The notes below the pieces were generated by a model. It was given only the letters and a program-made list of their open reading frames with translations. It did not search any database and was not told the DNA's origin. The translations under genes were made by a program, and so were the position numbers. From a virus, in IMG/VR virus record IMGVR_UViG_3300043425_000946, positions 1 to 30,725 of that record: a DNA stretch of 30,725 nt; one strand, written 5' to 3'. This document shows, one piece after another, positions 1 to 30,725 of the stretch (position 1 is its first letter; each line of letters opens with the position of its first letter).

Positions 1-342
1 TTTCAGCCTTTCTATAGTCTGCCTAATCACATTAGGGACCGGACCATCTTCAGCTTGATTAATCATCTGATTGATGGAATTAACTCTACCTTGTAATCTA
101 CGACCCTGTTCGGCTAATTCCATTGCGGCCCGTCTTTGTTGGTCAGCTAACTCTTCCTGTCTTCGTATAAACTCTGCTTGGTCGCGTACATTTTGTTCAA
201 GCTGCTGTCTATTAAACTCAAGCACAGCAGTATGTTCAATATCACGCTTCCATACATAGTATGTAGTGGCAATAGCTCCTGTAAGGAGTAATGCGCCTAT
301 TACATACAATATGACTTTGTTTAGACCGAATAAACCTAACAT
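1..342 (-). CDS. Inner-membrane spanin (Rz-like), C-terminus cut by window edge
   Basis: The minus strand reads open for 114 codons from an ATG at 342 to the window edge. The N-terminus has a single hydrophobic segment (about residues 8-30, containing VILYVIGALLLTG). It is followed by a long Gln/Glu/Arg-rich stretch (about 35-100) with coiled-coil character (QQLEQ, RRQEELADQQRR). One N-terminal membrane anchor plus a periplasmic coiled coil is the architecture of i-spanins, which act with an outer-membrane lipoprotein to fuse the inner and outer membranes at the end of lysis. The family call rests on architecture, not on a sequence motif. An AAGGTG ribosome site lies just upstream on the minus strand. 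No o-spanin is visible; those often overlap the i-spanin 3' end, which here lies outside the window. The gene is divergent from the next one, with 24 bp between start codons. Confidence 0.75.
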   Translation of the reverse strand, partial: MLGLFGLNKVILYVIGALLLTGAIATTYYVWKRDIEHTAVLEFNRQQLEQNVRDQAEFIRRQEELADQQRRAAMELAEQGRRLQGRVNSINQMINQAEDGPVPNVIRQTIERLK

Positions 343-366
343 GCTACACCTTTGGAAGAGGTTAAA

Positions 367-570
367 ATGTATCAAATAATACCAGAGAAAGTAATTAAAA
401 ATGCCGCCGCATATGTAAAAGATGCCGAAGCTTCCAATAGCTTTACATTACTTCTCAATGAAGGTAGCATTTATAAAGAAGCTAGTCTTACACCAGTATA
501 TTTGTTGAATACTTCTACTAATATGGTATTGGTTACTTCTAGAGAATGTATGCGCAAAAAGTTTCATTGA
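367..570 (+). CDS. Small hypothetical phage protein (67 aa)
   Basis: The ATG at 367 follows GAAGAGG at an ideal distance, so it is preferred over the in-frame TTG at 352. The product is 67 aa (MYQIIPEKV...CMRKKFH), soluble, with mixed charge, no membrane segment and no recognised motif. The start lies 24 bp from the divergent spanin start, so its promoter must lie inside the spanin gene on the other strand or share this short gap. Function unknown. Confidence 0.55.
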   Translation: MYQIIPEKVIKNAAAYVKDAEASNSFTLLLNEGSIYKEASLTPVYLLNTSTNMVLVTSRECMRKKFH

Positions 571-574
571 TTGG

Positions 575-603
575 TTGACTTTTTGCACTACTAATGATAT
601 ATA
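575..603 (+). promoter_or_regulatory. Sigma-70-like promoter upstream of hsp20
   Basis: The -35 is TTGACT (575-580), followed by a 17-bp spacer and the -10 TATATA (598-603). A TGA directly before the -10 gives a partial extended -10. The same TTGACT...TGATATA arrangement occurs before gp43 (1739) and uvsX (4692). Predicted transcription starts near 610, giving the Hsp20 mRNA a leader of about 55 nt. Confidence 0.7.
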
Positions 604-663
604 TAAACCGTGGCGCCTAATGGGCCACATAACAACCTATCTCGCTTAATAAGGAGAAAGCAC

Positions 664-1134
664 ATGACTTCACTTTGGAAGACCTATAGTTTCGACCCTT
701 CTAATTTTGACCGCTTCTTTGTAGGAGCTGATCGCATTGCAAAGGGCCTTCAAGCTAATGCTGAATGGCTAGCTAATACCGCCGCCCAGGCATATCCTCC
801 CTTTAATCTCAAGAAGACCGATGAGAATACATATGTCATCGAAATGGCTGTTGCCGGTTTTGGCAGGCAGGACGTTGAGATTACACTTGAGGATAATAAG
901 CTGGTTATCAAGGGTAATACAGCTCAGGGTAGCAAGGACGTCGAGAATTATCTGCATATGGGTATTGCAAGCCGTGCATTTACCCGTCAGTTTACTCTGG
1001 CAGATAATGTAGAGATTAATAATGCCGAGATGCTCAATGGTATGCTTCGTATTTGGCTCGAGCATATTATCCCTGAGGAAAAGAAGCCACGTAAGATCGA
1101 AGTTAAGGAAGCCGGAAAGAAGGCTAAGGAGTAA
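664..1134 (+). CDS. Small heat-shock protein (Hsp20/alpha-crystallin, IbpA-like)
   Basis: This 156-aa protein is a standard sHSP in length and layout. An N-terminal arm (about 1-45) is followed by an alpha-crystallin domain (about 45-140) with the typical blocks YVIEMAVAGF, DVEITLEDNKLVIKG and FTRQFTLADNVEI. A C-terminal tail carries an I-X-V motif (KIEV). Such proteins are ATP-independent holdases that keep unfolding clients soluble. Related genes are common in T4-like phages of cyanobacteria, where a role in virion assembly or infection stress has been proposed. An in-frame GTG at 610 could extend it, but only the ATG at 664 has a strong ribosome site (AAGGAG, 651-656). It probably shares a transcript with the DUF1127 gene 5 bp downstream. 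Confidence 0.9.
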   Translation: MTSLWKTYSFDPSNFDRFFVGADRIAKGLQANAEWLANTAAQAYPPFNLKKTDENTYVIEMAVAGFGRQDVEITLEDNKLVIKGNTAQGSKDVENYLHMGIASRAFTRQFTLADNVEINNAEMLNGMLRIWLEHIIPEEKKPRKIEVKEAGKKAKE

Positions 1135-1139
1135 GTATT

Positions 1140-1286
1140 GTGGGTGTTCTAGGACTAATTACCGCTTGGGTGAGAGCTCGTGCGGAGCAAAACGAATTGG
1201 ATGAATTGAGTGACCAGCAACTTAAGGATATCGGTTTAAGCCGAGATGAAGTTACTGGTCTTAGAACCGGCATGTTTGGTTCTTGA
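1140..1286 (+). CDS. DUF1127 (YjiS-like) small protein, 48 aa
   Basis: The GTG start at 1140 is served by AAGGAG (1125-1130) inside the end of hsp20. The product is MGVLGLITAW...RTGMFGS. Its core ELDELSDQQLKDIGLSRDEV matches the DUF1127 signature (a run like L..LsD..L.DIGLsR.ei). DUF1127 proteins are small, Arg-rich and abundant in alphaproteobacteria; some members (e.g. CcaF1 in Rhodobacter) are linked to RNA metabolism and stress. Here the N-terminal helix has only three Arg. The gene is too short for routine length cut-offs. It ends just before a hairpin terminator, so hsp20-DUF1127 looks like a two-gene stress unit, probably acquired from a host. The family call is firm; function in the phage is inference. 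Confidence 0.8.
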   Translation: MGVLGLITAWVRARAEQNELDELSDQQLKDIGLSRDEVTGLRTGMFGS

Positions 1287-1294
1287 TAAGTAAA

Positions 1295-1315
1295 AAGGGG
1301 GCTTCGGGCCCCCTT
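1295..1315. terminator. Hairpin terminator after the hsp20-DUF1127 unit
   Basis: AAGGGGGC (1295-1302) pairs perfectly with GCCCCCTT (1308-1315) around a TTCGG loop. On the plus strand the T-rich tail is short (TTATT). On the minus strand the stem is followed by TTTTTA, so it may act in both directions. It separates the stress genes from the endolysin gene. Confidence 0.75.
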
Positions 1316-1330
1316 ATTCATTGGAGGAAA

Positions 1331-1732
1331 ATGCAAATGGAATTGTCAACAAGAGATAAGCAGCGCCTAGAAGGAGTTCATCCTGATCTTGTGGCTGTAG
1401 TTACAAAGGCTAGAAAGAGTGTGCCGTTTGTTGTGCTTGAGGGTCTCAGGACTAAAGAGAGACAAGCACAGCTAGTTGCTAAGGGCGCATCACAGACAAT
1501 GAATAGCCGCCATATTACTGGTCATGCAGTTGATATTGCTCCGTGGGTAGATGACGGTGATGGTGTGCCTGAGAATGGTGAGATTCGTTGGGACTGGCCG
1601 CTGTATAATCCTATGGCAGATGCTATGAAGAAGGCAGCTAATGAGCTAGGCGTAAAGATTGTATGGGGCGGCGATTGGCGCAGCTTCAAGGATGGTCCTC
1701 ACTTTGAGCTGGACAGGAAGTCATATCCCTGA
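1331..1732 (+). CDS. Endolysin, peptidase M15 (L-alanyl-D-glutamate/VanY-type)
   Basis: The ATG at 1331 follows GGAGG; an ATG two codons later is the only nearby alternative. The 133-aa protein carries the M15 zinc signature SRHITGHAVD (H61 and D68 as ligands) and the C-terminal DGPHFEL (H124 as third ligand), with WGGDW just before it. This matches the size and layout of T5-type endolysins, which cut the L-Ala/D-Glu or a related peptide bond in peptidoglycan. There is no signal peptide, so export would need a holin. The gene stands between a terminator and the gp43 promoter, and with the spanin upstream suggests a lysis neighbourhood. Confidence 0.88.
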   Translation: MQMELSTRDKQRLEGVHPDLVAVVTKARKSVPFVVLEGLRTKERQAQLVAKGASQTMNSRHITGHAVDIAPWVDDGDGVPENGEIRWDWPLYNPMADAMKKAANELGVKIVWGGDWRSFKDGPHFELDRKSYP

Positions 1733-1738
1733 TTCCTG

Positions 1739-1767
1739 TTGACTTTTAGGTTACCCGGTGATATACT
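1739..1767 (+). promoter_or_regulatory. Sigma-70-like promoter of gp43
   Basis: TTGACT (1739-1744), a 17-bp spacer and TATACT (1762-1767), with TGA before the -10. The start codon is 34 bp downstream of the -10, and GGAG (1793-1796) serves as ribosome site. It directly follows the endolysin stop codon. Confidence 0.75.
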
Positions 1768-1801
1768 ATTAATCTGTGACATTGACTACATCGGAGCTTA
1801 C

Positions 1802-4324
1802 ATGGTAAAGTTCTATACAAACGTATACAGCCGCGGGGACAAAATCTATCTCCGCGGCTACTCAAGTGATAATCGTAGGGTTCATGATGTGGTGGACTAT
1901 AAGCCATATCTCTTTGTGCCTAAGCGCCGTGAAGCATCCACTCACTATAGGACGTTGGATTACAAGCCGGTAGAGAAGATGCACTTTGAGAGCATCTCCG
2001 AAGCCCGTGATTTTGCAAAGCGCTATTCAGACGTTGCAAATATGGAGATTTACGGACTCAATAACTTCCGTTATCTCTATATCTACGACAAGTTCCATGG
2101 TGAGCTTGACTACGATCCTACTTGGATCAATGTAATCAGCATTGATATCGAGACCGACTCATCGGACGGATTCCCTGACATTGCTAAGGCCGATAAGGAA
2201 ATTACGGCTATCACGTTGAGCAGGCGTGGTGAAAAGGTAGTATTCGGATACTACGACTATAAGCCAAAGACCGACCGAGTCGAATATATCAAGTGCAAGG
2301 ATGAGTATCACCTTCTCAATAACTTCCTCAAGATCTGGCAGTCTGGTCGCTATATGCCTGACATCTTGACTGGTTGGAATATTGAGTTCTTCGACTTGCC
2401 ATACATTGTAAACAGGATTAAGAATATCCTGGGCATTCATGAAGCCAAGAAACTCTCTCCGTGGGGTATCCTTGAAGAGCGGACTGTTGAAACTCATGGT
2501 CGTGAGAACCAGGTATACTACCCAGCAGGCATCAGTGTCCTTGACTATCTAAATCTCTACAAGAAGTTCAAGTTTGAGCAGCAGGAGAGCTACAAGCTAG
2601 AGTCAATTGCTGAGGTTGAAAAGCTTCCGGTCAAAAAGTTGGACTATAAGACTCAAGGCTATACCAGTCTTGATGATCTTTATCGTCGAAACTTTGAGTT
2701 GTTTATTGATTATAACATTCAGGACACTACCGTCATTGATCTGCTTGAGGATAAGCTCAAGTTCATTGACCAGGTAATTGCCTTTGCATATGACGCCAAG
2801 GTCAACTATGGCGACGTTCTGACCACTGTGCTGCCGTGGGACATCATCATCCATAACTATCTCTTGGATCGAGCCATTGTCATTCCACAATTTAAGAAGG
2901 GTGACTTCAGTGAGTCACTGGTCGGTGGTTATGTCAAGGAAGTCAAGCCCGGAATGTATAAGTGGCCGGTGTCGTTTGACTTGAACAGCCTGTATCCTCA
3001 CTTGATCATGCAGTACAATATCTCACCTGAAACTAAGGGCGGTCGCGAACCGTATTTCCCGGCAATTGATTCCATCTTGGATCAATATGCTGTGATTGAA
3101 GACAACGGCTTTGCTTATGCCGCAAATGGTGTCAGATTCAGTAAGGAAAAGCAGGGCTTCCTGCCTGCCCTTATGGAAAAGATGTACAATGATCGAACCG
3201 AATTCAAGAAAAAGATGCTTGAGGCCAAGCGGGAACTTGAGGAACTTCCTGCTGTAGCACCAGATGACAAGCGCCGAGAGATTACTAATCGAATTGCTAG
3301 GTATCATAACCTACAGCTTGCCAAAAAGATCCAGCTGAACTCAGCTTACGGTGCCTTGGCCAATGAGTACTTCCGATGGTTTGACTTTGACTTGGCTGAG
3401 GCAATTACTATGTCTGGTCAGTTGTCCATCCGATGGGTTGAGCGTGCAATTAACTTGTACTTGAACTCCTTGATGAAGACCAAGGATGTTGACTATGTAA
3501 TTGCATCTGACACTGATTCCATCTATGTGCATATGGAACCGCTTGTCAAGGTGCTTGGTGCCACAGATCGTGACACGATTGTTGAGGCTCTACATCAGTT
3601 CTGTAAGATCAAGATGCAGAAGGTCATCAACAATTCTTACAGCCATCTTGCTGAGTATATGCATGCATACGCACAGAAGATGAATATGAAGCGAGAGACC
3701 ATTGCCGATAAGGGCATTTGGAAGGCTCGTAAGATGTACATCATGAATGCACTTGACATTGAGGAAGTTCGATACACAGAACCACAACTCAAGGTTATGG
3801 GCATTGAAGCCGTCAGGTCATCAACTCCTAAGGCTTGCCGTGCTAGCATTAAGGAAGCACTAAAGCTCATCATGAGCAGTGATGAAGAGGTTGTTCAGAA
3901 GTACATCTCTGACTTCAAGGAAACTTTTATGAAGTTGCCTTTCGAGGACGTGGCATTTCCTCGAGGTATGAAGAACATGGATAAGTATCGGGACAGGCAT
4001 ACAGTATATGCCAAGGGCACACCGATTCATGTAAAGGGTGCTCTGCTTTTCAACAACATGCTTATAAAGAATGGACTTGACAAGAAGTACCAGATGATCG
4101 GCGATGGAGATAAGATCAAGTTCTCTTATCTTAAGGTGCCGAATTCCGTTGGCGATCATGTAATTGCAGTACTGGATGAACTTCCTAAAGAGTTAGACTT
4201 GCACAAGTATGTTGACTACGACACTCAGTTTCAGAAGGCCTTTCTTGAGCCGATCAAGTCCATCCTCGAGGTTATTGGATGGCAGCACGAGAAGGTAAGC
4301 AACCTAGAGGATTTTTTTAGCTGA
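1802..4324 (+). CDS. 43: T4-type family B DNA polymerase (gp43)
   Basis: This is the replicative polymerase with proofreading: 840 aa against 898 in T4. The 3'-5' exonuclease motifs are present: Exo I SIDIETDS (D115, E117), Exo II GWNIEFFDLPY (D197) and Exo III YNIQDT (D307). Polymerase motif A is FDLNSLYPH (D392), motif B KKIQLNSAYGALANEY (about 508-522) and motif C ASDTDSIY (D569, D571). All catalytic residues are in place, so it should be active. The start is the first ATG after GGAG; the open frame continues upstream through the promoter, which is not translated. It overlaps the next gene by one base, implying coupled translation. Confidence 0.98.
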   Translation: MVKFYTNVYSRGDKIYLRGYSSDNRRVHDVVDYKPYLFVPKRREASTHYRTLDYKPVEKMHFESISEARDFAKRYSDVANMEIYGLNNFRYLYIYDKFHGELDYDPTWINVISIDIETDSSDGFPDIAKADKEITAITLSRRGEKVVFGYYDYKPKTDRVEYIKCKDEYHLLNNFLKIWQSGRYMPDILTGWNIEFFDLPYIVNRIKNILGIHEAKKLSPWGILEERTVETHGRENQVYYPAGISVLDYLNLYKKFKFEQQESYKLESIAEVEKLPVKKLDYKTQGYTSLDDLYRRNFELFIDYNIQDTTVIDLLEDKLKFIDQVIAFAYDAKVNYGDVLTTVLPWDIIIHNYLLDRAIVIPQFKKGDFSESLVGGYVKEVKPGMYKWPVSFDLNSLYPHLIMQYNISPETKGGREPYFPAIDSILDQYAVIEDNGFAYAANGVRFSKEKQGFLPALMEKMYNDRTEFKKKMLEAKRELEELPAVAPDDKRREITNRIARYHNLQLAKKIQLNSAYGALANEYFRWFDFDLAEAITMSGQLSIRWVERAINLYLNSLMKTKDVDYVIASDTDSIYVHMEPLVKVLGATDRDTIVEALHQFCKIKMQKVINNSYSHLAEYMHAYAQKMNMKRETIADKGIWKARKMYIMNALDIEEVRYTEPQLKVMGIEAVRSSTPKACRASIKEALKLIMSSDEEVVQKYISDFKETFMKLPFEDVAFPRGMKNMDKYRDRHTVYAKGTPIHVKGALLFNNMLIKNGLDKKYQMIGDGDKIKFSYLKVPNSVGDHVIAVLDELPKELDLHKYVDYDTQFQKAFLEPIKSILEVIGWQHEKVSNLEDFFS

Positions 4325-4695
4325 TGGCCAAATTTGATTACGGTGGTGGATGCCCATGTGGACTCTACCGCGAGTGTATTCCTCAGTGTGAAAATGCACC
4401 AAAGAAGACTATTTGTGAATGTGGGCCAAATGGTTATTGCACATGCAATAGATCAAAGAAAGAGAAAAAGAAGATGGATAAAGATACTGAAGACTTTGGC
4501 TTCACCATGATCGGTGAAGAAGACATACAATCTCCGGCTGATGATAGAGCTGAACAGCTGAGGGATATTATTATGCCACTGCTGAATAATCTCAAGTTGA
4601 ATCCAGAAAAGGATATCATCAGGTGGAGCGGCCCTGATAGAGTCAAGAAGATTGATGAGTTCATCAAGAAGATGAACAAGTTAGTTGACGGTTGA
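4324..4695 (+). CDS. Conserved small phage protein with Cys-rich N-terminus (gp43-uvsX interval)
   Basis: A 123-aa protein whose ATG overlaps the gp43 stop codon. The N-terminal 43 residues contain eight cysteines in closely spaced pairs (CPCGLYREC, CECGPNGYCTC), possibly a small metal-binding knot. A Lys-rich linker follows (KKEKKKMDK), then an acidic-to-helical region with EDFGFTMIGEEDI and a C-terminal block (PLLNNLKLNPEKDIIRW...KIDEFIKKM). The latter block resembles conserved proteins encoded beside gp43/uvsX in T4-like cyanophages, from memory. T4 has regA and clamp-loader genes near here; this protein is not recognisably RegA. Function unknown. Confidence 0.7.
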   Translation: MAKFDYGGGCPCGLYRECIPQCENAPKKTICECGPNGYCTCNRSKKEKKKMDKDTEDFGFTMIGEEDIQSPADDRAEQLRDIIMPLLNNLKLNPEKDIIRWSGPDRVKKIDEFIKKMNKLVDG

Positions 4696-4720
4696 CTTCT
4701 ATCAAGATTGATGATATATT
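4692..4720 (+). promoter_or_regulatory. Sigma-70-like promoter of uvsX
   Basis: TTGACT (4692-4697), 17 bp, TATATT (4715-4720), with TGA before the -10. The TGA stop codon of the upstream gene lies inside the -35 box. The uvsX start is 34 bp after the -10 end and has AAGGAG upstream. Confidence 0.7.
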
Positions 4721-4754
4721 CATATAGATTATACACAGAACACAAGGAGACTAC

Positions 4755-5798
4755 ATGTCACTTAAAGACCGCTTGATCAAGAATAGTACAATTGACTATA
4801 CAGCAACGCTAACCGACTCAAAGATTTACGGCAAGAAGGACATGATTCCGACTCGAGTGCCTATGATTAATGTGGCACTTTCTGGTCAAATTGATGGTGG
4901 TCTGACTCCAGGCCTTACAGTCCTTGCGGCTCCGTCAAAGCACTTCAAGACTGCATTCAGTCTTCTCATGGCTGCAGCCTTCCTTAAGGCGCATCCCAAC
5001 GGCATCATTCTTTTCTATGACTCTGAGTTCGGCACACCTGAGTCATACTTTACGTCGTTTGGTGTTCCGCTTGACTCTGTTGTGCACAGTCCAATTACCG
5101 ACATTGAACAGCTCAAGTTTGACGTCATGCAGCAGTTGCAGGAACTGAAGCGTGGTGATGAAGTTATGATCATTGTCGACTCAGTTGGTAATCTGGCTTC
5201 AAAGAAGGAAGTTGAAGATGCGCTGAAGCAGAGTTCGGCTGCAGACATGACTCGGGCAAAGCAGTTAAAATCTTTGTTTCGTATGGTCACGCCTCACTTG
5301 ACTCTCAAGGACATTCCTATGGTCGTGGTCAACCACGTCTACATGACTCAGGAAATGTTCTCTAAGCCTGTCGTGTCTGGTGGCACTGGAATTTACTACT
5401 CTGCTGATAACATCTGGATTATCGGCCGTCAGCAGGATAAGGATGACAAGGAACTGCTCGGTTATCACTTCATCATCAACATCGAGAAGTCTCGTTATCT
5501 CCGAGAGAAGTCTAAGATTCCTATCACAGTTGGATTTGATTCCGGCATCAACAAGTGGTCTGGTCTACTTGATCTAGCGCTTGAAGGCAAGTTCATTGTC
5601 AAGCCGAAGCAGGGCTGGTATGCTCGTGTCGACCAAGAGACTGGTGAAATTAGTGGCAAGAACTACCGGGCTGCTGATATTGTCGACAATGGTGACTTCT
5701 GGAAGTCGATCCTTGAAGAGACCAACTTTGCTGACTGGATCAAGAATAAGTATTCACTGGGATCGGGAGATATTATGAGCAATGATGAAGACTGCTGA
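4755..5798 (+). CDS. uvsX: UvsX RecA-like recombinase
   Basis: This 347-aa strand-exchange ATPase has a Walker A region LAAPSKHFKT (K65, T66), the variant P-loop typical of T4 UvsX rather than the GPESSGKT of RecA. Walker B is EVMIIVDSVGNL. UvsX coats single-stranded DNA and drives recombination-dependent replication and repair with gp41, gp61 and gp43, all encoded in this window. The C-terminus ends in an acidic tail (SNDEDC). It overlaps the next gene by 17 bp. Confidence 0.95.
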   Translation: MSLKDRLIKNSTIDYTATLTDSKIYGKKDMIPTRVPMINVALSGQIDGGLTPGLTVLAAPSKHFKTAFSLLMAAAFLKAHPNGIILFYDSEFGTPESYFTSFGVPLDSVVHSPITDIEQLKFDVMQQLQELKRGDEVMIIVDSVGNLASKKEVEDALKQSSAADMTRAKQLKSLFRMVTPHLTLKDIPMVVVNHVYMTQEMFSKPVVSGGTGIYYSADNIWIIGRQQDKDDKELLGYHFIINIEKSRYLREKSKIPITVGFDSGINKWSGLLDLALEGKFIVKPKQGWYARVDQETGEISGKNYRAADIVDNGDFWKSILEETNFADWIKNKYSLGSGDIMSNDEDC

Positions 5799-6021
5799 AA
5801 CCGAACTCAGTCAATTCTACAGTGATGACTACCGCTTAAAGGCGGTAGTTGTCAAGGGTGAGGAATGTTTCTTTGTAGACTTTTACAAAGACGATGTTAT
5901 AATTGACTCAGTACGAATTGATGGACATACTCTACGCTACGTAGAGGACTTGGCAGAGAACTTTGTCAATGGCATCATTCAAGTAGATCCAATTACAATG
6001 AGGATTCATGGCACAATTTGA
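5782..6021 (+). CDS. Conserved hypothetical protein between uvsX and gp41 (79 aa)
   Basis: Two adjacent ATGs (5782 and 5785) are possible starts; GGGAG at 5765-5769 lies 12 bases upstream of the first. The protein has an N-terminal beta-rich part (LKAVVVKGEECFFVDFYKDD) and a helical AEDLAENF-like block (YVEDLAENFVNGI). A small gene at this position is usual in T4-like cyanophages. It overlaps uvsX upstream and gp41 downstream (14 bp). Function unknown; the position suggests a replication accessory. Confidence 0.7.
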   Translation: MMKTAETELSQFYSDDYRLKAVVVKGEECFFVDFYKDDVIIDSVRIDGHTLRYVEDLAENFVNGIIQVDPITMRIHGTI

Positions 6022-7414
6022 GCACGTCATCTTTGGTAACTTAATGTCGAGGGAAGATTACGGTCGTCGTATTATTCCCTTCCTCAAGTCAGAGTATTTT
6101 CAGGATCGGGCCGACAGGATCCTATTTGAGCTCATTGAATCCTATGTCCACAAGTTTAACAAGTTCCCTACAGCTGAGACTTTGCTGATTGATCTGGATT
6201 CTAAGAATGGTGTGGATCAAAATTTACATGACACCATTAAGGGAACCATTGGCGGCTTAACCTACGATCCAAAGACTGATTTGGAATGGATCGTAGAGAA
6301 GACTGAGAAGTTTTGTCAAGAGAAGGCCGTCTACAACGGCATCATGAAGTCCATTCAGATTCTTGACAACAAGGATGAGCAGCATACTAAGGAAGCAATT
6401 CCTAAGATCCTTTCTGATGCTCTAGCAGTAAGTTTTGATACAAGCATCGGGCATAGTTTCCTTGACGATGCAGAGTCGCGATTTGAGTTCTATCATCGCA
6501 AGGAAAATCGAGTCCCATTCAATCTTGAGTACTTCAACAAGATCACGAAGGGCGGTTTGCCAAACAAGACACTGAATGTAATTCTGGCCGGCACCGGAGT
6601 CGGCAAGTCACTATTCATGTGTCACTGTGCGGCTGGTAACTTACTCGATGGCAAGAACGTTCTATACATCACCATGGAAATGGCTGAGGAACGTATTGCA
6701 GAACGTATCGATGCCAATCTTCTTGATGTGACAATTGAAGAATTGTCGGTGATGTCACTGGAGTCTTTCCAGAAGAAGATTGCCAAGGTAAAGAGTAAGA
6801 CTACCGGTAAGCTCATCATCAAGGAATATCCTACCTCTTCTGCTGGCTCTGCAAACTTCCGACATCTTCTGAATGAACTTAGACTTAAGAAGAACTTTAT
6901 ACCTGACATTGTCTATATTGACTACATCAACATCTGTGCATCTAGCAGAATCAAGTATACAGCAAACGTAAACAGCTATACTTACGTCAAGGCTATTGCA
7001 GAAGAACTTAGAGGTCTGGCCGTGGAGTTTAATATTCCTATCATGACTGCAACACAGACTACACGTTCCGGCTTCAGTAACAGCGATGTGGATCTAACCG
7101 ATACGTCCGAATCGTTTGGTCTGCCTGCTACTGCTGACTCGATGTTTGCCCTTATCAATAGTGAGGAACTAGAAGCATTGAGCCAGTTGATGGTTAAGCA
7201 GTTGAAGAACAGGTATACCGATCCATCCAGATACAAGCGCTTTGTGATTGGAGTGGATAGGTCAAAGATGCGACTATATGATGTGGATGAGTCAGCACAA
7301 GACTTAATGGATGACAAACCAGTGATGGATAAATCCGAGTTTGGCGAACGTGACTCTGACTTTTTCAAGAAGCGTTCTAAGTTTGATCGTAGCAAGATGG
7401 AGAACTTCAAGTGA
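6008..7414 (+). CDS. 41: gp41 replicative DNA helicase (DnaB family)
   Basis: The 468-aa protein has a helical N-terminal domain (about 1-150) and a RecA-like motor (about 170-430). Walker A is AGTGVGKS (194-201) and Walker B is DIVYIDYINIC. ITMEMAEERIAERI and MTATQTTRSG match DnaB-family motifs. It unwinds the fork 5'-3' and forms the primosome with gp61 (encoded at 16700). The C-terminal tail is rich in Asp, Lys and Phe (DSDFFKKRSKFDRSKMENFK), as in T4 gp41. The start is chosen at the ATG following GAGG. Confidence 0.96.
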   Translation: MAQFEHVIFGNLMSREDYGRRIIPFLKSEYFQDRADRILFELIESYVHKFNKFPTAETLLIDLDSKNGVDQNLHDTIKGTIGGLTYDPKTDLEWIVEKTEKFCQEKAVYNGIMKSIQILDNKDEQHTKEAIPKILSDALAVSFDTSIGHSFLDDAESRFEFYHRKENRVPFNLEYFNKITKGGLPNKTLNVILAGTGVGKSLFMCHCAAGNLLDGKNVLYITMEMAEERIAERIDANLLDVTIEELSVMSLESFQKKIAKVKSKTTGKLIIKEYPTSSAGSANFRHLLNELRLKKNFIPDIVYIDYINICASSRIKYTANVNSYTYVKAIAEELRGLAVEFNIPIMTATQTTRSGFSNSDVDLTDTSESFGLPATADSMFALINSEELEALSQLMVKQLKNRYTDPSRYKRFVIGVDRSKMRLYDVDESAQDLMDDKPVMDKSEFGERDSDFFKKRSKFDRSKMENFK

Positions 7415-7620
7415 AGAATAAGCCAAATTATGTACTCGAACAGTATTCTGGCAACTACTTGATCAAGGAGAAGAAGACAGATCAGTACATCATGTCTACT
7501 GATCATAGGATGCCTGCACTTTCTATGCTCAGCAAGTTGAACAAGGGCTCAGGCTTTGAAGGGGAGACACCATCCTTCATGGTCAAAAATATTCTCCAAG
7601 TGAACATTAAAAATTCATAA
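7411..7620 (+). CDS. Small hypothetical protein coupled to gp41 (69 aa)
   Basis: A GTG start at 7411 overlaps the gp41 stop codon (GTGA) and is served by GGAG inside gp41. The 69-aa product (MKNKPNYVLEQYSG...) has no recognised domain. It is the last gene of the replication block before the non-coding interval. Confidence 0.6.
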   Translation: MKNKPNYVLEQYSGNYLIKEKKTDQYIMSTDHRMPALSMLSKLNKGSGFEGETPSFMVKNILQVNIKNS

Positions 7621-7626
7621 CTGGTG

Positions 7627-7634
7627 AATAAATA
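7627..7634 (+). promoter_or_regulatory. Late-type promoter motif before the candidate ncRNA
   Basis: AATAAATA fits NATAAATA, the late promoter consensus of T4-like cyanophages (TATAAATA in T4). It sits 12 bp before the folded region; a start near 7640 would give an RNA of about 140 nt ending at the terminator at 7782. The motif is short, so chance occurrence is possible. Confidence 0.45.
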
Positions 7635-7639
7635 ACCGT

Positions 7640-7782
7640 GCTGAAGTAGCGTTTAGATGTTCTAGACATCGTTGTGGCATAGGGGATAACCGAAAGGAAG
7701 AGCTGGGAGTACGGTGGGGTTCCGCCCAGTAGCGCTACACTTTATATCAAAGGGGTCGGGCCGCAAGGTTCGGCCCCTTTTT
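7640..7782 (+). ncRNA. Candidate structured small RNA (not recognised)
   Basis: This interval has no reasonable coding frame but folds well by eye. P1: 7646-7653 (GTAGCGTT) with 7731-7738 (AGCGCTAC), 8 bp including one G-U. P2: GATGT (7656-7660) with ACATC (7666-7670). P3: CTGGG (7703-7707) with CCCAG (7725-7729), enclosing CGG (7712-7714) with CCG (7722-7724). AACC (7688-7691) can pair with GGTT (7718-7721) in the P3 loop, a possible pseudoknot. The result is a closed multi-branch structure followed by a terminator and preceded by a late-type promoter. It does not fit tRNA (no T-loop consensus), tmRNA or a hammerhead. Confidence 0.5.
7750..7782 (+). terminator. Rho-independent terminator
   Basis: A 13-bp stem pairs 7750-7762 with 7767-7779, including three G-U pairs, around a GCAA tetraloop, followed by a T run. 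It is the strongest terminator in the window and ends the candidate RNA, isolating the replication block from the genes at 7821 onward. Confidence 0.9.
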
Positions 7783-7783
7783 G

Positions 7784-7791
7784 CATAAATA
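7784..7791 (+). promoter_or_regulatory. Late-type promoter motif upstream of the gene at 7821
   Basis: CATAAATA matches the NATAAATA late consensus. It lies directly after the terminator and 29 bp before the start codon, where a new promoter is needed. Confidence 0.5.
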
Positions 7792-7820
7792 AAAGTAACA
7801 TATGTAATTAGGGTTAGTCT

Positions 7821-8900
7821 ATGAGTACTGATGCGCTTGCATTTAAACAAATTGCACAATTTCTAAATGCCATATCACAAAAGTATAATTTTGGTGTAGC
7901 TAAAACTTTCCCTACGGGTCGTCCAGCATCTGACAAAAGTAACACCCGCGAATTTAGAATGCAGTTGATCAACACCTCAAACGATACATCGGACACATAC
8001 AAAAAAGAACTTACAAAACTTATAGCAGCGGATAAGTCTTTTAAAAATATTAAGTTCAATGAGATATCACCAAATAGCTCCAAGTACTCATCTGTCTCTT
8101 TTAGTGCTGACGGCAGAAATTATGATGTTGTCATAAGCAAAGGAGCAAATAAAGGTGAGAATTTTGAGAAGCGTGTGGTATCTGATTTGCAAAGAGTCTT
8201 CTCTAGAAGTGAAGTAAATTTATCATACGAGACATTGATTGAGCAACTTACAAATGCTAACCCAAAATTTGTGGCAAATGAAATAAAGAGTGTTAAGCAA
8301 AGAACAGGTTCAACTAAAAAAGCTGGGGTTCCAATCGAAAAACTAGGTGAAATTATAGGTGATATAGTACTTACCGACTCATCCAACAATAATTGGTTTA
8401 TATCACTTAAGGACATCAATGGTGATACTTTTAGTTCATATGACGGAGCTTCAACACTATTCTCTGCTGATGGAGATTTGGATCGAGCATCACCTGGCGC
8501 ATCATTTTTAAATACTTTTGGTGTAAATCTTAATAAGGTTCAAGAAAGTTTTGATGAACGAAATAATAAGAAAAAAGCCCGTCAAAAATTACCTGTTTAT
8601 AAACAAAATAATCCTATTATAAAAAGCATATTTCGAAGAGCTTGGGGTATGAATTATTTCTACGTTCGTAAAACTTCAACCAGTCAATGGAAAACTTTTT
8701 GGTTAAGCAAAGAACGTCTTGACCAATTAACTTCTAATATTAAAGTAACAGAAGTTAGATACCCAAATAAATCATCAAAACAAATTACTATAGTTTGTAA
8801 TAATGCTTATGCTGACTATATTATAGAAATAAGAAATAGTAAGGGCGGTGAGTATCCAAATGATATTAAATTTAGAGTCAGGAAGGTAGATATTAAATGA
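7821..8900 (+). CDS. Putative nuclease-like protein, possible PD-(D/E)XK fold
   Basis: A 359-aa protein I cannot place firmly. The central part reads GENFEKRVV (113-120), then GDIVL (180-184) and, eleven residues later, FISLKD (193-198). The Glu helix, Asp strand and S-L-K strand order suits the E...D...(E/S)XK catalytic core of restriction-like nucleases. The C-terminal end (DYIIEIRNSKGGEYP) also recalls restriction-like proteins. The gene is visibly more AT-rich than its neighbours and uses A/T-ending codons (AAA, AAT, TTA), suggesting recent acquisition. An AGGG ribosome site precedes the ATG, and the stop overlaps the next start (ATGA). It could instead be a non-enzymatic DNA-binding or virion protein. 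Confidence 0.45.
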   Translation: MSTDALAFKQIAQFLNAISQKYNFGVAKTFPTGRPASDKSNTREFRMQLINTSNDTSDTYKKELTKLIAADKSFKNIKFNEISPNSSKYSSVSFSADGRNYDVVISKGANKGENFEKRVVSDLQRVFSRSEVNLSYETLIEQLTNANPKFVANEIKSVKQRTGSTKKAGVPIEKLGEIIGDIVLTDSSNNNWFISLKDINGDTFSSYDGASTLFSADGDLDRASPGASFLNTFGVNLNKVQESFDERNNKKKARQKLPVYKQNNPIIKSIFRRAWGMNYFYVRKTSTSQWKTFWLSKERLDQLTSNIKVTEVRYPNKSSKQITIVCNNAYADYIIEIRNSKGGEYPNDIKFRVRKVDIK

Positions 8901-10783
8901 AGAGTTACATTACTTTTCTTATAGAATCTCTTGATGTAGACAAGCTAAAGCATCTTGAGCATGCAGAAGATCATATCATCCATGGTGGCGATGAAGGAGT
9001 CAAGCATGCTGCGGATAATCTTGATGATTTGCACAACTTCATGCGTGGTAAAAAGTCAAAGTCTAAGGTAACTGTCAAGTATGACGGCTCACCCAGTGTG
9101 GTTTTTGGGCATCATCCGGAGACCAGTAGATTTTTTGTAGCATCCAAGTCTGCATTTAATGTTGATCCAAAGATCAACTACAGTCACGAAGACATAGATA
9201 GAAATCACGGTCATGCACCAGGACTTGCTTCAAAGCTCAAGTCAGCACTAGATCATCTACCTAAGGTAATGCCACCTGGCGGTGGTGTTTACCAAGGCGA
9301 CTTCCTTTATGATCATGACGATCTGAGGAATGAAGGCGGAAAGTACAAGTTCACACCTAATACGATCACGTATGGTGCTGATAAAGAATCTGCTCAGGGT
9401 AGAAAAATAGCAGCATCAAAGATGGGCTTTGTGGTCCATACCAAGTATGCCGGCAAGAAGCTGGACGATATGAAGGCCGGGTTTGATGTTGACCATGGAG
9501 CATTCAGACAAGATCCACATGTTAATCTAGTCAACCCAGAAGTTCGTCCTGATGTTAATCACAAGCATGATGAAGCATCACAAAAGGAATATGAAGGTCA
9601 TATGGCCAAGGCTCTAGATTCTTACAGGAAAGTTACTCCTGAAGCTCTAGATACAATGAAAGATCATGATTCTCATCTGAAGATGTATATCAATAGCACA
9701 GTTAGGGATGGTACTAAACCAACTACTGGAGGCTATATCAAGCATCTAGAAAAGAGACGTGATACTGAAGCCGCAAAGGTAAAGACCGATGCTGCCAAAA
9801 ACAAGAAGAATGAGCAGTTCAATGGGATGATTGAACGTGTCAAGCAGCACGAACCTGCATTGTCTTCAGGTCTTGAGATGCACGGGCATCTGCAAAGAGC
9901 TAAAGATACTTTGATTAAGGCTCTTGGTAACCCAACGGAATTTGAACATAGCGTCGGTGGTAACGAAGTAAAGCCTGAAGGCTTTGTGTCAATAAGAAAT
10001 GGCCGTCCTACCAAGCTAGTTGATAGAGCCGAGTTCAGTCGCTTTAACTTTGCAAATAACCGTGGTCGTACCGATCCTGCAGCAACGCCACCGCCTGACA
10101 AAGAAGTTCATCACGTATTTGCATTCGGTCGAATGAATCCACCAACCGCAGGTCATGCGGCCCTTGTTAATAAAGTCAAGGAAGTTGCTAAGGCAAATAA
10201 TGCCGATCATTCCATTGTCCTTTCTCACTCACAAGATCCAGAAAAGAATCCATTGTCCGCAGAGCAAAAGCTCAAGCATGCTAAGAGATTCTTTCCAGGT
10301 ACTAATTTGTCTGTAGCAACCAAAGAAATGCCTACATTCATGCATCATCTTAAGGCACTGCATGGTAAAGGTGTAACTCATCTAACTATGGTTGCAGGTT
10401 CTGATAGAGTAGAAGAATACAAGAAACTTATTGATCGGTATAATGGTCCAGGCAAGGACTTCAACTTCAAGTCTGCCAATGTTGTGTCTGCTGGTGAAAG
10501 AGATCCGGATGCAGAAGGTGTGGCTGGTATGTCGGCATCAAAAATGCGAGCACATGTAGCAGCAAATAACCTTCGAGGCTTCAAGCAGGGAATTCCAGAT
10601 CATGTAAGTCCTGCACATGCACAAGAAATGTTTGATGATGTAAAGGCTGGTATGAATGCACCAAAACCTGTAAAGCCTCCGAAGCCTAAGAAGCTTAAGG
10701 AAGAGCTAAATAATACAACCGGAATTATAAGATTTGGCACAGTACTTCGTGTCATTCGAGAATCGTTGGAAAGACAAAGCTAA
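8897..10783 (+). CDS. Fused ligase-like nucleotidyltransferase and HxGH adenylyl/cytidylyltransferase, likely capsid-targeted
   Basis: The 628-aa protein has three parts. (1) The N-terminus MKSYITFLIE resembles the capsid-targeting peptides of T4 internal head proteins; LIE|S at 8-11 fits the T4 gp21 cleavage rule (L/I-X-E). (2) Residues about 50-385 look like a polynucleotide-ligase-type nucleotidyltransferase: motif I KYDGS (K61), VYQGDFLY (131-138), FTPNTITY (152-159), EGFVSI (361-366) and KLVDR (373-377). The spacing between motifs is unusually long. (3) Residues about 405-585 resemble an NMN-adenylyltransferase/cytidylyltransferase fold: FAFGRMNPPTAGH (408-420) as the HxGH-type motif and MSASKMR (545-551) as the ISSTxxR-type motif. 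A basic, Pro-rich tail follows. Similar fusions occur in T4-like phages of marine bacteria. Substrates are unknown. Confidence 0.75.
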   Translation: MKSYITFLIESLDVDKLKHLEHAEDHIIHGGDEGVKHAADNLDDLHNFMRGKKSKSKVTVKYDGSPSVVFGHHPETSRFFVASKSAFNVDPKINYSHEDIDRNHGHAPGLASKLKSALDHLPKVMPPGGGVYQGDFLYDHDDLRNEGGKYKFTPNTITYGADKESAQGRKIAASKMGFVVHTKYAGKKLDDMKAGFDVDHGAFRQDPHVNLVNPEVRPDVNHKHDEASQKEYEGHMAKALDSYRKVTPEALDTMKDHDSHLKMYINSTVRDGTKPTTGGYIKHLEKRRDTEAAKVKTDAAKNKKNEQFNGMIERVKQHEPALSSGLEMHGHLQRAKDTLIKALGNPTEFEHSVGGNEVKPEGFVSIRNGRPTKLVDRAEFSRFNFANNRGRTDPAATPPPDKEVHHVFAFGRMNPPTAGHAALVNKVKEVAKANNADHSIVLSHSQDPEKNPLSAEQKLKHAKRFFPGTNLSVATKEMPTFMHHLKALHGKGVTHLTMVAGSDRVEEYKKLIDRYNGPGKDFNFKSANVVSAGERDPDAEGVAGMSASKMRAHVAANNLRGFKQGIPDHVSPAHAQEMFDDVKAGMNAPKPVKPPKPKKLKEELNNTTGIIRFGTVLRVIRESLERQS

Positions 10784-12096
10784 TGGCACAATTTAGAAAA
10801 GATTCGCATCAGTATCTACCAGATGGCAAAACCATCTTTGAAGTAGTCATGTTGTCGGATCAATACGGCAATCTTGTTGGTCCTGCTAATCCATCAGGAA
10901 CTGCGGTTGATGCATTTGGCCGAGCAAGAATGTCGACTCCCCTTACTCTGTTTGATTCTTCTCACAGATATAAGGATAACGGTTTATGGGCTACATCCAA
11001 TACTGCAGGTGCTACATATGCACATAATGCTAATTCGGGTCTCATCGAACTAAATCTACCGACAACACTGAATGCAGAAATTGTCCGTGAAACCGTAAAG
11101 GTATTTTCATACCAGCCTGGTAAGTCATTGCAGTCTCTAAACACATTTGTATTCAACCCAGCAAAAGCAGGTTTGAGACAAAGAGTTGGTTACTTTGGCG
11201 CACAAAACGGAATATACCTTGAACTAGATGGCTCGACTCTCTATTTTGTTGAGAGATCATATTCTACAGGTGTACTAGCAGAAACCAGAGTTGCTCAAGC
11301 AGACTGGAATATTGATACACTTCTAGGCAGTGTGGCTTCAAGTCCGTCGCAGATCGCACTTGATATTTCAAAGGCTCAAATTCTATTCACAGATATTGAA
11401 TGGCTAGGTCTTGGCACAGTACGATGTGGATTTGTCATCGACGGCAGATTGATTCATTGTCACTCATTCCATCATGCTAATCGTATCACTTCAACATATA
11501 TGACTACAGCAAGTCTGCCGGTTAGATATGAAATCAAGAATACAACTGCTACTGCTACCCCTAGTACAATGAAGCAAGTTTGCTCGACTGTTATTTCGGA
11601 AGGTGGTTATGAACTACGTGGCGATCAATGGTCGGTTGGAACACCTGTTCAAACACCTAAGACATTAGCAACAGCAGGCACATATTATCCAGTTGTTTCT
11701 ATACAGTTAAAGTCGACAAATCTTGATGCGATTGCTATTTTGACTGCACTATCTATTCTTGGTATTAACTCTAATCCTTGTAATGCTGCATGGCGAGTTA
11801 TAAGAGGTGGCACATTAGCATCACCATCCTGGCAACCGGCAGGTAATGACAGCTCAGTTGAATATGATATGTCTGCTACCGGTATTACTGGTGGCCAGAT
11901 ACTAGCACAAGGCTATATCGGTATTACTAACCAGGCATCACAGACAATTGACGTATTGAAAGAAGCATTGTTTAAGTTTCAGTTGCAACGTAATAGTCTA
12001 ACAAGCACACCTGAGCCAATTACAGTTGCTATGTCAGGATCAGTTAACTCAGTTAATGCTCTTGCATCAATGGACTGGGAAGAAGTTACTAGATAA
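10783..12096 (+). CDS. Virion structural protein (437 aa)
   Basis: The ATG overlaps the previous stop by one base. The N-terminal DAFGRARMSTPLTLFDSSHRY resembles a conserved signature of structural proteins in T4-like cyanophages and pelagiphages. The body is beta-rich and Ser/Thr/Ala-rich, with few charged residues, typical of virion surface or tail-associated proteins. No enzyme motif is seen. Exact virion location unknown. Confidence 0.75.
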   Translation: MAQFRKDSHQYLPDGKTIFEVVMLSDQYGNLVGPANPSGTAVDAFGRARMSTPLTLFDSSHRYKDNGLWATSNTAGATYAHNANSGLIELNLPTTLNAEIVRETVKVFSYQPGKSLQSLNTFVFNPAKAGLRQRVGYFGAQNGIYLELDGSTLYFVERSYSTGVLAETRVAQADWNIDTLLGSVASSPSQIALDISKAQILFTDIEWLGLGTVRCGFVIDGRLIHCHSFHHANRITSTYMTTASLPVRYEIKNTTATATPSTMKQVCSTVISEGGYELRGDQWSVGTPVQTPKTLATAGTYYPVVSIQLKSTNLDAIAILTALSILGINSNPCNAAWRVIRGGTLASPSWQPAGNDSSVEYDMSATGITGGQILAQGYIGITNQASQTIDVLKEALFKFQLQRNSLTSTPEPITVAMSGSVNSVNALASMDWEEVTR

Positions 12097-12103
12097 TATC
12101 TTT

Positions 12104-12111
12104 TATAAATA
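12104..12111 (+). promoter_or_regulatory. T4-type late promoter TATAAATA
   Basis: An exact match to the T4 late promoter lies between two genes, 23 bp before the start at 12134, and probably drives the block 12134-14466. Confidence 0.65.
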
Positions 12112-12133
12112 GCGATAACAATAGGAGCAACCT

Positions 12134-12643
12134 ATGAGCATTGAAGAAGAAAAAGTAGGCCTATGGGCAAACATTCATGCCAAGCGCAAGCGAATTGCAG
12201 CTGGTTCTGGTGAGCGGATGCGCAAGCCAGGTGAAAAGGGTGCTCCTACTGCATCCGCACTTAAGTCTGCACAAGAGTCTTTGAATCCTAATAAGGCTGT
12301 CAATAGAGAAATCGGTACTAATGCACTAACCAGTAACTACAAGAAGTCAACTCCTGGTCAGATTATCAAGCAGGTAGTACGTGAATGTCTCGGCATTGAT
12401 GAAGCTGAATATCAGGGCAGATCAGTGCCACTTGGAAAGCCTATGAAGGGTGACGTAAAGAAGTCAAAGGTCTATGTCAAGAATCCAAGCACCGGAAATG
12501 TAAAGAAAGTAGAGTTTGGCGATCCTAATATGACCATCAAGAAGCATATTCCAGGTCGCCGAAAGAGCTTTAGAGCTAGACACAATTGTGATAATCCAGG
12601 ACCAAAGACTAAGGCAAGGTATTGGAGTTGCAAGGCGTGGTAA
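12134..12643 (+). CDS. Conserved basic phage protein, DUF6321-like N-terminus
   Basis: This 169-aa, Lys/Arg-rich protein has two conserved modules. The N-terminal IHAKRKRIAAGSGERMRKPG resembles the module recognised as DUF6321 in phage proteins. The C-terminal module (GKPMKGDVKKSKVYV...GDPNM...RRKSFRARHNCDNPGPKTKARYWSCKAW) also recurs in phages, ending in a Cys/Trp-rich motif. Strong positive charge suggests contact with DNA or a role in the head. The ribosome site is AGGAG, 9 bp upstream. Confidence 0.7.
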   Translation: MSIEEEKVGLWANIHAKRKRIAAGSGERMRKPGEKGAPTASALKSAQESLNPNKAVNREIGTNALTSNYKKSTPGQIIKQVVRECLGIDEAEYQGRSVPLGKPMKGDVKKSKVYVKNPSTGNVKKVEFGDPNMTIKKHIPGRRKSFRARHNCDNPGPKTKARYWSCKAW

Positions 12644-12807
12644 AGAAGTATAAAGACTTTGTAAAAGAACTTTCTGTTCCTCAAGGAACAACCGGTAAGA
12701 GAAAAGAACTTTCTACGCCAATGGTTGCAATTAGAATGGCTAGCGGTAAAATAGAAAAACACCCGCCTGGCAAGAGCGGAAGCTCTGGTGGTGGTAACGG
12801 AGGCTAA
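12637..12807 (+). CDS. Small virion-associated peptide with capsid-targeting-like N-terminus (56 aa)
   Basis: The GTG start at 12637 overlaps the upstream stop codon; GGAG at 12624-12627 is the ribosome site. The N-terminus MVKKYKDFVKEL resembles the T4 capsid-targeting peptide (MKTYQEFI.E), though V replaces I/L before X-E. The rest is basic and ends in a flexible Gly/Ser tail (GSSGGGNGG). A TTG at 12622 would add five residues but fits the ribosome site less well. It may be a processed internal head peptide. Confidence 0.5.
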   Translation: MVKKYKDFVKELSVPQGTTGKRKELSTPMVAIRMASGKIEKHPPGKSGSSGGGNGG

Positions 12808-12808
12808 T

Positions 12809-13243
12809 ATGGATGATCTAACACAACAGATGAAGGTAGCACTGGCTTCTACCTTTGCTTTTTATCTCAAGGCACATAACTTCCATTGGAATGTTGAAGG
12901 TCCTGGTTTTCCACAGTATCATGCATTGTTTGGTGATATCTATGCAGAAGTATGGGGTGCAGTAGATGCTATTGCTGAGCACATAAGAACACTTGATTCT
13001 TATGCACCAGGAAGCTTGCGTAGATTCTCACAACTTTCTGTAATTCAAGATCAGGTTAATATTCCCGATGCTCGAGGAATGCTCAGTGAGCTACAAACAG
13101 ATAACGTAGAACTCATTACAGAGCTTGATAAGGCATTTAGATTGGCCGAAAAGGCTGACAAGAGTGGAATTGCTAACTTCTTTCAAGACCGAATTGACAT
13201 TCATGAAAAGCATGGATGGATGCTCAGAGCTTCTAGCAAATGA
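12809..13243 (+). CDS. Dps-like ferritin
   Basis: A 144-aa four-helix protein starting after GGAGG. The block HNFHWNVEGPGFPQYHALFG and D53..E57 (DAIAEHI) are the Dps ferroxidase signature. H26, H38, D53 and E57 keep the spacing of Listeria/E. coli Dps. The acid usually four residues after the second His is Gly42, with Asp43 next to it, so one metal ligand may be shifted. Dps dodecamers oxidise iron with peroxide and can bind DNA. No long basic N-terminal tail is present, so DNA binding is doubtful. The gene sits among virion genes with late-type promoters, so it may be packaged or act late. It overlaps the next gene by 4 bp. Confidence 0.85.
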   Translation: MDDLTQQMKVALASTFAFYLKAHNFHWNVEGPGFPQYHALFGDIYAEVWGAVDAIAEHIRTLDSYAPGSLRRFSQLSVIQDQVNIPDARGMLSELQTDNVELITELDKAFRLAEKADKSGIANFFQDRIDIHEKHGWMLRASSK

Positions 13244-14466
13244 CCACCAATTATCGTAACGAAATTAGCAAACGTACAATAAGGTCAGCACCGCAGAGTG
13301 GTAAGCATCACGGGGAAGGTCCGTCTGATGGTGCTCAACGTAATGCTAGAATTGCAGCTGTTGTAGCCGCTAAAAAGGCAGACAGTAAAGCTACAAAAGA
13401 AAAGAACATAGCCGATCGCACAGCGGCTGCCGAGAAGCGCAAGAAGGAAACACTGGCTATGGCTACAGAACAATCATCAGGTACTGAGGCTCGTGTAAAG
13501 ATTAAGAATGTATCTAGACCGGATGATCCAGCGCCGGACTCTAAGGACTCTAAGCTAGTTAAGACTGGTGAAATCAAAACAAAGAAAATTGACGAAGGAA
13601 GATCAATGTCAATCAACAGAAACTTTGGGCTTCCTGAAAGCCTTATTGCTGCTACTCGTGCACTTCTAGAGAAGAGAAATGAGTCTGCAAATAATGTCGG
13701 CAAGGGTAAGACGGTAGTTGATACCGATCCTGAAACCAATGACCGAGACGTCAATGACGACATTACCGAAAAGAAGGGCAAGAAGAAGCTTGATCCAGTC
13801 GGTAAGGAAAATGATGATATTGACAACGATGGTGATGTTGATAAGTCAGACAAGTACTTGCATAACCGCCGTAAGGCTATTGGCAAGGCAATGAAGGAAG
13901 AGACATCTAAGGATTCTGATTCTGCCGAAATTAAGAAGTCTCTGAAGGTATCTGATAAAGAAGCAAAAAGACTTGCAAATTTCCCAAAAAAGCCATACAA
14001 CAAAGACGATATTTTCACTAAGGAAGAAGTAGAATCGGTTGATGAAGCCATTAAGATAGGCTCAAGAGTAAAAATCCATGCTCCCGGTAAGGACTATCAC
14101 GGTATTGTTGGAAACGTTGGTGAAATAGATCACGGTCTGCACAATAAGTCTGAAAAGAGATATACAGTCGATTATAATAACAGATCTAAGTCTGTAACTG
14201 TCTCAAAGCCACAGATCAAGCTTCACAAGGAAGAATTCTCAGACGAAGAACTTGCTCGTCTTGAAGAGATTGCATCCAAGTTTAATATGTCCGAGGCTGC
14301 AACCGAACGCGGTCTTCAAGATCATGAGCCAAGAATTGTCAGTGGTGTAAAGGGCATGAAGAGCAAGCCATTCTCTAAGAAGTTCCCGCATGCAAAGGCA
14401 ATGGATAAGTGGATGGACAGTGATGACTACGGTAATCACGAAGTTCACAGGATCGAAAAGGCCTAA
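13240..14466 (+). CDS. Modular virion-associated protein (408 aa)
   Basis: The ATG overlaps the Dps stop codon. The protein is highly charged and patchwork-like. It has an Ala/Lys coiled region (about 25-75), then FGLPESLIAATRALLEK. A Ca-binding-like loop follows (DDIDNDGDVDKSDKYL, about 190-205) with the D-x-D-x-D spacing of dockerin/EF-hand repeats. After that comes an SH3/KOW-like stretch (IKIGSRVKIHAPGKDYHGIVG...RYTVDY) and a C-terminal block (SKPFSKKFPHAKAMDKWM). Similar modules recur in structural proteins of T4-like marine phages. No catalytic motif is seen. Confidence 0.6.
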   Translation: MTTNYRNEISKRTIRSAPQSGKHHGEGPSDGAQRNARIAAVVAAKKADSKATKEKNIADRTAAAEKRKKETLAMATEQSSGTEARVKIKNVSRPDDPAPDSKDSKLVKTGEIKTKKIDEGRSMSINRNFGLPESLIAATRALLEKRNESANNVGKGKTVVDTDPETNDRDVNDDITEKKGKKKLDPVGKENDDIDNDGDVDKSDKYLHNRRKAIGKAMKEETSKDSDSAEIKKSLKVSDKEAKRLANFPKKPYNKDDIFTKEEVESVDEAIKIGSRVKIHAPGKDYHGIVGNVGEIDHGLHNKSEKRYTVDYNNRSKSVTVSKPQIKLHKEEFSDEELARLEEIASKFNMSEAATERGLQDHEPRIVSGVKGMKSKPFSKKFPHAKAMDKWMDSDDYGNHEVHRIEKA

Positions 14467-14648
14467 TGCTTACATTTCGCGGTTGGTTTACGGAAGCAAA
14501 GAAGAATAAGAAGTTGAAGAGTAATACACCTCCAACTTCTGTTTCTTCACCGATTCGTGGTGCCAATCAAGACCAGAGTGGGTTTGGAGTCAAGCATAAT
14601 ACAGCTGACTACACTATCTCTGATGAAAACAAAATAAAGAATAAATAG
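14466..14648 (+). CDS. Small protein with capsid-targeting-like N-terminus (60 aa)
   Basis: The ATG overlaps the previous stop codon by one base. The N-terminus MLTFRGWFTEAKK resembles the 'F..FL.EA' leader peptides of head proteins in T4-like phages, with E|A as possible prohead-protease site. The remainder is polar and probably disordered (KSNTPPTSVSSPIRG). Its stop codon lies at the end of a late-promoter-like motif. Confidence 0.5.
   Translation: MLTFRGWFTEAKKNKKLKSNTPPTSVSSPIRGANQDQSGFGVKHNTADYTISDENKIKNK
14640..14647 (+). promoter_or_regulatory. Late-type promoter motif before the gene at 14676
   Basis: AATAAATA (NATAAATA consensus), 28 bp before the next start codon, overlapping the end of the upstream gene. 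Confidence 0.5.
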
Positions 14649-14675
14649 CAAAAACTTACTCATTAGGAGATAGAA

Positions 14676-15404
14676 ATGCCACTTTGGGGTAGAAATGATC
14701 AAGCCGTTACTGCAAACGGCACAACAACCGCGGAGACCTCAAGTGGGGCTCCAATTGGAACTTATACAGCAGTCAAGGCTGGCGGTGGAGCTAATGCTCA
14801 CTTCGGCAATACATCTGCAGGATCCCGTGCTGCTACAGATGTAGCAATGTTTAATAATGCTACACCCGGTGCATTCCTATCCGGAACTGCAGTCGGTGTA
14901 TTTGGTGTATCCGCACCAGAACAAGCAAATAATGTTTTAAACAATTCAGTTGAGAGTCCTGCTCATGCAGGTTGGAATCTTCGTCGTGCAGGCACAGGTC
15001 CAATTGTTAGCATCACAGCCAATGCTACACTAACAGGCTATAATAATGTTAATATCATTAGTGTAAAGTCGCCTTCAACAGATGGTACTAATGCAACAAT
15101 TAGCTACGTAACAAATGCTAGCGGCGGTTCACTTGTATTTACTATTACAAATCCTGGTACCGGTTTCAATTTAGCTACAATTCCAACTTCTAATATCTCA
15201 TTTACTAATGCTACAGGTGGTACACCAGCAGCTGGTAATACTACTGTAACCAATCTTGTTGTTACAGCTGGTGGCCGTGCAGGTCGTATTCATTATGAAA
15301 CATTGGTTGCAATGGGTTCTCTCGGTGCCCAGACTGCAGCATATGGTACTCCGGCATCCGCTAATGATGCATCAACCGATAATACCTTCTTCCCTGGTAC
15401 TTAA
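14676..15404 (+). CDS. Virion structural protein (242 aa)
   Basis: The start follows AGGAG. The protein opens MPLWGRNDQAV and is dominated by Gly, Ala, Thr and Asn with beta-strand patterning. WNLRRAGTGP and GRAGRIHYETLVAMGSLG are blocks I associate with abundant structural proteins of T4-like cyanophages and pelagiphages. It could be a head decoration or tail-associated protein. The predicted late promoter suggests high late expression. Confidence 0.65.
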   Translation: MPLWGRNDQAVTANGTTTAETSSGAPIGTYTAVKAGGGANAHFGNTSAGSRAATDVAMFNNATPGAFLSGTAVGVFGVSAPEQANNVLNNSVESPAHAGWNLRRAGTGPIVSITANATLTGYNNVNIISVKSPSTDGTNATISYVTNASGGSLVFTITNPGTGFNLATIPTSNISFTNATGGTPAAGNTTVTNLVVTAGGRAGRIHYETLVAMGSLGAQTAAYGTPASANDASTDNTFFPGT

Positions 15405-15419
15405 TAGGTAACTTATAGC

Positions 15420-15698
15420 ATGTCAGAAGTAAAGATATCTGCACTTCCTGTAGCCAACACCCTGTCTTCAACGGACAGGGTGGTTGTCTTAGTGAATCCA
15501 TCTGGTAATGCCAGTGTAAGAACAATCACCGCTGGAAATTTTGCTAATTCTATACCAGCCAAGTTTATATCCAATTCAGTTCCAACCAGCAATACATCTA
15601 ATGGTACTCCAGGACAAATTGCATATAACAGTACAAATCTATACGTATGTGTAGCTAATAATAGGTGGGCTAAGACTACTCTCACTGAGACCTGGTAG
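15420..15698 (+). CDS. Small tail-fibre/decoration-type protein (92 aa)
   Basis: The product begins MSEVKISALPVANTLSSTDRVVVLVNPSG, a pattern seen at the head of phage fibre and decoration proteins. It ends with the short beta module GTPGQIAYNSTNLYVCVANNRW, common in fibre-like virion proteins. There is no clear ribosome site, so translation may be coupled to the gene ending 15 bp upstream. Confidence 0.6.
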   Translation: MSEVKISALPVANTLSSTDRVVVLVNPSGNASVRTITAGNFANSIPAKFISNSVPTSNTSNGTPGQIAYNSTNLYVCVANNRWAKTTLTETW

Positions 15699-15703
15699 TA
15701 GAT

Positions 15704-16102
15704 TTGATTAAGGAACGACTCACAGAAGAAAATTTTTTAGTATATTGTGCCAAGGTTTATGACAACCCTGGGATGCAGAGTTCAGATGAATTTCTAGAAG
15801 ACTTGAGTCGGATCCGATATATAAAAAAGTTACTGACTAAATATGAAGACTCTGGTGAGTTAAAAGAAAGACTAATTCTAAATCATGTGATTACCTTGCA
15901 TAATTGTTTTGGCGTTCACTTGGCCAAGATACTTTATGTGAAGACTGAAAAGCAATATCACTGTATTAAGCCTTTCTTGATATTACTAAATGCTCTTCCT
16001 ACGGTTTTATATAACGTCGGTAAATATACTCAAGTCAATACGGACGAAATACCACTAGACCAAACTATAGTAAATGCGCTCAGGAGGATAAGGAATGGAT
16101 AA
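15704..16102 (+). CDS. Conserved phage protein of unknown function, TTG start (132 aa)
   Basis: An in-frame stop at 15686-15688 and the lack of ATG or GTG leave TTG at 15704 as the best start. The helical protein (FLVYCAKVYDNPGMQS...FLEDLSRIRYIKKLL) resembles a family conserved in T4-like cyanophages and coliphages. ILNHVITLHNCFG and PFLILLNALPTVLYNVG are mildly hydrophobic. Its neighbours suggest a structural or assembly role. Confidence 0.65.
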   Translation: MIKERLTEENFLVYCAKVYDNPGMQSSDEFLEDLSRIRYIKKLLTKYEDSGELKERLILNHVITLHNCFGVHLAKILYVKTEKQYHCIKPFLILLNALPTVLYNVGKYTQVNTDEIPLDQTIVNALRRIRNG

Positions 16103-16271
16103 CGTAAAGGAAGACATTCAGTCTCCTGTGCCACTCAATAATGTTGGGACCGGTAGTATTGACGGAATAGGAGTAGGACCTAAAGGTGAACCTGGAGTTC
16201 ACCCGAAGAAAAAGAAGCTTCGGGTCTTATTTCCAATGCTTAAAAGATCAATGCCAGGTATTCCAAAATGA
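16095..16271 (+). CDS. Small conserved phage protein (58 aa)
   Basis: ATG at 16095 overlaps the previous stop; AGGAGG (16083-16088) and AAGG lie upstream. The product MDNVKEDIQSPVPLNNVG...SMPGIPK contains NNVGTGSIDGIGVGPKGEPGV, a Gly-rich motif seen in short proteins next to structural genes of T4-like cyanophages. A basic patch follows (KKKKLR). It is easily missed because of its length. Confidence 0.65.
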   Translation: MDNVKEDIQSPVPLNNVGTGSIDGIGVGPKGEPGVHPKKKKLRVLFPMLKRSMPGIPK

Positions 16272-16630
16272 CACCAGAAGATTCTAGATTTTCTAAAATA
16301 GATGAAGCAATACAAAGATTAGCTGGTGTTGCTGCTGATGTGTCAAAGATGCTTGCCGTCCACGAGCAAAAAATTAACTATCAAGAAAAGACGATCGACA
16401 ACTTGATTGCTTCGTTTGAAAAGCGCCGCGGTGAGATTGACGAGCGCTTCAAAGACATGCATGATGATCTACGGTCTGAAGTACAAACCAGCCGTAATAA
16501 CTCTAAGATCCAGCATGACGAGCAGAATACAAAAATTGAATCTCTCCAAAAATATATCTGGATGGCCATGGGTGTAGTGTCCGTTGCATCATGGCTAATT
16601 CCTATACTAGTGAGCAAATTTTTCCGCTAG
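16268..16630 (+). CDS. Coiled-coil protein with C-terminal membrane anchor (XhlA-like layout)
   Basis: The 120-aa product overlaps the previous gene by 4 bp. Residues about 5-95 form a charged coiled coil (AIQRLAGVAADVSKML, IDERFKDMHDDL). Residues about 97-117 are hydrophobic (YIWMAMGVVSVASWLIPILV) and end in a short basic tail. The layout resembles XhlA/hemolysin-type proteins that assist holins, but no sequence signature settles this. A membrane-anchored virion protein is an alternative. Confidence 0.5.
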   Translation: MTPEDSRFSKIDEAIQRLAGVAADVSKMLAVHEQKINYQEKTIDNLIASFEKRRGEIDERFKDMHDDLRSEVQTSRNNSKIQHDEQNTKIESLQKYIWMAMGVVSVASWLIPILVSKFFR

Positions 16631-16633
16631 TAG

Positions 16634-16663
16634 TTGACATTCCATCATGAGGTGGTGTATAAT
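16634..16663 (+). promoter_or_regulatory. Sigma-70-like promoter of gp61
   Basis: TTGACA (16634-16639), an 18-bp spacer and TATAAT (16658-16663): both boxes are consensus. The leader contains a two-codon mini-ORF (ATG AAT TGA at 16670) before the primase start. Confidence 0.85.
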
Positions 16664-16699
16664 GAGACTATGAATTGATGGAATTGAGAGTTAGTTGTC

Positions 16700-17728
16700 A
16701 TGATGACTTGGTTGGAACAGAAGTACCTAGGTCTTGTATCGGTAAGGCTTAGGAACTACAAACGTAAGTCTGGTGGATTGTTCAACTTCAGTTGTCCCTT
16801 TTGTGGTGACTCTGAGTCCGACAAGCGTAAGGCTCGAGGCTTCATCTACACCAAGAAGGATAAGACTCTATACCACTGCCACAATTGTGGCATCACCTAT
16901 AGTTTTGATACTTTTCTTAAGAACTTTGACTTCAATTCATACTCAGAGTTCAATCTCGAGCGCCTTAAAGAGAATAAGACTCCACAGCAAGTGGAGTTGG
17001 AAGAGTTTGTTGCCAAGATGCGCAAACCGGTCTTTCTTCAGTCTGGGCCACTAACTGGATTGAAGAAGATCAGTCAACTAAAAGCCAATCATCCTGCCAA
17101 GGTAGTAGTTGACAAGAGAAAGATCCCCACACCATATCATGCTAAGCTGTTCTATTGTCCCAAGTTCTTTGCTTGGTCCAACTCAGTAGTGCCTGAAAAG
17201 TTTGATGAGAAAGCCCTCAAGTATGATGAGCCGCGGCTGTTGATCCCGTTCATCAACGACAAGCAGCAGATGCATGCCTTCCAGGGTCGTAGTTTTGACC
17301 CAAAATCGGCCAGTAAATACATCACTATTGTGAATGACGAATCCGTGCAGAAGCTTTACGGTCTTGATGCTATTGACTATAACAAGAAGTACTACGTATT
17401 TGAAGGGCCGATTGATTCTATGTTCATCCCCAACTCAATTGCTACTGCTGGTGGTGATTTAATTTCGGCAACTGTTGGTCTTCCTAAGAAGAACATGGTA
17501 GTTGTTTATGACAACGAACCTAGAAATAAGGATACAGTTAAGAAGATTGACAAAGCCATCATTAATGGATATAATGTCTGTATCTGGCCGACTAATCTTG
17601 AGCACAAAGATGTGAACGAGATGGTTATGCAAGGCATGTCTGCAGACTTTGTTCGCTACATCATAGATACTAATACACACAACGATCTGCGAGCTAAGCT
17701 TGCATTTAATATTTGGAGAAAGTCATGA
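16700..17728 (+). CDS. 61: gp61 DNA primase
   Basis: This 342-aa primase has an N-terminal zinc ribbon (C32, C35, C60, C63 in CPFC and CHNC) that reads the priming site. The TOPRIM-like catalytic core contains YYVFEGPIDSMF (Glu and Asp) and MVVVYDNEPRNKD (Asp). It makes RNA primers for the lagging strand in complex with gp41. Length equals T4 gp61. Two adjacent ATGs (16700, 16703) follow GAGAG. Confidence 0.93.
   Translation: MMTWLEQKYLGLVSVRLRNYKRKSGGLFNFSCPFCGDSESDKRKARGFIYTKKDKTLYHCHNCGITYSFDTFLKNFDFNSYSEFNLERLKENKTPQQVELEEFVAKMRKPVFLQSGPLTGLKKISQLKANHPAKVVVDKRKIPTPYHAKLFYCPKFFAWSNSVVPEKFDEKALKYDEPRLLIPFINDKQQMHAFQGRSFDPKSASKYITIVNDESVQKLYGLDAIDYNKKYYVFEGPIDSMFIPNSIATAGGDLISATVGLPKKNMVVVYDNEPRNKDTVKKIDKAIINGYNVCIWPTNLEHKDVNEMVMQGMSADFVRYIIDTNTHNDLRAKLAFNIWRKS
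17547..17575 (+). promoter_or_regulatory. Consensus promoter inside gp61, facing thyX-nrdAB
   Basis: TTGACA (17547-17552), 17 bp, TATAAT (17570-17575): a perfect sigma-70 match within the primase coding region, 150 bp before the gene at 17725. It could give the nucleotide-metabolism genes their own transcript. Confidence 0.6.
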
Positions 17729-17904
17729 AGATTGAAGTAGTCAACATCGTTGAGCACGACGATGAAGACGGTGCAATGATGATCATTGATATGGATCGAG
17801 CTGCACTTGAAGCCATGGCAAAGATTGGTCTACTCAAAGTTCTCACTGATGCGGCTGAGCAAGCCATTGTAGACCATGCGGAGACTACAACTGATGGCGT
17901 GTGA
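17725..17904 (+). CDS. Small conserved hypothetical protein (59 aa)
   Basis: The ATG overlaps the gp61 stop codon (ATGA) and follows GGAGAA. The acidic product (MKIEVVNIVEHDDEDGAMMIIDMDRAALEAMAKIGLL...) looks like one beta hairpin plus one helix. No domain is recognised. It overlaps the start of thyX by 11 bp. Confidence 0.6.
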   Translation: MKIEVVNIVEHDDEDGAMMIIDMDRAALEAMAKIGLLKVLTDAAEQAIVDHAETTTDGV

Positions 17905-18733
17905 AGTAAAGATCATCAAAGATTCGTTACACCCGCGGACGGGTAGGCGCCTGACCACCATGCAGCTGCGCTATTGGCGTGGCATCCATGGTGAGTTTAT
18001 GACACACCGTGTGTTTAGTCGTAACGCATCTAGCTCTCGTGCCATTCCCATCATTACATTCCTCAAGCAAGTTTGGAATGATCCTGCTGGTCCTACACAC
18101 TGGGGTGCTAACAATCCTGGGATGCAGGCAAAGACTGAGCTGACCGGCTTCAAGCTTTGGTTTGCCAAGCAGACTTGGAAGTGGACTGGCCGTATGGTTT
18201 GCGGTGCTGTCTGGGCGGTTAACAAGATCTCTAAGCCACACAAGCAAACTTTCAATCGCCTACTCGAACCGTGGCAGTATATCTCTGTCATCGTTACTGC
18301 TACCGATTGGGATAACTTCTTTGAGCTGCGCAACCACAAGGACGCCCAGCCGGAGATTCGCGAGCTAGCCATTGAGATGCTTGCAGCTATGGAGAACTCT
18401 ACTCCACAGCATCGTGAGTTGCATCTCCCATATGTTACTGATGAAGAAGAGCAAGCATATATTGATGGTAAGCTTGCTCTAGAAACTCTATTCAAGATCT
18501 CAACCGCTCGTTGCGCACGAGTCTCTTATCTGACGCATGATGGTGTAAAGCCAAGCATTGATAAGGACGTTCGACTTCATGATCAGTTGGTTGGATCGGT
18601 ACCGATTCATGCATCGCCAACCGAGCATCAAGCTATGGCTAGCACTAGTGTGAATGAGGTATATTACAAGAACTTCCGCGGCTGGAGACAGTATCGCGTT
18701 GACGTTGAAGAACGTCTAACTAACAATCAATAA
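17894..18733 (+). CDS. thyX: Flavin-dependent thymidylate synthase ThyX
   Basis: ThyX makes dTMP from dUMP using FAD, NADPH and methylene-tetrahydrofolate. The motif THRVFSRNASSSRAIP (37-52) is the phage form of RHRxxSxNxxSxR, with Thr in place of the first Arg. Length 279 aa suits the family. The start at 17894 (MACEVKII) is preferred because GGAG lies 10 bases upstream; an in-frame ATG at 17876 would add six residues. It sits with nrdA/nrdB as a dNTP supply unit. Confidence 0.92.
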   Translation: MACEVKIIKDSLHPRTGRRLTTMQLRYWRGIHGEFMTHRVFSRNASSSRAIPIITFLKQVWNDPAGPTHWGANNPGMQAKTELTGFKLWFAKQTWKWTGRMVCGAVWAVNKISKPHKQTFNRLLEPWQYISVIVTATDWDNFFELRNHKDAQPEIRELAIEMLAAMENSTPQHRELHLPYVTDEEEQAYIDGKLALETLFKISTARCARVSYLTHDGVKPSIDKDVRLHDQLVGSVPIHASPTEHQAMASTSVNEVYYKNFRGWRQYRVDVEERLTNNQ

Positions 18734-18744
18734 AGAGGTAATAA

Positions 18745-21048
18745 ATGATCAGAGTTACTAAGAGAGACGGGAGGCTTGAGCCTCTCGATCTACAAAAGTT
18801 TCATAGAGTTGTCCAATGGGCTTGTGAAGGCCTTACTGGAGTTTCCGCATCTGAGATAGAAATCAAGTCTCGGGTTCAGTTTTACGACAAGATCAAGACT
18901 AAGGATATCCATGAAACTCTGATCAAGGCTTCGGCTGAATTGATTGACGAGGACATGCCAAACTATCAGTACGTGGCTTCTCGTTTGATCAATTATAATC
19001 TACGAAAGGAAGTCTATGCTCAACCTGAGCCTTGCTCTCTATATGAACACTACGAGCGTGTTGTTAACGCCGGTTACTACGACCGCGAACTCTTGTTCAA
19101 GTACGACATTGACGAATTCGAGTGGCTCAACAAGCACATTGATCATGACAGAGACTTCAACATAGCATATGCTGGCATGGAGCAGTTCCGCGGAAAGTAT
19201 CTTGTTAAGAACCGTGCTACCAAGCAGTTCTACGAGACTCCGCAGATGGCTAACATGCTCATTGCAATGACACTGTTTGCAAACTACTCAAAGGAAATTC
19301 GACTCCGTTGGGTTAAGGACATGTATGATGCAGTGTCCAATTTTGAAATCTCGTTGCCTACACCAATCATGTCAGGCCTACGCACTCCGCAGCGCCAGTT
19401 CTCGTCATGTGTAGTAATTGAAGCTGGTGACTCACTCAATTCTATCATTGCTACAACTGGTGCTATTATAAAGTATGTTAGCCAGAAGGCAGGAATTGGA
19501 ATTGGTGCTAGTTCCATTCGTGCGTTGGGTGCACCAGTACGTAATGGTGATGCCACGTCTGAAGGCAACATTCCTTACTACAAGTTGTTTCAGGCGGCTA
19601 CCAAGTCATGCAGCCAGGGCGGTGTGCGTGGCGGTTCGGCTACTATTCATACAGTCTTTTGGCACTTGGAAATTGAAGACCTCATGGTTCTCAAGAATAA
19701 CAAGGGCACTGACGAAAACCGTGTTCGTAACCTGGACTATTCAATCCTGTTCAATAAGGTCATGTACGAGCGCTTGCTGACGAGTGGCAACATCACTCTG
19801 TTCAGCCCGAATGATGTGCCTGAAATGTACGATGCTTTCTTTGTTGACGTCGACAAGTTTCGTGACTTGTATGAAGCCGCAGAAAAGAATCCAAACATTC
19901 GTAAGAAGACTGTTTCGGCACTTGACCTGTTTTCTGCGTTCCTTCAAGAGCGTAAGGATACCGGCCGTATCTATCTAATGAATGTTGATCACGCTAATGA
20001 TCACGGCTCGTTTGATAAGTATCAAGCGCCTATCAAGCAATCTAATCTCTGTCAAGAAATTACTTTGCCTACAAAGGCGCTGAACATCCTGCATGATACT
20101 CAGGGTGAAATTTCACTTTGCACACTTGCAGCAATTAACTGGGGGAAGATTCGTGATCCTCGTGACTTTGAACGTCTTTGCACTCTTGTTGTCCGTGCTC
20201 TGGATGAGCTATTGTCTTATCAGAACTATCCGGTTGTTGCGGCGGAAAGATCAACTCTGTCAAGAAGACCGCTTGGAGTTGGCATTGTCAACTTTGCTTA
20301 CTGGCTCGCTCGCAATGATCTTACTTATCAAAACATAACACCAGAAGGTCTGCAGAAGATTCATGAGTATACGGAAGCATGGTCGTATTACTTGATCAAG
20401 GCTTCTATTGAACTGGCTGTAGAAAAAGGGGCATGCGCTTGGTCTAATCAAACCAAGTACCACTATGGCTTGTTCCCAATCGACACTTACAAGAGAGATG
20501 TTGACGAACTTGTAAAGCCAGTGTATAATATGGATTGGCACAACCTTCGTGTGATGGCAGGTCAACATGGCATTCGTAACTCTACTCTGATGGCGCTGAT
20601 GCCGTCCGAAACGTCTGCCCAGGTCTCGAACTCGACTAATGGTATTGAGCCGCCTCGTGCTCTTGTGTCAATTAAGGGATCTAAGGATGGTGTGCTAAAG
20701 CAGGTGGTTCCTGAAGTACGTAAGTTGAAGAATAAGTATGATCTACTATGGGATCAAAAGTCACCGGAAGGTTACTTGAAGATCTGTGCAGTACTACAGA
20801 AGTTCATTGACCAAGGCATCTCGGTAAATACTAGTTACAATCCTGAGCACTATCCTCTTGAAGAAGGTGAAACCGTACACAGGATTCCTATGTCTGAAAT
20901 GATGAAGCATATGATCATGTTCTACAAGTACGGTGGTAAGCAGCTTTACTACTTCAATACATACGACGGTGCTGGTGAGGTCTCTACAGAAGAGCCTCGT
21001 AGTCCTGAAGAGATTGTTGAAGAAGATTGCGAGAGTTGCAAGATTTGA
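18745..21048 (+). CDS. nrdA: Ribonucleotide reductase class Ia, large subunit
   Basis: NrdA reduces ribonucleoside diphosphates to dNDPs. The 767-aa protein has an N-terminal ATP-cone-like region (about 1-90). The active-site cysteines are C222 (QFSSCVVIE), C436 (NLCQEI, with N434 and E438) and C459 (GEISLCTLAA). The C-terminal CESCKI is the shuttle pair that is recharged by glutaredoxin, which is encoded at 24525. The NSTNGIEPPRA block is also present. All catalytic residues are intact. AGAGG precedes the ATG. Confidence 0.97.
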   Translation: MIRVTKRDGRLEPLDLQKFHRVVQWACEGLTGVSASEIEIKSRVQFYDKIKTKDIHETLIKASAELIDEDMPNYQYVASRLINYNLRKEVYAQPEPCSLYEHYERVVNAGYYDRELLFKYDIDEFEWLNKHIDHDRDFNIAYAGMEQFRGKYLVKNRATKQFYETPQMANMLIAMTLFANYSKEIRLRWVKDMYDAVSNFEISLPTPIMSGLRTPQRQFSSCVVIEAGDSLNSIIATTGAIIKYVSQKAGIGIGASSIRALGAPVRNGDATSEGNIPYYKLFQAATKSCSQGGVRGGSATIHTVFWHLEIEDLMVLKNNKGTDENRVRNLDYSILFNKVMYERLLTSGNITLFSPNDVPEMYDAFFVDVDKFRDLYEAAEKNPNIRKKTVSALDLFSAFLQERKDTGRIYLMNVDHANDHGSFDKYQAPIKQSNLCQEITLPTKALNILHDTQGEISLCTLAAINWGKIRDPRDFERLCTLVVRALDELLSYQNYPVVAAERSTLSRRPLGVGIVNFAYWLARNDLTYQNITPEGLQKIHEYTEAWSYYLIKASIELAVEKGACAWSNQTKYHYGLFPIDTYKRDVDELVKPVYNMDWHNLRVMAGQHGIRNSTLMALMPSETSAQVSNSTNGIEPPRALVSIKGSKDGVLKQVVPEVRKLKNKYDLLWDQKSPEGYLKICAVLQKFIDQGISVNTSYNPEHYPLEEGETVHRIPMSEMMKHMIMFYKYGGKQLYYFNTYDGAGEVSTEEPRSPEEIVEEDCESCKI
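20501..20529 (+). promoter_or_regulatory. Near-consensus promoter inside nrdA, facing nrdB
   Basis: TTGACG (20501-20506), 17 bp, TATAAT (20524-20529). It lies in a segment (DELVKPVYNMDW) that seems variable among NrdA proteins, about 515 bp before the gene at 21045. It could add transcription of nrdB. Confidence 0.45.
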
Positions 21049-21239
21049 TTTTACAACTTGAGCCGCCAATCCCTGTAACTACTCCACAGGGAAATGCAAT
21101 GGCAGTTGTGCTTCTGGACTACGGTCTAGAGCACAACTTGCTATGGGTTTGCTTTCAAGATGAAACCGGCGAATGCTGGACTTGGAGCAACAAAGATATC
21201 AGAGCCCAGAAAAACATAACGATTGGAAGAACACTATGA
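21045..21239 (+). CDS. Small conserved protein between nrdA and nrdB (64 aa, TTG start)
   Basis: A TTG start at 21045 overlaps the nrdA stop (TTGA), with GAGAG nine bases upstream. The product reads ILQLEPPIPVTTPQG...LLWVCFQDETGECWTW...DIRAQKNITIGRT. This Trp-rich beta-type protein resembles ones found beside RNR genes in many phages. It overlaps nrdB by 4 bp. Function unknown; RNR linkage is by position. Confidence 0.7.
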   Translation: MILQLEPPIPVTTPQGNAMAVVLLDYGLEHNLLWVCFQDETGECWTWSNKDIRAQKNITIGRTL

Positions 21240-22390
21240 CTTATAGCGTATTTGACTCTGACAACAAGCAAGATCATCTCAAGGTTCGTGCATTCTTTGA
21301 TAATGCACCTACAATTGCACGATTTGATAAGCAGAAGTATCCATTCCTGGAAAAGTTGACTCGACAACAGATGGGTTTCTTCTGGGTTCCGGAAGAGGTC
21401 GACCTTATGCGTGACTCAAAGGACTTTCGCGAGTTGTCAAAGCATGAGCAGCATATCTTTACCAGCAACCTGAAGCGTCAGATCCTTCTTGACTCTGTGC
21501 AGGGTCGTGCACCGACAGCCGCATTTGGTCCTATTGCTTCTCTACCCGAGTTGGAAAATTGGATCATTGCATGGACTTTTAGTGAGTCGGTTCACTCTCG
21601 TTCCTATACTCACATTATTCGTAATGTGTATAGCGATCCGTCCAAGGTACTTGACGATATTCTTAGCATGCAAGAAATTGTTGATTGTGCTAAGGACATC
21701 TCAAAGAACTACGATCAATTGATTGAAATGAATAATCTTGAAGCAGTGTTAGAAACTAAACTGTTTAAAAAGTATTTTAGAGCAGCAGCAGAATGGTTAG
21801 TTCCATCTATGCGGCAAACCAGGATTCATGAACATAAGAAAGCTCTTTGGTTAGCTCTCATGTCAGTCAACATCCTTGAAGGTATCCGCTTCTATGTCAG
21901 CTTTGCTTGCTCATGGGCATTTGCTGAACTGAAGAAGATGGAAGGCAATGCAAAGATCATCAAGCTGATTGCTCGTGATGAGAACCTGCACCTTGCTAGC
22001 ACTCAGCAGTTGCTTAAGGTTCTTCCGACTGATGATCCTGACTTTGCAAAGATCCGTGAGGAGACCAAGGAAGAGTGCCTTGAGATGTTCCGTTCTGCTA
22101 CTCGTCAGGAAATGGAGTGGGCATCCTATCTCTTTAAAGATGGATCAATGATTGGACTTAATGAGAAGATTCTCTCTGAATACGTAGAGTGGATCACCAA
22201 CAAGCGCTTGCAAGCAGTCGGTCTGCCACTCCTATATAAAACTGGACCCAATCCGCTTCCATGGACACAAAAGTGGATTAGTGGTTCTGATGTACAAGTA
22301 GCACCGCAAGAAACACAAATCACGTCATACATTGTCGGCGGCGTCAAGAAGGACGTCTCGGCCGATACACTAAAGGGGATGAGTCTATAA
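21236..22390 (+). CDS. nrdB: Ribonucleotide reductase class Ia, small subunit
   Basis: NrdB holds the diiron-tyrosyl radical cofactor. The 384-aa protein carries D86 (LLDSVQG), E117, H120 and Y124 (FSESVHSRSYTHII) and the second half-site E (LEGIRFYV) and E/H (RDENLHLA). The radical Tyr is present. The start at 21236 follows GGAAG and overlaps the previous stop codon. Confidence 0.96.
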   Translation: MTYSVFDSDNKQDHLKVRAFFDNAPTIARFDKQKYPFLEKLTRQQMGFFWVPEEVDLMRDSKDFRELSKHEQHIFTSNLKRQILLDSVQGRAPTAAFGPIASLPELENWIIAWTFSESVHSRSYTHIIRNVYSDPSKVLDDILSMQEIVDCAKDISKNYDQLIEMNNLEAVLETKLFKKYFRAAAEWLVPSMRQTRIHEHKKALWLALMSVNILEGIRFYVSFACSWAFAELKKMEGNAKIIKLIARDENLHLASTQQLLKVLPTDDPDFAKIREETKEECLEMFRSATRQEMEWASYLFKDGSMIGLNEKILSEYVEWITNKRLQAVGLPLLYKTGPNPLPWTQKWISGSDVQVAPQETQITSYIVGGVKKDVSADTLKGMSL

Positions 22391-22656
22391 TGGGTTGGAG
22401 TTCTGGATCAAGTCTGTTCGCAGACATAGCAGAAGTTATTGCCAATACAGTTGCTGATGACGATGAGCGCAGGACTGTATATGAAGCAATGATTGAGTCT
22501 TTTATGGATAGAAATTGCGATACTTTGGATGAGTGCTTAGGAACCATACCGGATCCTGTACTTGATGCCGCGTTGACCGAAGCTCTAGACATTGGTGACA
22601 ATTACGCCGACGACGATGATGATTGGCCTGATGGCGGCCGAGAAGACTTCACGTAA
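22390..22656 (+). CDS. Conserved acidic hypothetical protein (88 aa)
   Basis: The ATG overlaps the nrdB stop codon by one base. The product MGWSSGSSLFADIAEVIANTV...MIESFMDRNCDTLDECLG... resembles a small family common in phages and plasmids. Its C-terminus is strongly acidic (DDDDDWPDG). Function unknown. Confidence 0.7.
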   Translation: MGWSSGSSLFADIAEVIANTVADDDERRTVYEAMIESFMDRNCDTLDECLGTIPDPVLDAALTEALDIGDNYADDDDDWPDGGREDFT

Positions 22657-22672
22657 GGACTAACTGGCCTAT

Positions 22673-22699
22673 ATAGAGGGGAAGGAGACTCCCCTCTAT
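22673..22699 (+). promoter_or_regulatory. RNA hairpin displaying the Shine-Dalgarno sequence of the GIY-YIG gene
   Basis: ATAGAGGGGA (22673-22682) pairs perfectly with TCCCCTCTAT (22690-22699), 10 bp, around the loop AGGAGAC. The Shine-Dalgarno AGGAG lies in the loop and the last two paired bases are the A and T of the start codon. No T run follows, so it is not a terminator. The homing endonuclease gene I-TevI of T4 also has its ribosome site controlled by a hairpin. Confidence 0.7.
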
Positions 22700-23096
22700 G
22701 TGGCTACATGATGATACACCGGTTGACGAATCAGCGCTTGAAAGCTATATCGGATTTGTCTATGTAATTGAGAATATGAACAATGGTAGACTATACATTG
22801 GAAAGAAGCTCTTAAAGTTTAAGCGCACCAAGAAAGTCAAAGGCAAGAACAAAAAGATCTTGGTTGACTCAGATTGGAAAAGCTATTGGGGCTCGAACAA
22901 AGTTCTACAGGAAGATGTAAAAGAACTTGGCGAGACCAAATTTACAAGAAAGATTCTTCGTCTCTGTAAGAATAGAGGTGAGATGAACTACTACGAAGCC
23001 AAATATCAATTTGAACTTGGCGTATTGGAATCAGACAGATTCTACAATGATGCTATTATGGTAAGAGTCCATAGATCACACCTACGAAAAGGTTGA
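22698..23096 (+). CDS. GIY-YIG-type endonuclease (possible homing enzyme)
   Basis: The 132-aa protein has FVYVIENMNNGRLYIGKK (20-37), a GIY-YIG core, then a basic segment (KFKRTKKVKGKNKK), DWKSYWGS, and YYEAKYQFE with the likely catalytic Glu100. FYND supplies the Asn late in the domain. These features agree with stand-alone GIY-YIG nucleases of T4-like phages, which may be homing enzymes or DNA-processing nucleases. No separate DNA-binding domain is present. Its start codon is part of the hairpin above. Confidence 0.75.
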   Translation: MWLHDDTPVDESALESYIGFVYVIENMNNGRLYIGKKLLKFKRTKKVKGKNKKILVDSDWKSYWGSNKVLQEDVKELGETKFTRKILRLCKNRGEMNYYEAKYQFELGVLESDRFYNDAIMVRVHRSHLRKG

Positions 23097-23120
23097 CTTT
23101 TCCTAGCAGTGTGGTACAAT
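23093..23120 (+). promoter_or_regulatory. Sigma-70-like promoter of the ykuK-like gene
   Basis: TTGACT (23093-23098), a 16-bp spacer and TACAAT (23115-23120). The stop codon of the upstream gene is inside the -35, as at 4692. Confidence 0.6.
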
Positions 23121-23149
23121 GTACTTGTAGCTAAGGAAAGAACAGTCCT

Positions 23150-23614
23150 ATGAATATGGACATCGAAGAAGTCAAGCAATACATACAGCATTGCTCAAAC
23201 ACATCAAAGATCTATATCGGTGCCGATTCTGAGCGCTTTAAGCTTGGAGACAAGTGGTACGCAGATTATGCAACTGTGGTTGTTGTCCACATTGATGGCA
23301 ATCATGGCGCAAAGATCTTTGGTGAAGTTACTCGCGAGCAAGACTACGACTATAAGCCTGGACGCCCGTCCCTCAGGCTTATGAATGAAGTAGCAAAGGT
23401 TGCCGATCTCTATTACAAGCTTGCTGATGTAATCAGTAACAGGCCTGTTGAGATTCACCTGGATATCAACCCAGATGAGCGCTTTGGTTCTTCTTGTGTA
23501 GTCACACAGGCGGTTGGATACATCATGGGCACATGTAATATGAAGCCCAAGGTAAAGCCACATGCATTTGCGGCTAGTATTGCTGCAGATCGTTTCAAGG
23601 CAATTGCCGCCTAA
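23150..23614 (+). CDS. YkuK/DUF458-like RNase H-fold protein
   Basis: The 154-aa protein carries IYIGADSERF (about 21-30), a central YKPGRPSLRLMNEV, VEIHLDINPDE and a C-terminal AASIAADR. This matches the DUF458 family, exemplified by B. subtilis YkuK, predicted to have an RNase H-like fold with acidic metal-binding residues on the first strand and later ones. Its substrate is unknown. ATGs at 23150 and 23156 are both possible starts. Confidence 0.7.
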   Translation: MNMDIEEVKQYIQHCSNTSKIYIGADSERFKLGDKWYADYATVVVVHIDGNHGAKIFGEVTREQDYDYKPGRPSLRLMNEVAKVADLYYKLADVISNRPVEIHLDINPDERFGSSCVVTQAVGYIMGTCNMKPKVKPHAFAASIAADRFKAIAA

Positions 23615-23636
23615 ATAAACCAAACAGGAGACAAAC

Positions 23637-24131
23637 TTGCAAAAGTGCACGATTAAGGCTGCACTTTTGGGTTTGAGCATAGCTTTATTGGGCCCGACAA
23701 CCGGACTCACTTCACCACAAATACAAACCACTAGGCCAGAGGTTACTAGATCCGACGCCCAAGTCGGCTCCGCAAGCAATGCTCTTACCCAAGAGACTAG
23801 AGCGAGACATCAGTCCGCTACTAGAAGTTCAGTCACTAATACGTACATTGCTCGTACCTCTTGGTATAGGCATGGTACAATAACAGCCAATGGAGAGAGG
23901 TATAATCCTATGGGTCTCACGGTAGCTCATAGGACTCTTCCATTTAATACTATGGTTAAATTTACTAATCCTTCAAATGGAAATACTGTTGTTGTAAGAG
24001 TCAACGACAGAGGTCCAATGATTAGAGGAAGGGAATTTGACTTAAGCATGAGAGCCGCGCAGCTCCTTGGAATGATAGATAGAGGAGTTGTTAACCTTGT
24101 CGTTGACATTATTATACAGGAGACTAATTAA
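23637..24131 (+). CDS. RlpA-like secreted double-psi beta-barrel protein (TTG start)
   Basis: The TTG start has AGGAG six bases upstream and gives a signal-like N-terminus (MQKCTIKAALLGLSIALLGP), basic then hydrophobic. A Ser/Thr-rich linker (about 25-70) leads to an RlpA domain (about 70-160) with TSWYRHG, TANGERYN, GLTVAHRTLPF, VNDRGPMIRGREFDLS and AAQLLGM. Bacterial RlpA acts on peptidoglycan (a lytic transglycosylase in Pseudomonas); the Asp of NDRGP is retained. No lipobox is seen and no SPOR domain follows. The phage copy might weaken or remodel the wall. Confidence 0.8.
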   Translation: MQKCTIKAALLGLSIALLGPTTGLTSPQIQTTRPEVTRSDAQVGSASNALTQETRARHQSATRSSVTNTYIARTSWYRHGTITANGERYNPMGLTVAHRTLPFNTMVKFTNPSNGNTVVVRVNDRGPMIRGREFDLSMRAAQLLGMIDRGVVNLVVDIIIQETN

Positions 24132-24132
24132 T

Positions 24133-24528
24133 ATGGCTAGACCACGTAAGAATACAACAGAAGCGCCAACAGAAAATTCGGCGGAGTTTGACTATGAGAA
24201 GAGTGAAGAGCTCTATCATCAAGTCATGCTACAAGGTGCTGTAGCAACACCACAAGTAATGAATGCACAGGCAGCACCAGCACCAGCACCAACCTTTCCG
24301 GAATATACACCATGGGTTGCACCAAATAGTTTGATCTTCTTCGTAGAAGGTAAGGTTCGCCTTGATCAAGAAGGTGCTTCGGCTATTTTTTCAGATCAAC
24401 GCCGAATTGTCAATGCAGCAAATATTGATGAAGCAATTCAAAAATTCATGAATTACTTTTCGGGTATGTCTAATCCATCTCAGCGTTATACTGTGGTGGC
24501 GGTTACTGCATCTGAGGCTATACTGTGA
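24133..24528 (+). CDS. Hypothetical phage protein (131 aa)
   Basis: The ATG at 24133 follows AGGAG, which overlaps the end of the RlpA gene. The N-terminal half is low-complexity (QAAPAPAPTF), and the C-terminal half (SLIFFVEGKVRLDQEGASAIFSD...MSNPSQRYTVVAV) looks like a small folded domain. No family recognised. It overlaps the glutaredoxin gene by 4 bp. Confidence 0.6.
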   Translation: MARPRKNTTEAPTENSAEFDYEKSEELYHQVMLQGAVATPQVMNAQAAPAPAPTFPEYTPWVAPNSLIFFVEGKVRLDQEGASAIFSDQRRIVNAANIDEAIQKFMNYFSGMSNPSQRYTVVAVTASEAIL

Positions 24529-24779
24529 AGGTAGAGTTATACAGTAAGGATGGCTGCAGGTATTGTACTGCAGCCGCCAATCTGCTTAAGAATAAAGGTA
24601 TTAGTTTTACAGAACAAAAGCTAAGTGTGCATTTTACTCGAGAAGTTCTACTTGAAAAGTTCCCTTATGCCAAGTCATTTCCTGTGGTAGTTGTTGACGG
24701 AATGCATATCGGCGGATATACTGAACTTAAGGAAGAACTCAATCGTGGGTCTTCCGAACAGATCTTACTTACTGAGTAA
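24525..24779 (+). CDS. Glutaredoxin (NrdC-like)
   Basis: A GTG start overlaps the previous stop codon. The 84-aa protein has the thioredoxin-fold opening VELYSKDGCRYC with C11 and C14 (CRYC rather than CPYC), the cis-Pro block SFPVVVVDG and the GGYTEL glutathione-binding motif. It can reduce the NrdA C-terminal cysteines, supporting the RNR genes encoded upstream. Confidence 0.9.
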   Translation: MKVELYSKDGCRYCTAAANLLKNKGISFTEQKLSVHFTREVLLEKFPYAKSFPVVVVDGMHIGGYTELKEELNRGSSEQILLTE

Positions 24780-24794
24780 ACGGAGACATATATA

Positions 24795-25070
24795 ATGTAC
24801 GAGCGAAACGAACTTCTGAAGGGCCTTCGCACTTCGGTTGTTGATGTTCATTTCACCAAGGCTAATGGTGAATCTCGAGTGCTACGATGCACTCTTCTTC
24901 CTCACATGCTCCCAGAGTCTTATCGAAAGAGCTTTGAAGAGCAGAATGAAGAGAAGACTTTTCATCAACAGAATCCTAATGTCATTGCGGCTTGGGATGT
25001 AGAAAAGAATGCTTGGCGATCTTTTCGTATTGAATCTGTTACGTATTGCCAAGCTTACCATAATTCTTGA
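24795..25070 (+). CDS. DUF2693-like conserved phage protein (91 aa)
   Basis: MYERNELLKGLRTSVVDVHFTKANGESRVLRCTL...VAVWD-like (VIAAWDVEKNAWRSFRIESV) matches a small SH3-like family common in T4-like phages, DUF2693. GGAG lies upstream. Biochemical role unknown. Confidence 0.7.
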   Translation: MYERNELLKGLRTSVVDVHFTKANGESRVLRCTLLPHMLPESYRKSFEEQNEEKTFHQQNPNVIAAWDVEKNAWRSFRIESVTYCQAYHNS

Positions 25071-25086
25071 TAGGAAACCAACCATA

Positions 25087-25440
25087 ATGTCTAACTGGGG
25101 CTACCACCTCATGCTTGACTGCGCGGGATGCAGTCACAAAGCTATCACCGAATATGATACCATTTGGCGATTTACCAAGAAGCTTGTCGAGGATATCGAC
25201 ATGGTTGCATACGGTGAGCCCCAGATTGTAAAGTTTGGTAGCGGTAACAAGGCAGGATATACCCTTGTTCAGCTCATCGAGACCAGCAACATCTGCGCCC
25301 ACTTTGTGGATGAAGATGATACAATGTATCTTGATGTATTCAGCTGCAAGCCCTATGACACCGATGCTGTTATAAAGCTGGTTCAAGACTTCTTTGCACC
25401 AACTCACGTTAGGGAAAACTTCATTACACGGCAAGCATAA
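25087..25440 (+). CDS. S-adenosylmethionine decarboxylase (SpeD)-like proenzyme
   Basis: The 117-aa protein shows the SpeD pattern: HFVDEDDTMYLDVFSCKP and GSGNKAGYTLVQLIE. S67 (ETSN), H72 and C87 have exactly the spacing (5 and 15) of the pyruvoyl Ser, processing His and catalytic Cys in the Thermotoga enzyme (S63, H68, C83). The usual E-S-H is T-S-N here. AdoMet decarboxylase makes the aminopropyl donor for spermidine; related proteins have changed substrate to ornithine or arginine, so the substrate is open. AGGAAA lies upstream. Confidence 0.75.
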   Translation: MSNWGYHLMLDCAGCSHKAITEYDTIWRFTKKLVEDIDMVAYGEPQIVKFGSGNKAGYTLVQLIETSNICAHFVDEDDTMYLDVFSCKPYDTDAVIKLVQDFFAPTHVRENFITRQA

Positions 25441-25443
25441 AGA

Positions 25444-25875
25444 ATGAATCTTGACAAAAAAAACGTAGGCACCGTAGGTTTTATTTGCGGTGCCTTTGAT
25501 CTTTTGCATCCTGGCCATGTACATCTTCTCTTAGAATGCAGTAAGCTATGTGACTGGCTTATGATCGGTCTTCATACCGATCCAACCATTGATCGCCCAG
25601 ATACCAAAAACAAACCGATACAGACGGCATTTGAGCGCTGGTATCAAATCAATGCTCTCAATCTTAAAGCCGAAATAATTCCATACGACACTGAGCAAGA
25701 CTTAGAACACATGCTTGCTGTTTTGCCAATTGACGTTAGATTTATTGGCTCTGACTATGTTGGTAAATCTATAACAGGTGAGCAAATTTGTGACTCTCGC
25801 CGCATTCATATTCATTACGTAGACAGATCACATAATTGGAGCAGCTCTGAGCTGCGAAAGAGATTTTCAACATGA
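25444..25875 (+). CDS. HxGH nucleotidyltransferase (TagD/HldE-C-like)
   Basis: The 143-aa protein has GFICGAFDLLHPGH (12-25, H22 and H25) and the C-terminal NWSSSELRKR (ISSTxxR-type motif), with FIGSDYVGK between them. This is the fold that couples CTP or ATP to a sugar or polyol phosphate (TagD, RfaE/HldE C-domain). It opens the sugar cassette, so it most likely activates a sugar-1-phosphate. The ribosome site is weak. It overlaps the next gene by 4 bp. Confidence 0.8.
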   Translation: MNLDKKNVGTVGFICGAFDLLHPGHVHLLLECSKLCDWLMIGLHTDPTIDRPDTKNKPIQTAFERWYQINALNLKAEIIPYDTEQDLEHMLAVLPIDVRFIGSDYVGKSITGEQICDSRRIHIHYVDRSHNWSSSELRKRFST

Positions 25876-26849
25876 AGACTGCAATTGTTACTGGATCATA
25901 TGGATATATTGGTTCAGTACTCTGCAAGATACTACGTGATCGTAATTACTTTGTTGTCGGTATTGACAATGACTTACGGACACAAGAAGCTTGGACTAAT
26001 GACGATAGCAGAGTACTAAATTGTAATGACTATCTGTTTGATGATTTTGCAAGCCCAAATAGTTTGCATGTCTTTAAAGAATATAAGGATGCTACAGTAT
26101 TTCATCTTGCAGCTAATAGTCTACTTGGTCCCAGCGCATACGATCCTCTGAGTTATTACAGCAATAACACAGCAAAGACATTGAAGCTTCTTCAAACACT
26201 CAAGCCAACTAATCGTCTAGTCTTTGCTAGTACGGCTGCTGTTTATGGAATCACGGATAAACCGGTTCGCGAACACAGCAAAATTGATCCACCAAATAAC
26301 TATGGCCAGTCTAAGCTTTGGTGTGAAAAGCTGATTGATGCTAGCTATGAAATTCTTAATTTGAAGGCAACATCATTTCGCTTCTTCAATGTAATCGGTG
26401 CTTATGATGATGTTGGACAGCTGCCGGAAACTCCACACATTATCAATCAACTCTGTGACCGTGCAATGAAAAATGAATCATTTACAATCAACGGTACTGA
26501 GTTTAAGACAAAAGACGGCACGTGCATTCGTGACTACGTTCATGTAATAGATATCTGTAATGCTATGATTCATGCAGACGAATACATGCGCGAGTCAAAC
26601 AAGCCAATGCATGAGAAGTTTAACTTGGGTACTAATATTGGCCAATCGGTAAAAGAAATTATTGACATTTTCCAAAAGACATGTTATAATGTAGATGTTA
26701 AGATTGGTGCTGCTCGTGTTGGCGATCCGCCTTTTCTGGTGGCAAATCCAAGTAAGTTTATCAAGCATACCGGCTTCATGTACGAGCATAGCTCTAATCT
26801 TGAAGCTATGATTAATTCAGCATGGGAATATCGTAATGGAAGAAAATGA
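25872..26849 (+). CDS. NAD-dependent nucleotide-sugar epimerase/dehydratase (GalE/HldD superfamily)
   Basis: The 325-aa SDR-type protein has the Rossmann motif TGSYGYIG (7-14), catalytic S120/T121, Y144 and K148 (NYGQSK), and RFFNVIGAY plus RDYVHVIDI in the substrate half. These mark extended SDRs such as UDP-glucose 4-epimerase. In this cassette it probably epimerises the NDP-sugar made by the neighbours. Confidence 0.88.
   Translation: MKTAIVTGSYGYIGSVLCKILRDRNYFVVGIDNDLRTQEAWTNDDSRVLNCNDYLFDDFASPNSLHVFKEYKDATVFHLAANSLLGPSAYDPLSYYSNNTAKTLKLLQTLKPTNRLVFASTAAVYGITDKPVREHSKIDPPNNYGQSKLWCEKLIDASYEILNLKATSFRFFNVIGAYDDVGQLPETPHIINQLCDRAMKNESFTINGTEFKTKDGTCIRDYVHVIDICNAMIHADEYMRESNKPMHEKFNLGTNIGQSVKEIIDIFQKTCYNVDVKIGAARVGDPPFLVANPSKFIKHTGFMYEHSSNLEAMINSAWEYRNGRK
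26662..26690 (+). promoter_or_regulatory. Consensus promoter inside the epimerase gene
   Basis: TTGACA (26662-26667), 17 bp, TATAAT (26685-26690). It lies 146 bp before the glycosyltransferase start. Confidence 0.55.
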
Positions 26850-27822
26850 AATTTCTATTAAGTCTAATGGCGGCACCGAGCAAACCAAGCGCATGGTTGC
26901 TGCCCATCTTCCTGCAGGTCTGACTGATGATTTTCAAATCATTTGTTCTCGTGTAAGAAAGATTGAGGAAGACAAGATTCGTGTATACTGGCTACACGAT
27001 CTTCCACATGACCCAGAAACAAATCACTTGAAGAATGCTTCAAGCCGTGATCGTTTTCATAAGCTTGTATTCTGTGGTAACTGGCAATACAATCAGTATC
27101 TTAATGTTCTCGGTGTACCTTCATCAGATAAGAATGCAGTGATTGATACACCGATTATTCCTATTGAACCAATTGTCAAGCCAACCGATGAAGTTAGACT
27201 TATCTACACTTCTACTCCCCAGCGTGGTCTTGCACTACTAGTTCCTGTTTTTATTGAACTAGCCAAGAAGTATCCTAACATCAAGCTTGACGTATTTTCT
27301 AGTTTTTCAATCTATGGATGGGGCCAGGCCGATGATCAGTTCAAAGAACTCTTTGATGCATGCAGAAGTCACCCGCAGATCAATTATCACGGTTCACAAC
27401 CTAATGAAGTTGTTCGTGAGCATTTGCAGCGGGCGCACATCTTTGCATACCCATCAATCTGGCAAGAATGTAACTCCAGAGCGCTAATTGAGGCTATGAG
27501 TGCAGAATGTCTTTGCATTCATCCAAATCTTGCCGGGCTTTCTGATACTTCTGGTAGCATTACTTCAATGTATCAGTTCATTGAAGATCCAAGCATGCAT
27601 GCTAATCACTTCTATGGATTGCTTGATCAGTCTATCAACATTGTACATCAAGAACATGCACGCAACTACTTGCGTTTTGTTAAAAATTATGCTGATATTC
27701 GATTCAATATCAACAACGTTGCACAGCAATGGACTAGTTTGTTGCAGAACCTAAAAATGCAATATCCTACTCTAGAGTCCAGGGCGCTTCCAAAGCCGGC
27801 TTGGAATTACAAGACGTCATGA
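26836..27822 (+). CDS. GT-B glycosyltransferase
   Basis: The 328-aa protein begins with SNGGTEQTKRM, the glycine-rich start of GT4-type enzymes. It has LIYTSTPQRGL, YHGSQPNEVVREHLQRAHIFAYPSIWQE-like blocks and the E-x7-E type region (WQECNSRALIEAM). It should transfer an activated sugar, probably the product of this cassette; the acceptor (host LPS, DNA or virion protein) is unknown. The start overlaps the epimerase by 14 bp. At 328 aa it is short for a complete two-domain GT-B enzyme, the N-terminal domain being the smaller half. Confidence 0.82.
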   Translation: MEENEISIKSNGGTEQTKRMVAAHLPAGLTDDFQIICSRVRKIEEDKIRVYWLHDLPHDPETNHLKNASSRDRFHKLVFCGNWQYNQYLNVLGVPSSDKNAVIDTPIIPIEPIVKPTDEVRLIYTSTPQRGLALLVPVFIELAKKYPNIKLDVFSSFSIYGWGQADDQFKELFDACRSHPQINYHGSQPNEVVREHLQRAHIFAYPSIWQECNSRALIEAMSAECLCIHPNLAGLSDTSGSITSMYQFIEDPSMHANHFYGLLDQSINIVHQEHARNYLRFVKNYADIRFNINNVAQQWTSLLQNLKMQYPTLESRALPKPAWNYKTS

Positions 27823-28796
27823 TCTTTGCTACTAAAACCCCACTACGCATTTCATTTTTTGGTGGTGGTAGTGATATACCGCAATTCTATAACAATAGAC
27901 CAGGCTTGGTAGTCTCTACCACTATTAATCATTATATCTACGTTGCAGTTAACAAATGTGAACCACAACATGTTAGAGTAGTTTACTCTGAACTTGAGCA
28001 AGCTGATAATGTAGAAAATATCAAGCATACTCGAGCTAAGGCTATCCTCAAAAAGTTCAATATTGAAACTGGCATTGAAATCGTTAGCTTTTCTGATATC
28101 ACTACAAAGGGCTCTGGGCTAGGTTCTAGTTCATCTTATACAGTCGGTCTTATCAAAGCGCTATATAATATGCGTATGATTAATCATACACGTAGTAACT
28201 TAGCTGAATTAGCTTGTGACATAGAAATCAAAGACTTGGGTGAACCAATCGGCAAGCAAGATCAATATGCTGCAGCCTTTGGTGGGTTCAATGCTATTAG
28301 ATTTAACTCTGAAGGTGTAGAAGTAACCAGTCCTCAAATTTGTAATTCTATATTGTTTGGACTTAATAATAATCTTATGTGTTTTAGCACAGGCACAACT
28401 CGCGAAGCTTCAAGCGTTCTTAGTCAGCAAGTTACTAATTTAGTTACAGATACCAAAGCTCTTGATACTACTTCACGACTTGTAGCTATGGCAGAAGATT
28501 CTTTGCGGTATCTCAAACGCGGCAAGATAAATGATTTTGGTGCTCTGCTTGATGAAGCTTGGATAGAAAAGAAGAAGCTTGCTGCTGGTATAAGCAATCC
28601 GCATATTGACAGCATGTACGAAACAGCTTGTAATGCAGGTGCACTTGGTGGTAAGATACTTGGAGCTGGAGGCGGTGGTTATATGCTTCTTTATGTTCCA
28701 CATAGAAATCATAATAGTGTTATGCGTGCTATGCATGAATACAAGCAGTTTCACTTTGCATTTACTGATCAAGGGAGCGTTTCGACGCAAATGTGA
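27819..28796 (+). CDS. GHMP kinase, D-glycero-D-manno-heptose-phosphate kinase-like (HddA-like)
   Basis: The ATG at 27819 overlaps the upstream stop codon (ATGA). The 325-aa protein starts TPLRISFFGGGSDIPQFY, a hallmark of HddA-like sugar kinases. It carries the ATP-binding GSGLGSSSS (98-106) and the C-terminal GAGGGGYML. HddA phosphorylates heptose 7-phosphate at C1. Other GHMP sugar kinases share this start, so the exact sugar is inferred from the GmhA-like neighbour. Confidence 0.85.
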   Translation: MIFATKTPLRISFFGGGSDIPQFYNNRPGLVVSTTINHYIYVAVNKCEPQHVRVVYSELEQADNVENIKHTRAKAILKKFNIETGIEIVSFSDITTKGSGLGSSSSYTVGLIKALYNMRMINHTRSNLAELACDIEIKDLGEPIGKQDQYAAAFGGFNAIRFNSEGVEVTSPQICNSILFGLNNNLMCFSTGTTREASSVLSQQVTNLVTDTKALDTTSRLVAMAEDSLRYLKRGKINDFGALLDEAWIEKKKLAAGISNPHIDSMYETACNAGALGGKILGAGGGGYMLLYVPHRNHNSVMRAMHEYKQFHFAFTDQGSVSTQM

Positions 28797-29368
28797 TGAA
28801 AAATTTTACTGAGTATTTTTCTGAACTAAATTATGCCATTAGCAGACTAGATCATGCTAGCATGGAAGCTGCATTCAATGCCATTGACAATGCACATTTA
28901 CTGTTTATTATGGGCAACGGTGGATCCGCTGCTAGTGCCGATCACTGGGTCTGTGATTTTATGAAAGGCATTAATGAGGATACCGAGTTGTCTGCAAGAG
29001 CTATCAGTCTGACTAGTAATGGACCTCTTATTACGGCTATAGCCAATGATGTAGGTTATGATCACATATTTGAGAGACAGTTGATGTATCATCACTGTAC
29101 TTTTGGTGATGTGGTCTTAGCTATTTCTGCCAGCGGCAATTCCAAAAACATCTTAAATGGACTTTACAGGGCTAAAAAGCTTGGAGCAACAACCATAGCT
29201 TTTACAGGATTTACTGGTGGTGAAGCAGCTGCAATGGCCGACATCAATGTACACGTTCCTGCTCACAACTACGGTATTGTGGAAGACATACATATGATGA
29301 TTCTTCATGCTATCTCTCAGCGTATTAGGGCTGCTGGGGCTACTGATCCGAAGAAGATCAGACTATAA
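28796..29368 (+). CDS. SIS-domain sugar isomerase (GmhA-like)
   Basis: The ATG overlaps the upstream TGA (TGATG). The 190-aa protein contains GNGGSAASADHW (40-51), the phosphosugar-binding ISASGNSKN and YGIVEDIHMMILHAI, close to phosphoheptose isomerase GmhA and its relatives. GmhA converts sedoheptulose 7-phosphate to D-glycero-D-manno-heptose 7-phosphate, the substrate of HddA. It ends the cassette. Confidence 0.85.
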   Translation: MKNFTEYFSELNYAISRLDHASMEAAFNAIDNAHLLFIMGNGGSAASADHWVCDFMKGINEDTELSARAISLTSNGPLITAIANDVGYDHIFERQLMYHHCTFGDVVLAISASGNSKNILNGLYRAKKLGATTIAFTGFTGGEAAAMADINVHVPAHNYGIVEDIHMMILHAISQRIRAAGATDPKKIRL

Positions 29369-29371
29369 ATA
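29364..29371 (+). promoter_or_regulatory. T4-type late promoter TATAAATA
   Basis: An exact TATAAATA covers the gmhA-like stop codon. It lies just upstream of a sigma-70-like promoter, so the gene at 29410 may have both late and early control. Confidence 0.5.
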
Positions 29372-29374
29372 CCA

Positions 29375-29403
29375 TTGACAACAACTAGAGGGTAGGGTAT
29401 AAT
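29375..29403 (+). promoter_or_regulatory. Consensus sigma-70-like promoter before the gene at 29410
   Basis: TTGACA (29375-29380), 17 bp, TATAAT (29398-29403): a perfect match. The ATG begins only seven bases after the -10, about where transcription should start, so a leaderless mRNA is possible. Confidence 0.85.
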
Positions 29404-29409
29404 GACACT

Positions 29410-29787
29410 ATGACGGCCCTAGCTAACAACATCATACAGTTCCCACGACAAGGTCCTGAACGACATATTGGGCCGCAGAGTTTAGATGATGTGATTGACA
29501 CCGTCGAAGTAGTACGACAAGTTCATATTCAAGAAAGTCTTGAAGCTATCATACCAATGTTATTTGATAAGCTTTCGCTAGCAGGGTTTCAGCCTGATGA
29601 CGAGATGGAATTCATTAAAGACGGTGCTTTAATAGTAGAAGCTACAAGATCATTTCTATCTAAAATCTACGGAATAGACCATCCACTTCAACTGATTGCT
29701 AAACATCTCTTCGAACAGGTCGATGACGAAGGCAATCTAGAAGTATCAGACAAAATTAAGTTTACCATCACACCAACAGAAGGATAG
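29410..29787 (+). CDS. Conserved hypothetical T4-like phage protein (125 aa)
   Basis: The product starts MTALANNIIQFPRQGP and has a helical body with EAIIPMLFDKLSLAGF and VEATRSFLSKIYGIDHPLQLIAKHLF. The HPLQ block recurs in small proteins of T4-like cyanophages. No enzymatic motif is seen. No well-spaced Shine-Dalgarno is present; GGTAGGG lies 12 bases upstream, inside the promoter spacer. Confidence 0.65.
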   Translation: MTALANNIIQFPRQGPERHIGPQSLDDVIDTVEVVRQVHIQESLEAIIPMLFDKLSLAGFQPDDEMEFIKDGALIVEATRSFLSKIYGIDHPLQLIAKHLFEQVDDEGNLEVSDKIKFTITPTEG

Positions 29788-29799
29788 GGTTAACACCCT
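29780..29799 (+). promoter_or_regulatory. Split ribosome site with hairpin upstream of rnh
   Basis: AAGGA (29780-29784) is 24 bases from the rnh ATG, too far in a linear leader. Between them AGGGT (29786-29790) pairs with ACCCT (29795-29799) around TAAC. Folding this hairpin leaves about 10 bases between the Shine-Dalgarno and ATG. T4 gene 38 is known to use such a folded initiation region. Confidence 0.45.
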
Positions 29800-29808
29800 T
29801 CATATACA

Positions 29809-30696
29809 ATGATCATCCTTGATTTGTCTCAAGTCATGCTGTCTAACATTATGGTCCAACTGGGCAACCACACTAATGCGCAGATTGAAGAGAATATGGT
29901 ACGCCATATGGTTCTTAACTCTGTTAGAATGTATAAGACAAAGTTCGGCCCGGAATACGGCGAACTGGTTATTGCTTGCGATAACAAAAACTACTGGCGC
30001 CGCCAACAGTACCCTTATTATAAGGCCAACCGCAAGAAGTCCCAAGCAGAGTCCGAACTTGACTGGAAGGCAATTTTTGAATGCCTCGGCAAGATTCGTG
30101 CAGAACTCAAAGAATATTTCCCCTACCGTGTAATTGATGTTGAAACTGCAGAAGCAGACGATATCATTGGTACCCTGTGTCATAAGTTTGGTACTGTCAA
30201 GGACGATTGGTCCTTCATGGCAATTAACCATCAAGAGAAGATTCTTATCCTGTCTGGCGATAAGGACTTCCAACAGCTCCAGAAGTATGTAAATGTGGAG
30301 CAATATGATCCTGTTCGTAAGAAGAAGATTGTATGTAATGATCCTGAGCGCTTTCTTCAGGAGCATGTGATCAAGGGTGATACTGGCGATGGCATCCCTA
30401 ATATCCTCAGTGATGATAATTGTCTGGTTGTTGGCAAGCGCCAGTCTCCAGTTACCCAGAAGAAGCTTGATGCACTCATCAGCTTGAAGCTTGATGGCAA
30501 GCTTGATCATCCTAACTATCGCAACTACATGCGCAATCGTAGTCTGATTGACCTTGACTTTATCCCAGAAAAGGTTAAGATCAATATTATGGATAGTTAC
30601 AATGCTCAATGTGGTAAGAAGGCAACTAATCTACTCAACTACTTCATTGCCAATAAGCTGAAGAACTTGACTAACTCAATTGGAGAATTTGTATGA
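29809..30696 (+). CDS. rnh: T4-type RNase H (5'-3' flap/exonuclease)
   Basis: The 295-aa protein aligns by eye with T4 RNase H throughout: MIILDLSQVMLS, MVRHMVLNSVR, CDNKNYWRRQQYPYYKANR, TAEADDIIG, LSGDKDFQQLQKYVNVEQ, KGDTGDGIPN and the C-terminal KLKNLTNSIGEF. The Asp-rich FEN metal sites (ILDLS, ACDN, EADD, SGDKDF, GDTGD) are intact. It removes RNA primers from lagging-strand fragments. The N-terminus lacks about a dozen residues found in T4. Confidence 0.95.
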   Translation: MIILDLSQVMLSNIMVQLGNHTNAQIEENMVRHMVLNSVRMYKTKFGPEYGELVIACDNKNYWRRQQYPYYKANRKKSQAESELDWKAIFECLGKIRAELKEYFPYRVIDVETAEADDIIGTLCHKFGTVKDDWSFMAINHQEKILILSGDKDFQQLQKYVNVEQYDPVRKKKIVCNDPERFLQEHVIKGDTGDGIPNILSDDNCLVVGKRQSPVTQKKLDALISLKLDGKLDHPNYRNYMRNRSLIDLDFIPEKVKINIMDSYNAQCGKKATNLLNYFIANKLKNLTNSIGEFV

Positions 30697-30725
30697 GACG
30701 ACTAAGTGTAGCCGAAGTACTAAAG
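30693..30725 (+). CDS. Start of a further gene, cut by window edge
   Basis: ATG at 30693 overlaps the rnh stop codon (ATGA) and follows GGAG. Eleven codons (MRRLSVAEVLK) are visible. Too short to identify. Confidence 0.5.
   Translation, partial: MRRLSVAEVLK

Follow-up and report, generated by a model that had tools for sequence, protein, structure and literature searches.

A structured RNA with its own predicted late promoter and terminator in uncultured T4-like phages

What is encoded between the open reading frames (ORFs) at positions 7411-7620 and 7821-8900 of this phage DNA? The window, by which we mean the whole stretch analyzed, comprises the 30,725 bases of an IMG/VR virus record and carries T4-like genes, and the host phage of the RNA described here is an uncultured T4-like phage. 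The window encodes a gp41-like helicase (6008-7414). It also encodes a gp43-like DNA polymerase, UvsX, and ribonucleotide reductase. A first-pass annotation had proposed that the gap between the two ORFs encodes a discrete late phage RNA, about 140 nt long. That proposal is supported by transcription signals, covariation, an asymmetry between G-U and A-C cells, antisense placement in one clade, and the lack of an Rfam family, with transcription predicted from the signals.

Read directly and compared with its homologues, the interval 7627-7791 is a cassette of late promoter, RNA, and terminator on the + strand. The promoter, AATAAATA, lies at 7627..7634, where it had been annotated, and is of the T4/cyanophage NATAAATA type. 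Late transcription in T4 starts about 6 nt after the promoter, and this spacing was used to place the transcript start. The predicted transcript contains about 143 nt (7640..7782, from the positions of promoter and terminator) and ends in a U-run. The closing stem P1 has 8 bp and pairs GTAGCGTT (7646..7653) with AGCGCTAC (7731..7738), as judged by reading and covariation. P2 is a hairpin at 7656..7670 (GATGT/ACATC with the loop TCTAG). It is separated by a conserved junction GGCA (7676..7679; present in 100 of 107 distinct sequences) from P3 (7684..7691), a GG/CC pairing that is weak and variable in the window. A second conserved element, GGAA-N-AG, is GGAAGAG in the window (7696..7702), and its last G pairs in P4. 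The P4 arm (7702..7730) pairs GCTGGG (7702-7707) with CCCAGT (7725-7730), and its apical stem pairs CGG (7712-7714) with CCG (7722-7724); covariation supports both. The apical stem closes a heptaloop, UGGGGUU (7715..7721), that is near-invariant among the copies compared. The intrinsic terminator (7749..7782) contains a stem (7749-7762/7767-7780), a GCAA loop, and U5; the stem has 14 bp, where 13 bp had been claimed. A second late promoter, CATAAATA, lies at 7784..7791 and would serve the downstream gene. For the late-promoter consensus, NATAAATA/TATAAATA, we follow PMC2984593. The motif ATAAATA occurs five times in the window, always on the + strand, a number not above chance.

The same RNA was found in 161 IMG/VR contigs besides the window, with 108 distinct sequences in alignments A3 and A4 together; many of these contigs may be assemblies of near-identical phages. 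Searches with gp41 and DUF6267 proteins gave 80 and 15 loci. With nhmmer, 18 of these 95 loci proved to contain the RNA, not counting the locus of the window itself, and covariance model R1 gave 26 matches. The weak R1 matches in L027 (20.4 bits, E 0.091) and L031 (18.6 bits, E 0.27) were counted because the full cassette is present. A pattern scan gave 137 matches. A filter for AAATA/TTTT dropped 26, 70 remained after removal of near copies, and L117, L118, L132, and L136 were then dropped by eye. L110 failed the filter and was restored by its covariance-model score (40.4 bits). We picked 76 loci for diversity. R1 gave 72 matches, of which 69 were counted, on 95 of the loci added by the pattern scan, a run that omitted contigs already covered by the gp41/DUF6267 run. 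Clade III is a divergent group of 57 stretches retrieved with a second pattern that did not specify the loop. Covariance model R2 matched 56/56 newly fetched clade III loci and 14/17 other loci. The contig total is given after removal of double-counted contigs and three weak matches. It does not include L133, L152, or the second weak match in L126 (17.1 bits), nor does it include L174, L203, L247, and L251, whose contigs were already in it. Alignment A2 contained 40 sequences, A3 contained 76, and A4 was mostly clade III. L148 holds an N and did not fit the search expression; it is the 108th sequence beside the 107 used for the counts below.

The fold is conserved by compensatory change. In A2, 88.7% of cells pair, compared with 71.3% in shuffles, and in A3 the values are 91.3% and 63.4%. 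The first-pass annotation had named compensating changes among relatives as the check on its stems. They are present in 24 of the 24 modeled pairs, all of which change on both sides in A3, with 510 such cells against 141.6. The covariation score of A3 was 0.749, compared with 0.215 when shuffled (0 of 500 shuffles were as high) and with at most 0.118 after the partners were slid. The second, mostly different set, A4, was 91.6% paired with a covariation score of 0.653 (at most 0.169 when slid). Fitting to a model, as was done for A3 and A4, favors the structure of that model. A model-free reading agrees with them, both in the triplets that close the heptaloop and in P4, which is fully paired in 32/32 distinct clade III sequences. 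RNAalifold also predicts P1, inner P2, and P4 unaided on a plain MAFFT alignment.

The stems differ in strength. In A3, P4 was paired in 100% of cells and its apical stem in 99.6%, with compensatory changes, and the inner P2 pairs were paired in 95.6%. Pairing of P3 differs between alignments, at 61.5% in A3 and 92.4% in A4, and a local test gave p <= 0.05 in 14/65 cases; it is uncertain whether P3 is part of the fold. The 8-bp closing stem and two inner hairpins of the first-pass annotation are found where it placed them, with comparative support for the stems, although the minimum-energy fold of the single sequence deviates from the comparative fold in the second arm. Folding energy was set aside as proof of structure because it was not significant without the terminator (z = +0.46); with the terminator, z was -1.99.

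The same stems indicate which strand is conserved. In P1, inner P2, P4, and the apical stem combined, G-U cells numbered 60 and A-C cells 4, an excess which implies that the conserved entity is RNA of the + strand. This bears on the reading of the interval as a DNA element (an origin, pac, or recombination site) or as a mere transcriptional insulator. A site bordering the gp43-uvsX-gp41 block of replication genes would suit such an element, and some of the terminators look bidirectional. The G-U asymmetry argues against it, however, as does the conservation of unpaired bases on one strand, and an insulator would need no such junction or loop. We find this reading hardly credible. Judged from the alignments, the comparative evidence for a structured RNA is overwhelming, and we hold with high confidence that the interval contains a real, discrete, structured noncoding RNA gene.

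The signals around the RNA point to a separate transcription unit. In 75/76 copies, TAAATA occurs in the 40 nt that precede P1, compared with 2.2% of random 40-nt windows from the same contigs, and a terminator lies 3' of the RNA in 75/76, where 66 of the 76 copies had been prefiltered for AAATA upstream and TTTT downstream. Among the 10 unfiltered copies, the promoter was present in 9 (not L090) and the terminator in 9 (not L110). The upstream signal is exactly TATAAATA in 52/76 copies. The gap between promoter and P1 is mostly 9-13 nt, with a full range of 6-28. In clade III, TAAATA was found in 59/61 loci; the exceptions, L274 and L277, have the RNA at the very start of the stretch.

The RNA does not appear to encode a protein. 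The first-pass annotation had stated that no ORF crosses the interval, which holds for ORFs of at least 60 aa on the + strand. On the minus strand, a 65-aa ORF with a TTG start (7662-7859) does cross it, almost certainly by chance. RNA lengths are spread over the three classes modulo 3 (42, 34, and 31). The median length of the longest ATG frame is 13 codons, with at least 20 codons in 43/107 sequences. The stems, together with indels and the shortness of the frames, led us to reject a protein-coding reading. The RNA has its own promoter and terminator and no ORF, as in independently transcribed phage small RNAs (sRNAs), a broad type that is already known.

A cis-acting leader (riboswitch or attenuator) or a 3' untranslated region (UTR) element for a neighboring gene would also combine a structured domain with a terminator, which is how attenuators are commonly arranged. 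In most clades the RNA is codirectional with its neighbors, and every clade I or II locus with a gp41 match has the RNA after gp41 and on its strand. Clade III has the RNA in the same neighborhood but antisense to gp41, in 55/55 loci with a gp41 match, among genes read from the other strand, and a leader or 3' UTR is therefore excluded there. A second NATAAATA lies after the terminator and before the downstream gene in 57/76 copies, and the downstream genes vary. The RNA does not occupy the 5' UTR of a gene that it would control. A cis-acting role is thus very improbable.

The neighbors were also characterized. The ORF after the RNA (7821-8900) contains 359 aa and matches phrog_8438, a family of unknown function. 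L092 and many contigs of clade III have an ORF of this type at a similar location. It was found repeatedly beside the RNA and is therefore a recurrent accessory neighbor. A PADLOC scan of three window proteins gave a single weak match, Cas6 (E 0.029), to this ORF. The following ORF (8897-10783) fuses a DUF6267-like part and a cytidyltransferase-like part. These parts are separate genes in cyanophages such as S-WAM1.

What the RNA might do is suggested by its unpaired bases. The conserved core consists of the closing stem, two covarying arms, the junction bases GGCA and GGAANA, and the heptaloop. All 107 distinct sequences fit an expression that requires GGAA in the second junction. The first search pattern required the loop, and fair counts of the heptaloop are those from copies located otherwise: UGGGGUU was present in 18/19 A3 copies located through gp41/DUF6267 (the exception is L006) and in 56/56 clade III copies (30 distinct) found by the loop-free pattern. 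The triplets that close the loop vary freely around it (CGG/CCG, AGG/CCT, TGG/CCA, CCG/CGG, CAC/GTG, GGG/CCC, CTG/CAG, and CAG/CTG). A pairing of GGAA with UUCC was rejected, as UUCC is lost and GGAA retained wherever CAC/GTG closes the loop. Near-invariant unpaired bases imply a conserved partner, and they pose a testable question, namely, what this late phage RNA binds.

One candidate partner is another RNA. As a base-pairing sRNA, the molecule would use UGGGGUU to seed antisense pairing with a conserved host RNA (rRNA, the 3' end of tRNA, or mRNA) or with phage mRNAs. The accessible G-rich loop is kept across the family, and the terminator ends in a U-run as in sRNAs. The complement AACCCC, however, was found near 3/861 ORF starts in loci with the RNA and near 3/712 in loci without it. 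Antisense targets at phage starts were rejected on this comparison. The junction bases are also conserved about as strictly as the loop. We regard base pairing as unlikely. Because of these two observations, the equal conservation of the junction and the lack of enrichment at phage starts, protein binding is preferred, and we think it somewhat probable that the RNA acts through a protein partner.

Another possibility is a virion assembly or packaging RNA similar to that of phi29 (pRNA), which would be late, stoichiometric, and possibly self-associating. The RNA is about as large as pRNA and, like it, comes from a phage and is closed by a stem that pairs its ends; it also has a late promoter and a junction fold. 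Phi29 pRNA binds the connector and the packaging ATPase, and its complementary loops AACC and GGUU pair between molecules. The window has AACC (7688-7691, inside the P3 region) and GGUU, which we take to resemble these loops, and the first-pass annotation had joined them in a possible pseudoknot. That pairing did not hold up among relatives, as AACC is in the junction of only 5/107 distinct sequences. P2 loops might offer another route to self-association. In A3, palindromes of at least 6 nt were present in 11/69 distinct P2 hairpins, compared with 1.5 expected, and comprised four sequences (UCUAGA, CUGCAG, GUGCAC, and UGCGCA). They may form kissing dimers in some clades. The palindromes are enriched but clade limited, and 37/69 P2 loops lack a palindrome of even 4 nt; a kissing-loop dimer was therefore rejected as a general feature. 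No Rfam family, pRNA included, matches the RNA, and many T4-like relatives do without it. To our knowledge, no packaging RNA is known in T4-type phages. We consider a packaging role very unlikely.

We return to a protein partner. Late transcription would begin about 6 nt downstream of NATAAATA and end at the terminator, and its product would be about 140 nt long. The RNA folds into a junction closed by P1, with arms P2 and P4, which covariation backs, and a small variable P3, for which it is weaker. This fold may be a scaffold that holds UGGGGUU, GGCA, and GGAANA in fixed places. The heptaloop and junction bases would bind a phage or host protein, and the RNA would work in trans late in infection as a ribonucleoprotein cofactor or decoy. 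We consider it probable that it is a late trans-acting noncoding RNA whose heptaloop and junction are displayed to a protein. It is doubtful whether it represents a class of late RNA not known before, one that serves T4-like phages as a working ribonucleoprotein part with UGGGGUU as the contact. Such a part might, for example, help to assemble or package capsids or to take over a universal host machine, and it would be the first structural or machine RNA in the T4-like phage group.

The RNA was compared with known families. It is not a tRNA or transfer-messenger RNA (tmRNA), as had been noted, and ARAGORN found 0 such genes in the window. The Rfam search proposed with the first-pass annotation gave 0 matches at the gathering threshold for the window with Rfam 15, and the sole matches in 15 relatives were three tRNAs, all of L110 and at a distance from the RNA. 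Permissive Rfam scans of the window, L139, and L030 gave subthreshold matches only. A type I-E CRISPR-repeat mimic (Racr) was also rejected. GGGGATAACCG, which presumably resembles the Escherichia coli type I-E repeat, is in only 4/107 distinct sequences. Phage T4 makes the small stable RNAs C and D, to which this RNA can be likened by description only, as small RNAs of a T4-like phage.

Structured RNAs from aquatic metagenomes and T4-like phages have been described before. The manA and wcaG motifs of T4-like cyanophages are of this kind and are described as likely regulators of metabolic genes, i.e., as cis-regulatory (Weinberg 2010, PMC2864571). Unlike them, the RNA here is free-standing, is antisense to its neighbors in one clade, and has no Rfam match. 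Melnitz-like phages, among the nearest cultured relatives by gp41, carry a two-piece tmRNA and a glutamine riboswitch (PMC9004378). The RNA differs from both in the ARAGORN and Rfam results above, and R2 did not find it in the Melnitz-3 record. We did not find the RNA described in the literature searched, which did not extend to subscription papers, where an earlier description is possible. To that extent, the family and its fold are new relative to Rfam 15 and the literature. The family covaries strongly across three parts of the gp41 tree of uncultured T4-like phages and has no Rfam 15 entry. Alignments A3 and A4 and models R1 and R2 define it for searches by others.

R2 found the RNA in none of 17 cultured or single-cell phage records, which include cyanophages, pelagiphage HTVC008M, and Melnitz; T4-like late biology therefore does not need it. 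In cultured phages, blastn with six RNA queries (window, L139, L113, L108, L030, and L126) gave short partial matches or none, and a longer window query gave no match. Bacterial contigs gave 12 chance-like matches, the best with 20.8 bits and many broken pairs, and bacterial genomes gave 0/398 and 0/296 in a search of limited sensitivity. The psbA family had no match in nine uncultured records, which are possibly fragments; the control, P-HM2, has it. Records searched whole contained one RNA copy each (9/9, one of them 164 kb).

Rows with the RNA fall in three separate parts of the gp41 tree, which means that it is old and was lost repeatedly or that it has moved. The 12 changes counted on this tree are an overestimate: L001, L204, L207, and L212 carry the RNA but were labeled as lacking it, and the L062 sequence stops at gp41. 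In L005, gp41 is followed (6565-6640) by a late promoter, then by a short stretch and a terminator, and then by a second late promoter, with no RNA between. It looks like a clean loss that left an emptied cassette. Some lineages can dispense with the RNA, and one of them retains a promoter and terminator without it.

Two further observations concern gene context. L110 is a 27.9-kb contig with a copy of the RNA at 671-778, in a stretch without a match to the window proteins tested, and it also holds three tRNA genes. From this contig, the RNA may occur outside the gp41 setting. In L084 and L126, the gp41 matches are in pieces (in L126 also those of gp43 and uvsX). Gaps of several hundred to about 1,150 bases separate the pieces, as if the genes were interrupted by introns or insertions.

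Follow-up and report, generated by a model that had tools for sequence, protein, structure and literature searches.

A predicted capsid-targeted fusion of a ligase-like DUF6267 domain and an HxGH adenylyltransferase domain in a T4-like freshwater phage

A fused gene behind a block of replication genes

The window analysed here, a 30.7-kb virus record of 30,725 nucleotides, is a fragment from a T4-like freshwater phage that ends short of the head genes. Within the window, a block of replication genes precedes a single gene on the plus strand (8897-10783, ATG start), which encodes a protein of 628 amino acids and is supported by ORF calling, Pfam and PHROGs. The fusion gene starts within the end of its predecessor (7821-8900), with overlapping start and stop codons, and a Shine-Dalgarno-like site (AGGAAGG, 8880-8886, plus strand) can be seen in the sequence before its start codon. 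From its N- to its C-terminus, the protein is composed of a putative capsid-targeting sequence (CTS), a ligase-like DUF6267 domain and an HxGH adenylyltransferase domain, followed by a variable Pro/Lys-rich tail (residues 591-628, 10667-10780, plus strand), which is unlike among relatives.

Using Pfam, residues 18-388 were assigned to PF19782 (DUF6267) with an E value of 4e-97, a full-length profile match that passes the curated threshold (326 bits versus a cut-off of 27), and a weak CTP_transf_like match was obtained for residues 409-467. In PHROGs, the first part corresponds to phrog_455 and the second to the 'cytidyltransferase' families phrog_3041 and phrog_395. The motifs named in the original prediction were all recovered at their places (KYDGS at residues 61-65, EGFV at 361-364, KLVDR at 373-377, TAGH at 417-420 and SASKMR at 546-551), and they go beyond chance, since their key residues are invariant or nearly so in the DUF6267 and HxGH alignments.

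Relatives of the fusion protein were found by tblastn in 550 phage records, mostly of cyanophages, in which the two parts are usually encoded by neighbouring genes. The fused form is not unique to the window; it recurs in freshwater relatives and in S-PM2. Accordingly, a sequencing error was rejected as the origin of the fusion, given its presence in many independent contigs besides S-PM2. In the S-PM2 record (NC_006820; L023:1986-3765), two genes of 192 and 390 amino acids are annotated, and a 591-aa protein (A0A0M6VVW4) covers both; some cyanophage HxGH genes carry the annotation ribonucleotide reductase.

Among the other genes of the window, a Dps/ferritin-like gene (12788-13243; PF00210, E 3e-23) lies in the same gene block as the fusion gene, a SegE-type GIY-YIG homing endonuclease is encoded at 22698-23096, and a sugar cluster at 25444-29368 comprises a second HxGH nucleotidyltransferase, an epimerase, a glycosyltransferase, a GHMP kinase and a SIS isomerase, perhaps for nucleotide-heptose synthesis. 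In one related contig, part of a UvsX-like gene (L006:1379-1916) reads like the C-terminus of an intein (VYDITVAGNHEYVFKNGVRSHN, then TGIYY).

Two nucleotidyltransferase-type domains

The DUF6267 domain (residues 18-388, 8948-10060, plus strand) yielded a confident AF2 model based on 46 sequences (pLDDT 91.4, pTM 0.88). Its invariant or nearly invariant residues, K61-x-D63-G64, K84, Q133-x-D135, E361-G362 and K373, are taken by us, on the basis of superfamily knowledge, to represent the ligase motifs I, III, IIIa, IV and V. In this assignment, motif I (K61-Y-D-G, 9077-9088; K61 and D63 each in 45/45 sequences) provides the predicted adenylylated lysine, FFVASK (residues 79-84, 9131-9148; F79, F80 and K84 invariant) stands in the place of motif III, and Q133-G-D135 (9293-9301; Q133 and D135 in 46/46) in that of motif IIIa, followed by motif IV (E361-G-F-V, 9977-9988; E361 and G362 in 46/46) and motif V (K373-L-V-D-R377, 10013-10027; K373 in 46/46, R377 in 45/46), all on the plus strand. 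Between the parts carrying motifs IIIa and IV, the secondary structure of the model contains a helical insertion (residues 226-343, 9572-9925, plus strand), which is much shorter in the aligned sequences of Syn33 and S-SSM7. In a second alignment of 19 sequences with about 30% identity, drawn from cyanophages and from Pelagibacter, Methylophilales, Stenotrophomonas and Vibrio phages, the ligase-motif residues were again invariant or nearly so. Moreover, the ordered signature KxDG..EGxV..K singled out the five DUF6267 genes, and no others, among the 1110 genes of five phages. DUF6267 thereby displays the ordered, invariant motifs I (KxDG), IIIa, IV (EG) and V (K), with the lysines and acids by which covalent nucleotidyltransferases such as T4 Rnl2 are recognised.

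The resemblance at the level of the fold is less pronounced. When the model was compared with solved structures, the top match was an RNA ligase entry (1s68, the adenylyltransferase domain of T4 Rnl2) at a non-significant E value of 0.18, below which other ligases were scattered amid unrelated folds. In a viral structure library, the first named match outside the family was the RNA ligase of Agrobacterium phage Atu_ph07 (E 7e-4). Profile comparisons of both DUF6267 alignments with T4 Rnl2 by hhalign, in local and global mode, revealed no similarity (probability 0.1-0.3 per cent, E 0.2-0.6), which speaks against membership in the Rnl2 family of RNA ligases. Sequence searches of solved structures with the protein and both alignments returned nothing usable, the amyloid-like matches obtained lying mostly over the helical insertion; likewise, the Pfam ligase families produced one stray RNA_lig_T4_1 match (E 0.015) amid many chance matches across 55 DUF6267 members, and the Pfam family RNA_ligase was found neither in the five long relatives nor in the window. 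Behind motif V, the predicted secondary structure consists of one helix, a linker and the HxGH domain, with no OB-fold part, which speaks against a DNA ligase equipped with an OB domain. The long helical insertion, by which DUF6267 also differs from Rnl2 and other ligases, may disturb the fold match.

The ligase-type fold that had been predicted for this region is supported by its invariant motifs, with RNA ligases as the top solved and the first named non-family viral match, but not by a significant match to a solved ligase or by the Rnl2 profile comparison. Given the weak fold match and the failed profile comparison, we therefore describe DUF6267 as a domain that works like a ligase-type nucleotidyltransferase rather than as an RNA ligase. 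Judged by its motifs, it probably belongs to the covalent-nucleotidyltransferase class and would share its chemistry; the label 'ligase-like' is probable rather than established.

The C-terminal domain (about residues 405-590, 10109-10666, plus strand; PF01467, AF2, Foldseek) was modelled with a pLDDT of 91.6. It contains the first HxGH-superfamily signature in the form GRMNPPTAGH (residues 411-420, 10127-10156; G419 in 32/34 and H420 in 33/34 aligned sequences), a conserved GxD motif (G501-S-D503, 10397-10405; G and D in 33/34) and the second signature SxS/TxxR as SASKMR (residues 546-551, 10532-10549; R551 in 31/31), again on the plus strand. Foldseek retrieved 57 solved chains at E <= 0.001, the best being the nicotinate-mononucleotide adenylyltransferase NadD of Enterococcus faecium (1.7e-6), with which the domain shares its fold and both motif types at less than 20% identity. 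Combining the superfamily's fold with both of its motifs, the domain almost certainly belongs to the HxGH adenylyltransferases, in line with the HxGH-type domain originally predicted. The fold does not set the substrate, since the matches further include FAD synthetase, PPAT and TmcAL; judging from the modelled structure, 'adenylyltransferase' would fit better than the annotated 'cytidyltransferase'.

A capsid-targeting tag and probable packaging into the head

In phage T4, the first ten residues of the internal protein IPIII are enough for capsid targeting, with residues 4 and 7 being important for targeting itself and processing requiring attention to positions 8 and 10; the cleavage site of gp21 lies behind L/I-x-E (PMC9026906). 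We accordingly defined the CTS of T4-type internal head proteins as ten N-terminal residues with hydrophobic positions 4 and 7, L/I at position 8 and E at position 10. The N-terminus of the 628-aa protein, MKSYITFLIE|S (propeptide, residues 1-10, 8897-8926, plus strand), has exactly this form, as had been claimed; in the AF2 model, residues 5-13 are of low confidence.

The conservation of this segment is confined to the key positions. Six other IMG/VR relatives begin with MLTFTNFLTE|S, MLKFSDFLIE|S, MFTFSSFLKE|S, MIGFMKFLNE|S, MISLSQFLLE|S and MITFKTFLVE|S, followed in each by SLDVDKLKHLEHAED or a near-identical form. Compared to the window protein, 3-4 of nine tag residues and 26-29 of the 30 residues behind the tag are identical, positions 4, 7, 8 and 10 being kept while the remaining tag residues vary. 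Between the window and a relative with 94% identity (L003), the upstream genes are unmatched and similarity picks up directly behind the tag; the tag can therefore change together with the upstream gene.

The strict tag is present in 61/88 DUF6267 genes (77/88 with a looser pattern), as opposed to 0/272 non-family genes from S-SCSM1 and part of S-CREM2; this enrichment corresponds to a Fisher P of 4e-48, a value that overstates the case because related sequences were counted as independent. None of the 38 other genes of the window carries it. The strict tag is found on 14 of the 1110 genes in five long relatives, namely on 4/5 DUF6267 genes versus 10/1105 others, and in the closest of these relatives (G001, 164 kb) no gene out of 205 carries it except the fused one. 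A chance N-terminal motif was rejected in view of the enrichment (61/88 versus 0/272) and of key positions that are kept while others vary.

The position of the tag differs between fused and split forms. The fusion protein matches PF19782 (DUF6267, T4-GC 71 of cyanophages) over the full length of the family (E 4e-97) with identical invariant residues, but in the marine cyanophages examined the DUF6267 gene is separate and mostly untagged, beginning directly with MAKNTHLEHLED or a similar sequence; in these phages the tag is often found on the HxGH gene. Of the separate HxGH genes overall, 14/57 carry the strict form. Several freshwater relatives with split genes (e.g. L049-L052) have tags on both. 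Owing to the fusion, both enzymes stand behind one tag in the window, in which the HxGH domain has none of its own. Two reading frames of the window are of note in this regard: a 60-aa ORF (14466-14648) begins with the tag-like MLTFRGWFTEA, which has F at position 8, and the gene at 12134-12643 seems related to small proteins that are tagged elsewhere (MISFKEYLEEAKRGLWDNIHAK, MLSFLQFISEAEYQGR), is untagged here and seems to join both kinds.

A gp21-family prohead protease is encoded in 5/5 long relatives; the window fragment does not reach the head genes. Furthermore, orthologues of the C-terminal domain have been detected in virions by mass spectrometry, namely T4-GC190 in S-SM1 (PMC3037559), ORF154 in S-CREM2 (PMC10665884) and ORF91 in S-SCSM1 (PMC9602691). 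These are encoded by separate HxGH genes of the cyanophage cytidylyltransferase/NMNAT-like group T4-GC 190 (phrog_3041, phrog_395), and their N-termini, MKKFSAFLNEAE, MKNFSSFLTEAD and MKSFLQFLKEAA, are all tags. Taken together, the tag statistics, the protease of the relatives and the published virion proteomes provide good support for the claim of head packaging, and we consider it very probable that the 628-aa fusion is itself packaged. The first ten residues would act like the CTS of T4 IPIII and draw the protein into the prohead core, where a gp21-type protease is predicted to remove the tag after Glu10, before Ser11.

Tagged neighbours, presumed delivery and possible role

After removal of the tag, the mature protein would combine a lysine-adenylating, covalent ligase-type nucleotidyltransferase (DUF6267, catalytic K61) with an HxGH adenylyltransferase of NadD-like fold. 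Presumably ejected with the DNA, it would act in the first minutes of infection. Because two enzymes are joined behind a head-loading tag, the bacterium probably receives a finished enzyme from the phage along with its DNA. The original idea of a dual enzyme delivered to the host is in this way partly supported: well for the tag, packaging and the HxGH fold, less firmly for the ligase-type domain, while it stays conjectural for cleavage after Glu10, injection and role.

The tagged genes surrounding DUF6267 in relatives offer an indication of the role. Besides the family itself, 64 tagged ORFs were found near DUF6267 and fall into nine clusters, the largest of which is a HAD phosphatase with 15 members. 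All three tagged HAD phosphatases tested, two of them from parts of long genomes away from DUF6267, match phrog_415 'polynucleotide kinase' (PNK; E 6e-10 to 2e-7); tagged representatives lie at L083:5150-5782, L170:15771-16355, L190:17040-17645 and, assigned by clustering only, L007:2286-2582. In two contigs (L083 and L084), the PNK-type HAD gene sits between the DUF6267 and the HxGH gene; a gene of this type accompanies some relatives only and is absent from the window. Another tagged protein, encoded away from DUF6267 in its genome (G002, L169:5568-6293), shows a weak NTP_transf_2 match (E 0.006), and its N-terminal part resembles, as judged by eye, ORF156 of S-CREM2, a virion protein (PMC10665884). 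Phage RNA ligases have been described as acting together with enzymes such as PNK, HAD phosphatases and nucleotidyltransferases of the Pol-beta type (PMC7824862). The tagged PNK-type and nucleotidyltransferase-like neighbours thus favour nucleic-acid end repair over NAD metabolism, by association only.

Based on these findings, we assign a probability of about 0.6 to the reading that the gene encodes an injected internal-head fused enzyme of a T4-like phage, most likely for nucleic-acid end repair. The most likely job of the protein would be to join or adenylylate damaged nucleic-acid ends before phage genes are expressed, with RNA of either host or phage, or incoming DNA that carries nicks, as candidate substrates; end repair as such is proposed tentatively, at somewhat less than even odds.

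In the main competing explanation, the HxGH domain would enter the host as an NMN/NaMN adenylyltransferase, restoring NAD after the action of NADase defences or redirecting host NAD, with the ligase-like domain using or sensing NAD. NadD is indeed the nearest fold, the authors of the S-SCSM1 study name their orthologue NMNAT and propose an NAD role (PMC9602691), and phage pathways for NAD+ synthesis and reconstitution are known. However, the matches to FAD synthetase, PPAT and TmcAL leave the substrate unset, the tagged neighbours are phosphatase- and nucleotidyltransferase-like, every phage with NadM is reported to have NadV as well (PMC9503650), and the window shows no evident NAD-salvage gene, so that we regard an NAD function as unlikely. 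Slightly less probable still is an enzyme that places AMP on a host protein or nucleic acid in order to take over the cell, comparable to T4 Alt with ADP-ribose: Alt is a head-packaged, injected nucleotide-transferring enzyme and both domains are of nucleotidyl-transferring classes, yet neither sequence nor context points to a protein substrate. A function inside the head, either in sealing nicks in packaged DNA, a possible ligase substrate, or as a head-maturation factor, would be compatible with a head location that is expected wherever the protein acts; we consider it quite improbable, as a packed head would hardly offer the nucleotide cofactors required and the tagged neighbours change from phage to phage, more in the manner of optional cargo than of core head genes. 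Finally, HxGH enzymes often activate sugars or alcohols, and DUF6267 and HxGH proteins can also be ordinary cytoplasmic enzymes, because many marine DUF6267 and many split HxGH genes are without a tag, but that both domains of the fusion serve nucleotide or sugar metabolism behind a tag-like N-terminus with no targeting function, as the preceding replication genes might suggest, is the least probable option in light of a tag that is enriched, preserved under divergence and present on orthologues in three virion proteomes.

Returning to end repair by an injected enzyme, a wider and rather doubtful extension would be that T4-like phages, both freshwater and marine, pack their heads with a tagged kit for processing nucleic-acid ends (ligase-like DUF6267, HxGH adenylyltransferase, PNK-type HAD phosphatase and Pol-beta-type nucleotidyltransferase) and inject it to repair RNA or DNA cut by host defences prior to gene expression, the tag serving as a modular joint for cargo exchange. 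With T4 IPI, IPII, IPIII and Alt, the window protein shares the ten-residue N-terminal tag with key positions 4, 7, 8 and 10, a gp21-type protease (here in relatives) and a cargo that differs between phages; unlike the small T4 IPs and the ADP-ribosyltransferase Alt, however, the cargo here joins two nucleotidyltransferase-type domains in a fusion of 628 aa. The polyvalent proteins encoded by phages and plasmids likewise unite several enzyme domains in a single chain that is presumably injected during infection, but are described as very diverse, with metallopeptidase and ArdC-type hub domains (PMC5512222), in contrast to the T4-type tag and two nucleotidyltransferase-type domains observed here.

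The DUF6267 and HxGH families by name and the virion presence of the HxGH protein are already known. In the literature searched, neither the tag and its exchange nor the ligase motifs or the fused form appear to have been described, and no paper mentions DUF6267 by name or links capsid targeting to cyanophage cargo. Phage repair enzymes, those of T4 among them, are produced after infection; a virion-carried enzyme for repair or nucleotidyl transfer would start its action while the work of host nucleases or NADases is still incomplete. The tag furthermore offers an easy sequence criterion by which candidates for injected proteins can be sought in the abundant phages of aquatic habitats. For DUF6267, which is present in hundreds of phage records and to which Pfam gives no function, a chemistry is suggested by the invariant motifs.
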